A stretch of 53,088 nucleotides of DNA from Xanthobacteraceae bacterium. Its GTDB lineage: Bacteria > Pseudomonadota > Alphaproteobacteria > Rhizobiales > Xanthobacteraceae. The stretch lies in NCBI GenBank assembly GCA_019746135.1, contig JAIESI010000256.1:1-53088 (forward strand), read 5' to 3'. Positions 1-53,088 of this stretch are shown in pieces; the stretch's first letter is position 1; each line of letters starts with the position of its first letter. Both the position numbers and the translations under genes were made by a program. Under the pieces are notes generated by a model. That model saw only the letters and a list, made by a program, of their open reading frames with translations, was not told the origin of the DNA and made no database searches.

Positions 1-107
1 TCCTGACCATCGTGATCCAACCCCCGCGCGACGCAGAGCGGCTGCGGGCCAATCCGCTTGGGATCTACGTCAACGCAATAAACTGGTCGCGGGAGATGGG
101 GCAATGA
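1..107 (+). CDS. trbF: Conjugal transfer protein TrbF, C-terminal end only
   Basis: An open frame enters from the left edge and stops with TGA at 105–107. The visible 34 residues end in YVNAINWSREMGQ, which is the characteristic C-terminus of TrbF, the VirB8-like inner-membrane component of the mating-pair formation apparatus. The stop overlaps the trbG start in an ATGA arrangement, which is expected for trbF–trbG coupling. Only the tail is present, so nothing can be said about the membrane segment or the integrity of the gene. Confidence 0.85.
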   Translation, partial: LTIVIQPPRDAERLRANPLGIYVNAINWSREMGQ

Positions 108-985
108 GAGATCATCTCCGCCGACCCGCGAGCCGTGGCATCCGCCTATCAGGCTCTGCGCTTTTACTGATTTCCGGATTGACGCTGGCCGGCTGCGCGA
201 CCAACCGACCGCCGCAGATCAGCTACGACGCCGATGTACCGCCGCTTCCGCCTGTGCCGACTGCCGTCACGGAGGCGCCCCCAAGGCCGCTTCACACACC
301 GCCCGCCTGGACACCCGCGCGCGGTGGCGCTGCCGCAGGGACGCCGGCCGGCCGCGTGGAGAATGCCAATGCCGCCGCACGCGTCGAGCCACGTCGCGAG
401 GGCTACTTCAACTCGATCCAGATCTATCCCTGGAGCGAGGGCGCGCTCTATCAAGTCTATGCCGCTCCCGGACAGATCACCAACATCGCGCTGGAACCCG
501 GCGAAAGCCTGACCGGCGCCGGCCCGATCGCTGCGGGCGACACAGCGCGCTGGATCATCGGCGACACCGAGAGCGGCTCGGGCATAACCCGGCGCGTCCA
601 TGTCCTTGTGAAGCCGACACGGCCAGACATCACGACCAATCTGGTCATCACCACCGACCGGCGCATCTACATGATCGAGCTGCGCTCGGGCGAACGCCCC
701 TATATGCCGGCCGTCGCCTGGGCCTATCCGCCGCCGCCCGCCTCGCAGAGACAGGTGGTGCCCGCCACGCCAGTGATCCCGGCCGTTGCGGCACGGAACT
801 ATCGCTACGGCCTCACGGGCGACACGCCGCCATGGCGGCCAATCTCGGTCTATGATGACGGGCGCCGCGTCTATGTCGAGTTCCCGCGTGGGATCGTTCA
901 GGGCGAGATGCCGCCGCTCCTCGGCAGCGGCGAGCGCCAGCAGACGGTCCGGATCGTTCGCACCGATGGGAGGCCCGCGTCATGA
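104..985 (+). CDS. trbG: P-type conjugative transfer protein TrbG (VirB9-like)
   Basis: This 293-residue protein has an N-terminal hydrophobic stretch ending in a lipobox (LTLAG-C, Cys31), so it is probably an outer-membrane-associated lipoprotein. A proline-rich linker (about 45–80) follows, then a VirB9/CagX-type domain from about residue 100 to the end. In type IV secretion TrbG is a subunit of the outer-membrane core with TrbI and forms the export channel. The length is normal. The gene overlaps trbF by four bases upstream and trbI by four bases downstream, so the three are probably translationally coupled. Confidence 0.92.
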   Translation: MRDHLRRPASRGIRLSGSALLLISGLTLAGCATNRPPQISYDADVPPLPPVPTAVTEAPPRPLHTPPAWTPARGGAAAGTPAGRVENANAAARVEPRREGYFNSIQIYPWSEGALYQVYAAPGQITNIALEPGESLTGAGPIAAGDTARWIIGDTESGSGITRRVHVLVKPTRPDITTNLVITTDRRIYMIELRSGERPYMPAVAWAYPPPPASQRQVVPATPVIPAVAARNYRYGLTGDTPPWRPISVYDDGRRVYVEFPRGIVQGEMPPLLGSGERQQTVRIVRTDGRPAS

Positions 986-2181
986 GCGAGCGCGACACGC
1001 AGAGCGGTGCCGACGCACCGCTGGTTGGCACACAGCCCGGCGACGCCGCTGCGCCCATGCGACTGCGCGCGGAACCGCCCCGGGTCACACGCCTGTCGCG
1101 CAAGGTGCTGGGCGGTGTCAGCCTCGTCGCCGCCCTCGGGGTCGGTGGTGCGCTCATCTATGCGCTTCAGACGCGCAACATCGGCCCTGGCAGTGAGGAG
1201 CTCTACTCCACGCAGAACCGGCGAACCGCGGACGGGCTCGCCGGCCTGCCACGCGACTACACCGGCCCGGTGCTCGGGCCTCCGCTGCCCGGGGATCTGG
1301 GGCGCCCCATCCTCGATGCGCAGAATCGTGGCCAGCCCGTCACGCCGCCGATGGCGGCAGCGCCTACCGTCGATCCGGTCGAGCAGCGCAGGCGCGCGGA
1401 AGAAGAAGCTGCCCGAACGAGCCGCGTCTTCTTCCAGACGGAGGCGCGCGCCGCAGCTCCGATTGCGACAGTTGGCGGACCGGGCAGCCCGAGCGTCGCC
1501 GGTCTGGGCCTTCCGGGCCAGCCAGGCGCACCGACGGCGCAGGATCGCCAGCTCGCATTCCTGAATGCGGGCGTGGACCGCCGCACCGTCTCGCCAGATC
1601 GCGTGATGGCTCCGGCATCGCCCTATGTGCTTCAGACCGGCGCCGTCATCGCCGCGGCCCTCATCACGGGCATCCGATCCGACCTGCCGGGCCAGATCAC
1701 CGCGCAGGTCACGGAGCATGTCTACGACAGCCCCACCGGGCGCATCCTGCTCGTCCCGCAGGGCACGCGGCTGATCGGCGAGTACAGCAACGACGTCGGC
1801 TTCGGTCAGCGCCGGGTGCTGCTGGTCTGGAAGCGGCTCATTCTGCCGAACGGCCGTTCGATTGTCCTGGAACGTCAACCCGGAGCCGACGCGCAAGGCT
1901 ATGCGGGTCTGCAGGATGGCGTCGATTATCACTGGTGGGATCTCGCCAAGGCTGCCGGCCTGTCGACCCTGCTGTCGGTAGGCGCCGAACTCGCCGTTGA
2001 CGATCAGGATCGGCTGCTCCGAGCGATCCGCAACGGTGCACAAGACACGATCAACGACGCCGGCCAGCAGATCATCCGTCGGCAGCTCAATGTCGCGCCG
2101 ACCCTGACGATCAGACCGGGGTTCCCCGTGCGTGTCATCGTCACCCGCGACCTCGTGCTCGAACCTTATGGAGGGTTGTGA
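982..2181 (+). CDS. trbI: Conjugal transfer protein TrbI (VirB10-like)
   Basis: This 399-residue protein has a cytoplasmic N-terminal tail, one membrane segment at about residues 42–62, a long Pro/Ala-rich periplasmic linker and a VirB10-type C-terminal domain from about residue 200. That domain carries the conserved stretches LPGQITAQVTEHVYDS and ILLVPQGTRLIGEY. VirB10 proteins span both membranes and couple inner-membrane energy to opening of the outer-membrane channel. The ATG overlaps the trbG stop (ATGA), and the downstream DUF2274 gene overlaps in the same way. No truncation is seen. Confidence 0.95.
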   Translation: MSERDTQSGADAPLVGTQPGDAAAPMRLRAEPPRVTRLSRKVLGGVSLVAALGVGGALIYALQTRNIGPGSEELYSTQNRRTADGLAGLPRDYTGPVLGPPLPGDLGRPILDAQNRGQPVTPPMAAAPTVDPVEQRRRAEEEAARTSRVFFQTEARAAAPIATVGGPGSPSVAGLGLPGQPGAPTAQDRQLAFLNAGVDRRTVSPDRVMAPASPYVLQTGAVIAAALITGIRSDLPGQITAQVTEHVYDSPTGRILLVPQGTRLIGEYSNDVGFGQRRVLLVWKRLILPNGRSIVLERQPGADAQGYAGLQDGVDYHWWDLAKAAGLSTLLSVGAELAVDDQDRLLRAIRNGAQDTINDAGQQIIRRQLNVAPTLTIRPGFPVRVIVTRDLVLEPYGGL

Positions 2182-2435
2182 TGACCAAGCTGAAGCTCGG
2201 CCCGATCATCGACGACAAGCCGGTGAAAGTGACGATTGAACTCCCTGCGCAGTTGCATCGCGACCTCGTCGCCTACGCCGCAGCACTCGGCCGCGAACAA
2301 GGCCAGACCATCGGCGACCCGACAAAGCTGATCGTGCCCATGCTCGAGCGCTTCATTGCAACCGATCGGGGGTTCGCCCGCGCGCGCCGCGATAGCGGTC
2401 AGCACGCACCTCGCGCCGCAGCTCATGGCGGATGA
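2178..2435 (+). CDS. DUF2274 protein at the end of the trb operon
   Basis: This 85-residue protein begins MTKLKLGPIIDDKPVKVTIE and matches the DUF2274 family, which is almost always found directly after trbI in proteobacterial conjugative islands. Its basic, beta-then-helix pattern (VTIELPAQLHRDLVAYA) resembles ribbon-helix-helix DNA-binding proteins, so a regulatory or DNA-processing role is plausible but unproven. It overlaps the trbI stop by four bases. The family-like part ends near ARRD. The last 15 or so residues lie over the convergent LysR gene (2353–2435 shared) and may be a recent extension. Confidence 0.85.
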   Translation: MMTKLKLGPIIDDKPVKVTIELPAQLHRDLVAYAAALGREQGQTIGDPTKLIVPMLERFIATDRGFARARRDSGQHAPRAAAHGG

Positions 2436-3351
2436 GGCGCGGGCGGACGAACCTCGCCTGGTCCTTCTCTGAGAAGGACTTCGACAATGTGAGCAGATGT
2501 TCGAGATCCCTGTGGAGAGTCCCACGCGAATGGACCGCGCCATAGCGAAGCATGGCGTCCTCGATCGGACGGAAGGTGACGCCGGATAGGCCAGAACGTA
2601 CATGAGCGCTGCCCGCGATGGTGACGCCGCCGCCGTGGGCGACGATCTGCATCAACGACTCCCGCGTCACAGACAACTGCTCGACGCGCAGTGCATTACG
2701 CGGAGCCTTGAGTTGCCGCTCCAGATACGCCTTCGCGAAATCGCCCGTCACCAGGTCAGTCACCACGAAATGGCGATCGCGCAGATCGGACCATCGAATT
2801 GCCTTCTGGTCGGCGAGCGGGTCACCTTCCGGCATGGCCAGGTAGACGGGCTCTTCCCAAAGATGGGTGATGGCATAGCCCTGCCCAGGCGGAGCCTCGG
2901 CAACAACACCAATATCCAACTGCCCACGCCGCACGGCCGCGATGAGGTCAGGCGTACTTGCCTCAATGAAGCGCAGGCGGGTGCCCGGCCTGTCGCACCG
3001 AAAGGCGCCGAAGAGTTCCGGCAGAAACCCCATGGTCAGTGGCCCGAAGACGCCGATCGTGAGATATCGCCCTTTCGCCGCCCCGGTCCGCGCGCGTGCG
3101 AGTGCCGAACCGATCTGATGTGCGCCGGGGCTGGCTTGGTGCAGAAACTGCTTGCCGATCTCCGTGAGGTCGACGCCAGCGCTGTGACGGCGGAACAGCT
3201 TGGCACCGATCTCATCCTCGACATCACGGATGCGCCGGCTGATCGCCGACTGCTCGACGCCGAGGTCCTGAGCCGCGCGCCGGAAGCTGCCGCTCTCAGC
3301 CGCGGCCATGATGTAACGCACATGGCGTAGCTCGATCTTCGATCTCGGCAC
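2353..3351 (-). CDS. LysR-family transcriptional regulator
   Basis: This 332-residue protein has an N-terminal winged helix-turn-helix (about 5–65, with AAESGSFRRAAQDLGVEQSA and RRIRDVEDEIGAKLF) and a LysR substrate-binding domain (about 90–300). LysR proteins act as ligand-responsive dimers, and genes of this type commonly sit beside trb operons, so control of transfer is plausible. It is about 30 residues longer than typical. The extra Arg-rich C-terminus is encoded antisense to the end of the DUF2274 gene. A perfect palindrome lies 16 bases upstream of its start and is a candidate autoregulatory site. It is divergent from the AlpA-like gene. Confidence 0.9.
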   Translation of the reverse strand: MPRSKIELRHVRYIMAAAESGSFRRAAQDLGVEQSAISRRIRDVEDEIGAKLFRRHSAGVDLTEIGKQFLHQASPGAHQIGSALARARTGAAKGRYLTIGVFGPLTMGFLPELFGAFRCDRPGTRLRFIEASTPDLIAAVRRGQLDIGVVAEAPPGQGYAITHLWEEPVYLAMPEGDPLADQKAIRWSDLRDRHFVVTDLVTGDFAKAYLERQLKAPRNALRVEQLSVTRESLMQIVAHGGGVTIAGSAHVRSGLSGVTFRPIEDAMLRYGAVHSRGTLHRDLEHLLTLSKSFSEKDQARFVRPRLIRHELRREVRADRYRGARGRTPDRLQ

Positions 3352-3366
3352 GATGGTTCCCCATTA

Positions 3367-3382
3367 TGCAAAGGTCTTTGCA
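3367..3382. promoter_or_regulatory. Palindromic candidate operator upstream of the LysR gene
   Basis: The sequence TGCAAAG-GT-CTTTGCA is a perfect 7-bp inverted repeat with a 2-bp centre, 16 bases before the LysR start codon. LysR proteins usually bind an interrupted palindrome near their own start, so this is a good candidate operator. It lacks the textbook T-N11-A spacing, so another regulator could be the true ligand. Confidence 0.5.
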
Positions 3383-3763
3383 AACGTCGCCCCGTCAGCC
3401 CCCGAGAACTGTTCCGATCAGATTATGGGTCTTCTGCGTCTCCTCGCTACCGCCGCCAACGAAATCCTTAAGTGTCACACATTCGACTGTTCCTACGTCG
3501 CTAGCGGACTTCTGGATCGCATCTCGCCGGTGCAAGCAGTAAATGGTGCGTGATGTGAACAGAACAATTACGGCGCGGAACGGGTGCGGCGAGTCGTGCA
3601 GATTCTGTGGGCTGACGGATATCCGGCCGCACTGTCAGGACTGATAAGGACCCGCCGATTTCTACGCCAGAGTACGAGATTGCCGCACGCCACTCGGAAG
3701 GGACTTCCGGGATCGGCACCTATCGGTCTCAATCGCCAGCGACAGCCGCGAAGGAGATTGGGT
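3383..3763. promoter_or_regulatory. Divergent intergenic region between LysR and AlpA-like genes
   Basis: These 381 bases have no convincing coding sequence: the open frames lack family resemblance and ribosome-binding sites. The region must hold the two divergent promoters. A 6-bp inverted repeat (CGGAAG-GGA-CTTCCG, 3695–3709) sits 55 bases upstream of the AlpA-like start and may be an operator. A ribosome-binding site (AAGGAG, 3751–3756) precedes the AlpA-like ATG. The stretch is visibly less GC-rich than the flanking core genes. Confidence 0.4.
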
Positions 3764-4039
3764 ATGGGTCAGAGCGAGCCTTTGGAGATCAGGAAGACCA
3801 TCAGGCGGCACCAGCTGCGCGAGATGGTGCCCCTGGCCGACAGCACAATCTACGAGATGGAGCAGCGCGGCGAATTTCCACGCCGCTTCGCGCTGTCGCC
3901 GCGCTGCATCGTCTGGGATCTCGCCGAGGTCCACGCCTGGTTGCTGGCGCGGCGCGCGAAGCCGATCCAGCGCGCGCAGCACCCCGACGTGACGAAGCGC
4001 AAGTCCCGCCCGGTCAAAGCGCAGGATCGAGCGCGATAG
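3764..4039 (+). CDS. AlpA-like small DNA-binding protein (regulator/excisionase)
   Basis: This 91-residue protein has a MerR-type helix-turn-helix typical of the AlpA family: LREMVPLADSTIYEMEQRGEF followed by PRRFALSPRCIVWDLAEVHAW. AlpA-type proteins act as activators of, or excision factors for, P4-type integrases, and this one lies beside such an integrase. The start at 3764 was chosen because AAGGAG lies 8 bases upstream and the family homology begins there; the frame stays open further upstream to 3584. Its last 26 bases overlap the convergent integrase gene. Confidence 0.85.
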   Translation: MGQSEPLEIRKTIRRHQLREMVPLADSTIYEMEQRGEFPRRFALSPRCIVWDLAEVHAWLLARRAKPIQRAQHPDVTKRKSRPVKAQDRAR

Positions 4040-5270
4040 GCGGCATGACTGTCGGAAGCAGCGTCGGAACATACTTCCGGCCCTCGACCCACGCATCGAC
4101 GGTGTCGGCCCATTCCTGCATCATGTGGCGACGCTGAACCTCGTATTCCGCCTTGTTGTAGACGCCGCGAGATGAACGCCCGTCCTCGTGCGCCAGGCAC
4201 TTTTCGATCCAGTCGCGGTTGAAGCCCAGCTCATTGAGCAGCGTCGAGCCCGTGCGGCGCAGGTCATGCACGGTGAACGGCTCCAGCGGCAGCCCCCCCT
4301 TCTTGGCCTGTTCGACGACAGCGTAGGTGACCCGGTTGAAGGTCGCCCGCGACATCGGCGCGTCCGCGTCGTAGCGGGACGGCAGCAGATACCTTGAATT
4401 GCCGGCGCAGGTCTTGAGCGCGATCATGATGTCGAGGGTCTGCCGGCACAGGTAGACATTGTGAGGCTTCGACCGCTTCATGCGCTCCTTCGGGATCGTC
4501 CAGACGGCGTTTTCGAAATCCACCTCATCCCAGACCGCGTCCTGCAGCTCGCTCTTCCGGACCATGGTGAGGAGGTAGAGCTTCATGCCGAGACGGATCG
4601 TCGGCAGCGTCGCGACATGCTCGAGCTGCTTGAGCATGATGCGGATCTCGGTCGGCGACAGCGCCCTGTCCTTCGGCGTGAAGGTGGCGATCGAAGCAGG
4701 ACCAACGTCATCGGCCGGGTTCGCGACCTTTTCGCCGTGGAGAATGGCGAACGCGTAGATTTGCTTCAGGATATCCCGCACATGGATGGCCGTCGCCGGC
4801 GCACCACGTTCCACGATCTTGGCGCAGTGGGCACGCAGGTCATCAGGCGTGATCTCGGTCAGCAAACGGTTCCGCCAGACGGGCTTGAGTTCACGCTCGA
4901 AGATGGCGCGGCGCATGGCGCGCGTGCTGTCGGCCATGGGCGCGCCCGTCAGCCACTTCTCGCCGAACTCGCCGAAGCTCTTGGCCTCCTTGATCCGGCG
5001 CTTATCCCGCTGCTTCTCGATGGCGGGGGATCGCCCCTCGGCGATCATCCGTTTCGCATCCAGGCACAGTTCGCGCGCCCGGGCGAGTGAGATCCCATCC
5101 CGGGCGTACTTGCCGAGATGGACGGTCTCCCGCCTCCCGTTCAGCCGGTAGTCGAGCCTGAACGAAATGCCGCCCGTCGGTGCGACGCGCACATACATGC
5201 CGTCACGATCTGTCACCTTGTACATTTTGGCTTTTGGTTTCAGGCACTTGAGTGCTGCATCCGTCAACAT
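4014..5270 (-). CDS. P4-type tyrosine recombinase (integrase)
   Basis: This 418-residue site-specific recombinase has an N-terminal DUF4102 arm-binding domain (about 1–90), a SAM-like core-binding domain (about 95–185) and a C-terminal catalytic domain. All the catalytic residues are visible: Arg238 (MVRKSEL), His335 and Arg338 (HDLRRT), His361 (LAHEDG) and the nucleophile Tyr371 (GVYNKAEY). It appears intact. It starts about 300 bases from the guaA stop and reads into the element, as expected for an integrase at an attachment site. It would insert and, with the AlpA-like protein, excise the conjugative element. Confidence 0.95.
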   Translation of the reverse strand: MLTDAALKCLKPKAKMYKVTDRDGMYVRVAPTGGISFRLDYRLNGRRETVHLGKYARDGISLARARELCLDAKRMIAEGRSPAIEKQRDKRRIKEAKSFGEFGEKWLTGAPMADSTRAMRRAIFERELKPVWRNRLLTEITPDDLRAHCAKIVERGAPATAIHVRDILKQIYAFAILHGEKVANPADDVGPASIATFTPKDRALSPTEIRIMLKQLEHVATLPTIRLGMKLYLLTMVRKSELQDAVWDEVDFENAVWTIPKERMKRSKPHNVYLCRQTLDIMIALKTCAGNSRYLLPSRYDADAPMSRATFNRVTYAVVEQAKKGGLPLEPFTVHDLRRTGSTLLNELGFNRDWIEKCLAHEDGRSSRGVYNKAEYEVQRRHMMQEWADTVDAWVEGRKYVPTLLPTVMPPIALDPAL

Positions 5271-5293
5271 TTGGGCCTCCTCGCGGAAAAAGG

Positions 5294-5400
5294 ACCGTCA
5301 CGCGGTTTTTGGAGGCTTTTGACGGAATTATCTCTTTGTGTTCAGCGCGTTAGGCTGAAAAAAGTACCGTCATGGGCCTCGGTCGCTGTGACGGTACTTT
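5294..5400. promoter_or_regulatory. Cluster of CCGTCA motifs: putative integrase arm sites / int promoter region
   Basis: Upstream of the integrase start the motif ACCGTCA occurs at 5294–5300 and 5366–5372, with reverse copies TGACGG at 5320–5325 and TGACGGT at 5389–5395. The last pair forms a perfect 12-bp inverted repeat (AAAGTACCGTCA at 5361–5372, TGACGGTACTTT at 5389–5400; 16-bp spacer). Repeated short motifs between int and the attachment core are typical of tyrosine-recombinase arm sites. The large inverted repeat could instead be an operator for int. The rest of the gap to 5564 is AT-richer and has no gene. Confidence 0.5.
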
Positions 5401-5564
5401 CGATTTTCCGGATTATCAACGGGGGCCGGGTCCGTCATCAGACACGACAGACGCGTTCCATGCCCACCGATAGACATCGATAGGCGTCGGATCGATTAGT
5501 TTTGTTTTTCAGTGGTTTAGAGCGTATTCTGGCGTAGTTTCGGATACCCTCGGATGGGCAAAAA

Positions 5565-5590
5565 TTATTCCCACTCGATCGTGCCGGGCG
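5565..5590. other. Probable attachment site at the 3' end of guaA
   Basis: The last codons of guaA (…GTIEWE, stop) lie directly next to the integrase-containing region, and islands of this kind recombine within this conserved 3' end while restoring the reading frame. The core is therefore expected here. No second copy of ATTCCCACTCGATCG was found in the window, so the position is inferred from context only. Confidence 0.4.
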
Positions 5591-7127
5591 GCTTGCTCGT
5601 CACGTCATAAACGACGCGGTTGACGCCCTTGACCTCGTTGATGATCCGCGTCGCCACCTGGCCGATGAACTTCATGTCGAACGGATAGAAATCCGCCGTC
5701 ATGCCGTCGGTCGAGGTCACCGCGCGCAGGCCGACGACGAAATCGTAGGTGCGGCCGTCGCCCATCACGCCGACGGTCTTCACCGGCAGGATCACCGCGA
5801 AGGCCTGCCAGATCTCGTCGTAGAGCCCGGCCTTGCGGATCTCGTCGATGTAGATCGCGTCGGCGAGCCGCAGGATGTCGAGCTTCTCGGGCGTGATCTC
5901 GCCCGGGCAGCGGATCGCGAGCCCCGGGCCCGGGAACGGATGGCGGCCGACGAACACGTCGGGCAGGCCGAGCTCGCGGCCGAGCGCGCGCACCTCGTCC
6001 TTGAACAATTCGCGCAGCGGCTCGACCAGCTTCATGTTCATGCGCGCGGGCAAGCCGCCGACATTGTGGTGCGACTTGATCGTCACCGACGGCCCGCCGG
6101 TGAACGACACGCTTTCGATCACGTCGGGATAGAGCGTGCCCTGGGCGAGGAAATCCGCGCCGCCGATTTTCGTCGCCTCGGCCTCGAACACGTCGATGAA
6201 CAGCTTGCCTATGGTCTTGCGCTTGGCTTCCGGGTCGGTGGTGCCGGCGAGCGCGCCGAGGAACTCCCGTGACGCGTCCACATGCACCAGCGGGATGTTG
6301 TAATGGCCGCGGAACAGGTCGACGACGGTCTTGCCCTCGTCGAGGCGCAGGAGCCCGTGGTCGACGAACACGCAGGTGAGCTGGTCGCCGATCGCCTCGT
6401 GGATGAGCACCGCCGCGACCGCCGAGTCGACGCCGCCCGAGAGGCCGCAGATCACCCTGCCCTTGCCGACCTGGGCCCTGATCTTCTCGATCGCCTCCTC
6501 GCGGAACGCGCGCATGGTCCAGTCGCCGCGGCACTGCGCGATCTTGCGCACGAAGTTGCGCAGCAGCTGCGCGCCCTGCGGCGTGTGCATCACCTCGAGA
6601 TGGAATTGCGTGGCGTAGAAGCCGCGCTTCTCGTCGGCGATCATGGCGATCGGCGCGTTCGGCGAGGTGCCGACCACGCGGAAGCCCGGGGGCAGCCGCG
6701 TCACGCGGTCGCCGTGGCTCATCCAGACCGGATACTTCTCGCCCTTCTTCCAGACGCCCTCGAACAGCGGCGTGTCCTCGGTGACCAGAACCTCGGCGCG
6801 GCCGAACTCGCGGTGGTGGCCGCCCTCGACCTCGCCGCCGAGCTGGTGCGCCATGGCCTGCTCGCCGTAGCAGATGCCGAGCACGGGGACGCCGGCCTCG
6901 AAGATCATCTTCGGCGCCGCCGGCGCGTCCTTGTCGAGCACCGAGGCGGGCCCGCCGGACAGGATCACGGCGCGGGGCTTCATCGCCAGGAACGCCTCGG
7001 CCGCCTTCTGGAACGGCACGATCTCGCAATAGACCTTCTCCTCGCGCACCCGCCGCGCGATGAGCTGGGTCACCTGCGAGCCGAAATCGACGATGAGGAC
7101 CTTGTCGTGCGAGGTCTGCTCGGACAT
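5565..7127 (-). CDS. guaA: GMP synthase (glutamine-hydrolysing)
   Basis: This enzyme converts XMP, ATP and glutamine to GMP, the last step of guanine-nucleotide synthesis. The 520-residue protein has a class I glutamine amidotransferase domain (about 8–200; Cys86 in GICYGEQ, His176 and Glu178), an ATP-pyrophosphatase domain with the P-loop SGGVDS (230–235) and the C-terminal dimerisation domain ending in KPPGTIEWE. The usual QFHPE motif reads QFHLE here. The start at 7127 has a good GGAGGG site upstream; an in-frame ATG at 7214 would add 29 low-complexity residues. The gene is intact although a mobile element abuts its 3' end. Confidence 0.97.
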
Positions 7128-7330
7128 CTGCGCCGCCCTCCCGCCGGATCGGGCGGCGGAATCCGCCGGGGACGTCCGGGAAGGGTTCTTGGCGGCTGCG
7201 GATGTCTGGGTCAAGGCGGGAACGATCCTGTCAGGAGGGCTGCCGGCCCCCGATTAGATAGCGGTCCGCACTCCCAAGCGTGAGGGTGGCGGGGCGCGAT
7301 TCCCGCCATTTTCCACACCTGTCCCGCGCC

Positions 7331-7753
7331 TCAGGTGCCGAACGGCCGCCTTCTGAACTCCTCCGGCGGCGGAGGCGGCAGCCAAACGCCCGGCCAGCGG
7401 CGCTCGAAGCCCGGAGGCGGCGGCACGAAGCGCACCGGCCGGGACGAGGCGGCTTCGGCGTCCGACCGGCCGGTGAACAGGATGGTCCGGTCCACCGCCG
7501 AATAGACCGCCTTCGCGTCCGGATCGCGGCGCGCGCAGGACCGCTCGAACTCGGCCAGATCCTTGTAAACCCGGGCGCTCTTCACCCTGGCATCGGCGTT
7601 TTGCGCCAGCGTCGAAAGGATCGAGCTGCGCAGGCCGTGGCAGGCCGCGTCGGCCGCCACGGTCGCCTGATGACTGATGTAAAGCGCGGCGCCGGCGGCG
7701 CAGGCTATCAGCCCGCCGCCCATGCGAACTGTCGCAAGCTTGGTCCAAACCAT
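7331..7753 (-). CDS. Small secreted or membrane-anchored hypothetical protein
   Basis: This 140-residue protein has one N-terminal hydrophobic segment (about 8–27), a middle region with two cysteines and a very proline-rich C-terminus (PPPPGFERRWPGVWLPPPPP). GAGGA lies 7–11 bases upstream of the ATG. No family is recognised. The layout suggests a signal-anchored periplasmic protein, with the proline tail perhaps a wall- or protein-contact region. It stands alone between the sugar dehydrogenase and guaA, all on the same strand. Confidence 0.65.
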   Translation of the reverse strand: MVWTKLATVRMGGGLIACAAGAALYISHQATVAADAACHGLRSSILSTLAQNADARVKSARVYKDLAEFERSCARRDPDAKAVYSAVDRTILFTGRSDAEAASSRPVRFVPPPPGFERRWPGVWLPPPPPEEFRRRPFGT

Positions 7754-7880
7754 CCCAGATCCTCATGGCTGGCACGTCGCCCGGAACAAATGCCACCGGA
7801 ACTTCGCGACTATTTTGTGCCCAATCCACGGCCGGTTCGGGACTGCCCGGGCGCGGCGGCCGAGGACGCCCCAGCAGGAA

Positions 7881-7908
7881 CGGCCGCAAGCCTGAAGGCT
7901 TGCGGCCG
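7881..7908 (-). terminator. Strong hairpin downstream of the sugar dehydrogenase gene
   Basis: A perfect 12-bp GC-rich stem (CGGCCGCAAGCC / GGCTTGCGGCCG) with a TGAA loop lies 37 bases past the stop of the 7946–9247 gene. The U-run after it on the minus strand is poor (TTCCTG), so it may be an mRNA-stabilising or weak intrinsic terminator. Confidence 0.55.
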
Positions 7909-7945
7909 CCACCGTTTCGCCGGCGCGTCCGGTCGCGCCGGAACC

Positions 7946-9247
7946 TTACCGCGAGGCCGTCTTCGGCTCGCCGTAGCTGATGCGGTAGACCGCGCCGTTG
8001 TTTTCGTCGGACACGAGCAGCGACCCATCCTTCATCTGGAAGACGTAAGCCGGCCGGCCGTAGAACTCGTTCTTCTCTACGCTGAGGAGCCCGGTCAGGA
8101 ACGGCTCGATCTTCGCCTTGCCGCCGGAGATGCGGGCGACCGCCACGTCATAGCCGAACTTCTTCTCGCGATTCCACGAGCCGTGGCGGGCGATGAAGGC
8201 GACGTTCCGGTAGGACTTCGGGAACATGTCGCCGGTGTAGAACTTGATGCCGAGGCCGGCCGAGTGCGGCCCGGTCAGCGCCGCAGGCATTGTCACGCCG
8301 GCGCACGGCTTCGGAATCCTGATATCCGGATCCGCGGTGCCGTTGGCGTGGCAATACGGGAAGCCGAAGTTCGCGCCCTCGTTGCCTTTGGCGACGCGGT
8401 TGAGCTCGTCCTCGAATCCGTCGTTGCCGGCCCAGTCGCGGCCGTTGTCGGTGAACCACAATTCCTTGGTCACCGGATGCCAGTCGAAGCCGACCGTGTT
8501 GCGGACGCCGCGCGCGACGATCTCCATGCCGGTGCCGTCGGCGTTGTAGCGGCGGATCTGGCCGTGGGTGCCGGGGTTGACCTCGCAGATGTTGCAGTTC
8601 ACGCCGACCTGCACGTACATCTTCCCGTCCGGGCCGAAGTCGACGTATTTCCAGTTGTGGTGGACGGTGTCGGGCAGGTTATACGCCTGCGTCAGCTCCA
8701 CCGGCTCCGGCAGCTTGTCGAGATTGTCCTCGATCTTGTCGTAGCGATAGACCTTGTTGATCGCGAACACGTAGAGCGAGCCGTCCCTGAACGCGAGGCC
8801 GTTCGGCTGCGTCAGGCCCTGGATGAGAACCTTCGGCTCACGCTTGCCGCCTTTGTCGGTGATCGCATAAACGCGGCCGATGCCGCGTGTGCCCATGAAC
8901 ATGGTGCCCTTGTCGCCCATCACCATGGTGCGGGCGCCGGGGTGCCCGCTCGACCAGACCTCGGCCTTGAAGCCTGCCGGCAGCTTGATCTTGTCGAGCG
9001 GCAGCTTGTCGACCGCCGTGGGCAGCGGCGAGACCGGATGCCCCCTGAGGTTGAAGTCCTGCTTGCTCTGGTCGACCCTGGTCTGGTCGATCGGGCTGAA
9101 GCCCGGCCGGCCTTGAGACATCGGCGGGATATTGGGATTGGTCGGAGTGGGTGATGGCTGCGCCGCGAGCGGCAACACCGCCGCGGCGAGAACCGCAAAG
9201 CTTCCGGCCACAAGCAATCCGCGCCGGACCGACGTCGAAACTGACAT
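7946..9247 (-). CDS. PQQ-dependent sugar (sorbosone-type) dehydrogenase
   Basis: This 433-residue periplasmic protein has a signal peptide (about 1–30, ending LPLAAQ) and the glucose/sorbosone dehydrogenase beta-propeller. Family stretches include LPAGFKAEVWSSGHPGARTM near the N-terminus and GVRNTVGFDWHPVTKELWFT with TDNGRDWAGND in the middle. Related enzymes oxidise aldoses or sorbosone using PQQ and pass electrons to the respiratory chain; the substrate here is unknown. The start at 9247 has AGGGAGG just upstream and begins the signal peptide; the frame stays open further upstream. No PQQ synthesis genes are in the window. Confidence 0.88.
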   Translation of the reverse strand: MSVSTSVRRGLLVAGSFAVLAAAVLPLAAQPSPTPTNPNIPPMSQGRPGFSPIDQTRVDQSKQDFNLRGHPVSPLPTAVDKLPLDKIKLPAGFKAEVWSSGHPGARTMVMGDKGTMFMGTRGIGRVYAITDKGGKREPKVLIQGLTQPNGLAFRDGSLYVFAINKVYRYDKIEDNLDKLPEPVELTQAYNLPDTVHHNWKYVDFGPDGKMYVQVGVNCNICEVNPGTHGQIRRYNADGTGMEIVARGVRNTVGFDWHPVTKELWFTDNGRDWAGNDGFEDELNRVAKGNEGANFGFPYCHANGTADPDIRIPKPCAGVTMPAALTGPHSAGLGIKFYTGDMFPKSYRNVAFIARHGSWNREKKFGYDVAVARISGGKAKIEPFLTGLLSVEKNEFYGRPAYVFQMKDGSLLVSDENNGAVYRISYGEPKTASR

Positions 9248-9455
9248 GCTCGCCTCCCTGATGCGGAAGCGCCTCGCCTGCTTCGCTGCCAGGATGGCCC
9301 GGCGTCGCAACGGGCTGGCTTCCTTGGCGGCGAGTGTCGGACAGATGCCCCTCACCGCGCAAGCGGGCGGCATACGGGGTTGGACCTTGGCCCAATGTTG
9401 CGGAGCCCGGCTCAAGCGCATGATGTGCGCCGGAAATCATCACGAGGGATTTCCC

Positions 9456-9647
9456 ATGGCCGGAACAACCAAGCTCGACGTTGGCAAGGCGCTGGAAAAG
9501 TTGCGCGGCACCGATTCACCCAAGACGAGGATATCCCGGCTCGACGAGCAGATCGACGCGATCGAAAAGGAAACACAGCGCTTGAGGGCGGAAAACCGGC
9601 GCCTCGAACGGGATCAGCGATCCGGCAGCACCACCAAGCGCGATTGA
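9456..9647 (+). CDS. Small coiled-coil hypothetical protein
   Basis: This 63-residue, highly charged protein is predicted to be mostly one helix. The stretch ISRLDEQIDAIEKETQRLRA followed by ENRRLERD has heptad-like leucine/isoleucine spacing typical of a coiled coil. GAGGGA lies about 6 bases upstream of the ATG. No family is recognised. It is divergent from the sugar dehydrogenase. It could be a small oligomerising or adaptor protein, but nothing in the context indicates its partner. Confidence 0.6.
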   Translation: MAGTTKLDVGKALEKLRGTDSPKTRISRLDEQIDAIEKETQRLRAENRRLERDQRSGSTTKRD

Positions 9648-9729
9648 GAGGTCGAACGGGCCTCGCAAAATTTTCGCGCCTACGCTGCGCGCCTCAACAG
9701 GCTTGCGGGCGCACCGGGCAAGCCGCCGG

Positions 9730-9999
9730 TCAGCCGCAGATATACACCGGACGCGGGACCGGCCCCACCCGCGTATTGGCGATCACGCGCAGCCAGCAGG
9801 AGTCCGGGCCATAGCTGAACTCCGGACGGCCGCAGCCATCGTAGCCGTAGGCCGGCAGCCGGCCACAGTAGTAGCGGTCGTAGTAGTCAGGGCTCATCGC
9901 GCGCGCGCCGCGCCGGCGGGCCTCTGCCTCAATGGGTGCGAAGGTGACGGCGACGACGGCCGCCGCAGACATTGCGAGCAACACTTTTCGCCAGGGCAT
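9730..9999 (-). CDS. Small secreted Tyr/Cys-rich hypothetical protein
   Basis: This 89-residue product starts MPWRKVLLAMSAAAVVAVTF and has a clear signal peptide with cleavage likely after AEA. The mature part is rich in Tyr, Gly, Pro and Cys (DYYDRYYCGRLPAYGYDGCG). The start at 9999 has GGAGAG 6 bases upstream; an in-frame ATG at 10053 would put 18 non-signal residues first. Similar small secreted proteins are common in Hyphomicrobiales, but no function is known. Confidence 0.6.
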   Translation of the reverse strand: MPWRKVLLAMSAAAVVAVTFAPIEAEARRRGARAMSPDYYDRYYCGRLPAYGYDGCGRPEFSYGPDSCWLRVIANTRVGPVPRPVYICG

Positions 10000-10274
10000 G
10001 GGCGCTCTCCATCGTCTACAAACTTCAACATCGGGAAGTCGCAAAGCAGACAATGAGACGGCGCGTCATTTTACGTCTTCGATCGCAGCCGTTGCAACGC
10101 GATCGGCAGGTTGGATGGGTCGGGCTGCCATTCGCCGGCGTGGATGCGGCGCGTCACCTCGACCAGTGTTTCGTCGGCCGGCGTCGCGGATTGACGTGCA
10201 ACCACAGCTTGACCGGCGCGAGCCAGTGGAAGGCAGGGCTTTCGCGACGATCGCATGACGCTGCGTCACGGCTT

Positions 10275-10529
10275 CTACAGGATGGTCTCGCGATCGAATT
10301 GCCGATGCGTGGCGAGCCACAGGTTGGCCAGTGCATCTTCAGGAGTCTGACCGCCGTAGGCCGAGCCGTCGCGGGAGTAGGCCGTCCATTCGGTTGCAGG
10401 ACGATTCCACTCGACCCTTTGCAGCGCCGCGCCGCAGCCCTCAATGAGGTCGGCGCAAGTCGGAACTGTGTCGAGATTGCGTTGCGGAAACTCCGCTAAC
10501 CTGAGCTGGGCGAGAAATCGAGTGTCCAT
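10275..10529 (-). CDS. Hypothetical protein, 84 residues
   Basis: An 84-residue soluble protein containing AYSRDGSAYGGQTPEDALAN followed by LWLAT, a pattern seen in small phage-related proteins of unknown function. There is no clear ribosome-binding site, no signal peptide and no recognised domain. It lies between two unrelated genes on the same strand. It could be a phage remnant. Confidence 0.4.
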   Translation of the reverse strand: MDTRFLAQLRLAEFPQRNLDTVPTCADLIEGCGAALQRVEWNRPATEWTAYSRDGSAYGGQTPEDALANLWLATHRQFDRETIL

Positions 10530-10578
10530 GGCTGGATCATAAGCATCAAGCCATCGCGTTTGTTCCCGCCCCGCGCGG

Positions 10579-11880
10579 TCAGGCTGCGCGGCGCAGGATG
10601 CTGACGAAAAACCCGTCGGTGTCGGTGCGCCGCGGCGTCATCAGCAGACCCTCGTCCGACATCAGCACCGCGCGCCGGAACAGATAGGCCCGCTCGCCCA
10701 GCGCATTCGTCATCTCGGCCGGCGGCTGGACCGAGAACCCGGAATGCCGCCCGGCAAAGGCGCGGACCTGGGCACCGTTCTCCTCGTCGAGCGCCGAGCA
10801 GGTGATGTAGGCGATGCGGCCACCGGGCTTGACCAGCGCCGCGGCGCGGTCGAGCACCGCCACCTGCTCCTGGTTGCGGACCTCGAGCGCGCCCGGGCGC
10901 ACCCGCCATTTGGCGTCGGGATTGCGCCGCCACGCGCCGATGCCGGTGCATGGCGCGTCGATCAGCACGAGGTCGAGCCTGCCGGAAAGGTCGTCCAGCT
11001 CGTTGCCGACGGACTTCGGCGTGCGGACCTGAACGTTGCGCGCGCCGGCACGTTCCAGCCGCGCATGGATCGGCGCAAGACGGCGCTTGTCGTCGTCGGT
11101 GGCATAAATCTGTCCTTTGTTCTGCATCGCCGCGGCCAGTGCCAGGGTCTTGCCGCCGCCGCCGGCGCAAAGGTCGAGCACCTGCTCGCCGGGCTTCGCG
11201 GCCGCGAGCAGCGCGGCAAGCTGCGAGCCCTCGTCCTGGATCTCGATGAGGCCCTTGAGGTAAGCGGGCTCGGCGTGCACCGCAGGATTCTTCGCGTCGG
11301 CGGCGAGCTTGATGCGAATTCCGTGCGGCGACCAGCGCGCCGGCTCGGGCTTGAGGTCCGAGAGCTCCGCCAGCGCCTCGTCGCGCGCGCCCTTGAGCGC
11401 GTTGACGCGCAGATCGAGCGGCGCGCGCGAGGCAAGCGCCGCGCCCTCCTCCGCCCGCTCCTCGCCGAATACCTTCGCGAGATAGGGATCGAGCCATTCG
11501 GGATAGTCGCCGCGCACATGGGGCGGCGCGCTGGAGACGTCCGGCGCAGCGAGCTTCAAGCGCTCGGTGTCGGTCAGTCGCGGCGGCGAATAGCGGCCGC
11601 CGTCGGCCAGCCGTGCCACCGCATCGGCATCGAGGCCGCGTTCGCGAACGAGCATGCCGAGGGCTGTGCCGCGCGGGCTGTCGTCGCCCATCACGAAGGC
11701 CGACGAAGCCTTGCGGCGCAGCGCGTCATAGACGAGGCCGGCGATCGCGGCGCGGTCGCCCGAGCCCGCAAAGCGGTGCGACAGGCCCCAGTCCTTCAGC
11801 GCGTCGGGCGCGGGCCTGCGCCGCGCGCCGATGTCGGCGAGCACTTCGATCGCGGCCGCAAGGCGAGCGCCGGGAGTCAT
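10579..11880 (-). CDS. RsmB/NOP-family RNA 5-methylcytosine methyltransferase
   Basis: This 433-residue protein has an N-terminal NusB/RsmB-like helical region (about 1–140) and a Rossmann methyltransferase domain. The SAM-binding motif LDLCAGGGGKT (235–245) and the two cysteines of m5C RNA methyltransferases, Cys311 in DAPCTG and Cys361 in ITCSALDE, are present. It probably methylates a cytosine in 16S rRNA, as RsmB does, but rhizobia carry several paralogues, so the exact target is uncertain. It starts 13 bases after the MAPEG gene stop and is likely co-transcribed with it. Confidence 0.9.
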   Translation of the reverse strand: MTPGARLAAAIEVLADIGARRRPAPDALKDWGLSHRFAGSGDRAAIAGLVYDALRRKASSAFVMGDDSPRGTALGMLVRERGLDADAVARLADGGRYSPPRLTDTERLKLAAPDVSSAPPHVRGDYPEWLDPYLAKVFGEERAEEGAALASRAPLDLRVNALKGARDEALAELSDLKPEPARWSPHGIRIKLAADAKNPAVHAEPAYLKGLIEIQDEGSQLAALLAAAKPGEQVLDLCAGGGGKTLALAAAMQNKGQIYATDDDKRRLAPIHARLERAGARNVQVRTPKSVGNELDDLSGRLDLVLIDAPCTGIGAWRRNPDAKWRVRPGALEVRNQEQVAVLDRAAALVKPGGRIAYITCSALDEENGAQVRAFAGRHSGFSVQPPAEMTNALGERAYLFRRAVLMSDEGLLMTPRRTDTDGFFVSILRRAA

Positions 11881-11893
11881 GCGAGGCCCCCGA

Positions 11894-12319
11894 TCACGGC
11901 AGGCCGAGCATGATCTTGATGATGAAGATGAGCCACATCACCAGCAGCACGATCGCGCCGACGCCGTAGCAGCCGCCACGGAAGCGCACGTCATTGCTGG
12001 TCACATGCGCCAGCGCCTGCAGCAGCCGCATCGCGACGAACACCCAGGCGAGCAGCACGAAGGTCAGGTCGGCGTGCCTGGTGGCCATCGCCAGAATGGT
12101 CAAGACGTAGAACAGCACCGGCAACTCGAACTGGTTGCTGAAACAATTGGCGAACAGCGTGGCCCGATACGGCCAGTTCGGCTCGCGCATGGCGATGCTT
12201 TCCATCCGCGTCTTGCCGCTCATCAGTGCGGTCCCGCGCGAATACATCATCCCGAGCATCACCGCGAAGGTGAGCAGCACCTGGACGAACAAGGGCGCAA
12301 GGATCGCGGGAATCGACAT
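11894..12319 (-). CDS. MAPEG-family integral membrane protein
   Basis: This 141-residue protein has four hydrophobic segments and the MAPEG-type central motif FANCFSNQFELPVLFYVL, with an Asn/Glu-containing loop before the second helix. The eukaryotic family includes membrane glutathione transferases and eicosanoid enzymes; the substrates of bacterial members are mostly unknown. GGAG lies about 8 bases upstream of the start. It precedes the RsmB-type gene in the same operon, with no obvious functional link. Confidence 0.85.
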   Translation of the reverse strand: MSIPAILAPLFVQVLLTFAVMLGMMYSRGTALMSGKTRMESIAMREPNWPYRATLFANCFSNQFELPVLFYVLTILAMATRHADLTFVLLAWVFVAMRLLQALAHVTSNDVRFRGGCYGVGAIVLLVMWLIFIIKIMLGLP

Positions 12320-12414
12320 ACCGAAGCTCCGTTTCGCCCGGTTTACTAGCGGCTCAAACGCGCGAGCGATAGTGTAGGCTTCAAAACGAGCCCGCCTCGT
12401 CCCAGTTCCGGAAA

Positions 12415-13137
12415 ATGGCCTCGCGTCCGACTCCGCCCCCGCCGTTCAGCGCCCCGACCCGCCATCTCGTGGGCGTCGCGGGAGCGCTCATCGGCGGCTG
12501 GCTCGGCCTGTTCGGCGGCGAGGCGCTGGCCTATGCGATCGCGGCGTGGACCGACCGCGACATCGCCGAGCTCAAGGACATGCTGATCTGGAGCACGTTC
12601 GGCGGCGGGCTCGTCGGCCTGCTGCTCGGCGTCTTGCTGGTGCTCGTCGGCATCCGGAGCAGCAAGGAGGCGCGCAGGCTTTCGCTCATCAGCGTCGCGG
12701 CGGCCGTGGTCCTCGTCGGCGGCCTGATGCTTGCCACCTTCGACTGGCCGAAAAGCTCGGGGACCCCGAGCCTGCAGTACGAAATCCGGCTGCCGCCCGG
12801 CACGCCGCAGCCGCGCCGCGACAAGGTCGACGTGGTGCTGTGGGCGGAGAAGTCCGGTAAGGGCTGCTACGTGTCCGACCTGCGTCGCGAGAACGACCGG
12901 CCGGTGATCGCCGGAAGCTGCCTGGTCGCCAGCAAGAGCGACAATCAAACTTTGATGCTTCGCCTGAACCGCGAAGCTGAGGGTCATTGGAAAATGCCGA
13001 TCCGGGCCGATGCCCCGCTCGACAACACGTTCGGCCGCTGGCAGCGCATCGAGTTCGTGCGCAACCCACGCGAGAACATGCCGGCGCTGCCGCCCGGCGA
13101 GTACGAGGTGCGCTACCGGGTGAAAAAGTACCTCTGA
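12415..13137 (+). CDS. Hypothetical membrane protein with a soluble C-terminal domain
   Basis: This 240-residue protein has three hydrophobic segments (about 18–42, 55–80 and 90–107), followed by a roughly 130-residue extracytoplasmic domain with two cysteines (Cys149 and Cys167) that could form a disulfide. The second segment ends in a Gly/Leu-rich helix (GGGLVGLLLGVLLVLVGI). No family is recognised. It stands alone, divergent from the MAPEG operon and convergent with the CurA-like gene 13 bases beyond its stop. The ATG has only a weak ribosome-binding site. Confidence 0.65.
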   Translation: MASRPTPPPPFSAPTRHLVGVAGALIGGWLGLFGGEALAYAIAAWTDRDIAELKDMLIWSTFGGGLVGLLLGVLLVLVGIRSSKEARRLSLISVAAAVVLVGGLMLATFDWPKSSGTPSLQYEIRLPPGTPQPRRDKVDVVLWAEKSGKGCYVSDLRRENDRPVIAGSCLVASKSDNQTLMLRLNREAEGHWKMPIRADAPLDNTFGRWQRIEFVRNPRENMPALPPGEYEVRYRVKKYL

Positions 13138-13150
13138 TGGTGAGGTGCGG

Positions 13151-15855
<2,705 letters not shown>

Positions 15856-15888
15856 TTATATTTGCGCGTTCAAGGCACCGGGTCCTGC

Positions 15889-17310
15889 ATGACCAACAAA
15901 CGCCTCGTCCCGATGATCGTGGCGGTGTCGCTGTTCATGGACAATATGGACTCGACGGTGATCGCCACCTCGCTCCCGGCGATCGCCGCCGATATCGGCA
16001 CGAGCCCGCTGACCCTGAAGCTCGCCGTGACCTCCTACCTGCTCTCGCTTGCGGTCTTCATCCCGATGAGCGGCTGGACCGCCGACCGGTTTGGCGCCCG
16101 GACCGTGTTCGCCGCCGCCATCGCCGTGTTCATCGTCGGATCGATCGGCTGTGCGCTGTCGACCCAGCTCTGGCATTTCGTGCTCGCCCGGATCGTCCAG
16201 GGCATGGGCGGGGCGATGATGACGCCGGTCGGACGACTGGTGCTGGTGCGGACCATCGACCGGCGGGAGCTGGTCAATGCGATGGCCTGGGTGTCGATCC
16301 CCGCCATGATCGGCCCGCTGCTCGGGCCGCCGCTCGGCGGCTTCATCACCACCTACGCGTCGTGGCACTGGATCTTCCTGATCAACGTGCCGATGGGGCT
16401 GATCGGCATCGTCCTGGTGCTGCGTTACATCGACGATGTCCGCGCCGAGGTGCCGGAGCGGTTCGATACGATCGGCATGGCGCTGGCGGGCGTCGCCGTC
16501 GCCGGCCTGACGTTCGGCTTCTCGGTCGCGGGTTTCGAGATCGTGCCCTGGCCCATTGTCGTGGCGATGATCGGGACCGGCCTGATCGCGCTGGGACTTT
16601 ATATTCCCTACGCGCGGCGGGCACCGGCACCGGTGATCGATTTCGGGCTGCTGAAGCTGCCGACGTTCCGCGCGAGCGTGACCGGCGGCTTCCTGTTCCG
16701 CATCGGCGTCGGCGCCATGCCGTTTCTCCTGCCGCTGCTGCTTCAGGTCGGCTTCAACCTCACGCCGTTCGAGTCCGGCCTGATCACCTTCACCTCGACC
16801 ATGGGCGCGCTGATCGTCAAGGCTGCGGCACCCTGGGTGCTCAAGCGGTTCGGCTTTCGCACCGTGCTGGTCGCCAACGCCATCCTCGGCGGGCTGTTCA
16901 TCGTCGCCTGCGCCGGATTTTCCGCCACCACGTCGTTCGCGGTCATGGTCACCGTGCTGATGATCGGCGGCTTTTTCCGGTCGTTGCAGTTCACCGCGGT
17001 CAATGCGCTGGCCTATGCCGAGGTGCCCGCCGCGCGCATGAGCCGGGCCACGGCGTTTGCCGCCGTGGCCCAGCAGGTGTCGCTTGCGACCGGCGTGGCC
17101 GGCGGGGCGCTGACGGTGGAGGTGGCGGCGCGCCTCAGCGAACGGACGGCCATCACCGCCGCCGATTTCCCGCCGGGCTTCATTCTCGTGGGCCTGGTCG
17201 CGGCAAGCTCGGCGCTGGTTTTCGCCTTCCTGCCCAAGGATGCCGGGGCGGAAATGGCCAACCGGCTGCCGGCCGCGAATCGCGCCTCCGACCCGCGCGG
17301 TGGTGGCTGA
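15889..17310 (+). CDS. MFS drug-efflux transporter, DHA2 type
   Basis: This 473-residue inner-membrane protein has about 14 hydrophobic segments. Hallmarks are the DHA motif MDNMDSTVIATSLPAIAADI in helix 1, the conserved loop GWTADRFGARTVF between helices 2 and 3, and motif C-like GPLLGPPLGGF in helix 5. DHA2 pumps export drugs and amphiphiles using the proton gradient; the substrate is unknown. The ATG at 15889 was preferred over an upstream TTG at 15862. No adjacent regulator or membrane-fusion protein is present. Confidence 0.9.
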   Translation: MTNKRLVPMIVAVSLFMDNMDSTVIATSLPAIAADIGTSPLTLKLAVTSYLLSLAVFIPMSGWTADRFGARTVFAAAIAVFIVGSIGCALSTQLWHFVLARIVQGMGGAMMTPVGRLVLVRTIDRRELVNAMAWVSIPAMIGPLLGPPLGGFITTYASWHWIFLINVPMGLIGIVLVLRYIDDVRAEVPERFDTIGMALAGVAVAGLTFGFSVAGFEIVPWPIVVAMIGTGLIALGLYIPYARRAPAPVIDFGLLKLPTFRASVTGGFLFRIGVGAMPFLLPLLLQVGFNLTPFESGLITFTSTMGALIVKAAAPWVLKRFGFRTVLVANAILGGLFIVACAGFSATTSFAVMVTVLMIGGFFRSLQFTAVNALAYAEVPAARMSRATAFAAVAQQVSLATGVAGGALTVEVAARLSERTAITAADFPPGFILVGLVAASSALVFAFLPKDAGAEMANRLPAANRASDPRGGG

Positions 17311-17393
17311 CGGCCGCCGTACAAATGCCTGCAAAAGCTGGCGCAGGTCACCGGGCGATCTTAAATTCGCGGCAGATTCCCAAGCGGCGACCC

Positions 17394-18650
17394 ATGCGAA
17401 TCACGCGCCTCGTCCTTCTCGTGCTCACCACAGCGGCATTGACGCTCGTTGCGGCCGCAAGCCGCGCGCAGCCGCTGTCGGCGGACGAGCGGCGCTGCGC
17501 CGGCATGGGCGGTGCCAGCGCGGAGGTTCAGGCCGCGGCCTGCACCACGCTGCTGAGCAGCGGCCGCTATGTCGGCGACAACCTCGCGATCGTCCATTCC
17601 AACCGCGGCATCGCCTATGCGCGGGCCGGCGACTATGACCGGGCCGTCACCGACTTCGACGCCGCGGTCCGCATCAACCCCGGCTATGCCCGCGCCTATC
17701 TGAGCCGCGGCAACGCGCATCTGGTGCGGCGCGACTATGACCGCGCCATCACAAGCTTCGATCAGGCGATCCGGCTCGACCCGCGCGGCGCCGTGAGCTT
17801 CATGGGCCGCGCCACGGCGTACGATGCCAAGGGCGACACCGAGCGGGCCATTGCCGACTACGACCAGGCGCTGCGGCTCGATCCCAATCTCGGCGCGGCC
17901 TACTTCAACCGCGGGCTGGCGCTCCGCCGCGTCGGCCAGAGCGACCGCGCCATCGCCGATTACGACCAGGCCATCCGGCTCAGCCCGAAGGAGGCCGCGG
18001 CCTTCAACAACCGCGGCATTGCGCTCGCCGACAAGGGCGAGCAGGACCGCGCCATCGCCGACTACGACGCGGCGCTGAAGCTCGACCCGGGCTACGCGCT
18101 CGCCTATCTCAACCGCGGGCTCGCCTTCAGCGCCAAGAAAGATCCCGACCGCGCGATTGCCGATTTCGATGCCGCGATACGCCTTGCCCCCGAGAACGCG
18201 TCCGCCTACGGCAATCGCGGCATCGCGCTCGACGCCCGCGGCGATCCGGACCGCGCGCTCGCCGACCTCGACAAGGCGATTGCGCTCGACACGCGCAACC
18301 CCGCCTTCTACGGCACGCGCGGCAACATCTGGCGCAACCGCGGCGCGCTCGACCGCGCCGTCGCCGACTACGACAAGGCCATCGCGCTGTCGCCGGGTTT
18401 CGCTCCCGCCTACTACGAGCGCGCGCAGGCGCACTACATCGCCGGCCGCTTCCGCGAGGCGCTCGGCGACGCAACCAAGGCCGCCGAGATCAACCCCAAC
18501 TGGGCGCAGACGCTGAGCCTGCGCGGCCTGATCCAGGAAAAGCTCGGTGCCAAGGACGCGGCCATCGCCGACCTGCGGCGGGCGGCAGCGCTCGACCCCG
18601 CGCTGCAGCAGCCGGCGGATGCGCTGCGCCGCCTCGGCGTGATGCGCTGA
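17394..18650 (+). CDS. Secreted TPR-repeat protein (paralogue 1)
   Basis: This 418-residue protein has a signal peptide (about 1–25, ending SRAQP) and about eleven tandem 34-residue tetratricopeptide repeats from about residue 60, each with the signature AYxNRGxA…DRAIADYDQAI…LxP. TPR arrays form superhelical protein-binding scaffolds; with the signal peptide this one is probably periplasmic. The start follows the signal peptide; the frame is open much further upstream, but inside the MFS gene. The next gene is a shorter paralogue, so the pair probably arose by duplication. Confidence 0.85.
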   Translation: MRITRLVLLVLTTAALTLVAAASRAQPLSADERRCAGMGGASAEVQAAACTTLLSSGRYVGDNLAIVHSNRGIAYARAGDYDRAVTDFDAAVRINPGYARAYLSRGNAHLVRRDYDRAITSFDQAIRLDPRGAVSFMGRATAYDAKGDTERAIADYDQALRLDPNLGAAYFNRGLALRRVGQSDRAIADYDQAIRLSPKEAAAFNNRGIALADKGEQDRAIADYDAALKLDPGYALAYLNRGLAFSAKKDPDRAIADFDAAIRLAPENASAYGNRGIALDARGDPDRALADLDKAIALDTRNPAFYGTRGNIWRNRGALDRAVADYDKAIALSPGFAPAYYERAQAHYIAGRFREALGDATKAAEINPNWAQTLSLRGLIQEKLGAKDAAIADLRRAAALDPALQQPADALRRLGVMR

Positions 18651-18791
18651 ATTGGGCGGAAAATACCGGAAGGCCGGTGACGAACCGGGGCGGTTCCTTC
18701 TGCGACCGATTTGCAGATGCGCAGGGGCTGGAACCGCGTCGAGCACCTCACCGCGGTTGCCAAATTTCAGCCCAAGGAGGCCGCCATCTCC

Positions 18792-19736
18792 ATGTCGATG
18801 CGAACATCTTTCATTGTCGCAGCGGCCTTCGTGGCCGCCCTTCCACTCGCCACCCCGCAAGCGGCGGCGCAAGACACGCCCACAAGCGCCTGCAAGGCGC
18901 CCGACGCGACCCACGAGGCGCGGATCGCCGGCTGCACCGCGCTGATCGACGCCAAGACCGAAACCGGCCGTTCGCTCGCCGTCGCCTATTGCAACCGCGG
19001 CTTTGCGCTGACCGAGAAGCTCGAACTCGACCAGGCGCTGGCCGACCTGGAACAGGCGATCAAGATCGATCCGAAGCTCGGTTGCTCGTTCAGCAATCGC
19101 GGCCGGGTGTTCGCGCTCAAGGGCGACCTCGAACGCGCCATCGCCGACTACAACCAGGCGATCAAGCTCGAGCCGACGCTCTCTGCCGCTTACAACAATC
19201 GCGGCGATGCGCTGATCAAGCGCAACAAGCTCGACGAGGCGATTGCGGATTTCACCACCGCGATCAAGCACGACCCGAAGAACGCTCATGCCTACGGCCG
19301 CCGCGGCTGGGCCTACCAGCGCAGGCGCGACTTCAACCACGCGATCGCCGACTATTCCAAGACCATCGAGCTGCAGCCGAACGATCTCTTGGGCTACATC
19401 AACCGCGGCAACATCTACCGGGCCATGAACAACCTCGACCGCGCCGCGGCCGACTACGGCGAGGCGATCCGTGTTGCGCCCACCGACCCGCGCGGCTGGC
19501 GCAACCGCGGCATGGTCAGGCTGATGAAGTACGACAATGCCGGCGGCATCGCCGATTACGACAAGGCGATCGAATACGACCCCAAGGACGCCGATTCCTG
19601 GAACAACCGCGGGCTTGCCAAGAAGGACTCCGGCGACAAGGCCGGCGCGATCGCTGACTTGAAGAAGGCGCTGGAGATCAATCCGAAGCTGCCGACGACG
19701 CGGCAGTTGCTCAAGGAGCTGGGCGTCAATCCTTAG
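18792..19736 (+). CDS. Secreted TPR-repeat protein (paralogue 2)
   Basis: This 314-residue protein has a signal peptide (about 1–25, ending TPQAAAQ) and seven to eight TPR repeats with the same consensus as the preceding gene (YNNRGDA, KLDEAIADF). After the signal both proteins have the same head, a Cys-containing stretch (AGCTALIDAK here, AACTTLLSSG there) before the repeats. AAGGAGG precedes the start at 18774–18780. A periplasmic scaffold role is inferred from the fold only. Confidence 0.85.
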   Translation: MSMRTSFIVAAAFVAALPLATPQAAAQDTPTSACKAPDATHEARIAGCTALIDAKTETGRSLAVAYCNRGFALTEKLELDQALADLEQAIKIDPKLGCSFSNRGRVFALKGDLERAIADYNQAIKLEPTLSAAYNNRGDALIKRNKLDEAIADFTTAIKHDPKNAHAYGRRGWAYQRRRDFNHAIADYSKTIELQPNDLLGYINRGNIYRAMNNLDRAAADYGEAIRVAPTDPRGWRNRGMVRLMKYDNAGGIADYDKAIEYDPKDADSWNNRGLAKKDSGDKAGAIADLKKALEINPKLPTTRQLLKELGVNP

Positions 19737-19802
19737 TAGCTCGCTTGACGGTCCCGTCATCCTGAGATGCCAGCGAAGCAGGGCATCCAGTGCTCAAGGC
19801 GT

Positions 19803-20483
19803 TCAAGACCGCCCGCGAAACCCCGTCGCCAGCACATAAAGCTCCGCCGAATCTGATCGGCTCGCGGCGGGCTTCACGTGCTTCACCGTCGCGAAATCAC
19901 GTTTGAGACCCGCAAGCAGCGCGCCCTCGGTGCCGCCCTGGATCACCTTCGCCAGGAACAAGCCGCCCGGCTTCAGCACCTCGCCGGCAAACTCCGCCGC
20001 GGCCTCGACCAGCGCCATGATCTTCAGATGGTCGGTCTGACGGTGGCCGGTGGCGTTGGCGGCCATGTCGGAAAGTACGACATCGGCCGGGCCGCCAAGC
20101 ATCTCTTTCAGCCGGTCCGGCGCGTCGGGATCGAGAAAATCGATCTTGGCGAACTCGACACCGGCGATCTCGTCCATGTCGAGAATGTCGATGCCGACGA
20201 CACGGCCCTGCGCGCCGACGCGCTTTGCGGCAACCTGGCTCCAGCCGCCGGGCGCGGCGCCGAGGTCAGCGACCCGCGCGCCGGGCTTGAACAGGCGGTG
20301 CTTGTCGTCGATCTCGATCAGCTTGAAGGCCGCGCGCGAGCGGTAGCCCTCGCGTTTCGCCCGCGCCACATACGGATCGTTGAGCTGGCGCTCCAGCCAT
20401 TTGCGTGACGACTGCGTCTTGCGCTTGTCCTTGACGCGAACCTTGAGGCTTCGCTCGCCACGCCCCGAACCCTTGGTCGTCAT
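19803..20483 (-). CDS. rlmE: 23S rRNA (uridine-2552 2'-O) methyltransferase
   Basis: This enzyme methylates the ribose of U2552 in the ribosomal A-loop, a late step in 50S assembly. The 226-residue protein has a basic N-terminal tail (about 1–25), the substrate-binding [18 protein letters not shown], the SAM motif [15 protein letters not shown] and the FtsJ catalytic K-D-K-E residues, with Asp in [10 protein letters not shown] and Lys in FLAKVIQGG. The start at 20483 matches the family. It follows the ppx-type gene on the same strand with a 109-base gap; this order is common in rhizobia. Confidence 0.95.
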
Positions 20484-20592
20484 GGCGCGGCCTTTCCGTG
20501 ATTCATCGTCCTCCGGAGAGCGGACCCCCACCCCGCCCCTCCCCCTTTCAGGGAGAGGGAGCGCACCGCCCGAATTGCAACGCGATCGGAGC

Positions 20593-21696
20593 TCATCGCC
20601 ACACTCCGTCCTCGCGCATCATCTGCACCAGCATGCCCTCGCGCAGCCCGCGGTCGGCGACGCGCAGCCGCGGGCACGGAAACGCGCGGCGGATCGCCTC
20701 GAGGATCGCGCATCCGGCGAGCACCAGATCGGCGCGCTCGGAGCCGATGCAAGGGTTGGCGACGCGGTTTTCGTAGGTCATCTCCAGCAGCCGCTCGACC
20801 ACGCCGGTCACCTGCACGTCGCTCATCCAGCAGCCGTCGACACGGCGGCGCTCGTAGCGCGGCAGCTCGAGATAGACGCCGGCGATGGTGGTCACGGTGC
20901 CCGAGGTGCCGAGCATGTGGATACCGTCGGTGCCGCCGTGCTCGGCGGCAAAGCGGTTCACGTGCACCGCGACCTCGGCGATCATCGTTTCGAAAATCTC
21001 CCGCGTCACCGTGACGCCGCCGTGGCGCTCGGCGAGCGTGACGACGCCGATCGGCATCGAGGTCCAGCCCTCGATCGCCGGATGCGGCGGGCCATGCTGC
21101 GCCGCCCCGCACGGCCCGAGGCGGACCAGTTCCGAAGAGCCGCCGCCGATGTCGAACAGGATGACGCCGCGCGCCTGCGGATCGACCAGCGGGGTGCAGC
21201 CGGTGGCGGCAAGCCGCGCTTCGGTCTCGCGGTCGACGATCTCGAGCTCGATCCCGACCTCATTGCGCACCCTTGCCAGGAATTCGAGCCCGTTGCCCGC
21301 CGCCCGGCAGGCTTCGGTCGCGATCAGCCTTGCGCGCGTCACGCCGCGGTTGCGCATCTTGGCGCCGCACACCCGCAAGGCCTCGACCGCGCGCGCGATG
21401 GCGGCGTCGCTCAGGCGGCCGGAGCTGGTAATGCCTTCCCCCAGCCGGATGATGCGCGAAAACGCGTCGACCACGCGGAACCCGTCGCGCGTCGCGCGCG
21501 CCACCAGCAGGCGGCAATTGTTGGTGCCGAGATCGAGCGCAGCATAGGTCGGGCCGGACAGGTCCTGCCCACCCGCACCGCCGGCCCCGCGGTCGCCACG
21601 CGGATGCCGATAGGGCGACCGCCGGCCCCGCCGGGGCCCTCGGGCTTCCCGGTCAGGCGCAGGGCCGAGGCCGGTCGCCCGGGCCTCGTCGTCCAT
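20593..21696 (-). CDS. Ppx/GppA-family phosphatase
   Basis: This 367-residue member of the exopolyphosphatase / pppGpp phosphohydrolase family has an actin-like ATPase fold. Visible motifs are [18 protein letters not shown] (phosphate 1), [12 protein letters not shown] (phosphate 2) and [14 protein letters not shown]. It has the two actin-like subdomains but not the C-terminal HD domain of E. coli Ppx, so it is the short form typical of alphaproteobacteria. The first 55 or so residues are Arg/Gly-rich and unconserved. It is probably co-transcribed with rlmE. Confidence 0.9.
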
Positions 21697-21945
21697 TTGT
21701 AACCTTTCCCCACGCCGAAGCCATGTTGCGCTCAAAGCGCAGGGCTCGACGGCGCGGTGGTCAATTTCAACTTCGCCGGAAAGTCTAAAGAGCCGCACCG
21801 GTGGGCGCAACCTGCGCGCAACTCAGGGGATCGGCGAGAACATGACGGAAACCGGCGGCTGTCCTTGTGAAATCAGGCCTCGTCCGATATCTCAAACCGG
21901 CTCTTGTTCCCTCGAGAATTCAGGCGAAACAGGCGAAATTGCTCC

Positions 21946-24294
21946 ATGAACATCCAGGATACCGCCAAGTCCCGCTCCGCCTACGCCATCGGCCAGCCGG
22001 TGCCCCGCAAGGAGGACGCGACGCTGCTGCGCGGTGAAGGCCGCTACACCGACGACGTCAATTTTCCGAATCAGGCCCATGCCTACATTTTGCGCTCGAG
22101 CGTCGCGCACGGGCGGATCAAGTCGATCAACACCGACGCCGCGAAAAAGATGAAGGGCGTGCTTGGCGTCTACACCGGCGCGGACGTGGCGCAGTACGGC
22201 ACGCTGCAATCGGCGCTGCCGTTCAAGAGCAAGGACGGCACCGACCTGAAGAAGCCGCCGCGGCCGGCGCTGCCGACCGACAAGGTCCGTTTCGTCGGCG
22301 ACCCGATCGCCTGTGTGGTGGCGGAGACCGTGCTGCAAGCCAAGGACGCGGCCGAGGCGATCGAGCTCGACATCGAGCCGCTGCCGGTGATGACCACGCC
22401 GCAACAGGCGACCGCGCCGGGCGCCACCGCGCTGTACGACAGCGTGCCGGGCAACATCTGTCTCGACTTTCACTACGGCGACACCGAGAAGGTGAACGCA
22501 GCCTTCGCCGCGGCCAGGCACAAGGTGAAGCTGAAGATCCAGAACACCCGCATGGTGGTCAACGCGATCGAGCCGCGCGCGGCGAACGCCCGCTACGACA
22601 AGGCTGGCGACAGCTACACGCTCAACACCGTCAGCCAGGGCGTGATGGGCATGAAGGCCGGCATCACCGCGGCGATGAAGACCACGCCGGACAAGGTGCA
22701 CATCCTCACCGGCAATGTCGGCGGCTCGTTCGGCATGAAGGCGCAGGTCTATCCGGAATACATCTGCATCCTGCATGCCGCGAAGACGCTCGGCCGCCCG
22801 GTGAAGTGGACCGACGAGCGCTCGGGCAGCTTCATGTCCGACAACCACGGCCGCGACCATGAGATGACCGCCGAGCTGGCGCTCGACGAAGAAGGCCATT
22901 TCCTCGCGCTGCGGCTCGACGGGTTCGCCAACCTCGGCGGCTTCCAGGGCGCGATGTCGCCGCAGCCCGGCACGCTCAATATCGTGCGCAACGTCATCAG
23001 CCTCTACCGCACGCCGGCGATGGAGGTGTCGAGCAAGTGCGTGTTCACCAACACCACGTTCGTCAGCCCCTATCGCGGCGCGGGCCGGCCCGAGGGCAAC
23101 TATTTCATGGAGCGGCTGATCGACTATGCCGCCGCCGAGACCGGCTTCGATAGGATCGAGCTTCGCCGCAAGAACCAGATCCGCAAGAGCGATATCCCAT
23201 GGAAGTCGGCGGCCGGCACCACCTATGACACCGGCGATTTCCCGGCGATCTTCCGGAAGGCACTGGAGGCCTCCGACTGGAAGGGCTTCAACGCGCGCAA
23301 ACGCGACAGCAAAAAGCGCGGCAAGATCCGCGGCATCGGCGTCGGCTGCTATCTCGAGGTCACCGCCCCTGCCAACAAGGAAATGGGCGGCATCGCCTTC
23401 GACGCCGACGGCGGCGTGACGATCCGCACCGGCACGCTCGACTACGGCCAGGGCCATGCCTCGCCGTTTGCCCAGGTGCTGGGCGACCGGCTCGGCGTGC
23501 CGTTCGACAAGGTGCGCATCCTGCAAGGCAACAGCGACGAGCTGCTGGCCGGCGGCGGCACCGGCGGCTCGCGCTCGATGATGAATTCGGGCCAGGCCAT
23601 CGTCGAGGCGGCGGCGAAGGTGGTCGAGCAAGGCAAGCAGATCGCCTCGCACGCGCTCGAAGCCTCGGCCGGCGACATCGAGTTCAAGGACGGCCGCTTC
23701 GTCGTCGCCGGCACCGACCGCGAGATCGGCATCATGGAGCTGGCGCAGAAGGTCCGCGCCGGCATGGCCTTGCCGCCGGACGGACCGCAATCGCTCGACG
23801 TCAAGCACGTCAGCGAAGGCGCGCCCTCGGCCTATCCCAACGGCTGCCATGTCTGCGAGGTCGAGGTCGATCCCGACACCGGCAACATCGAGATCGTCAA
23901 ATACACCGCGGTCAACGACTTCGGCACCATCATCAATCCGCTGCTGGTCGACGGCCAGTTGCACGGCGGCGTGACGCAAGGCATCGGCCAGACCCTGATG
24001 GAGCACACGGTCTATGACGAGAGCGGTCAGCTCCTGTCCGGCTCGTTCATGGATTACGCCATGCCGAAGGCGCACAACGTCCCCGACTTCGTTGTCGAGA
24101 GCCATCCGGTGCCGGCCAAGACCAATCCGCTCGGCGTCAAGGGCTGCGGCGAAGCGGGCTGCGCGGGATCGCTCACCTCGATCATGAATGCGGTGGTCGA
24201 TGCGTTGTCGGTCTACGGCATCAAGCACATCGATATGCCGGCAAGCCCGGCGCGCGTCTGGCAGGCGATCCAGGACGCGAAAGCGAAGCAGTAA
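21946..24294 (+). CDS. Molybdenum hydroxylase large subunit (xanthine dehydrogenase family), lone
   Basis: This 782-residue protein has the two large-subunit domains of xanthine/aldehyde dehydrogenases: an N-terminal a/b-hammerhead (about 20–135) and the molybdopterin-binding part (about 150–775). Family motifs are GGSFGMKAQVYPE, SPYRGAGRPE and the catalytic Glu736 in KGCGEAGCAG. It has YRGAGR rather than the Cys-containing CO dehydrogenase loop, so CO oxidation is unlikely. No 2Fe-2S or FAD subunit is adjacent, although this subunit normally needs them. It heads a same-strand run with two MFS genes, a nitrilase and a nitroreductase. Confidence 0.92.
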   Translation: MNIQDTAKSRSAYAIGQPVPRKEDATLLRGEGRYTDDVNFPNQAHAYILRSSVAHGRIKSINTDAAKKMKGVLGVYTGADVAQYGTLQSALPFKSKDGTDLKKPPRPALPTDKVRFVGDPIACVVAETVLQAKDAAEAIELDIEPLPVMTTPQQATAPGATALYDSVPGNICLDFHYGDTEKVNAAFAAARHKVKLKIQNTRMVVNAIEPRAANARYDKAGDSYTLNTVSQGVMGMKAGITAAMKTTPDKVHILTGNVGGSFGMKAQVYPEYICILHAAKTLGRPVKWTDERSGSFMSDNHGRDHEMTAELALDEEGHFLALRLDGFANLGGFQGAMSPQPGTLNIVRNVISLYRTPAMEVSSKCVFTNTTFVSPYRGAGRPEGNYFMERLIDYAAAETGFDRIELRRKNQIRKSDIPWKSAAGTTYDTGDFPAIFRKALEASDWKGFNARKRDSKKRGKIRGIGVGCYLEVTAPANKEMGGIAFDADGGVTIRTGTLDYGQGHASPFAQVLGDRLGVPFDKVRILQGNSDELLAGGGTGGSRSMMNSGQAIVEAAAKVVEQGKQIASHALEASAGDIEFKDGRFVVAGTDREIGIMELAQKVRAGMALPPDGPQSLDVKHVSEGAPSAYPNGCHVCEVEVDPDTGNIEIVKYTAVNDFGTIINPLLVDGQLHGGVTQGIGQTLMEHTVYDESGQLLSGSFMDYAMPKAHNVPDFVVESHPVPAKTNPLGVKGCGEAGCAGSLTSIMNAVVDALSVYGIKHIDMPASPARVWQAIQDAKAKQ

Positions 24295-24303
24295 TCTATC
24301 ATT

Positions 24304-24386
24304 CGTCATGCCCGCGCTTGTCGCGGGCATTCGCGCCTTGGCTGCGAAGTAAGCGTGGATGGCCGGGACAGGCCCGGCCCATGACG
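24304..24386. repeat. Palindromic intergenic repeat (two hairpins inside an outer inverted repeat)
   Basis: The outer arms CGTCATG (24304–24310) and CATGACG (24380–24386) enclose two hairpins: ATGCCCGCG/CGCGGGCAT (24308–24330) and GGCCGGG/CCCGGCC (24361–24379). This arrangement matches the dispersed intergenic palindromic repeats common in Hyphomicrobiales. It lies between the molybdenum hydroxylase and the first MFS gene and could stabilise mRNA or attenuate transcription. Confidence 0.7.
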
Positions 24387-24421
24387 ACGGAGAGGTCGGT
24401 GTTGATACAAGCGACCAGCCG

Positions 24422-25636
24422 ATGACCGAGGCCACCGATCTGACGTTTGCCGCGCGGCGCACGAGCGACATCCGCCTCGTGGCCGGCGTCAGCACCGCCC
24501 ACTTCGTCAGCCACTTCTATATGCTGGTGCTGCCGCCGCTGTTCGCCTTCGTCAAAGACGACTACGGCGTGAGCTACACGGAGATCGGCCTCGCCATCAC
24601 CGTGTTCAATCTGGTCTCCGCCGTGGCCCAGACGCCGACGGGCTTTCTGATCGACCGGATCAACGCGCGCTTCGCCCTGATCACAGGCCTGCTCCTCGGC
24701 GCGGCCGGTTTTACCGTCGCGGGCCTGGTGAATTCATACTGGGTGCTGGTCGCGATGTTCGGCGTCATCGGGCTGGGCAACACCGTGTACCACCCGGCGG
24801 ACTATGCGCTGCTCTCGCGCCACGTCGCGCCCGAGCGCATCAGCCAGGCCTATTCCGTGCACACCTTCTCGGGGATGCTCGGCAGCGCCGCGGCTCCGGC
24901 CGCCGTGCTGGTGCTGCATGGGATGTTCGGCTGGCGCGGCGCATTTCTCGGCGCGGCCCTGCTGGGCGTGATCGCCGCCCTGGTGCTGCTGTTCCAGCCC
25001 GACGGCGAGCCGCATCCGGCCGCGGCCAAGCCGCGCGACGCGGGCTCCGCGCCGACCGACTGGCGGCTGCTCGTCACCGCGCCGATCCTGATGAACTTCG
25101 TGTTCTTCCTGGTGTACGCGTTCGGCAGCTTCGGCCTGCAGAACTTCTCGGTGGTGGCGCTCGGCTCGCTTTACGGCACGAGCCCGGTGACGGCGAACAC
25201 CGCTCTCTCCGCCTACCTGCTGCTCAGCGCCGCGGGCGTGCTGGTCGGCGGCCTCATCGCCGGACGGATCAGCAACCATCGCCTGATCGCCTCGCTCGGC
25301 TTGCTCGCGACCGTGCTCGCCGCGCTGCTGATCGGCAGCGTCGATCCCGGCACGCTGCTTCTTATTCTGGTGATGTCGCTGGCGGGCCTGTGCGGCGGCA
25401 TCGTGATGCCCTCCCGCGACATGATCGTGCGCGAGGTCACCCCGCCCGGCTCGTTCGGCAAGGTGTTCGCCTTCGTCACCACCGGCTATCACGTCGCCGG
25501 CATCCTCGCGCCGCCGCTGTTCGGCGCGCTGCTCGACTACGGCGCGCCGCGCTGGACTTTCATCCTGGTCGCGGGCTTCACGCTTCTCTCGATCGTCGCG
25601 GTGATGTGCGTGCCGCAGCGAAAAGCCGCCGCATAA
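24422..25636 (+). CDS. MFS transporter, fosmidomycin-resistance (Fsr)-like
   Basis: This 404-residue protein has twelve hydrophobic segments. The N-terminus HFVSHFYMLVLPPLFAFVKD and the later GLGNTVYHPADYALLS are characteristic of Fsr-like MFS carriers. Such proteins export small phosphonates or unknown metabolites; the substrate here is not indicated. The ATG at 24422 was chosen because the upstream in-frame ATG (24359) lies inside the palindromic repeat. Seven bases separate its stop from the next MFS gene, so the two are probably co-transcribed. Confidence 0.88.
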   Translation: MTEATDLTFAARRTSDIRLVAGVSTAHFVSHFYMLVLPPLFAFVKDDYGVSYTEIGLAITVFNLVSAVAQTPTGFLIDRINARFALITGLLLGAAGFTVAGLVNSYWVLVAMFGVIGLGNTVYHPADYALLSRHVAPERISQAYSVHTFSGMLGSAAAPAAVLVLHGMFGWRGAFLGAALLGVIAALVLLFQPDGEPHPAAAKPRDAGSAPTDWRLLVTAPILMNFVFFLVYAFGSFGLQNFSVVALGSLYGTSPVTANTALSAYLLLSAAGVLVGGLIAGRISNHRLIASLGLLATVLAALLIGSVDPGTLLLILVMSLAGLCGGIVMPSRDMIVREVTPPGSFGKVFAFVTTGYHVAGILAPPLFGALLDYGAPRWTFILVAGFTLLSIVAVMCVPQRKAAA

Positions 25637-25643
25637 GCGTCCG

Positions 25644-26810
25644 ATGACCGGGACGGTCCGCGCGCTGCTGCTGCTCTGGCTCGCCGGCAATGCGCTGCGG
25701 CTGACGATCCTCGCGGTTCCGCCGGTCACCCCGCTCATCCACGCCGACCTGCATCTGTCGCAGACGGAGATCGGCATTCTCACCGGCCTGCCGATGGTGC
25801 TGTTTGCCGGCGCGGCGATTGCCGGCTCGCTGATGATCGCGCGGCTCGGCGCGTTCCATGCGCTGCTGATCGGGCTTGCGCTCTGCGCCGCGGGTTCGGC
25901 GCTGCGCGGCGTCGGGCCCAGCGTGGCGATGCTCTACTTCGGCACCGTGGTGACGGCGTTCGGCGTCGCCGTCATGCAGCCGTCGCTGCCGCCGCTGGTT
26001 CGCGCCTGGGTGCCGCGGCGGATCGGCTTCGCCACCGCGGTCTACGCCAACGGGCTGATCATCGGCGAGATCCTGCCCGCGGCGCTGACCATCCCCCTGC
26101 TGCTGCCGCTGATCGAGCAAAGCTGGCGCGGCAGCTTCCTGTTCTGGGGGCTCGCCGTCGCGGCCGTCGCCATCGCCATCGCGATCTATGCGCCGCGCGG
26201 GCCGGCGGCGGCGCCGAGCCTCGCCGGCCGCCGGTGGATGCCCGACTTCCGCAATCCGCAGATCTGGCGGATCGGCCTCCTGCTCGGCTGCGTCAACGCC
26301 ACCTACTTCTCGATGAACGGCTTCCTGCCGGACTATTTCACCCACACCGGCCGGCCCGACCTCATCCACGGCGCGCTCACCGCGCTCAACGCGGGCCAGT
26401 TGCCGGCGTCGTTCCTGCTGCTCCTCTCCGCCGAACGCATGGTGCGGACCACATGGTCGTATATGGCGTTCGCGCTGATCTGCCTCCTTTCGGTCGCCGT
26501 CATCGTGTTTCTCGGCGGCGCCTGGGCCGTCGCCGGCTGCGCCGCCTGGGGCTTCGGTGGAGCTGCGGTGCTGGTTCTCGTGCTGGCGCTGCCGCCGCTG
26601 ATCGCGCCGCCCGAGGACGTCCACCGCGTGACGGCGGGCATCTTCACCATCAGCTATTCCTGCGCGGTGATCGTACCGATCGTCGGCGGCGCGCTGTGGG
26701 ACCTGACGGGCTGGACGTTCGCACCGTTCATTCCGATCGGCATCTGCTCGATCGTCGTGATCAGCCTTGCGCCCACCGTCGTGCTGCGCGAAAAAAGCGC
26801 GGGAGCTTGA
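25644..26810 (+). CDS. MFS transporter, CynX/NimT (cyanate permease) family
   Basis: This 388-residue protein has about twelve hydrophobic segments. The N-terminal region (LLLLWLAGNALRLTILAVPP then VTPLI) and GLPMVLFAGAAIAGSLMIAR resemble the CynX/NimT group, which carries cyanate, 2-nitroimidazole and related small N-compounds. The next genes encode a nitrilase and a nitroreductase, which suggests import of a nitrile, cyanate or nitro-heterocycle. This is inference from context; the family label rests on overall pattern. Confidence 0.82.
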   Translation: MTGTVRALLLLWLAGNALRLTILAVPPVTPLIHADLHLSQTEIGILTGLPMVLFAGAAIAGSLMIARLGAFHALLIGLALCAAGSALRGVGPSVAMLYFGTVVTAFGVAVMQPSLPPLVRAWVPRRIGFATAVYANGLIIGEILPAALTIPLLLPLIEQSWRGSFLFWGLAVAAVAIAIAIYAPRGPAAAPSLAGRRWMPDFRNPQIWRIGLLLGCVNATYFSMNGFLPDYFTHTGRPDLIHGALTALNAGQLPASFLLLLSAERMVRTTWSYMAFALICLLSVAVIVFLGGAWAVAGCAAWGFGGAAVLVLVLALPPLIAPPEDVHRVTAGIFTISYSCAVIVPIVGGALWDLTGWTFAPFIPIGICSIVVISLAPTVVLREKSAGA

Positions 26811-26815
26811 AACAC

Positions 26816-27871
26816 ATGGGTGATACCTACGGCACGGTGAAGGTTGCAGCGGTGCAGGCCGCCTCGGTGTTCCTCGACCGCGAGGGCTCGACCGAGAAGG
26901 CCTGCCGGCTGATCCGCGAGGCAGGCCGGGCCGGCGCGCGGGTGATCGGCTTTCCCGAAGGGTTCATTCCCGCGCATCCGGTCTGGTACCACCATCACGC
27001 CGCGACCGGCACGCTGGCCAACAAGCTCGCCGTCGAACTGTTCAAGAACTCGGTGGAGATTCCCGGGCCGCAGACCGAGGCGCTCGGCGCCGCCGCCCGC
27101 GACGCCAACGCCTATGTGGTGATGGGCGTGTGCGAGAAGATCCCCAACACCACCGGGACGATGTTCAACACCCAGATCTATTTCGCTCCCGACGGCAGCA
27201 TCATCCGCAAGCACCAGAAGATCATGCCGACGGTCGGCGAGCGGCTGGTGCACATGGGCGGCTATGGCGACACGTTCGGTGCGTTCCAGAGCGAGTTCGG
27301 GCCGATGTCCGGACTGATCTGCGGCGAGAACTCGAACCCGCTCGCGGTGTTCGCGCTGATCGCCGAAGGCACGCGCATCCACGTCATGAGCTGGCCCAAC
27401 CACTTCCCGACCAGCGGCGATCCGTTGCGCAACCGGGTGGCGATCGACGCGCAGGCCTTCGCACAGATGAGCAAGGCGTTCGTGATCTCGGCCTGCGGCA
27501 CAGTCGACGAGCGGATGATCGAGATGCTTCAGCCGAGTGCAGAGGCGGAGAAATTCCTGCGCAACGCCGACTGCTGCGGCGGCTCGCTGATCGTCGATCC
27601 GCTGTCGCGCATCATCGCCGGCCCGATGGGCGCGGAGGAAGGCATCCTCTACGCGGAGTGCAATCTCGACCTCGGCATCCAGATGAAGCTTCGCCACGAC
27701 TTCGCCGGGCACTACAACCGGCCGGACATTTTCCAGGTGCACATCAATCGCGCCGCGCCGCAGCTTTACCGCGTGCACAACGACCCGGCCGCGCTCGGCG
27801 CGCCGCCATCGCAGGAACTGCCCTCCCCGCCGCGCCGTCTCGCCGGCCCCGACAGCGACGCCACGGAATAA
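26816..27871 (+). CDS. Nitrilase / carbon-nitrogen hydrolase
   Basis: This 351-residue carbon-nitrogen hydrolase has the catalytic triad visible: Glu48 (FPEGF), Lys135 (RKHQKIMPT) and Cys169 (GLICGENSNP). The region around His-Pro-Val-Trp (IPAHPVWYHHHAATG) and the length match branch-1 nitrilases, which convert nitriles to carboxylic acid and ammonia, rather than amidases. It starts five bases after the CynX-like gene and is followed by a nitroreductase, implying joint use of a nitrile or nitro compound. The substrate is unknown. Confidence 0.92.
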   Translation: MGDTYGTVKVAAVQAASVFLDREGSTEKACRLIREAGRAGARVIGFPEGFIPAHPVWYHHHAATGTLANKLAVELFKNSVEIPGPQTEALGAAARDANAYVVMGVCEKIPNTTGTMFNTQIYFAPDGSIIRKHQKIMPTVGERLVHMGGYGDTFGAFQSEFGPMSGLICGENSNPLAVFALIAEGTRIHVMSWPNHFPTSGDPLRNRVAIDAQAFAQMSKAFVISACGTVDERMIEMLQPSAEAEKFLRNADCCGGSLIVDPLSRIIAGPMGAEEGILYAECNLDLGIQMKLRHDFAGHYNRPDIFQVHINRAAPQLYRVHNDPAALGAPPSQELPSPPRRLAGPDSDATE

Positions 27872-27888
27872 TTCCCACCAGGTGATTT

Positions 27889-28566
27889 ATGGACGTTTTC
27901 GAAGCCGTCGACTCGCGCATCGCCTGCCGCGCGTTCCTCGACAAGCCGGTTGATCTCAAGATCGTCAAGGAGATCATCGTCAGGGCACAGCGCGCGGCAT
28001 CCGGCGGCAACCTGCAAAGCTGGAACGTCTACGCACTCACCGGCAAACCGCTCGCCGAGTTCAAAGCCGTCGCTGCAAAACGCATCGCCAACGAGGATCC
28101 GCGCCACATCAAGCCGGAATACCCGATCTATCCCGAGCCGATGTTCGGCGCCTACAAGGAGCGCCGCGAGGAGCACGGCGTCCAGCTCTACGGCTCGCTC
28201 GGTATCGGCCGCGACGACGCAGCCGGCCGGCTCGGGCAGTACAAGAAGAATTTCGAATTCTTCGGCGCGCCGGTGGCGCTGTTCGTCACCATCGACCGGC
28301 GGCTCGGCCCGGGCCAGTGGGCCGATCTCGGCGGCTATATCCACGCCATGGCGTTTCTCGCGCGCGGCTATGGCCTCGACACCTGTCCGCAGGAGGCCTG
28401 GGCGCGGCTCTATGATACCGTCGGTGAGTTCCTGAAGTTGCCCGCCAACGAAATGCTGTTCTGCGGCTTCGCCATCGGCTACGGCGACCGGAAGCACAAG
28501 GCCAACGACTTCCGCTCGCCGCGCGCCGAATTGCACGAATTTTGCAAATTTTACGGCTTTGATTGA
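27889..28566 (+). CDS. Nitroreductase family protein (FMN)
   Basis: This 225-residue protein has the nitroreductase fold: the N-terminal FMN-binding part with RIACRAFLDKPVD and AQRAASGGNLQSWNVYAL, and the C-terminal NEMLFCGFAIGYGD. These flavoenzymes reduce nitro groups, quinones or enones with NAD(P)H, usually as dimers. AGGTGA lies about 5 bases upstream of the ATG. It is the last gene of the likely operon that starts with the molybdenum hydroxylase. Confidence 0.92.
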   Translation: MDVFEAVDSRIACRAFLDKPVDLKIVKEIIVRAQRAASGGNLQSWNVYALTGKPLAEFKAVAAKRIANEDPRHIKPEYPIYPEPMFGAYKERREEHGVQLYGSLGIGRDDAAGRLGQYKKNFEFFGAPVALFVTIDRRLGPGQWADLGGYIHAMAFLARGYGLDTCPQEAWARLYDTVGEFLKLPANEMLFCGFAIGYGDRKHKANDFRSPRAELHEFCKFYGFD

Positions 28567-28677
28567 GCGTCACACATGTGACCATGCGTGACCAGGATCA
28601 AAAGTTCCCGCGCTCGGCAGCCATTCCCGCAAAATTTGATGTGACACGGATCGGGTCTGTGTGCGTTATCACCTCGC

Positions 28678-28704
28678 GAAAACAACACAGAAGAAAACAA
28701 CACA
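28678..28704 (+). repeat. 12-bp direct repeat upstream of a small gene
   Basis: GAAAACAACACA occurs at 28678–28689 and 28693–28704, a 15-base period. It sits just upstream of the ribosome-binding site of the 35-codon frame at 28721. It is the most A-rich stretch in the neighbourhood. It could be an operator pair or an unstructured translation-enhancing leader. Confidence 0.5.
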
Positions 28705-28720
28705 AAAAGCGAGGCAACTG

Positions 28721-28828
28721 ATGCCATTCCTGTTCTGGATGCCGATGATCGTCATGTCGGGGATGTGGGGGATCGTCGCGGAAAACACCCGCACGATGAT
28801 GCAGGCCGGCGCATGGCCGGATGAATAA
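28721..28828 (+). CDS. Possible 35-residue membrane microprotein
   Basis: A short frame encodes MPFLFWMPMIVMSGMWGIVA followed by a hydrophilic tail ending AWPDE. GAGG lies about 6 bases upstream of the ATG, and the frame is followed six bases later by a strong terminator hairpin. The composition (seven Met, one hydrophobic helix) fits a small inner-membrane protein. Support comes from its ribosome-binding site, A-rich leader and terminator. No family is recognised, so it remains tentative. Confidence 0.5.
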   Translation: MPFLFWMPMIVMSGMWGIVAENTRTMMQAGAWPDE

Positions 28829-28833
28829 GGAAA

Positions 28834-28858
28834 AGCCCCGGTCCAATCGACCGGGGCT
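28834..28858. terminator. Bidirectional rho-independent terminator
   Basis: The perfect 10-bp stem AGCCCCGGTC/GACCGGGGCT with a 5-base loop is followed on the minus strand by TTTTCC. It fits as the terminator of the minus-strand binding-protein gene (stop at 28883) and may also end the plus-strand microprotein transcript. Confidence 0.8.
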
Positions 28859-28882
28859 CTCGACGTCACAGCCTGCGCGCTG

Positions 28883-30142
28883 CTACTGGCAGAACTTGCA
28901 GGGCGGGAAGTCGCGGCTGTAGACCGGCTGCTTCAGGAACGCTTCCTTGCCGTAGGTCCAGAACTGGCTCACGTTCGGATAGGTCTTGATGACCGTGTTC
29001 CAGAGCTCGTCCTTGTCGTAGCCGAACAGCTTCTTCTTCTCGACCTGCTTGATGTAGATGTTCTGCACCGGGTTGCGCATGTCGTCGAAGCTCACCGGCC
29101 CGCGCGGCGTGTCGACCTTGAGCGCCGCCATCCTGGCGACGAACTGCTCCGGCCCGGGGAATGCGCCCTTGGTGCCCTTCAGCACCTCGTGGATCATCAT
29201 CGCGGTGCTGTAGTTGGTCTCCGAGAAGTAGGACGGCACCTTGCCGTACTTGGCGCGGTACTTCTTCACGAAGGCTTCGTTCTTCGGCGTCTGGAGCGCC
29301 GCGCTGTATTGCAGCGCCGAGACGTCGCCGATCACGCCGTCATCCATGAACGGCAGCGCGAACTCGTCGTAGCTCGTGCCGCCGCCGACGATCGGCTTCT
29401 TGAAACCCGACTGGCGAAGCTGCTTGGGGAATTGCAGCGCCATCGGCCCGACCATCAACGAGAGGACCGCATCGGCGTCCGCCCGGATGCCCGGGATGTA
29501 CGGCCCGAAGTCCTTCGCGCCGAGCGGCGGCCAGATCTTTTGGACGATCTGCCCGCCGCAGTCTTCGAACGCCTTCTGGAAACCGCCCACGACCTCGTAG
29601 CCGAACGCGTAGTCGGCAGCGATCGCGGCGATCTTCTTATGGCCCTGCTCGCAGGCCCACTGGCCCAGCGCATGATGCGGCTGCGAGCTGGTCCAGCCGG
29701 TGCGAATGAAATACGGAAACTTGGGGAGGTCGCGCTGCGTGAGATCGTCGGACGCGGGCACCGAGGCGATGTAGACGGTCTTGTCCGCGGTGCTGACGGG
29801 CGCGAGCGCATAGCCGGTCGAAGCCAGCACGCCGCCGACCAGCATGTGCACCTTGTCCTGCAGGATCAGCTTCTTCGCCTTGGTCACGCCGGTGTCGGGC
29901 CGTGCCACGTCGTCCTCGACGATCAGCTTCACCTTCGCGCCGGCGAAATCGCCGTTCGCCTCTTCGAGATACATGTTGAAGCCGTCCACCATGTCCTTGC
30001 CCACCTGGGCAAAGGGTCCGGTCATCGGCGCGATCAGGCCGATCCGCAACTCCTCGGCCGCACGGGACGGCGCGGCGGACGCGGCCGCCAGCGCGGCGCC
30101 CGACAGCAACGCAAACAGGATCGGTGATTTCCGAAAGGCCAT
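28883..30142 (-). CDS. ABC transporter substrate-binding protein, Liv (branched-chain/amide) type
   Basis: This 419-residue periplasmic type I binding protein has a signal peptide (about 1–28, ending APSRAAEE), then IGLIAPMTGPFAQVGKDMVD and the two-lobe LivK/Leu-binding fold. It would capture an amino acid, amide or aromatic acid for an ABC importer. No LivH/M/G/F genes are nearby, so it is an orphan. GGAGG precedes the start by 7 bases. The C-terminus carries a CKFC pair. It is divergent from the aromatic-ring dioxygenase operon, so it may bind that pathway's substrate. Confidence 0.92.
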   Translation of the reverse strand: MAFRKSPILFALLSGAALAAASAAPSRAAEELRIGLIAPMTGPFAQVGKDMVDGFNMYLEEANGDFAGAKVKLIVEDDVARPDTGVTKAKKLILQDKVHMLVGGVLASTGYALAPVSTADKTVYIASVPASDDLTQRDLPKFPYFIRTGWTSSQPHHALGQWACEQGHKKIAAIAADYAFGYEVVGGFQKAFEDCGGQIVQKIWPPLGAKDFGPYIPGIRADADAVLSLMVGPMALQFPKQLRQSGFKKPIVGGGTSYDEFALPFMDDGVIGDVSALQYSAALQTPKNEAFVKKYRAKYGKVPSYFSETNYSTAMMIHEVLKGTKGAFPGPEQFVARMAALKVDTPRGPVSFDDMRNPVQNIYIKQVEKKKLFGYDKDELWNTVIKTYPNVSQFWTYGKEAFLKQPVYSRDFPPCKFCQ

Positions 30143-30240
30143 GGACGTTCCTCCGTTGGAAAATCCGGCGGCCTTTCTGTCGAGACCGTGCGGATCGGGG
30201 ATGCACGTTGCAATCGACCTGTGCGTCAACGCTAACACCG

Positions 30241-30254
30241 GCCCCCATGGGGGC
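30241..30254. promoter_or_regulatory. 14-bp perfect palindrome in the divergent region before the dioxygenase operon
   Basis: GCCCCCATGGGGGC is a perfect palindrome about 100 bases upstream of the binding-protein start and 170 bases upstream of the dioxygenase operon. It may be an operator shared by the two divergent units. The rest of the 279-base gap (30143–30421) has no gene. Confidence 0.35.
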
Positions 30255-30421
30255 GGAAGCCCAACGGTTGAGCGGTGGCAGCGATGATCGGATCGGCCCA
30301 AAAGCCGGAAAAACGCCGGATGTGCACCCATGCTTTGCGGACATGGCGCGACGTTCCTCCGAACCCGACAGGTGTGGTATAAGGTGAGCAAATCACTCGC
30401 TAATCCCGCAGGAGTTCTGCG

Positions 30422-31432
30422 ATGAGCTTGGAAACGCTCGGCTATATCGGCCTCCGGACGGCGAACCTCGAGGACTGGACCGCCTATGCCAGCCGGTTCC
30501 TCGGCATGCAGCTCGTGGACAAGAGCCGCGGCACGGCGACGTTCCGGATGGACGACAAGAAGCAGCGCCTCGTGGTGCACGAGGACGCGGGCGATGCCCC
30601 GGGCTTCTTCGGCTGGGAGGTGGCGGACGCAGCGGCGCTCGACGCTTACGCGGCCAATCTCGAACGCCACAAGGTGCCGTTTGCGCGCGGCTCCCGCGCG
30701 CTCGCCGAAGAGCGCAAGGTGCGCGACCTGATCGTGCTGTCCGACCCCGCCGGCAACCGGCTCGAAATCTTCCACGGCGCCGAGACCACCACCGATCCGT
30801 TCAAGCCCGGCCGCGCCATCTCCGGCTTCCGCACCGGACCGCTCGGTATGGGCCACGCGGTGCTCCACTGCGAGAAGATCGGCGACATCCTGCCGTTCTA
30901 CCAGGACATCCTCGGCTTCAAGCTCAGCGACTATTTCACCAAGCCGTTCGCGGCCTACTTCTTCCACGTCAATCCGCGCCACCACAGCGTCGCGTTCATC
31001 GAGTCGGGCAAGACCGGCATTCATCATCTGATGGTCGAGACCTGCTATCTCGACGACGTCGGCCAGGGCTACGACCTCGCGCTGAAGAAGCCGGAGATGA
31101 TCGCGACCACCTTCGGCCGCCACTACAACGACCAGGTCCACTCGTTCTACTCGTGGTCGCCGTCCAAGTTCATGTTCGAGTACGGCTGGGGCGGCCGCTC
31201 GATCGACACCGAGAACTGGACGCCGGAGATCATCACCCAGGGCCCGAGCCTGTGGGGCCATGAGCGCTACTGGCTGAACGAAGAGCAGCGCAACGAGGCG
31301 CGCGAGCTTCGCATCTCCAACGCCGAGAAGGGCTACCGCCTGCCGCTCAACGTGATGGAGGGCAACTACAAGGTCGCCCGCGACGTGTGCCCGTGGTGGG
31401 ACGCGACCGCGCCCGCACGCAAGACCGGCTGA
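30422..31432 (+). CDS. Extradiol ring-cleavage dioxygenase (BphC/VOC type)
   Basis: This 336-residue vicinal-oxygen-chelate protein is built of two repeated beta-alpha-beta modules (about 5–120 and 140–270), like 2,3-dihydroxybiphenyl 1,2-dioxygenase. The iron ligands are visible: His145 (GMGHAVLH), His201 or His202 (GIHHLMVE) and Glu253 (FMFEYGWGG). It would open a catechol ring next to the hydroxyls. AGGAG lies 7 bases before the ATG. It is first in an operon with the Rieske oxygenase alpha, beta and reductase genes, so it probably acts on that enzyme's dihydroxylated product. The true substrate is unknown. Confidence 0.92.
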   Translation: MSLETLGYIGLRTANLEDWTAYASRFLGMQLVDKSRGTATFRMDDKKQRLVVHEDAGDAPGFFGWEVADAAALDAYAANLERHKVPFARGSRALAEERKVRDLIVLSDPAGNRLEIFHGAETTTDPFKPGRAISGFRTGPLGMGHAVLHCEKIGDILPFYQDILGFKLSDYFTKPFAAYFFHVNPRHHSVAFIESGKTGIHHLMVETCYLDDVGQGYDLALKKPEMIATTFGRHYNDQVHSFYSWSPSKFMFEYGWGGRSIDTENWTPEIITQGPSLWGHERYWLNEEQRNEARELRISNAEKGYRLPLNVMEGNYKVARDVCPWWDATAPARKTG

Positions 31433-31453
31433 TCTGAAAAACCGCGAGGACGG

Positions 31454-32716
31454 ATGAACGTCAACGTCACACCCGGCTTGATTCCGAACGCGCCGCAGCC
31501 GATGGAATGGCCGCAGGGCGCGCTGACCCGCATTCCCTACTGGATCTATCACTCCCCGGAGATCTATGCGCTGGAGCAGCAGCGCATCTATGAAGGCCCG
31601 GTGTGGAATTTCCTCTGCCTCGAAGCCGAGGTGGCGAAGCCCGGCGACTATCGCGTCACCTACGCGGGCAGCATGCCGGTGATCGTCGCGCGCGACTTCG
31701 ACGACGAGGTCTATGCCTTCGAGAACCGCTGCGCGCATCGCGGCGCGCTGATCGCGCTCGACAGCGGCGGGCATGCCCGCGACTTCACCTGCGTCTATCA
31801 CGCCTGGAACTACGACCTGAAGGGCAACCTCAAGGCGGTCGCGTTCGAGGACGGCGTCAACGGCAAGGGCGGCATGCCCAAAACCTTCTGCCGCTCCGAC
31901 CACGGCCCGAGGAAGCTCCGCATCGCGCTGTTCGCCGGCCTCGTGTTCGGCAGCCTTTCCGACGACGTGCCGCCGATCGAGGAATATCTCGGTGAGGACG
32001 TCGCAACCCGAATCCGGCGCGTGCTGCACAAGCCCGTGGTCGTCACCGGCCGCTACACGCAGATGCTGCCGAACAACTGGAAGCTCTATTTCGAGAACGT
32101 GAAGGACACCTATCACGCCTCGCTGCTCCACACCTTCTTCACGACTTTCGGCATCAACAGGCTGTCGCAGAAGGGCGGCATGGTGGTGAGCCCGGACGGC
32201 GGCAACCACGCGAGCTTCTCGTTCATCGATACCAAGAGCAGCGGCAACGACTACGCGGCGATGGGCATCCGCTCCGAGAACGAGAACTTCACGCTGAAAG
32301 ACCCGAGTCTGCTCGACAATGCCGACGAGTTCGGCGACGGCTGCCACATGCAGATCCTGACAGTGTTTCCGAATTTCGTGCTGCAGCAGATCCAGAACGC
32401 GCTCGCCGTGCGGCAGATCCTGCCCAAGGGGCAGCAGCAGACTGCGCTGAACTGGACGACCTTTGGCTTCGTGGACGACACGCCGGAGATGAAGACGCGG
32501 CGGCTGCGCCAGAACAACCTCGCCGGCCCCGCGGGCTATGTCTCGATGGAAGACGGTGCAGTCGGCGGCTTCGTGCAGCGCGGTGTCGCGGCCGCCGACG
32601 GCGAGCGCGCCGTGGTCGAGATGGGCGGCTCGAGCACCGCCAACGAAGGCACGCGCGCGACCGAAGCCTCGGTGCGGGGCTTCTGGAAGTGCTACCGCTC
32701 GCACATGGGCATTTAA
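31454..32716 (+). CDS. Aromatic ring-hydroxylating dioxygenase, alpha subunit
   Basis: This 420-residue catalytic subunit has a Rieske 2Fe-2S domain (about 45–165) with Cys93/His95 (RCAHRGA) and Cys113/His116 (CVYHAW). The mononuclear-iron domain carries Asp218, His221 and His226 in [13 protein letters not shown]. It resembles alpha subunits acting on aromatic carboxylates and polycyclic aromatics. The gene is followed by its beta subunit and a one-piece reductase, giving a two-component alpha/beta plus reductase oxygenase. GAGGA lies about 5 bases upstream of the ATG. Confidence 0.94.
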
Positions 32717-32739
32717 GGTCCAAGCAAGGTCCAACTCGA

Positions 32740-33210
32740 ATGGCCGGCATCACCCTCGAGCGCATCCTCGCGCTGCACGCAGCCTATATCCGCTGCATCG
32801 ACCGCGATGAGCTCGAGGCCTGGCCCGAGTTCTTTCTCGACCCATGCCTCTATGTCGTGACCAGCGCCGAGAACCACCGTTTAGGCTTTCCGGGCGGCAT
32901 GATCTACGCCGACACCCGGGGCATGCTGATCGACCGCGTCGCGTCGTTGCGCGGCGCCAATGTCTACGAGAAGCAGACCTACCGGCACATCCTCGGCCTG
33001 CCGAGCGTGCTGAAGAACGGCGGCGGCGAAGCCGAGACCGAGACCCCGTTCATGGTGGCCCGCATCATGCACGACGGCCAGACCGACATCTTCGCGACCG
33101 GCGTCTACCTCGACGTGGTTCGCGCCGCGGGCAACGACCTCAAATTCGCCAAACGCATCGTGGTGTGCGACTCCTCGCGCATTCACACGCTGCTCGCACT
33201 GCCGTTGTGA
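32740..33210 (+). CDS. Aromatic ring-hydroxylating dioxygenase, beta subunit
   Basis: This 156-residue protein has the SnoaL/NTF2-like fold of ring-hydroxylating beta subunits. Signature stretches are AAYIRCIDRDELEAWPEFF and RVASLRGANVYEKQTYRHIL, which fit the alpha-3 beta-3 assembly. It lies 23 bases after the alpha gene and 4 bases before the reductase gene. The ATG at 32740 was chosen because homology begins there; the ribosome-binding site is weak. Its role is structural and may tune substrate choice. Confidence 0.9.
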   Translation: MAGITLERILALHAAYIRCIDRDELEAWPEFFLDPCLYVVTSAENHRLGFPGGMIYADTRGMLIDRVASLRGANVYEKQTYRHILGLPSVLKNGGGEAETETPFMVARIMHDGQTDIFATGVYLDVVRAAGNDLKFAKRIVVCDSSRIHTLLALPL

Positions 33211-33214
33211 CACG

Positions 33215-34225
33215 ATGGCCTTCACGGTTACCGTCGCGAACTCCGAGTATCGCTTTCCCTGCGAGCCGAACGAGTCGGTGCTCGACGCGGCGCAGCGCGC
33301 CGGACTGGAAATTCCGTTCTCCTGCCGCAAGGGCGTGTGCGGCACCTGCAAGGGCCGCGTGGTGTCCGGCGAGACCCGTGCCTTCGCCGGCGATGCGCTG
33401 AACCCCTCCGAGCGCGCCGAGAACCAGGTGCTGTTCTGCAATGCGCGGCCGCGTTCGGACCTCGTGATCGCGCCGCGCGCGATCGCCAAGGCCGATCCGT
33501 TCGCGCGCAAGACCACCACCGCCCGCGTGTTCCGCCTGAAGCGACTCGCCGACGACGTGATGCTGGTGCACCTGCGCTTCCCCGCGGGCATCCGCGTCAA
33601 GTTCCAAGCCGGGCAGCACCTCAATCTCATTTTGGACAACGGCGAGCGCCGCGACTTTTCCATGGCCAACCCGCCGCGCGAAAGCGACGGGGCGCAGCTT
33701 CACATCCGCCATGTGCCGGGCGGCGCGTTCACCACCGCCGTGTTCGAGAAGCTCAAGCGCGGCGACATCCTGAACGTCGAAGTGCCGTTCGGCGATTTCA
33801 TGCTGCGCGACAGCGCAAAGCCGATCCTGTTCGTCGCGGGCTCCACCGGCTTCGCGCCGATCCAATCGATCATCGAGGACATGATGATCAAGGGCATCGC
33901 CCGCGACATGACGCTCTATTGGGGGGCGCGGCAGCGCTCCGGGCTCTATTCGGACCTGCCTGCAAGATGGGCGAAGGACAATCCGCGCTTCCGTTACGTG
34001 CCGGTTCTGTCCGACGTGCCCGAGCCCGGCCTCCGGCACAATCTGGTGCACAAGGCCGTGCTCGAGGACCATCCCTCGCTTGCGAATTTCCAGGCCTATG
34101 TCTGCGGCGTGCCGGTGATGACGCAGGCGGCCAAAGCCGAGTTCACCGCCGCCGGTCTGCCTGAGGGCGAGTTCTTCGCCGACGCGTTCGTAACCCGCGC
34201 CGAGGTCGCAGCCGCGGGGCCTTAA
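33215..34225 (+). CDS. NADH:ferredoxin reductase component (2Fe-2S/FAD)
   Basis: This 336-residue flavoprotein passes electrons from NAD(P)H to the Rieske oxygenase. It has a plant-type 2Fe-2S domain (about 1–85; Cys37, Cys42, Cys45 and Cys75), an FAD domain with RRDFSMANPP (from 145) and an NAD domain with ILFVAGSTGFAPIQS. The order ferredoxin–FAD–NAD matches reductases such as BenC. No separate ferredoxin gene is needed or found. It starts four bases after the beta subunit and ends the operon. Confidence 0.93.
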   Translation: MAFTVTVANSEYRFPCEPNESVLDAAQRAGLEIPFSCRKGVCGTCKGRVVSGETRAFAGDALNPSERAENQVLFCNARPRSDLVIAPRAIAKADPFARKTTTARVFRLKRLADDVMLVHLRFPAGIRVKFQAGQHLNLILDNGERRDFSMANPPRESDGAQLHIRHVPGGAFTTAVFEKLKRGDILNVEVPFGDFMLRDSAKPILFVAGSTGFAPIQSIIEDMMIKGIARDMTLYWGARQRSGLYSDLPARWAKDNPRFRYVPVLSDVPEPGLRHNLVHKAVLEDHPSLANFQAYVCGVPVMTQAAKAEFTAAGLPEGEFFADAFVTRAEVAAAGP

Positions 34226-34316
34226 AATCCCTAAAATTCAAGGCAATTTCGTTCTTCTTTGATTCACGGGCGGGAAACCTCTCTCAACTAGGATGGCTCG
34301 CGAAAGGCCTTCCGCC

Positions 34317-35075
34317 ATGCATCAGCCGCTGCCCATCGCAGCCCTCGACGTCCGCGGGCTCTGCAAGCGCTTCGACCGGCCGGCCGTCGATGGGCTCGAC
34401 CTCACCATCCGCAAGGGCGAGTTCTACGGCCTGCTCGGGCCGAACGGGGCCGGCAAGACCACGACGCTGCGCATGGTCGCAGGCCTGCTCAAGCCCGACG
34501 CCGGCTCGATCTCGGTGTTCGGCGTCGACGCGCTCGCCGATCCGGTCGAGGCCAAGCGGATCACCGCCTGGGTGTCGGACGAGCCGATGATCTACGACAA
34601 GCTCACGCCCTACGAGTACCTCGAATTCGTCGCAGGTCTCTGGAGCATCGACGCCGGCGAGGCCGAGCAGCGCGCGAACGAGCTGCTCGACTGGCTGGGG
34701 CTGCGCCCGCACGCGCACGAGCGCTGCGAGGGCTTTTCCAAGGGCATGCGGCAGAAGGTGGCGCTCGCCGGCGCCCTGGTTCACGACCCGATGCTGATCA
34801 TCCTCGACGAACCGCTGACCGGACTCGACGCGGGCTCGGCGCGGCAGGTCAAGAACGTGCTGCGCGAACGGGTTGCGGCCGGCGGCACCGTGATCATGAC
34901 CACGCACATCCTCGAAGTCGCCGAGCGCATGGCCGACCGGATCGGCGTGATCGCCGGCGGCCGGCTGATCGCGCAGGGCACGCTCGATGAGCTGCGCATC
35001 AAGGCCGGCAAGGGCGACTCGAGCCTGGAAGACACGTTCCTCACGCTGGTCGCCGAACAGGCGCAGGCTGCGTGA
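34317..35075 (+). CDS. ABC transporter ATP-binding protein
   Basis: This 252-residue ATPase has Walker A (GPNGAGKTT), a signature region reading GFSKGMRQKVALAGALV, Walker B (MLIILDEPLTGLD) and the switch His (MTTHI). The type is that of efflux-style ABC-2 systems (CcmA/NatA-like). The start at 34317 was chosen for GAAAGG upstream; an in-frame ATG at 34293 would add 8 residues. Its stop overlaps the permease start (GTGA), so the two make one transporter. The substrate is unknown. Confidence 0.92.
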   Translation: MHQPLPIAALDVRGLCKRFDRPAVDGLDLTIRKGEFYGLLGPNGAGKTTTLRMVAGLLKPDAGSISVFGVDALADPVEAKRITAWVSDEPMIYDKLTPYEYLEFVAGLWSIDAGEAEQRANELLDWLGLRPHAHERCEGFSKGMRQKVALAGALVHDPMLIILDEPLTGLDAGSARQVKNVLRERVAAGGTVIMTTHILEVAERMADRIGVIAGGRLIAQGTLDELRIKAGKGDSSLEDTFLTLVAEQAQAA

Positions 35076-36607
35076 GCGCCGTCGCCACCCTTCCCTTCCT
35101 CGCACACCATGAGTTCCGCCTCGCCTGGCGGGACTGGTGGTCGATGCTGACCGCGGGCAAGCGCCATCGCGCCCGCGTGGTCGTCGTTGCCTTCATCGCT
35201 TTTGCGGTGGTGATGCACTTCATCGCGCTGTCGGTGGTCGGCAATTTCGCCACGATCGATCCGAATGCCGACCGGGCCGTGTTCGTCGTCATCACCGGCT
35301 GCGCGCTGCTCGCCTGGTCGCTGATGATGTCGCAGGCCATGGAGCAGGTGACGCGCGCGTTCTACGCCCGCTCCGACCTCGACCTGATCCTGTCCTCGCC
35401 GATGGCCTCCCGCCGGGTGTTTGCGGTGCGGATCGGTGCCATGGCGGTGTCGACGGTGATGATGGCGGTGCTGCTCGCGGCCCCCTTCATCAATGTGCTG
35501 ATCTGGCGCGGCGGCTCGCGGTGGCTCGCCGCCTATGGCGTGGTCGTGGCGGTCGGCGCGGCAGCAGCGGCAATGTCCGTGGCGCTGACGGTCGCGCTGT
35601 TCCGCACCATCGGCCCGAAGCGGACGCGGCTTGCCGCGCAGATCGTCGCGGCGATCGTCGGCGCGACCTTCGTCATCGGGCTCCAGGTCGCAGCCATACT
35701 CTCGTACGGCACCCTCTCCTATTTCACCTTCCTGAAGTCCGAGACGCTGATTGCCTACGTGCCCGCGGTGGAGAGCCTCGTGTGGTGGCCGGCCCGCGCC
35801 ATTCTCGGCGACCTCACCGCGCTCGCGGCAGTGCTGCTGATCGGAATGCTGCTGCTCGGCGCGGCCATCGCCGTGTTCTCGCCCCGCTTCGGCGAGCATG
35901 CCGTGGCCGCCGCGGGCATTTCCGGTGCCGGTGCGATGCAGAAGCCGCGCCAAGGCTTCCGCCGCCTGTCGCCCAGGGGCACGCTGCGGCGCAAGGAATG
36001 GACGCTGCTCGCGCGCGATCCGTGGCTCGCCTCGCAGACGCTGATGCAGCTTCTCTACCTGCTGCCGCCCGGGCTGATGCTGTGGCGGGCGTTCGGCGCC
36101 AGCAGCAGCGACCTCGTGCTGCTGGTTCCGGTGCTGGTGATGGCGGCGGGCCAGCTCGCCGGCGGCCTCGCCTGGCTGGCGATCTCCGGCGAGGACGCGC
36201 CCGACCTCGTCGCCACCGCGCCGATCCCGGCAGGCTTCGTGATCCGCGCCAAGACCGAGGCGGTGATCGGCAGCGTCGGGCTGGTGTTCGCGCCGTTCAT
36301 CGCGGCGATGGCACTCGCCTCGCCGCACGACGCGCTGATGGCCGCTTCGGGCATCGTCGTCGCAGCGGTGTCGGCCACGCTGATCCAGCTCTGGTTCCGC
36401 ACCCAGGCCCGCCGCAAGCACTTCCGCCGCCGCCAGACGTCGTCGCGCGTCGCAACCTTTGCCGAGGCGTTCTCGTCGATCACCTGGGCCGCAACCGCGG
36501 GCCTGGCCGCGGCCGGCCACTGGCAGGCCGCGTTCACCGCGATCACCGCGATCGGCATTCTGTTTGCCGCACGCGCGGTGAGCCCCAAGGTCCCTTACGG
36601 CGTTTGA
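35072..36607 (+). CDS. ABC transporter permease (large, ABC-2-like)
   Basis: This 511-residue membrane protein has about twelve hydrophobic segments in two halves separated by a basic cytoplasmic loop (about 285–310, KPRQGFRRLSPRGTLRRKEW). It begins with a GTG codon overlapping the ATPase stop. Such two-gene ABC-2-like exporters often move lipids or antimicrobial compounds, but no substrate hint is present. It is unlike the short 250–280-residue ABC-2 permeases and carries the full set of helices in one chain. Confidence 0.85.
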   Translation: MSAVATLPFLAHHEFRLAWRDWWSMLTAGKRHRARVVVVAFIAFAVVMHFIALSVVGNFATIDPNADRAVFVVITGCALLAWSLMMSQAMEQVTRAFYARSDLDLILSSPMASRRVFAVRIGAMAVSTVMMAVLLAAPFINVLIWRGGSRWLAAYGVVVAVGAAAAAMSVALTVALFRTIGPKRTRLAAQIVAAIVGATFVIGLQVAAILSYGTLSYFTFLKSETLIAYVPAVESLVWWPARAILGDLTALAAVLLIGMLLLGAAIAVFSPRFGEHAVAAAGISGAGAMQKPRQGFRRLSPRGTLRRKEWTLLARDPWLASQTLMQLLYLLPPGLMLWRAFGASSSDLVLLVPVLVMAAGQLAGGLAWLAISGEDAPDLVATAPIPAGFVIRAKTEAVIGSVGLVFAPFIAAMALASPHDALMAASGIVVAAVSATLIQLWFRTQARRKHFRRRQTSSRVATFAEAFSSITWAATAGLAAAGHWQAAFTAITAIGILFAARAVSPKVPYGV

Positions 36608-36659
36608 CTTGAGGCTGCGACAGTGGCCAGTACGCCCCGCAGCAAGGGGAGCCAACGCC

Positions 36660-37745
36660 ATGTCCAACCGCACCCATCTCGTGGTCATGCCGGGCGACGG
36701 CATCGGGCCGGAGATCACGGCCGCGACGCTGCACGTCGCGCGCGAGGTGGACCGCCTGCTCGCGCTCGGCCTCACCTTCGAGGAGGTGCCGATCGGCTTC
36801 GAGGCGCTGAACAAGCACGGCACCACGCTGCCCGACGCCTCGTTCGAGGCCGGCAAACGCGCCGACGGCGTGATCCTCGGGCCGGTGTCGCACAACGACT
36901 ACCCGCCGGTCGCCAAGGGCGGGCTCAACCCGTCCGGCGAGCTGCGCAAGCGCCTCGATCTCTACGCCAACATCCGCCCGGCGAAGTCCCGCCCCGGCCT
37001 GCCGCCGCGCTGCGGCAAGCCGGTCGACCTGGTCGTGGTGCGCGAGAACACCGAGGGCTTCTACGCCGACCGCAACATGTTCGCGGGCGGCGGCGAATTC
37101 ATGCCGACGCCGGACGTGGCGCTGGCGGTGCGAAAGATCACGCGCAAGGGCTCGACGCGAATCGCCGAGGCCGCGTTCAAGCTGGCGATGACCCGGCCGC
37201 GCCGCAAGGTGACGGTGGTGCACAAGGCCAACGTGCTGCGGATGTCGGACGGGCTGTTCCTGGAGTGCACCCGCGCGGTCGCGGCGAAATATCCGCAGGT
37301 CGAGTGCGAGGAGCAGATCATGGACGCGATGGCGGCGCTCCTGGTGCGCGACGCGACGCGGTTCGACGTGATCGTCGCGACCAACGCGTTCGGCGATATT
37401 CTGTCCGACGAAGCCTCGGAGATTTCCGGGAGCCTCGGCCTTGCGGCCTCGGTCAATGCCGGGGACGAGCACGCGCTGGCGCAGGCCCAGCACGGTTCCG
37501 CGCCCGACATCGCCGGGCAGGATCGTGCCAACCCGGCGTCGCTGATCGGCTCGGTGGCGATGCTGCTCGCCTGGCTCGGCGAGCGGCGGGGCGATCCCCA
37601 CCTGGCGAAGGCCGCCGACCTGATCGAGCGGGCGCTGGACGCCGCCGTGGCAAAGCCCGAGTGGCGCACGCCCGATCTCGGCGGGCCGCTCGGCACCAAG
37701 GCGTTCGGCGAACGGGTCGCGGCGATCCTGGGTGGCCTCAAGTAG
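36660..37745 (+). CDS. Isocitrate/isopropylmalate dehydrogenase-family protein
   Basis: This 361-residue beta-decarboxylating dehydrogenase has the N-terminal VMPGDGIGPEITAATL, substrate-loop arginines, RENTEGFYADRN, HKANVLRMSDGLF and the metal-binding Asps in ATNAFGDILSDEAS. The family includes isopropylmalate, isocitrate, homoisocitrate and tartrate dehydrogenases; all oxidise a 2-hydroxyacid and decarboxylate it. Absence of leuC/leuD and of a TCA context points away from LeuB. AAGGGGAG lies upstream of the ATG. It follows the ABC exporter genes by 52 bases. Confidence 0.85.
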   Translation: MSNRTHLVVMPGDGIGPEITAATLHVAREVDRLLALGLTFEEVPIGFEALNKHGTTLPDASFEAGKRADGVILGPVSHNDYPPVAKGGLNPSGELRKRLDLYANIRPAKSRPGLPPRCGKPVDLVVVRENTEGFYADRNMFAGGGEFMPTPDVALAVRKITRKGSTRIAEAAFKLAMTRPRRKVTVVHKANVLRMSDGLFLECTRAVAAKYPQVECEEQIMDAMAALLVRDATRFDVIVATNAFGDILSDEASEISGSLGLAASVNAGDEHALAQAQHGSAPDIAGQDRANPASLIGSVAMLLAWLGERRGDPHLAKAADLIERALDAAVAKPEWRTPDLGGPLGTKAFGERVAAILGGLK

Positions 37746-37815
37746 CCGCCAGCGCTTGCGGGAACGCGGCGCGGCTTCGCACGTTGGCTGAGCGGGGGCC
37801 GAAAGGGGGCCTTTG

Positions 37816-38022
37816 ATGGCCCAGCTGGTGTTCCATTGCCCCTACACCAACCAGCCGATCCCGTCCGGGATCGAGGCCGGCGCGGACTGTCTCAGGAAGG
37901 CGCTCGACTATCCGATCAGCCTGCGCTGCCCGCATTGCGGGCTGCTGCATCACGGGACCATCGCCGACGGCTACCTGACCGACGAAGGCGAACCGCTGGC
38001 GCCGCCGCGGGCCAACAACTGA
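37816..38022 (+). CDS. Small zinc-ribbon-like hypothetical protein
   Basis: This 68-residue protein has cysteines arranged as HCPY…DC…RCPHCGLLHHG, which could bind one metal ion. AAAGGGGG precedes the ATG. Its stop codon lies inside the stem of the following terminator. No family is assigned. Small proteins of this type are frequent in Bradyrhizobium-like genomes. It may be co-transcribed with the dehydrogenase gene 70 bases upstream. Confidence 0.6.
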   Translation: MAQLVFHCPYTNQPIPSGIEAGADCLRKALDYPISLRCPHCGLLHHGTIADGYLTDEGEPLAPPRANN

Positions 38023-38045
38023 TCATCAAGAGCTGATCATTTTTT
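38020..38045. terminator. Small terminator overlapping two convergent stop codons
   Basis: Two copies of TGATCA (38020–38025 and 38034–38039) can pair across an 8-base loop, followed by six T on the plus strand. The first copy contains the stop of the zinc-ribbon gene and the second contains the stop of the convergent Bug-family gene. The stem is short and AT-rich, so it may be weak. Confidence 0.45.
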
Positions 38046-39062
38046 CTCGGGGATTCCGAGGTCCTTCGCATTCCTGGCGATGAGCGCGCGCTGCTCGTCG
38101 ATCGCCTTGCCGAACTCCTCCGGGCCGCCCGGCGCGAAAATCTGCGCGGTCGCGTTCAGCCGGTCCTTGATGATCGGATCGCTTTCCATCACCTCCTTGA
38201 TGTCGGCCGCGATCTTCTGGCGCAGCGCCATCGGCATGGTCGGCGGGCCGAACAGGCCGACCAGACCGTCGATCGTCAGCGCCGGCTGGCCCGCCTCGGC
38301 CACGGTCGGAATGTTGGGATAGATCGGCGCGCGCGCCGTGTTCACCACGCACAGGAGCTTGATCTTGCCGGCCTGGATCTGCGGCTGGGCGATCGCCACC
38401 GCGGACTCGTAGACCTGCACGCGGTTGGCGGCGAGATCGTTCGCCGCCTCGACCGGGTTGCGGTACGGCACCTGCTTCATGTCCAGGCCCGCGACCTTGA
38501 GCCATCCGGCGAAATTGAACGCCAGCGCGCCGGTGACGCCGGCCCAGTTCAGCTCGCCCGGCTTGGCCTTGGCGTAGTCCACCAGGTCCTTCATCGAATT
38601 GATGTTGGCGAGCTCGGTCGGCACGGAGATGCCGATGATGGTGTTGGACACGCGCGCGATCGGCGCCAGGTCGGACGGCTGATACGGCCGGTTCTCGTGC
38701 ACCCAGGGGTGGGCGATGAAGGACGACGACGGCGACAGCAGCAGCACGTGATCGTCCTTGGCGCCGACGAAGGCGCTGATGGCGACGATGCCGTCGCCGC
38801 CGGGCTTGTTCTCGATCACCACCGGCTGGCCCCATTTCTTGGTCAGCCGGTCGGCCAGGAGCCGTCCGCCGATGTCGGTGCCGCTGCCCGGGCCGAGCGT
38901 CACGATGAAGCGGACCGTGCGTTGCGGCCAAGCCTGGACCTGTGTCTGGGGCTGGGCCTGGGTCTGGGCTTGGGCCTGGGCCCAAGCCTCGGATGGCAAG
39001 GCCCCACCGGCCAGCAGAACGGCACCCAGCAAACCAAGGACGCGACGGCGCGCACAACCCAT
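38037..39062 (-). CDS. Bug-family (tripartite tricarboxylate) substrate-binding protein
   Basis: This 341-residue periplasmic protein has a signal peptide (about 1–28, ending SEAWA), then the TctC/Bug fold with PQRTVRFIVTLGPGSGTDIG and VVIENKPGG. Bug proteins bind carboxylates, often aromatic, and many are orphans, as here (no TctA/TctB nearby). Between the signal and the fold lies a 20-residue alternating X-Gln tract (about 28–47) encoded by hexamer repeats. GGGAGG precedes the start at 39062. It is convergent with the zinc-ribbon gene. Confidence 0.93.
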   Translation of the reverse strand: MGCARRRVLGLLGAVLLAGGALPSEAWAQAQAQTQAQPQTQVQAWPQRTVRFIVTLGPGSGTDIGGRLLADRLTKKWGQPVVIENKPGGDGIVAISAFVGAKDDHVLLLSPSSSFIAHPWVHENRPYQPSDLAPIARVSNTIIGISVPTELANINSMKDLVDYAKAKPGELNWAGVTGALAFNFAGWLKVAGLDMKQVPYRNPVEAANDLAANRVQVYESAVAIAQPQIQAGKIKLLCVVNTARAPIYPNIPTVAEAGQPALTIDGLVGLFGPPTMPMALRQKIAADIKEVMESDPIIKDRLNATAQIFAPGGPEEFGKAIDEQRALIARNAKDLGIPEKK

Positions 39063-39132
39063 AGCAACCTCCCGGCAGTGATCGGACCCGAGAATAGGCA
39101 ATCGATGCCGCCGCGGAAACCGCAGCGTCTTG

Positions 39133-41307
39133 TCAAACTGTCGCAGCGCTGACCGGGCGCCTGCCCATTGCGGGCGAAGCGGCGAGCACCGGAGCCGCGA
39201 GCATTGCGCCGAGCAGCAGCCAGACCGCCCGCTGATAAAGCATCTCGTGGGCCATCGAGATGACGCCGAAGGCGCAGAGCGTCAGCAGCAGCATCAGCGC
39301 CGCGGGCTCGGCGCGGCGCCACACCGCCTCAGCCAGCAGCCGGAGCGCGGCCGCGGCGAAAACTGCAAATCCCACCAGCCCGGTCTCGGCGAGCAGCCAC
39401 ACCGCGGTCGAGTGGATCACCAGCGGCGTGCCCACGGTCGTCGCCTGGTCGTGGATGTAGGCGCCGAGGCCGGCACCGAACAGCGGCTGCGCCATGAACA
39501 TGGCGAGACCCTCGTAGATCGTCTGGATGTGCTGGGCGGTGACGACGTCGGTGCGCTCGAACACGTTGACCACGCCGCCGCCCGCCGCGGCCACGCCGGT
39601 CACGGCCTGCAGCTCCGACTGCAGCACGGCCACGCCGAAGATGAACAGGCATGCGGCGGCCACGGACTTCAAGATCGGCCGCGGCGCGGCGCCCGCCAGC
39701 ACCGCCGCCGCCAGAACGAAAGGCACCGCGATAAACGCCGCCCGCGAGCCCGCCAGCCAGAGGCCGACCAGGGTCGTCGCCATCATGGCGATGCCCGCAG
39801 CGCCGTTCGCCCGCAGCACGATCAGCGCCGCGAGCACCAATGTGAGCATCAACGCAAAGGCGTTGGGATTCTGCGACAGCCCGGCGACGCGCCTCTCGAC
39901 CAGGCCCGGGGACAGATCGACGCCGAGCTGGTCCAGCACGACCAGGCCGATATCGAGTGCGGCGATCGCGACGCCGCTCGCCGCGAAGGTTTGCAGCAGC
40001 CGGGCAAAGCCCGCGTCTTGCGCGCGCCGGACGATCAGCGCGCCGGTGGCCGCGTAGCAGAGCAGCATCAACCAGCCGAGCCCCTTGTTGACGAAGGCCC
40101 AATCGGTCCAGCCGAAAGCCGTCCATCCATGCACGATGGCCAATGCAAGCACGGCCGTGGTCGCGCCAATCCAGCGCGTGACGCCGCCGATGCGCCATTG
40201 CGGCCAGCCTTGGCCGACATGATGCAAAACGAACAGGACGGCACCGACGACCACGACGGGATCGGCGAGATTGACGCTGATCCTGCCGCTGCCGGTCGGA
40301 ATATGGATCTGAAAAAAGACCGCGGTGGCGGCCGCGAGCGGCAGCAGCCAGTCCATCGCGGCGGCATAATCGGGGCGTTCCGATGCGGCGGACGACGAAG
40401 GCACCGCCTGCCCCGGCTTCCAGCCGATCATGACGACCACCGCGGTGGCCGCAACCACGGTCAGCGACAGGAACCCGATCAGCAATGCAACCAGCAACGC
40501 GGACGCGCTGGAAAGCCCAATCGCCTGCAGCGCGACCACCGCGCTCAATTCGCGCAGCCCCCATCCGCCGAAGCTGACCGGCAGGCTTGCCGCCAGCATG
40601 ACGATGCAGGAGGCCGCCGCGAGCGAGGCAAGGCTGATGCTCGGGGCGAGGTCATTGGCCAGGGTCACGTAGGCTGCGAGCGTGGTGCCTTGAATGATAA
40701 GCGAGATCAGGAAGCTTCGCACGATCCGCCGGATCATGTCCCGCGTCAGGCCGCGGACGAAGTCCATGACGGCGGAACCCCAGGCCCAGAATGCGCCGGC
40801 GGCGGTCACGGCGGCCAATCCCAGGCCGAGCTTGATCAGCGGGACGCCGCCGGACGAAAGATCGATGCTCAAGGTGCCGAACAGATACAGCGCGCCGCCG
40901 GCCGCGAGCAGCATCGAAACGCTGAATGCCGCGATGCGCTCGTAGCCGGAGATCACGACGGTTGCGGCGGGAGGGATGCCCCGGCGCGACAGCACCGCGC
41001 CGCGTCCGAGAAGCTGACCGGCAAACTGCAGAAACGCCGTTCCGGCGAGCTGACCGATGCTGAGCGTGAACGCCGCATCGCGGAACGTCAGCGTATAGCC
41101 GAGATCGGCGGTGATGAGCTTGAGCCGCAGCGACGACAGCGCCACGCCGCAGAGCAGCAGCAGCAGGACCAGCGCCAGCGAGGGCAGAAAAATCTCCGAC
41201 GCCGCGGCGGAGAGCGCGCTCCAGTCGGACACCCAGAACACCGCTGCGATCGCCGACACCAGCAGCGCAGCAGAAACCAGGAGCCGGGCCATTCCGCGAA
41301 TCGGCAT
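39133..41307 (-). CDS. Fusion of flippase-like (LPG-synthase TM) and O-antigen ligase domains
   Basis: This 724-residue polytopic membrane protein appears to join two families. Residues 1–310 have the UPF0104/lysylphosphatidylglycerol-synthase-TM flippase pattern, including SLPVSFGGWGLRELSAVVAL. Residues about 325–720 are an O-antigen ligase/polymerase domain with LSQNPNAFALML, LWLAGSRAAFIAV, PLFGAGLGAYIHDQ and the conserved His in VIHSTAVWLLAETGLVG. It may move and ligate or polymerise a surface polysaccharide. It stands alone with no glycosyltransferase nearby. GGAGGG precedes the ATG. The fusion is inferred from an uninterrupted frame. Confidence 0.8.
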   Translation of the reverse strand: MPIRGMARLLVSAALLVSAIAAVFWVSDWSALSAAASEIFLPSLALVLLLLLCGVALSSLRLKLITADLGYTLTFRDAAFTLSIGQLAGTAFLQFAGQLLGRGAVLSRRGIPPAATVVISGYERIAAFSVSMLLAAGGALYLFGTLSIDLSSGGVPLIKLGLGLAAVTAAGAFWAWGSAVMDFVRGLTRDMIRRIVRSFLISLIIQGTTLAAYVTLANDLAPSISLASLAAASCIVMLAASLPVSFGGWGLRELSAVVALQAIGLSSASALLVALLIGFLSLTVVAATAVVVMIGWKPGQAVPSSSAASERPDYAAAMDWLLPLAAATAVFFQIHIPTGSGRISVNLADPVVVVGAVLFVLHHVGQGWPQWRIGGVTRWIGATTAVLALAIVHGWTAFGWTDWAFVNKGLGWLMLLCYAATGALIVRRAQDAGFARLLQTFAASGVAIAALDIGLVVLDQLGVDLSPGLVERRVAGLSQNPNAFALMLTLVLAALIVLRANGAAGIAMMATTLVGLWLAGSRAAFIAVPFVLAAAVLAGAAPRPILKSVAAACLFIFGVAVLQSELQAVTGVAAAGGGVVNVFERTDVVTAQHIQTIYEGLAMFMAQPLFGAGLGAYIHDQATTVGTPLVIHSTAVWLLAETGLVGFAVFAAAALRLLAEAVWRRAEPAALMLLLTLCAFGVISMAHEMLYQRAVWLLLGAMLAAPVLAASPAMGRRPVSAATV

Positions 41308-41329
41308 TCCGTCCCTCCGGCGACGTTAA

Positions 41330-41359
41330 GAACATTGCGGGCCGAGTCGCGCAATGTTC
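41330..41359. promoter_or_regulatory. 10-bp inverted repeat upstream of the flippase/ligase gene
   Basis: GAACATTGCG (41330–41339) and CGCAATGTTC (41350–41359) form a perfect inverted repeat with a 10-base spacer, flanked by CGACG/CGTCG. It lies 23–52 bases upstream of the 41307 start and is a likely operator or 5'-UTR hairpin. The remainder of the 295-base gap to 41602 has no gene. Confidence 0.5.
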
Positions 41360-41602
41360 CCGTCGCCCCAAGGGTGACTTGACCGGCTCACGTGGCATCA
41401 GCAGCACAGATTGCGAATCGATCGACAATGACGAATCAGGCTCGTGATTCGATTCGCCGCGGAACCGACACGCGCCGCGCGAAACGCGCTGGCCACCGCA
41501 TTGACAAGGCGCCGGCTACCTCGAAGGATGCGGCGCGCCAGAGCCGTCATGGCTAAGTAAGCATTGGCGAACAAGTCTCGAAGAGCAGGTTTGGGGAGTC
41601 AG

Positions 41603-42166
41603 ATGGAAAAAAGACCAGTCCGGCGCGTCGTCACCGGCCACGATGCCGACGGCAAGGCCGTGATCCTCATGGACGCGGCGACGCCGTACGTGAACCAGCG
41701 CGGCGAAGGCAACGTGGTCCAGCTTCTGTGGATCACCAACGAATCGCCGGTGGATCTGTCGCACACACGCGACCAGGCGGCGCAGAAGACCGGGGTGCCG
41801 CCGCCCCGCAACGGCTCGATCTGCCGCGTGGTCGATTTTGCGCCCTACGACGGCAAGGTGCCGCCCGGCATCGACCACCACGAGATCCTCAAGCAGATGG
41901 GGATCGATCCGGCGACGCAGGGCTACCAGCGGCACATCTTCACCCACCGCACGCGCTCGATCGACTATGCCATCGTGCTCGACGGCGAGATCGACATGCT
42001 GCTCGACGACCAGCAGGTGCACCTGAAGGCCGGCGACATCATGGTGCAGCAGGGCACCAACCACGCCTGGGTCAACAATTCGGGCAAGCCGTGCCGCATC
42101 TGCTTCGTGCTGATCGACTCGGACGATCCGCCGGCGTGGAAGAAGGACTGGAAGCCGAAAAAGTAA
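41603..42166 (+). CDS. Cupin-domain protein
   Basis: This 187-residue protein ends in a cupin barrel (about 75–175) with HHEILKQMG, IDYAIVLDGEIDMLLDD and GDIMVQQGTNHAWVNNS. Possible metal ligands are the two His before the repeat, Glu of the GEIDM turn and His of TNHAW. Related cupins include dioxygenases, isomerases and sensory proteins; no specific activity can be read. GGGGAG lies 5 bases before the ATG. It stands alone, divergent from the flippase/ligase gene. Confidence 0.85.
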   Translation: MEKRPVRRVVTGHDADGKAVILMDAATPYVNQRGEGNVVQLLWITNESPVDLSHTRDQAAQKTGVPPPRNGSICRVVDFAPYDGKVPPGIDHHEILKQMGIDPATQGYQRHIFTHRTRSIDYAIVLDGEIDMLLDDQQVHLKAGDIMVQQGTNHAWVNNSGKPCRICFVLIDSDDPPAWKKDWKPKK

Positions 42167-42190
42167 GGCCCGTTGGCTACCGGTTTGTGG

Positions 42191-42277
42191 GGTGGGTTGG
42201 GCGCGCAGCGCCGTAACCCACCCTGGGACTCGCGGCGCCGTCGATGGTGGGTTACGCGCCTTCGGCGCTAACCCACC
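42191..42277. repeat. Tandem pair of GGTGGGTT/AACCCACC palindromes
   Basis: GGTGGGTT pairs with AACCCACC twice: at 42191–42198/42215–42222 and at 42246–42253/42270–42277. The second hairpin is nearly complete (GGTGGGTTACGCGCC-TTC-GGCGCTAACCCACC with one bulged base). It fits the dispersed GTGGGTTACGCG-type repeats of rhizobia and lies just past the end of the UbiD/ABC operon. Confidence 0.7.
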
Positions 42278-42291
42278 CTACCCTTGGCCCT

Positions 42292-43059
42292 CTACTCCGC
42301 TTTCCAGGGAATGACCTTGCGCTCGATCTCCTGCAGCGCCACGGTCGCGACCAAACCGAGAATGCCGACGGTGACGATGCCGACGAACATCACGTCGACC
42401 TGCAGCAGCTCCCACGAATTCCAGATCAGATAACCGATGCCGGCCTTGGTGGCGACGAACTCGGCCGCCACCAGCACGATGAACGACACGGCGAGCGCGA
42501 TCCTCAAGCCCGCAAAGATCATCGGCAAGGCGCCGAAGAACACGATGCGGCGGAACATCACGCCCTGGCTTGCGCCGAAGTTCCTGGCGACGTCCCAGTA
42601 GATTTTCTCGATATTGGCCGCACCCGAATAGGTGTTGATGATCACCGGGAAGAACACCGCGATCGCCACCAGCACGATCTTGGAGGCATCGCCGAAGCCG
42701 AACGCGAGCAGCAAGAGCGGCATCAGCGCGATCTTCGGGATCGGGAACAGCGCCGCGATCAGCGGATCGACGAAAATGCGGATCGGCCGGAACATCGCCA
42801 TCAGGAGACCGACGGCAATCCCCGGAATGCTGCCGAGGAAGAAGCCGGCAAAGACGCGATAGAGCGTCACGCCGGTGTGCTGGGCGAGCTCGCCGTTGAC
42901 GATCATCTGCCAGTACCGCACGGCGATATCGCTCGGCGTCGGAATGAAGCGGCGGTCGCCGAGCCCAGCCATCAGCAGCAACTGCCACAGCACCAGGAGC
43001 CCGATCGGCGAGATCAGGTAGAGCAACCGCTCCTTCGATTTGCTGGAGATGCCGCTCAT
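42292..43059 (-). CDS. ABC transporter permease (nitrate/taurine/sulfonate type)
   Basis: This 255-residue inner-membrane protein has about six helices and the binding-protein-dependent permease EAA-like loop near GASQGVMFRRIVFFGALPMI. It belongs to the SsuC/TauC group. It is the last gene of an operon with UbiD, an NMT1-type binding protein and an ATPase. Its ATG overlaps the ATPase stop by four bases. With its partners it should import a small anionic substrate, possibly the acid that UbiD decarboxylates. Confidence 0.92.
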   Translation of the reverse strand: MSGISSKSKERLLYLISPIGLLVLWQLLLMAGLGDRRFIPTPSDIAVRYWQMIVNGELAQHTGVTLYRVFAGFFLGSIPGIAVGLLMAMFRPIRIFVDPLIAALFPIPKIALMPLLLLAFGFGDASKIVLVAIAVFFPVIINTYSGAANIEKIYWDVARNFGASQGVMFRRIVFFGALPMIFAGLRIALAVSFIVLVAAEFVATKAGIGYLIWNSWELLQVDVMFVGIVTVGILGLVATVALQEIERKVIPWKAE

Positions 43060-43886
43060 TGCTCGGTCTCGGCCCGCGCCCGCGTGACCTCCTCCTCCAG
43101 AACCCGCCAGATGTCGAGCTTCAGGGCACCGAACTCGGGCGACGCGGAAAGCTGAATGAGGTCGCGCGGATGCGGAAACGGCACGTCGATGATCTTTTTG
43201 ATGCGGCCGGGCTGCGCGGTCATGATCACCGTGCGGTCGCCCATCAGCAGCGCCTCCTCGATGGAATGCGTCACGTAGACCACCGTCTTGCCGGTCTGCT
43301 CCCAGAGCCGCACCAGCTCCGTCTGGAGAATGACGCGGTTCTGCGCGTCGAGCGCCGCGAACGGCTCGTCCATCAGCAGCATGCCGGGATCGGTGACGAA
43401 GGCGCGGGCAATTGCCGTGCGCTGGCGCATGCCGCCGGACAGCTGATGCGGATAGTGCCTGCGGAACTTTGCCAGGCCGACGAGCTTCAGCGCCGCGTCG
43501 ACGCGGGGATCGGCCTCGGCGCGCGGGACGTTCCGGGTGTCGAGGCCGAAGCGCACATTGGTCTCGACGTTCATCCAGGGAAACAGCCCGCTTTCCTGGA
43601 ACACCATCGCGTTCTCGACCGCCCAACCGCCGGCGTCAACCTTGATCGAGCCGGACGTTTGCCGGTCGAGGCCGGCGAGGATCCGCAGCAGCGTCGATTT
43701 TCCGCAGCCGCTGGGGCCAACGATGCAGAGGAATTCGCCGGGCGCGACGGCGAGGTCCACATGGTCGATGGCGACGACCCGGCCCTGGCCGCCGGCGTAT
43801 TCGCGGCGCAGGCCCGCGATTTCAATCGCTGCACCGCGGCGCTGTTGGGTCATGGGCTGGATCTTGGCCGGCGCAGCGCGGGTCAC
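43056..43886 (-). CDS. ABC transporter ATP-binding protein (nitrate/taurine type)
   Basis: This 276-residue ATPase is of the SsuB/TauB type, with Walker A (VGPSGCGKST), Q-loop (MVFQESGLFPWMNV), signature (LSGGMRQRTAIARAFV), Walker B (MLLMDEPFAALDA) and the switch His (VTHSIEEALLM). The GTG at 43886 starts 4 bases after the binding-protein stop; an ATG at 43853 would shorten it by 11 residues. It overlaps the permease by four bases. Confidence 0.93.
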   Translation of the reverse strand: MTRAAPAKIQPMTQQRRGAAIEIAGLRREYAGGQGRVVAIDHVDLAVAPGEFLCIVGPSGCGKSTLLRILAGLDRQTSGSIKVDAGGWAVENAMVFQESGLFPWMNVETNVRFGLDTRNVPRAEADPRVDAALKLVGLAKFRRHYPHQLSGGMRQRTAIARAFVTDPGMLLMDEPFAALDAQNRVILQTELVRLWEQTGKTVVYVTHSIEEALLMGDRTVIMTAQPGRIKKIIDVPFPHPRDLIQLSASPEFGALKLDIWRVLEEEVTRARAETEQ

Positions 43887-43890
43887 GGAG

Positions 43891-44925
43891 CTAGCGGCAG
43901 CCCGGATGCTTGCTGTCCTTGTTCTCGACGACGAACGGCCCGAGCTTCTGCACGGCGTGCTGGATATAGCTCATGTCCATGAGCCGCTCGGCCGGAAATT
44001 GCGCTGCGATCATCTTGCTCTTCAGATACCACGACTGGATATCGAGCATGCTCGCGACGTTGATCTGGCCGTTCGGGCTGCGCGCCGGCCAGGGATATTT
44101 GTGGAGAAGTTCGGGCCGGCGCTCGGTGCCGCTCTTGACCAGCGCATCGATCACGTCGGCACGCAACGGACTGCCGTGGAACGCCTGGCAGTAGTCGCGG
44201 GCACCGCGGAGCCAGGCGACGAAATAGTTGTTCAGCATCTCCTTGTTCTGCTTCGCCCAGTCGGTGTTGACCATGATCACGGCGATGGTCATCGGGCTCG
44301 GCTGAATGAGATCGTCGGCCTCGCCGAACTTCACCGCGATGTTCTGGTCCTCGAACGCCCAGACGAACGGCGGAATGACGATGGCCGCGTCGATCGCCTT
44401 GTTGGTGAAGGCGACCGACATCTGCGGGAACGGAATGACCTTGATCTCGACATCGGCGATGGTCAGCCCCTCGCGCTCCAGCATCTTGCCGATCTCGTAA
44501 GTGGAAACCGATCCGGTGGCATTGCTGGCGATCACCTTCCCCTTCAGGTCCTTGAAGCTCTTGACCTTGTCCTTGAGGTCGGGACGGATCATCAAATTAT
44601 GCCGGATCGGCGTCGAGACGCGGTCGGACACGATGGTGATCGGCAGGTTCTTCTCGATGGCGTTGAAATAGCCGGCCGAGATGCCGCCCGCGACCATGTT
44701 CAGCCGCCCCTGCGCGAGCAGCGCGATCACGTTCGCCGAGGACTCGATGTCCTCGATCTCGAGCTTGATGCCGAACTCCTTGAAGTACCCCTTGTTGGTC
44801 GCCATCAACTCGGCGGAGTTGGAGGTCGAACGCGCCATGCCGACCTTAATGGTCATTTCTTGCGCGTTTGCGCCGATGGTGGCCACGTTGAGGACGGCCA
44901 GCAAAGCCCATGATGCAAATCGCAT
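43891..44925 (-). CDS. ABC substrate-binding protein (NMT1/SsuA-like)
   Basis: This 344-residue periplasmic protein has a signal peptide (about 1–21, ending GANAQ), then the NMT1/TauA/SsuA type II fold (TIKVGMARSTSNSAELM, EFGIKLEIEDIESSANVIAL). Family members bind nitrate, taurine, sulfonates, hydroxymethylpyrimidine or aromatic acids such as phthalate. AAGGGA precedes the start. It lies between UbiD and the ATPase, so the imported substrate is probably the UbiD acid or a precursor. Confidence 0.9.
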   Translation of the reverse strand: MRFASWALLAVLNVATIGANAQEMTIKVGMARSTSNSAELMATNKGYFKEFGIKLEIEDIESSANVIALLAQGRLNMVAGGISAGYFNAIEKNLPITIVSDRVSTPIRHNLMIRPDLKDKVKSFKDLKGKVIASNATGSVSTYEIGKMLEREGLTIADVEIKVIPFPQMSVAFTNKAIDAAIVIPPFVWAFEDQNIAVKFGEADDLIQPSPMTIAVIMVNTDWAKQNKEMLNNYFVAWLRGARDYCQAFHGSPLRADVIDALVKSGTERRPELLHKYPWPARSPNGQINVASMLDIQSWYLKSKMIAAQFPAERLMDMSYIQHAVQKLGPFVVENKDSKHPGCR

Positions 44926-44982
44926 GGTCGTCCCTTCCCTGTCCGGACCGGCGGCCAGCTTATTTTCGTTGGTGGAGCCGCT

Positions 44983-46539
44983 CTATTTGATGAAGTAGCG
45001 CCCTTCCCCGTCACGGTCGAGGGAAAGCTTGTCGCGGAGCGCGCCCAGCGTGCGGACCACCTCGCGCCCATCGCGGCTGCCCACCGCGGTCATCAGCTCC
45101 TCGAAGAACTTCGGCCCATCGGCCAGCGCGGCTTCCACCGATGGAAAACGCTTGCCGGCAAAGGCCGGCGGCGCGGGCACCTTCACCTCCAGCCGGTCGT
45201 GGGTGCCGAACGGCCAAGTCAGGTCGTAGCCGGCCTTGGCGCCGACGCGGGAGCCCGGTGGCAGCGACGGATCGAGCGGCAGCGTGCGCAGCCCGCTCAT
45301 GACGATCAGGTCGCGGTCGGGCTGAAAGCGCGTCGCCATCGCCCAGTCCATCTGCTCGTCGGAGAAGATGTCGACGTCGGGATCGACCACGTAGACGTTC
45401 TTGCAGTTGGCGAGCGCGGCCATGCAGGCGCCGATGGCGTTGCGCGCCTCGCCCGGCACGCGCTGACGGATCGCCACGCGCACGTTGAACGCGCCGCCGC
45501 TCGAGGTGGTGGCATAGACCGCGACCGGCTCGCGCACCGCCGATTGCAGCGCGTTCCAGATCGCGACTTCGGTGCGCAGGGCCGAAAGCTGCGCGGTGTC
45601 GGTGCGCCCGAGCGTCTTGCCGCCGATGGTCGAGGTCTGGAACAGCGCGTCCTTGCGGTGCGTGATCGCGGTGACGTGGAACACCGGGTTGCGCTTCACC
45701 GCGCCGTAATAGCCGAGGAACTCGCCGTAGGGACCTTCCGGCTCCACATGGCCGCGCTCGTCGAGATAGCCCTCGATGACGTATTCGGCGTCGGCCGGCA
45801 CGCGGATGTCGTTGGTGATGCTCTTGACCACCGGCAGCGGCGCGTCGCGCAGCATCGACACGAGGCCGATCTCGTCGACCGGCAGCCGCATGGTGCCGGC
45901 GACGTGGTCGATCGGATGCGCACCGACCACGAAGCTCACCGGCGTGGGCTTGCCGGCCGCGGCATTGGCCTCATAGATCGCCTTGAGATCGCTAGGCGCG
46001 ACGAGATCGATGCCGGTTTCCTTGTTCGAGCGCAGCATCAGCCGGCGCAATCCGACATTGGTCCAGCCGGTCTTGGGATCGATCACGTAGTCGATCGACG
46101 CGGAAATATACGGCCCGCCGTCAGCACCGTGCTGCAGATGCACCGGCAGCCGGGTCACGTCGGCGTCGTCGCCGGTCAGCACCACCTGCTGGCAGGGCGC
46201 CTCCGCGCGCGAGACTTCGAAAATGTCCGGCTTGTTGCGCAACCGCCGCTGGATTTCCTTGAGCAGCTCGCCGGGCTTCACGCCGAACGCCGCGGCAAGG
46301 CGGGCGCGGCCGCCCATCACGTTGCCGGCGAGTTCTGCCTTTTCCGGTCCCGCAGAACGGAACAGCACCGCCTTCGAATTGCCTTCCATCACCTCGGCGA
46401 TGCCGGCGAGGTCGACCGGACTGGCGCGGGTGTCGAGTTGATCCTGGTCCAGCCACTCGACGAAGCGGCGCAACCGGAAGCGGTCGAAATCCGCGACGTT
46501 CGATCTCAGGTGTGTTCCGGGCTTTTCGACCAGGTTCAT
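44983..46539 (-). CDS. UbiD-family (de)carboxylase
   Basis: This 518-residue protein belongs to the UbiD family, which uses prenylated FMN to add or remove CO2 on aromatic or unsaturated acids. Visible are the FMN/metal-binding region GWTNVGLRRLMLRS (158–171) and the catalytic Glu stretch HVEPEGPYGEFLGYYG (264–279). A UbiX flavin prenyltransferase is not in the window and must be supplied elsewhere. GGGAG precedes the ATG by about 7 bases. It leads the ABC-importer operon and is divergent from a molybdenum-hydroxylase gene. Confidence 0.92.
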   Translation of the reverse strand: MNLVEKPGTHLRSNVADFDRFRLRRFVEWLDQDQLDTRASPVDLAGIAEVMEGNSKAVLFRSAGPEKAELAGNVMGGRARLAAAFGVKPGELLKEIQRRLRNKPDIFEVSRAEAPCQQVVLTGDDADVTRLPVHLQHGADGGPYISASIDYVIDPKTGWTNVGLRRLMLRSNKETGIDLVAPSDLKAIYEANAAAGKPTPVSFVVGAHPIDHVAGTMRLPVDEIGLVSMLRDAPLPVVKSITNDIRVPADAEYVIEGYLDERGHVEPEGPYGEFLGYYGAVKRNPVFHVTAITHRKDALFQTSTIGGKTLGRTDTAQLSALRTEVAIWNALQSAVREPVAVYATTSSGGAFNVRVAIRQRVPGEARNAIGACMAALANCKNVYVVDPDVDIFSDEQMDWAMATRFQPDRDLIVMSGLRTLPLDPSLPPGSRVGAKAGYDLTWPFGTHDRLEVKVPAPPAFAGKRFPSVEAALADGPKFFEELMTAVGSRDGREVVRTLGALRDKLSLDRDGEGRYFIK

Positions 46540-46680
46540 CGGCGTTCTCCCACGGCCGAATTATAGATGTTTCTACCGCGCATCCAACTTGGTTGCGCTG
46601 GCAACGACCGCCCGCGTTCGATAGGCTGCCGCCCGCAAAACCACAAGAAGCAAAACCTTAAACGAAGCCTGCCGGACATC

Positions 46681-49041
46681 ATGGATCGCAAACCGAGAGC
46701 CGAAGGCGGCCCCTATATCGGCCGGCCGATGCCCCGTTTCGAAGACCTGCGCCTCGTGCGCGGCGCGGGGAAATACTCCGACGACATTTCGCTGGAGGGC
46801 CAGGCTTACGCCGTCTTTGTGCGGACGCCGCACGCGCATGCAACGATCAAGACGATCGACACAGCCGCGGCGGAGAAAATGCCCGGCGTGATCGCGGTGC
46901 TGACCGGCGCGGACTACATCGCCGACGGCCTCAAAGGTGCCTTGCAGCGCGCCAACCCGGCCGGCGCCATCGACATCAAGGTCCGCGCGTTCGACCCGGC
47001 CAAGCGGCCCGTGCTCGAGGAGCAGCAGTATCCGCTGGTGGCCGACCGCGTGCGCTATCCGGGCGAAGCGGTGGCGATGGTGGTGGCGGAGAGCCGCCTG
47101 GCCGCGCGCGACGCCGCCGAGGCGGTCGCGGTCGAATACGACGTGCTGCCGGCGGTGACCGACGTTCGCAAGGCGCAAGGCGCAGAACCGATCTGGCCGG
47201 CCCCCTGCCCCGACAATGTCGCGCTCGATGAATCGTTTGGCGATGCGGCCGCCGTGCGCGCGGCCTTCGACGCCGCCGATCTCGTGGTCGAGCAGACCTT
47301 TATCAACCAGCGCATCGCCAACTGCCAGATGGAGCCGCGCTCGGGGGTTGCGTCCTACGACGCCGCGACCGACGCCTACACGCTGATCTCGGGCAACCAG
47401 GGCGTTCACGCGCCCCGCATGGTGCTCGCCGAAAGCTGGGGCGTGCCGCTGGAAAAAATCCGCTTCATCTGCCCCGACGTCGGCGGCGGCTTCGGGCTGC
47501 GGAACAATCTCTACCCCGAGCAGACGTCGATCCTGTGGGCGGCAAAGCGCGTCGGCCGGCCGGTGAAATGGACCAACGACCGCTCCGAGTCCTTCCTCAC
47601 CGATTATGCGGGCCGCGACCTCGTGACCACCGCGAGGCTTGCATTCACGCGCGACGGCCGCATCGCCGCCTATCACGTCGATCACATCGGCACCTGCGGC
47701 GGCCAGACCGTGACCTATGTGCCGCTGTCCAACGCCTACCGCGTGGCGACGACGGTCTACGACATCCCGCTGATGCACATGCGCTGCCGCTCGATGATGA
47801 CCAACACGGTGCCGACCGCGCCGTTCCGCGGCGCCGGCCGGCCGGAGGCGACATTGGTGCTGGAGCGGCTGATTGATCTTGCCGCGGACCGGCTCGGCAT
47901 GGACAGGCTCGCGATCCGCAGGAAGAACGTCATCCCGAGGACGAAGCTGCCCTATCGCACCGCGAGCGGGCTCCTCTACGACAGCGGCGACTTCGCCAAC
48001 AACATGAAGCGCATGATCGAGGCCGCCGACTGGAAGGGCTTTGCGGCGCGCAAACGCGAATCGAGGAAGCGCGGCAAGCTGCGCGGCATCGGCATCTCGA
48101 ACTACCTCGAAACGCCGGTCGGCATCCCCCACGAGCGCGTCGAGGTGACGGTGCTCGGCAGCGGCAAGGTCGAGCTTGCGGTCGGCACGCAATCGACCGG
48201 CCAGGGCCACGAGACGAGCTTCGCGCAGGTGATGGCTGATCTGCTTGGCGTCCATCCCGAAGACATCGTCTTCATCGGCGGCGACACAGCGAAAATTCCC
48301 TCCGGCAGCGGCACCCATTCCGACCGCTCGATGCGGCTCGGTGGCACGCTGATGTTCCAGGCCTCCGAGGACGTGGTGGCACAGGCCAAGGCCGCCTCGG
48401 CGAAAATCCTCGGCGTTCCGGAAGGCGACGTCTCGTTCGACGACGGGCTGTTCTCGACGCCGAAGAGCAACCGCCGCCTGACCGTCTATGACGTGGCCAA
48501 AGCGATGGACGAGAACCCCGCGCTCTCGGGCGGCAAGCCGCTGCAATCGAAAAAAACCTTCACCGGCCGCATCCCGGCCTATCCGACCGGCTGCGCGATC
48601 TGCGAGGTCGAGATCGATCCGGACACCGGCGCGATCAGCATTCCCCGCTACGGCTCGATCGACGACGCGGGCCAGGCGATCAATCCGCTCATTCTGCATG
48701 GACAGGTGCACGGCGGCATCGTGCAGGGCGTCGGCCAGGCGCTGCTCGAGGACGTGCGCTACGACGACCACGGCCAGGTGCTGACCGGCAGCTTCATGGA
48801 TTACGGCATCCCGCGGGCGAACCTTGTTCCCTCGTTCGACATCGCGCTGACCGAGGACCCGACCAAGGGCAATCCGCTGCGCGTCAAGGGCGGCGGCGAG
48901 GCCGGCATCACGCCGGCATTGGCCGTGGTGATGAACGCGATCATGGATGCGCTGAAGGACCACGGCGTCGAGCACATGGACATGCCGGCGACACCGCATC
49001 GGATTTGGGAAGCGATCCAGAAGGCGAAGGCCGCGTCCTAG
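46681..49041 (+). CDS. Molybdenum hydroxylase large subunit (xanthine dehydrogenase family), lone
   Basis: This 786-residue protein is a paralogue of the 21.9-kb gene, with the same two-domain layout (hammerhead about 25–140, molybdopterin domain 160–780). Motifs are VGGGFGLRNNLYPE, APFRGAGRPE and the catalytic Glu740 in KGGGEAGITP. Like the first copy it has no 2Fe-2S or FAD partner adjacent. It is divergent from UbiD (141-base gap), suggesting ring hydroxylation coupled to decarboxylation. The start at 46681 matches the family N-terminus. Its stop shares CTAG with the convergent gene. Confidence 0.92.
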   Translation: MDRKPRAEGGPYIGRPMPRFEDLRLVRGAGKYSDDISLEGQAYAVFVRTPHAHATIKTIDTAAAEKMPGVIAVLTGADYIADGLKGALQRANPAGAIDIKVRAFDPAKRPVLEEQQYPLVADRVRYPGEAVAMVVAESRLAARDAAEAVAVEYDVLPAVTDVRKAQGAEPIWPAPCPDNVALDESFGDAAAVRAAFDAADLVVEQTFINQRIANCQMEPRSGVASYDAATDAYTLISGNQGVHAPRMVLAESWGVPLEKIRFICPDVGGGFGLRNNLYPEQTSILWAAKRVGRPVKWTNDRSESFLTDYAGRDLVTTARLAFTRDGRIAAYHVDHIGTCGGQTVTYVPLSNAYRVATTVYDIPLMHMRCRSMMTNTVPTAPFRGAGRPEATLVLERLIDLAADRLGMDRLAIRRKNVIPRTKLPYRTASGLLYDSGDFANNMKRMIEAADWKGFAARKRESRKRGKLRGIGISNYLETPVGIPHERVEVTVLGSGKVELAVGTQSTGQGHETSFAQVMADLLGVHPEDIVFIGGDTAKIPSGSGTHSDRSMRLGGTLMFQASEDVVAQAKAASAKILGVPEGDVSFDDGLFSTPKSNRRLTVYDVAKAMDENPALSGGKPLQSKKTFTGRIPAYPTGCAICEVEIDPDTGAISIPRYGSIDDAGQAINPLILHGQVHGGIVQGVGQALLEDVRYDDHGQVLTGSFMDYGIPRANLVPSFDIALTEDPTKGNPLRVKGGGEAGITPALAVVMNAIMDALKDHGVEHMDMPATPHRIWEAIQKAKAAS

Positions 49042-49730
49042 TCCCTGCCGGATCCGGCAGCCCGCCGTTCCTCGGCCGCGAAGATCATGCCGGAGCCCGC
49101 GCCGACCTCCGCGCGCACCCGCTGCGCCGGGCGAATGTGCTCAAAAGTCTCGAACGTCGAACGGAACCGCTTGCCGTCGATCACAACGACGTATTCCGAA
49201 TCGAGGCCATATCCCCCGGACTTGTACGCGCGGTCGACGTGCCCCTCGACCACGCGCCTCGGCAATACAATGTCTCGGATCGCAATAATGCCGAAGCCCA
49301 TGACGATCGCGAGGCCCACCAGAGCGAACCCCGCCCGCACCAAGCCGGGCATCTTCCGGGGTTGACCGCCGATGTGCGTCTTCGCAAAAGCTTTTGCCGA
49401 AAGCCCCACCCACGCCACGAGCGCACCGAGGAGGATCGCGAACATCTGGCCGTTGAGAACCGATAGCCGCGTCCAGTCCCAGCAGATAAGCAGCACCACC
49501 CATCCGGCCAACAGCAACAGGATCAATGCCACGACGGCCATCTCAATGAGCGTCGGGTTCTGTGAGCCCTGCGACGCCGGATATCGCCCGAACCGGCCTT
49601 TGTTCAGATAGGACAGCGCAGCCCTTTGTGCATGGAGAGCGTTCGACCGCCGCCCGCGGATGAACACCAGAACGCTGATAGCGGACACGAGCAGCCACCA
49701 GGCGACGAGGAACCAGTCAGGTGCGCTCAT
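49038..49730 (-). CDS. Hypothetical membrane protein
   Basis: This 230-residue protein has four hydrophobic segments (about 5–24, 60–85, 90–115 and 130–155), then a C-terminal soluble domain with DSEYVVVIDGKRFRSTFETF, resembling short DUF3592-type domains. Function is unknown. The start at 49730 (MSAPDW) begins the first helix; an in-frame ATG at 49802 would add 24 residues. It is convergent with the molybdenum-hydroxylase gene, and the two stops share bases 49039–49040. Confidence 0.65.
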   Translation of the reverse strand: MSAPDWFLVAWWLLVSAISVLVFIRGRRSNALHAQRAALSYLNKGRFGRYPASQGSQNPTLIEMAVVALILLLLAGWVVLLICWDWTRLSVLNGQMFAILLGALVAWVGLSAKAFAKTHIGGQPRKMPGLVRAGFALVGLAIVMGFGIIAIRDIVLPRRVVEGHVDRAYKSGGYGLDSEYVVVIDGKRFRSTFETFEHIRPAQRVRAEVGAGSGMIFAAEERRAAGSGRD

Positions 49731-49906
49731 GGGCGAACGAGCCAAAGCAGGTCGAAAACCGCCATCCGGCCCAATTATGCCGCAGCGTGCCGGACGACCC
49801 AAGCCGCAAACGACTACCAGACATAACTTGACCCCGCGAAACGCCCCGTCGAATAATCCTTATCACTGTTCTTATTCGCCGCCGGGATGCAGGAGCGGAG
49901 GACGCG

Positions 49907-51010
49907 ATGAATATCCAGATCGGCCACGATGCCGCGCTGATCGAGAGCAAGAAAAAGCTCGTCAGCGGGACCTATCTGCACAACGCCTGGTACGTCGCGG
50001 CCTGGGCCCACGAGCTCGAAGGCGGCAAGATCATCGGCCGCACGTTCCTCAACGAGCCGGTGGCTATCTACCGCCAAGGTGACGGCAAGCTCGTCGCGCT
50101 CGACGACCGCTGCGCGCACCGCTTCGCCCCGCTGAGCATGGGTCAGGTGCTCGACGGCAACCGCATCCAGTGCCCCTATCACGGGCTCGAGTACGACGGC
50201 ACCGGCGCCTGCGTGCTCAATCCGCACGGCAACAAGCACATCTCGTCGCGGTTGCGGGTGAAAAGCTACCCAGTGATCGAGAAGCACAATGCGATCTGGA
50301 TCTGGATGGGCGACAAGGCGCCCGATCCGTCCAAGGTTCCGGACTTCTCGGTGATGGACAACGTGCCGGAGCTGCACTCGACCAAGCGCGACAAGATCGT
50401 GATCAAGGCCAATGTCGAGCTGATCATCGACAACCTGCTCGACCTGAGCCACACCGCCTATCTGCACAACGGCATTCTCGGCAATGCCAGCACGGTCGAG
50501 TCCGACATCGAGGTGGTGCAGGACGGCGACAGCGTCACCGTGTCCCGCTATGCGAGCAACTGCGAGCCGCCGGGCATGAACAAGATGATGTGGCCGGAGG
50601 TCCCGGACGTCGTCGACAAGTTCTCGTTCATCAAGTGGATGGCGCCGTCGACGCTGAAGCTCCTCGCCGGCGTCTGCCTGCCGGGCAAGGAACCGGAAAG
50701 CGGCAGCGGCTATCATGCGATCCACCTGCTGACGCCGGAGACCGATCACACCACGCATTACTTCTTCACCGCCATCCGCTTCGGGGTCTACAGCAAGGGC
50801 GACGAGATCAACCGCCAGATCCAGGAAAAGGTCGCCGCCACGCGGAGGTTCGCCTTCGAGGAGCAGGACGCGCCGGTGATCGAGGCGCAGCAGCGGTTCA
50901 TCGACGTGTCGCAGACCGAGATGGACCCGGTGATTCTCGCGATCGACGTCGGCCCGGTGCGCTACAAGCAGGTGCTGAAGAAGCTGATTGCGGCCGAGCA
51001 GGCGCCTTAA
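49907..51010 (+). CDS. Rieske non-haem iron oxygenase (VanA/phthalate-oxygenase-like), lone
   Basis: This 367-residue oxygenase has a Rieske domain with Cys69/His71 (RCAHRFAP) and Cys89/His92 (CPYHGLEYD), and the mononuclear-iron motif NLLDLSHTAYLH with His182 and His187. It resembles the single-subunit group that includes vanillate O-demethylase and phthalate oxygenase, which need a separate reductase. None is adjacent; the 33.2-kb reductase might serve it. GGAGG precedes the ATG. A palindromic repeat follows its stop. Confidence 0.93.
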   Translation: MNIQIGHDAALIESKKKLVSGTYLHNAWYVAAWAHELEGGKIIGRTFLNEPVAIYRQGDGKLVALDDRCAHRFAPLSMGQVLDGNRIQCPYHGLEYDGTGACVLNPHGNKHISSRLRVKSYPVIEKHNAIWIWMGDKAPDPSKVPDFSVMDNVPELHSTKRDKIVIKANVELIIDNLLDLSHTAYLHNGILGNASTVESDIEVVQDGDSVTVSRYASNCEPPGMNKMMWPEVPDVVDKFSFIKWMAPSTLKLLAGVCLPGKEPESGSGYHAIHLLTPETDHTTHYFFTAIRFGVYSKGDEINRQIQEKVAATRRFAFEEQDAPVIEAQQRFIDVSQTEMDPVILAIDVGPVRYKQVLKKLIAAEQAP

Positions 51011-51015
51011 TCGGC

Positions 51016-51100
51016 GGCTGTAGGATGGGTTGAGCCGAAGGCGAAACCCATCGAACCGGCGCATGATGGGTTTCGCTGCCGGTCAACCCATCCTACAGCC
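51016..51100. repeat. Nested double inverted repeat (18-bp outer, 12-bp inner)
   Basis: The outer arms GGCTGTAGGATGGGTTGA (51016–51033) and TCAACCCATCCTACAGCC (51083–51100) are perfect. Inside them GCGAAACCCATC (51041–51052) pairs perfectly with GATGGGTTTCGC (51065–51076). The whole 85-base unit can fold as a long branched hairpin and may be a mobile palindromic repeat. It lies between the Rieske oxygenase and the PurC–PurE fusion. Confidence 0.85.
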
Positions 51101-51116
51101 CACCGCGGAAATCACA

Positions 51117-51161
51117 GGTTTTCGTTGAAAACCCCCTGTCGTGGCCTAGATGACGTCTAGG
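51117..51161. promoter_or_regulatory. Two small inverted repeats before the PurC–PurE fusion gene
   Basis: GGTTTTC-GTT-GAAAACC (51117–51133) and CCTAGA-TGACG-TCTAGG (51145–51161) lie 34–78 bases upstream of the start. The second is a plausible repressor site; the first could be a weak hairpin. No purine-type operator is recognised with certainty. Confidence 0.35.
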
Positions 51162-51194
51162 CGAACGTCTAATTTCGGGGTTTCTTTTCACCCT

Positions 51195-52517
51195 ATGCAG
51201 GATCGCAACGTGGACGCCCCAACGGCCGGACACCCCAAAGCCCTTTCCCTCGGCGCGCTGGTCACCGAAGGAAAGACCAAGAAAATCTTCCGCATCGTCG
51301 GCTCCGACCTCGTGTCGGTCGTGGCCAAGGACGACATCACCGCAGGCGACGGCGCCAAGCACGACATCATCCCCGACAAGGGGGCGCTCGCGACCGCGAC
51401 CACCTGCAACGTGTTCCGCCTGCTCAAGGCCTGCGGCATTCCGGTCGCCTTCGAGGAGCAGAACAGCGCCACCTCGTTCATCGCCCCGCCCTGCACCATG
51501 CTGCCCTACGAGGTGGTGGTGCGGCGCGAGGCGCACGGTTCCGCGCTCAAGCGCAGCCCGCATTTCAGCAAGGGGCAATTGTTCCCCAAGCTGATCGTCG
51601 AGTTCTACCTCAAGACCAAGGACAAGAACTGGAAGGGCAAGCCGCTGGTCGCCGACGACCCGTACATGGACTACGAGGACGGCAGCGCGCACATCAAGTT
51701 GTTCAATCCGGCGAAGCCGATCCTCGGCTCCGAGCCGTTCCTGGTGCTCGACACCGCCGACGTGTTCAGCCAGCCGAACGAGTACAAATTCTTCCCCGAG
51801 ATGCGCAAGATCGCGCGGCAGGCGTTCCTGGCGCTGGAAAAGGCCTGGGCGCTCGAGGGCGGCAGGCTCGTCGACTACAAGGTCGAGTTCGGCTTCGATG
51901 CCCACGGCCGGCTGCTGCTGGCCGACGTGATCGACAACGACTCCTGGCGGGTGATCGAGAACGGCGCCTATATCGACAAGCAGGTCTATCGCGACGGCGG
52001 CGCGCTCGACACGGTCGCGGCGAAGTACAAGCAGGTGGCCGAGACCACCGCGCACTTCCGCCTGCCCAGCCAGCGCATCATCCTGTGGCGCGGCTCGGAG
52101 ACCGACAAGACCGAGCCGTTCGCCGACGCGCTCGGCGACCTCAAGGAGATGATGACGGTCGTCACCTGCTCGATCCACAAGGAGCCGGTCGCCGGATACA
52201 ACAAGCTCGCGCACCTGATCCAGGAGGTGCCGGACAGCGTCGTCATCGCCAACATCGGCCGCTCGAACGGCGCGGGCCCGGTGCTGTCGGCGCAGTCGAC
52301 CATCCCGGTGATCACCGTGCCGGCCAGCGCCCGCGACTTCCCCGAGGACGTCTGGTCGTCGCTGCGGGCGCCGAGCAAGGTGCCGGTCATGACGGTGATG
52401 GAGCCCGCCAATGCGGTGCTCGCGGCGCTGCAGATCCTGTCAGCCCGCAATCCGCGGATTTACGCGCATCTGCGCTCCGAGATCGAAAGCCGCGCGGTCA
52501 ACACGCTGACGATTTAG
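51195..52517 (+). CDS. Fused SAICAR synthetase / AIR carboxylase (animal PAICS-like)
   Basis: This 440-residue protein joins two purine-synthesis enzymes. Residues 1–290 are PurC (EGKTKKIF at 25–32, RREAHGS at 110–116, DYKVEFG at 227–233, LADVIDNDSWR at 242–252). Residues 295–440 are PurE class II-like: GSETD (300–304), SIHKEP (326–331), GRSNGAGPVLS (355–365) and DVWSSLRAPS (385–394). The order and the Lys in the SAHK-type motif match animal PAICS rather than separate bacterial PurE/PurC. The usual GSxSD motif reads GSETD. It would convert AIR plus CO2 to SAICAR in two steps; class II carboxylases need no PurK. Confidence 0.88.
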   Translation: MQDRNVDAPTAGHPKALSLGALVTEGKTKKIFRIVGSDLVSVVAKDDITAGDGAKHDIIPDKGALATATTCNVFRLLKACGIPVAFEEQNSATSFIAPPCTMLPYEVVVRREAHGSALKRSPHFSKGQLFPKLIVEFYLKTKDKNWKGKPLVADDPYMDYEDGSAHIKLFNPAKPILGSEPFLVLDTADVFSQPNEYKFFPEMRKIARQAFLALEKAWALEGGRLVDYKVEFGFDAHGRLLLADVIDNDSWRVIENGAYIDKQVYRDGGALDTVAAKYKQVAETTAHFRLPSQRIILWRGSETDKTEPFADALGDLKEMMTVVTCSIHKEPVAGYNKLAHLIQEVPDSVVIANIGRSNGAGPVLSAQSTIPVITVPASARDFPEDVWSSLRAPSKVPVMTVMEPANAVLAALQILSARNPRIYAHLRSEIESRAVNTLTI

Positions 52518-52679
52518 CGCTTCCACCGGTTCCACCTGCCGCAATCCCCGCCCATTCGTGGCAGGGATTTGCATTTCTGTGGCCGCTTCGTGGAACCAGG
52601 AACTCCGGCCGGCGTTGTTGGGCACACGTTCCCACCGCAAACATTCCAGCCACACTCTTGGGGCGGGAGAGGGCCAGTC

Positions 52680-52922
52680 ATGTCTTTCCGTGGAGCGATG
52701 CTTGCTGCCGTTTGCCTTGTTGCGTTCGTGCCGGCCGCACCGGCCATGGGCGAGGAAGCGGTCAAGGTGAAGGCGTCCGACAAGGCCGCCTGCATGCCCG
52801 ACGCGATGCGGCTCTGCCGCGATGCGGTGCCGAACGTCCGCAGCGTGCTGGCGTGCTTCAACCGGAACCGCGACAAGATCAGCGGCCGCTGCAACGCGGT
52901 GCTGGCGAGCTACGGGCTGTAA
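52680..52922 (+). CDS. Small secreted Cys-rich repeat protein
   Basis: This 80-residue protein has a signal peptide (about 1–24, ending AAPAMGEE) and one four-cysteine module: Cys38, Cys46, Cys59 and Cys71. The pattern C-x7-C-x12-C-x11-C resembles a single GLG1/FGF-receptor-type Cys-rich repeat, found as small periplasmic proteins in Hyphomicrobiales. GGAGAG lies upstream of the ATG at 52680; the frame stays open further upstream but lacks a signal there. Function is unknown. Confidence 0.7.
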   Translation: MSFRGAMLAAVCLVAFVPAAPAMGEEAVKVKASDKAACMPDAMRLCRDAVPNVRSVLACFNRNRDKISGRCNAVLASYGL

Positions 52923-52943
52923 TTCACGCGTCCGCACGATGTC

Positions 52944-52968
52944 GGGGGGGGGGCGTGAGCGTCACGCC
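52944..52968. terminator. G10 homopolymer and short hairpin after the Cys-rich gene
   Basis: A run of ten G (52944–52953) leads into the hairpin GGCGTGA-GCG-TCACGCC (52952–52968), about 30 bases past the stop. There is no T-run, so termination is uncertain. The homopolymer is prone to length variation and sequencing error. Confidence 0.35.
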
Positions 52969-53015
52969 GCCCGAAACACGCGCACCTTATTCACCTGTCA
53001 AAAAGCCCGCATAGC

Positions 53016-53088
53016 GCCGGGTAGGCGAGGAAGTTGCCTCCCTCGCCCCCCACAGACCCGGACGTGCAGGATTCCCGCATCCGGTTCC
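53016..53088 (-). mobile_element. 3' end of a group II intron (domains V and VI), partial
   Basis: Read on the minus strand, 53087–53055 starts GAACCGGATGCGGG and continues to GTCCGGGTC, with the stem-loop layout of the 34-base domain V. A second stem, GGCGAGG/CCTCGCC (53047–53041/53030–53024), follows as domain VI and ends near CTACCCGGC, a usual group II 3' end. One A·G mismatch lies in the outer domain V stem. The catalytic core and the reverse-transcriptase gene would be beyond the right edge. The 3' boundary near 53016 is approximate. Confidence 0.6.

Follow-up and report, generated by a model that had tools for sequence, protein, structure and literature searches.

The window, as we call the whole 53,088-nt stretch of Xanthobacteraceae DNA analysed here, encodes a PAICS-like enzyme, with an N-terminal SAICAR synthetase (PurC) joined to a C-terminal class II PurE (AIR carboxylase), and the genomes that carry it provide evidence for the displacement of PurK–PurE in bacteria; the catalytic activity is predicted from sequence. 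Our preferred reading, to which we assign a probability of roughly three in four, is that the protein serves two steps of de novo purine synthesis and that its AIR carboxylase, which would use CO2 and save ATP and is joined to a second SAICAR synthetase, has displaced PurK–PurE. In the excerpts of PMC4177761 and PMC10912719 on which we draw, the ATP-dependent PurK–PurE route is taken as the bacterial one and direct carboxylation of AIR as almost exclusively eukaryotic; Table 1 of the latter, as excerpted, lists no bacterial enzyme for direct AIR carboxylation. An animal-type fusion combined with purE–purK loss in bacteria would open the origin of PAICS, and the costs and benefits of switching, to direct testing, and a bacterial group without purE–purK would not fit drug strategies that assume PurE and PurK in all bacteria.

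The fusion gene and its active sites

A single open reading frame on the forward strand (51,150–52,517) spans both domains with no internal stop codon. Both Pfam models match the encoded protein above their cut-offs, SAICAR_synt at 146.6 bits (cut-off 20) and AIRC (PF00731) at 64.4–67.4 bits (cut-off 30), which upholds the original prediction of a PurC–class II PurE fusion; the architecture, a SAICAR synthetase followed by a PurE domain in one polypeptide, is that of PAICS. The single reading frame proposed earlier stands, but its start was slightly off, as the ATG at 51,195 is not conserved, whereas a GTG at 51,210 is invariant in all nine aligned upstream regions. Because of this invariance, and because AGGA (51,199–51,202, forward strand), a probable ribosome-binding site, lies eight to eleven bases before it, this GTG is the likely start. 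The gene thus extends over 51,210–52,517 on the forward strand, from GTG to a TAG stop, and encodes 435 residues. Its PurC half occupies 51,210–52,052, with PF01259 matches at 51,261–51,623 and 51,792–52,043, and its PurE half, matched by PF00731, occupies 52,074–52,514, both on the forward strand. The NCBIfam models for purC (TIGR00081) and purE (TIGR01162, the class I mutase) score the fusion at 90.7 and 61.9 bits, below their curated cut-offs of 189.9 and 149.6, respectively. Both halves are under purifying selection, with dN/dS values of 0.15 (PurC) and 0.17 (PurE) in comparison with G080.

Seventeen fusion copies were aligned (alignment A1) and set against the printed portions of human and Bombyx PAICS; L018 (half a copy), L023 and L094 (the window itself), L025 (same as L009) and the partial L028 and L031 were left out. 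The residues considered are those of the human PAICS active-site models in the excerpted text of PMC9376930. Of those listed there, 19 of the 24 SAICAR-synthetase residues are identical in the window and 11 of the 18 AIR carboxylase residues are kept; for Ser274, Asp277, Ser301, His303, Lys304 and Arg331 of the carboxylase, the figure is six of six. The human carboxylase residues to which the excerpt assigns a role recur in 16 or 17 of the 17 copies, the variable middle position of one loop excepted. The Mg ligand Asp137 is not placeable, as it falls in a badly aligned segment, and an Asp-Asp-Pro nearby is invariant (17/17).

All three motifs named in the original prediction were recovered on the forward strand: SIHKEP (52,170–52,187), which holds the equivalents of human Ser301, His303 and Lys304, DVWSSLR (52,347–52,367), identical to human PAICS, and GSETD (52,092–52,106), corresponding to the GSxSD phosphate/ribose loop. 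The same strand encodes DVIDNDSWR (51,924–51,950), as in human PAICS, where the ordinary purC of the same genome reads DEISPDSCR, and the class II loop GRSNGAG (52,257–52,277), in place of the GAGGAAHLPG of the family's class I copies. The Lys in SxHK and the GRSN loop place the PurE half in class II, as opposed to the SAHR and GGAAHLPG of class I (compared with the class I copy of G038). The suggestion that GSETD hints at an altered carboxylase did not hold up: the outer residues, equivalent to Ser274 and Asp277, are kept in 17 of 17 copies, and the motif says little for a change in activity because its middle position (the Ser276 equivalent), Thr in the window, can be T, S, N, M or K in family members and is occupied by Ala in the Bombyx enzyme.

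In the PurE half of one copy, L016:1399–2754, which is 56% identical and comes from a MAG labelled as Candidatus Rhabdochlamydia, Gln replaces the catalytic His and Lys the loop Arg, changes seen in no other of the 17 copies; by eye, the N-terminus of this protein resembles a signal peptide.

Distribution of the fusion and loss of purE and purK

The full fusion is present in 9 of 119 family genomes (split over two contigs in G011), and G008 has only the PurC half; with four further genomes of the genus, one of them holding an 85-residue fragment, the carriers total 13 in the family. Named copies comprise 12 loci, 11 with both halves, from Rhodoplanes, Pseudolabrys, Xanthobacteraceae and Hyphomicrobiales MAGs, and the one Candidatus Rhabdochlamydia MAG; four of the 12 are, judging by length, the same contigs as in G119, G122, G101 and G008. 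Carriers include some soil and freshwater bacteria. Profile searches of the other genomes sampled, 384 at class level (1e-40) and 397 at phylum level (1e-35), recovered no fusion; one of the class-level set, G146, has a related PurC. The copy in G008 (L018:5902–6813) stops after the PurC half, and this genome keeps purE and purK.

Relatives had been expected to carry separate genes, and they usually do: of the 110 family genomes that do not carry the complete fusion, a stand-alone purE occurs in 104 and a purK above the curated cut-off in 101. Within the genus, purE and purK are absent beside rpsU in all nine genomes with this site assembled, including a single-contig genome of 8.19 Mb. No PurE besides the fusion was found in 9 of the 13 fusion genomes, and a purK above the cut-off is absent from 11 of the 13, on genomic evidence. 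Many carriers thus seem to have neither gene, and therefore the animal-style enzyme probably performs that step. For Fisher tests, the non-fusion group took in G008, which has just the PurC half, and all genomes lacking a protein match, and G011 was counted as fusion; the tests are not independent, since the fusion genomes belong mostly to one clade. Six family genomes without the fusion are also without purE, and the near-complete, fusion-free G017 and G049 have neither purE nor purK, so assemblies do lose purE.

In the window's own genome, G000 (395 contigs, 97.6% complete, 8.5% contaminated), the proposed check for separate genes revealed a second, ordinary purC (269 bits) near purS–purQ–purL, with two open reading frames between, while HMM searches of this assembly yielded no PF00731 match above the cut-off besides the fusion and no purK above its cut-off (best 43 of 318 bits). 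With this housekeeping purC retained, the PurC half of the fusion seems redundant. The ancestral site on the rpsU side is not assembled in G000, where the contig ends after a TPR gene, and the case for purE–purK loss in this genome accordingly comes from HMM searches of its 395 contigs.

A relative in another genus, G020, has an intact purE beside a C-terminal purK remnant of 66–74 codons (L162:2350–3051), a possible intermediate in the loss. Both G011 and G078 combine the fusion and an empty site with purE–purK elsewhere. In these two genomes (L104:6865–10031 and L111:7830–10882, respectively), genes for an Sbt_1 bicarbonate transporter, a P-II-like protein, PurE and PurK stand in a row on one strand, an arrangement that perhaps ties bicarbonate supply to PurK. 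G123 has a divergent purE, perhaps a contaminant, on a contig with a pntB only 64% identical. In G120 (79% complete), the site is empty and the fusion was not found.

From these data we infer the following course of events. The class II PurE half would convert AIR and CO2 directly to CAIR, without ATP or PurK, and the N-terminal half would turn CAIR, aspartate and ATP into SAICAR, in parallel to the retained housekeeping PurC. That class II PurE adds CO2 onto AIR without ATP, while PurK–PurE spends ATP and bicarbonate, is described in the excerpts of PMC3261824 and PMC10912719. CAIR may also be channelled between the halves as in animals, which is a guess here; such channelling has been proposed for human PAICS (PMC9376930, as excerpted). 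The fusion would have been gained first, rendering purK and then purE dispensable, after which the purE–purK pair beside rpsU would have been lost, with purC staying in place. We give even odds to the broader proposition that, in a free-living lineage, the ATP-dependent PurK–PurE gave way to a PAICS-like channelling enzyme that uses CO2 and has both halves branching deeply next to those of animals, and that the displacement has been caught in progress. If so, the PAICS fusion would be older than animals or would have been invented twice, and the stages would be the fusion with purE and a purK stump, the fusion alone, and a PurC-half remnant where purE–purK persist.

Relation to animal PAICS and other AIR carboxylases

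By both sequence and predicted fold, the closest solved structures are insect and human PAICS. The PurC half scores 133.2 bits against Bombyx PAICS and 89.9 against the best stand-alone PurC in the PDB, while the PurE half scores 54.4 bits against Bombyx PAICS, 28.9 against the class II PurE of Treponema denticola (3rg8), a stand-alone and not a fused protein, and 27.0 against the best class I PurE. Animal PAICS (human 2h31 and 6yb8, Bombyx 4ja0) has the same N-terminal SAICAR synthetase and C-terminal class II PurE and shares motifs with the bacterial fusion. The latter, however, has a longer segment between its two PurC parts, PurE loops reading GSETD and GRSNGA instead of GSTSD and GRSNGL, a host that keeps a second PurC, and an activity that is so far a prediction. 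A published parallel is the class II-like PurE of Archaeoglobus, which likewise occurs without PurK and with class I purE lost, yet in an archaeon and, in the excerpted text of PMC3261824, as a PurE and not a PurC fusion; its authors infer transfer from a eukaryote. The bacterial set of PurK, class I PurE and PurC achieves the same overall conversion of AIR to SAICAR, but with three proteins, an extra ATP and bicarbonate; all of it except purC would have been replaced in the fusion lineage.

Competing explanations and the gene neighbourhood

Phylogenetic trees place the two halves on the side of the animal enzymes (100/99 support), apart from ordinary PurC and class I PurE, with long branches, few outside sequences and a Treponema row that is a fragment. 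This grouping, together with the domain order and the DVIDNDSWR, GRSNG and DVWSSLR motifs common to animals, speaks for the recent acquisition of PAICS from an animal by horizontal transfer, which we nevertheless hold to be very improbable, because the branches are long and the identity to animal PAICS is about 32–34% (only about 30% for the PurE half). The branch at the base of the bacterial clade measures 0.9 (PurC) and 3.5 (PurE) changes per column, and a stand-alone PurC of the alphaproteobacterium G146 lies on the animal side as well, on a very long branch (2.58). Transfer and a deep origin had both been considered possible; recent transfer from animals is unlikely, and the source may be old bacterial, old protist or an independent fusion. 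An assembly or binning artefact might be suspected from the 395 contigs and 8.5% contamination of G000, but is next to impossible, being already refuted by the single-contig G080; the gene also occurs in 12 other family genomes (one with a fragment, one with a split copy) and in 11 named loci that have both halves, including the one from the Rhabdochlamydia MAG, with its binning taken as labelled.

The gene could instead be a paralogue in another pathway, performing a CAIR-like ligation or decarboxylation tied to the Mo-hydroxylase, Rieske oxygenase and UbiD genes nearby, an explanation that we consider unlikely. It draws on the catabolic-looking neighbourhood at 43,891–51,010, the same Mo-hydroxylase and Rieske genes before the fusion in G080, L007 and L008, the housekeeping purC in G000 and the retention of the PurC half only in G008 (L018), but the neighbourhood is found in 4 of 14 loci, other copies adjoining GGDEF, TctC or other genes, and the purE–purK loss at the rpsU site would be left unexplained. 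The conservation of the role-assigned active-site residues noted above (middle loop position excepted), purifying selection and the 9 of 13 fusion genomes with no other PurE found all argue against an inactive or minor PurE half, with CAIR formed via spontaneous N5-CAIR chemistry or an unseen enzyme, or with reliance on purine salvage. We regard this as decidedly improbable, even though the fusion misses the NCBIfam purE cut-off and, according to the excerpt of PMC3261824, cells can do without PurK under PurE overexpression or at high CO2. A bifunctional de novo purine enzyme that displaced PurK–PurE remains the reading we prefer.

Upstream of the fusion, positions 43,891–51,010 encode a solute-binding protein, a UbiD-type decarboxylase, a Mo-hydroxylase large subunit and a VanA-like Rieske oxygenase, which looks like a cluster for aromatic or heterocycle catabolism. 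The Rieske gene (49,907–51,010, forward strand, assigned by Pfam) precedes the fusion in only 4 of the 14 compared loci (the window, L105, L007 and L008) and is not thought to belong to its function. Between the two genes, positions 51,016–51,100 hold nested inverted repeats (25 nt at 88% and 12 nt at 100%), whose core is absent from L105, L106 and L128 and occurs once per orientation in the window.
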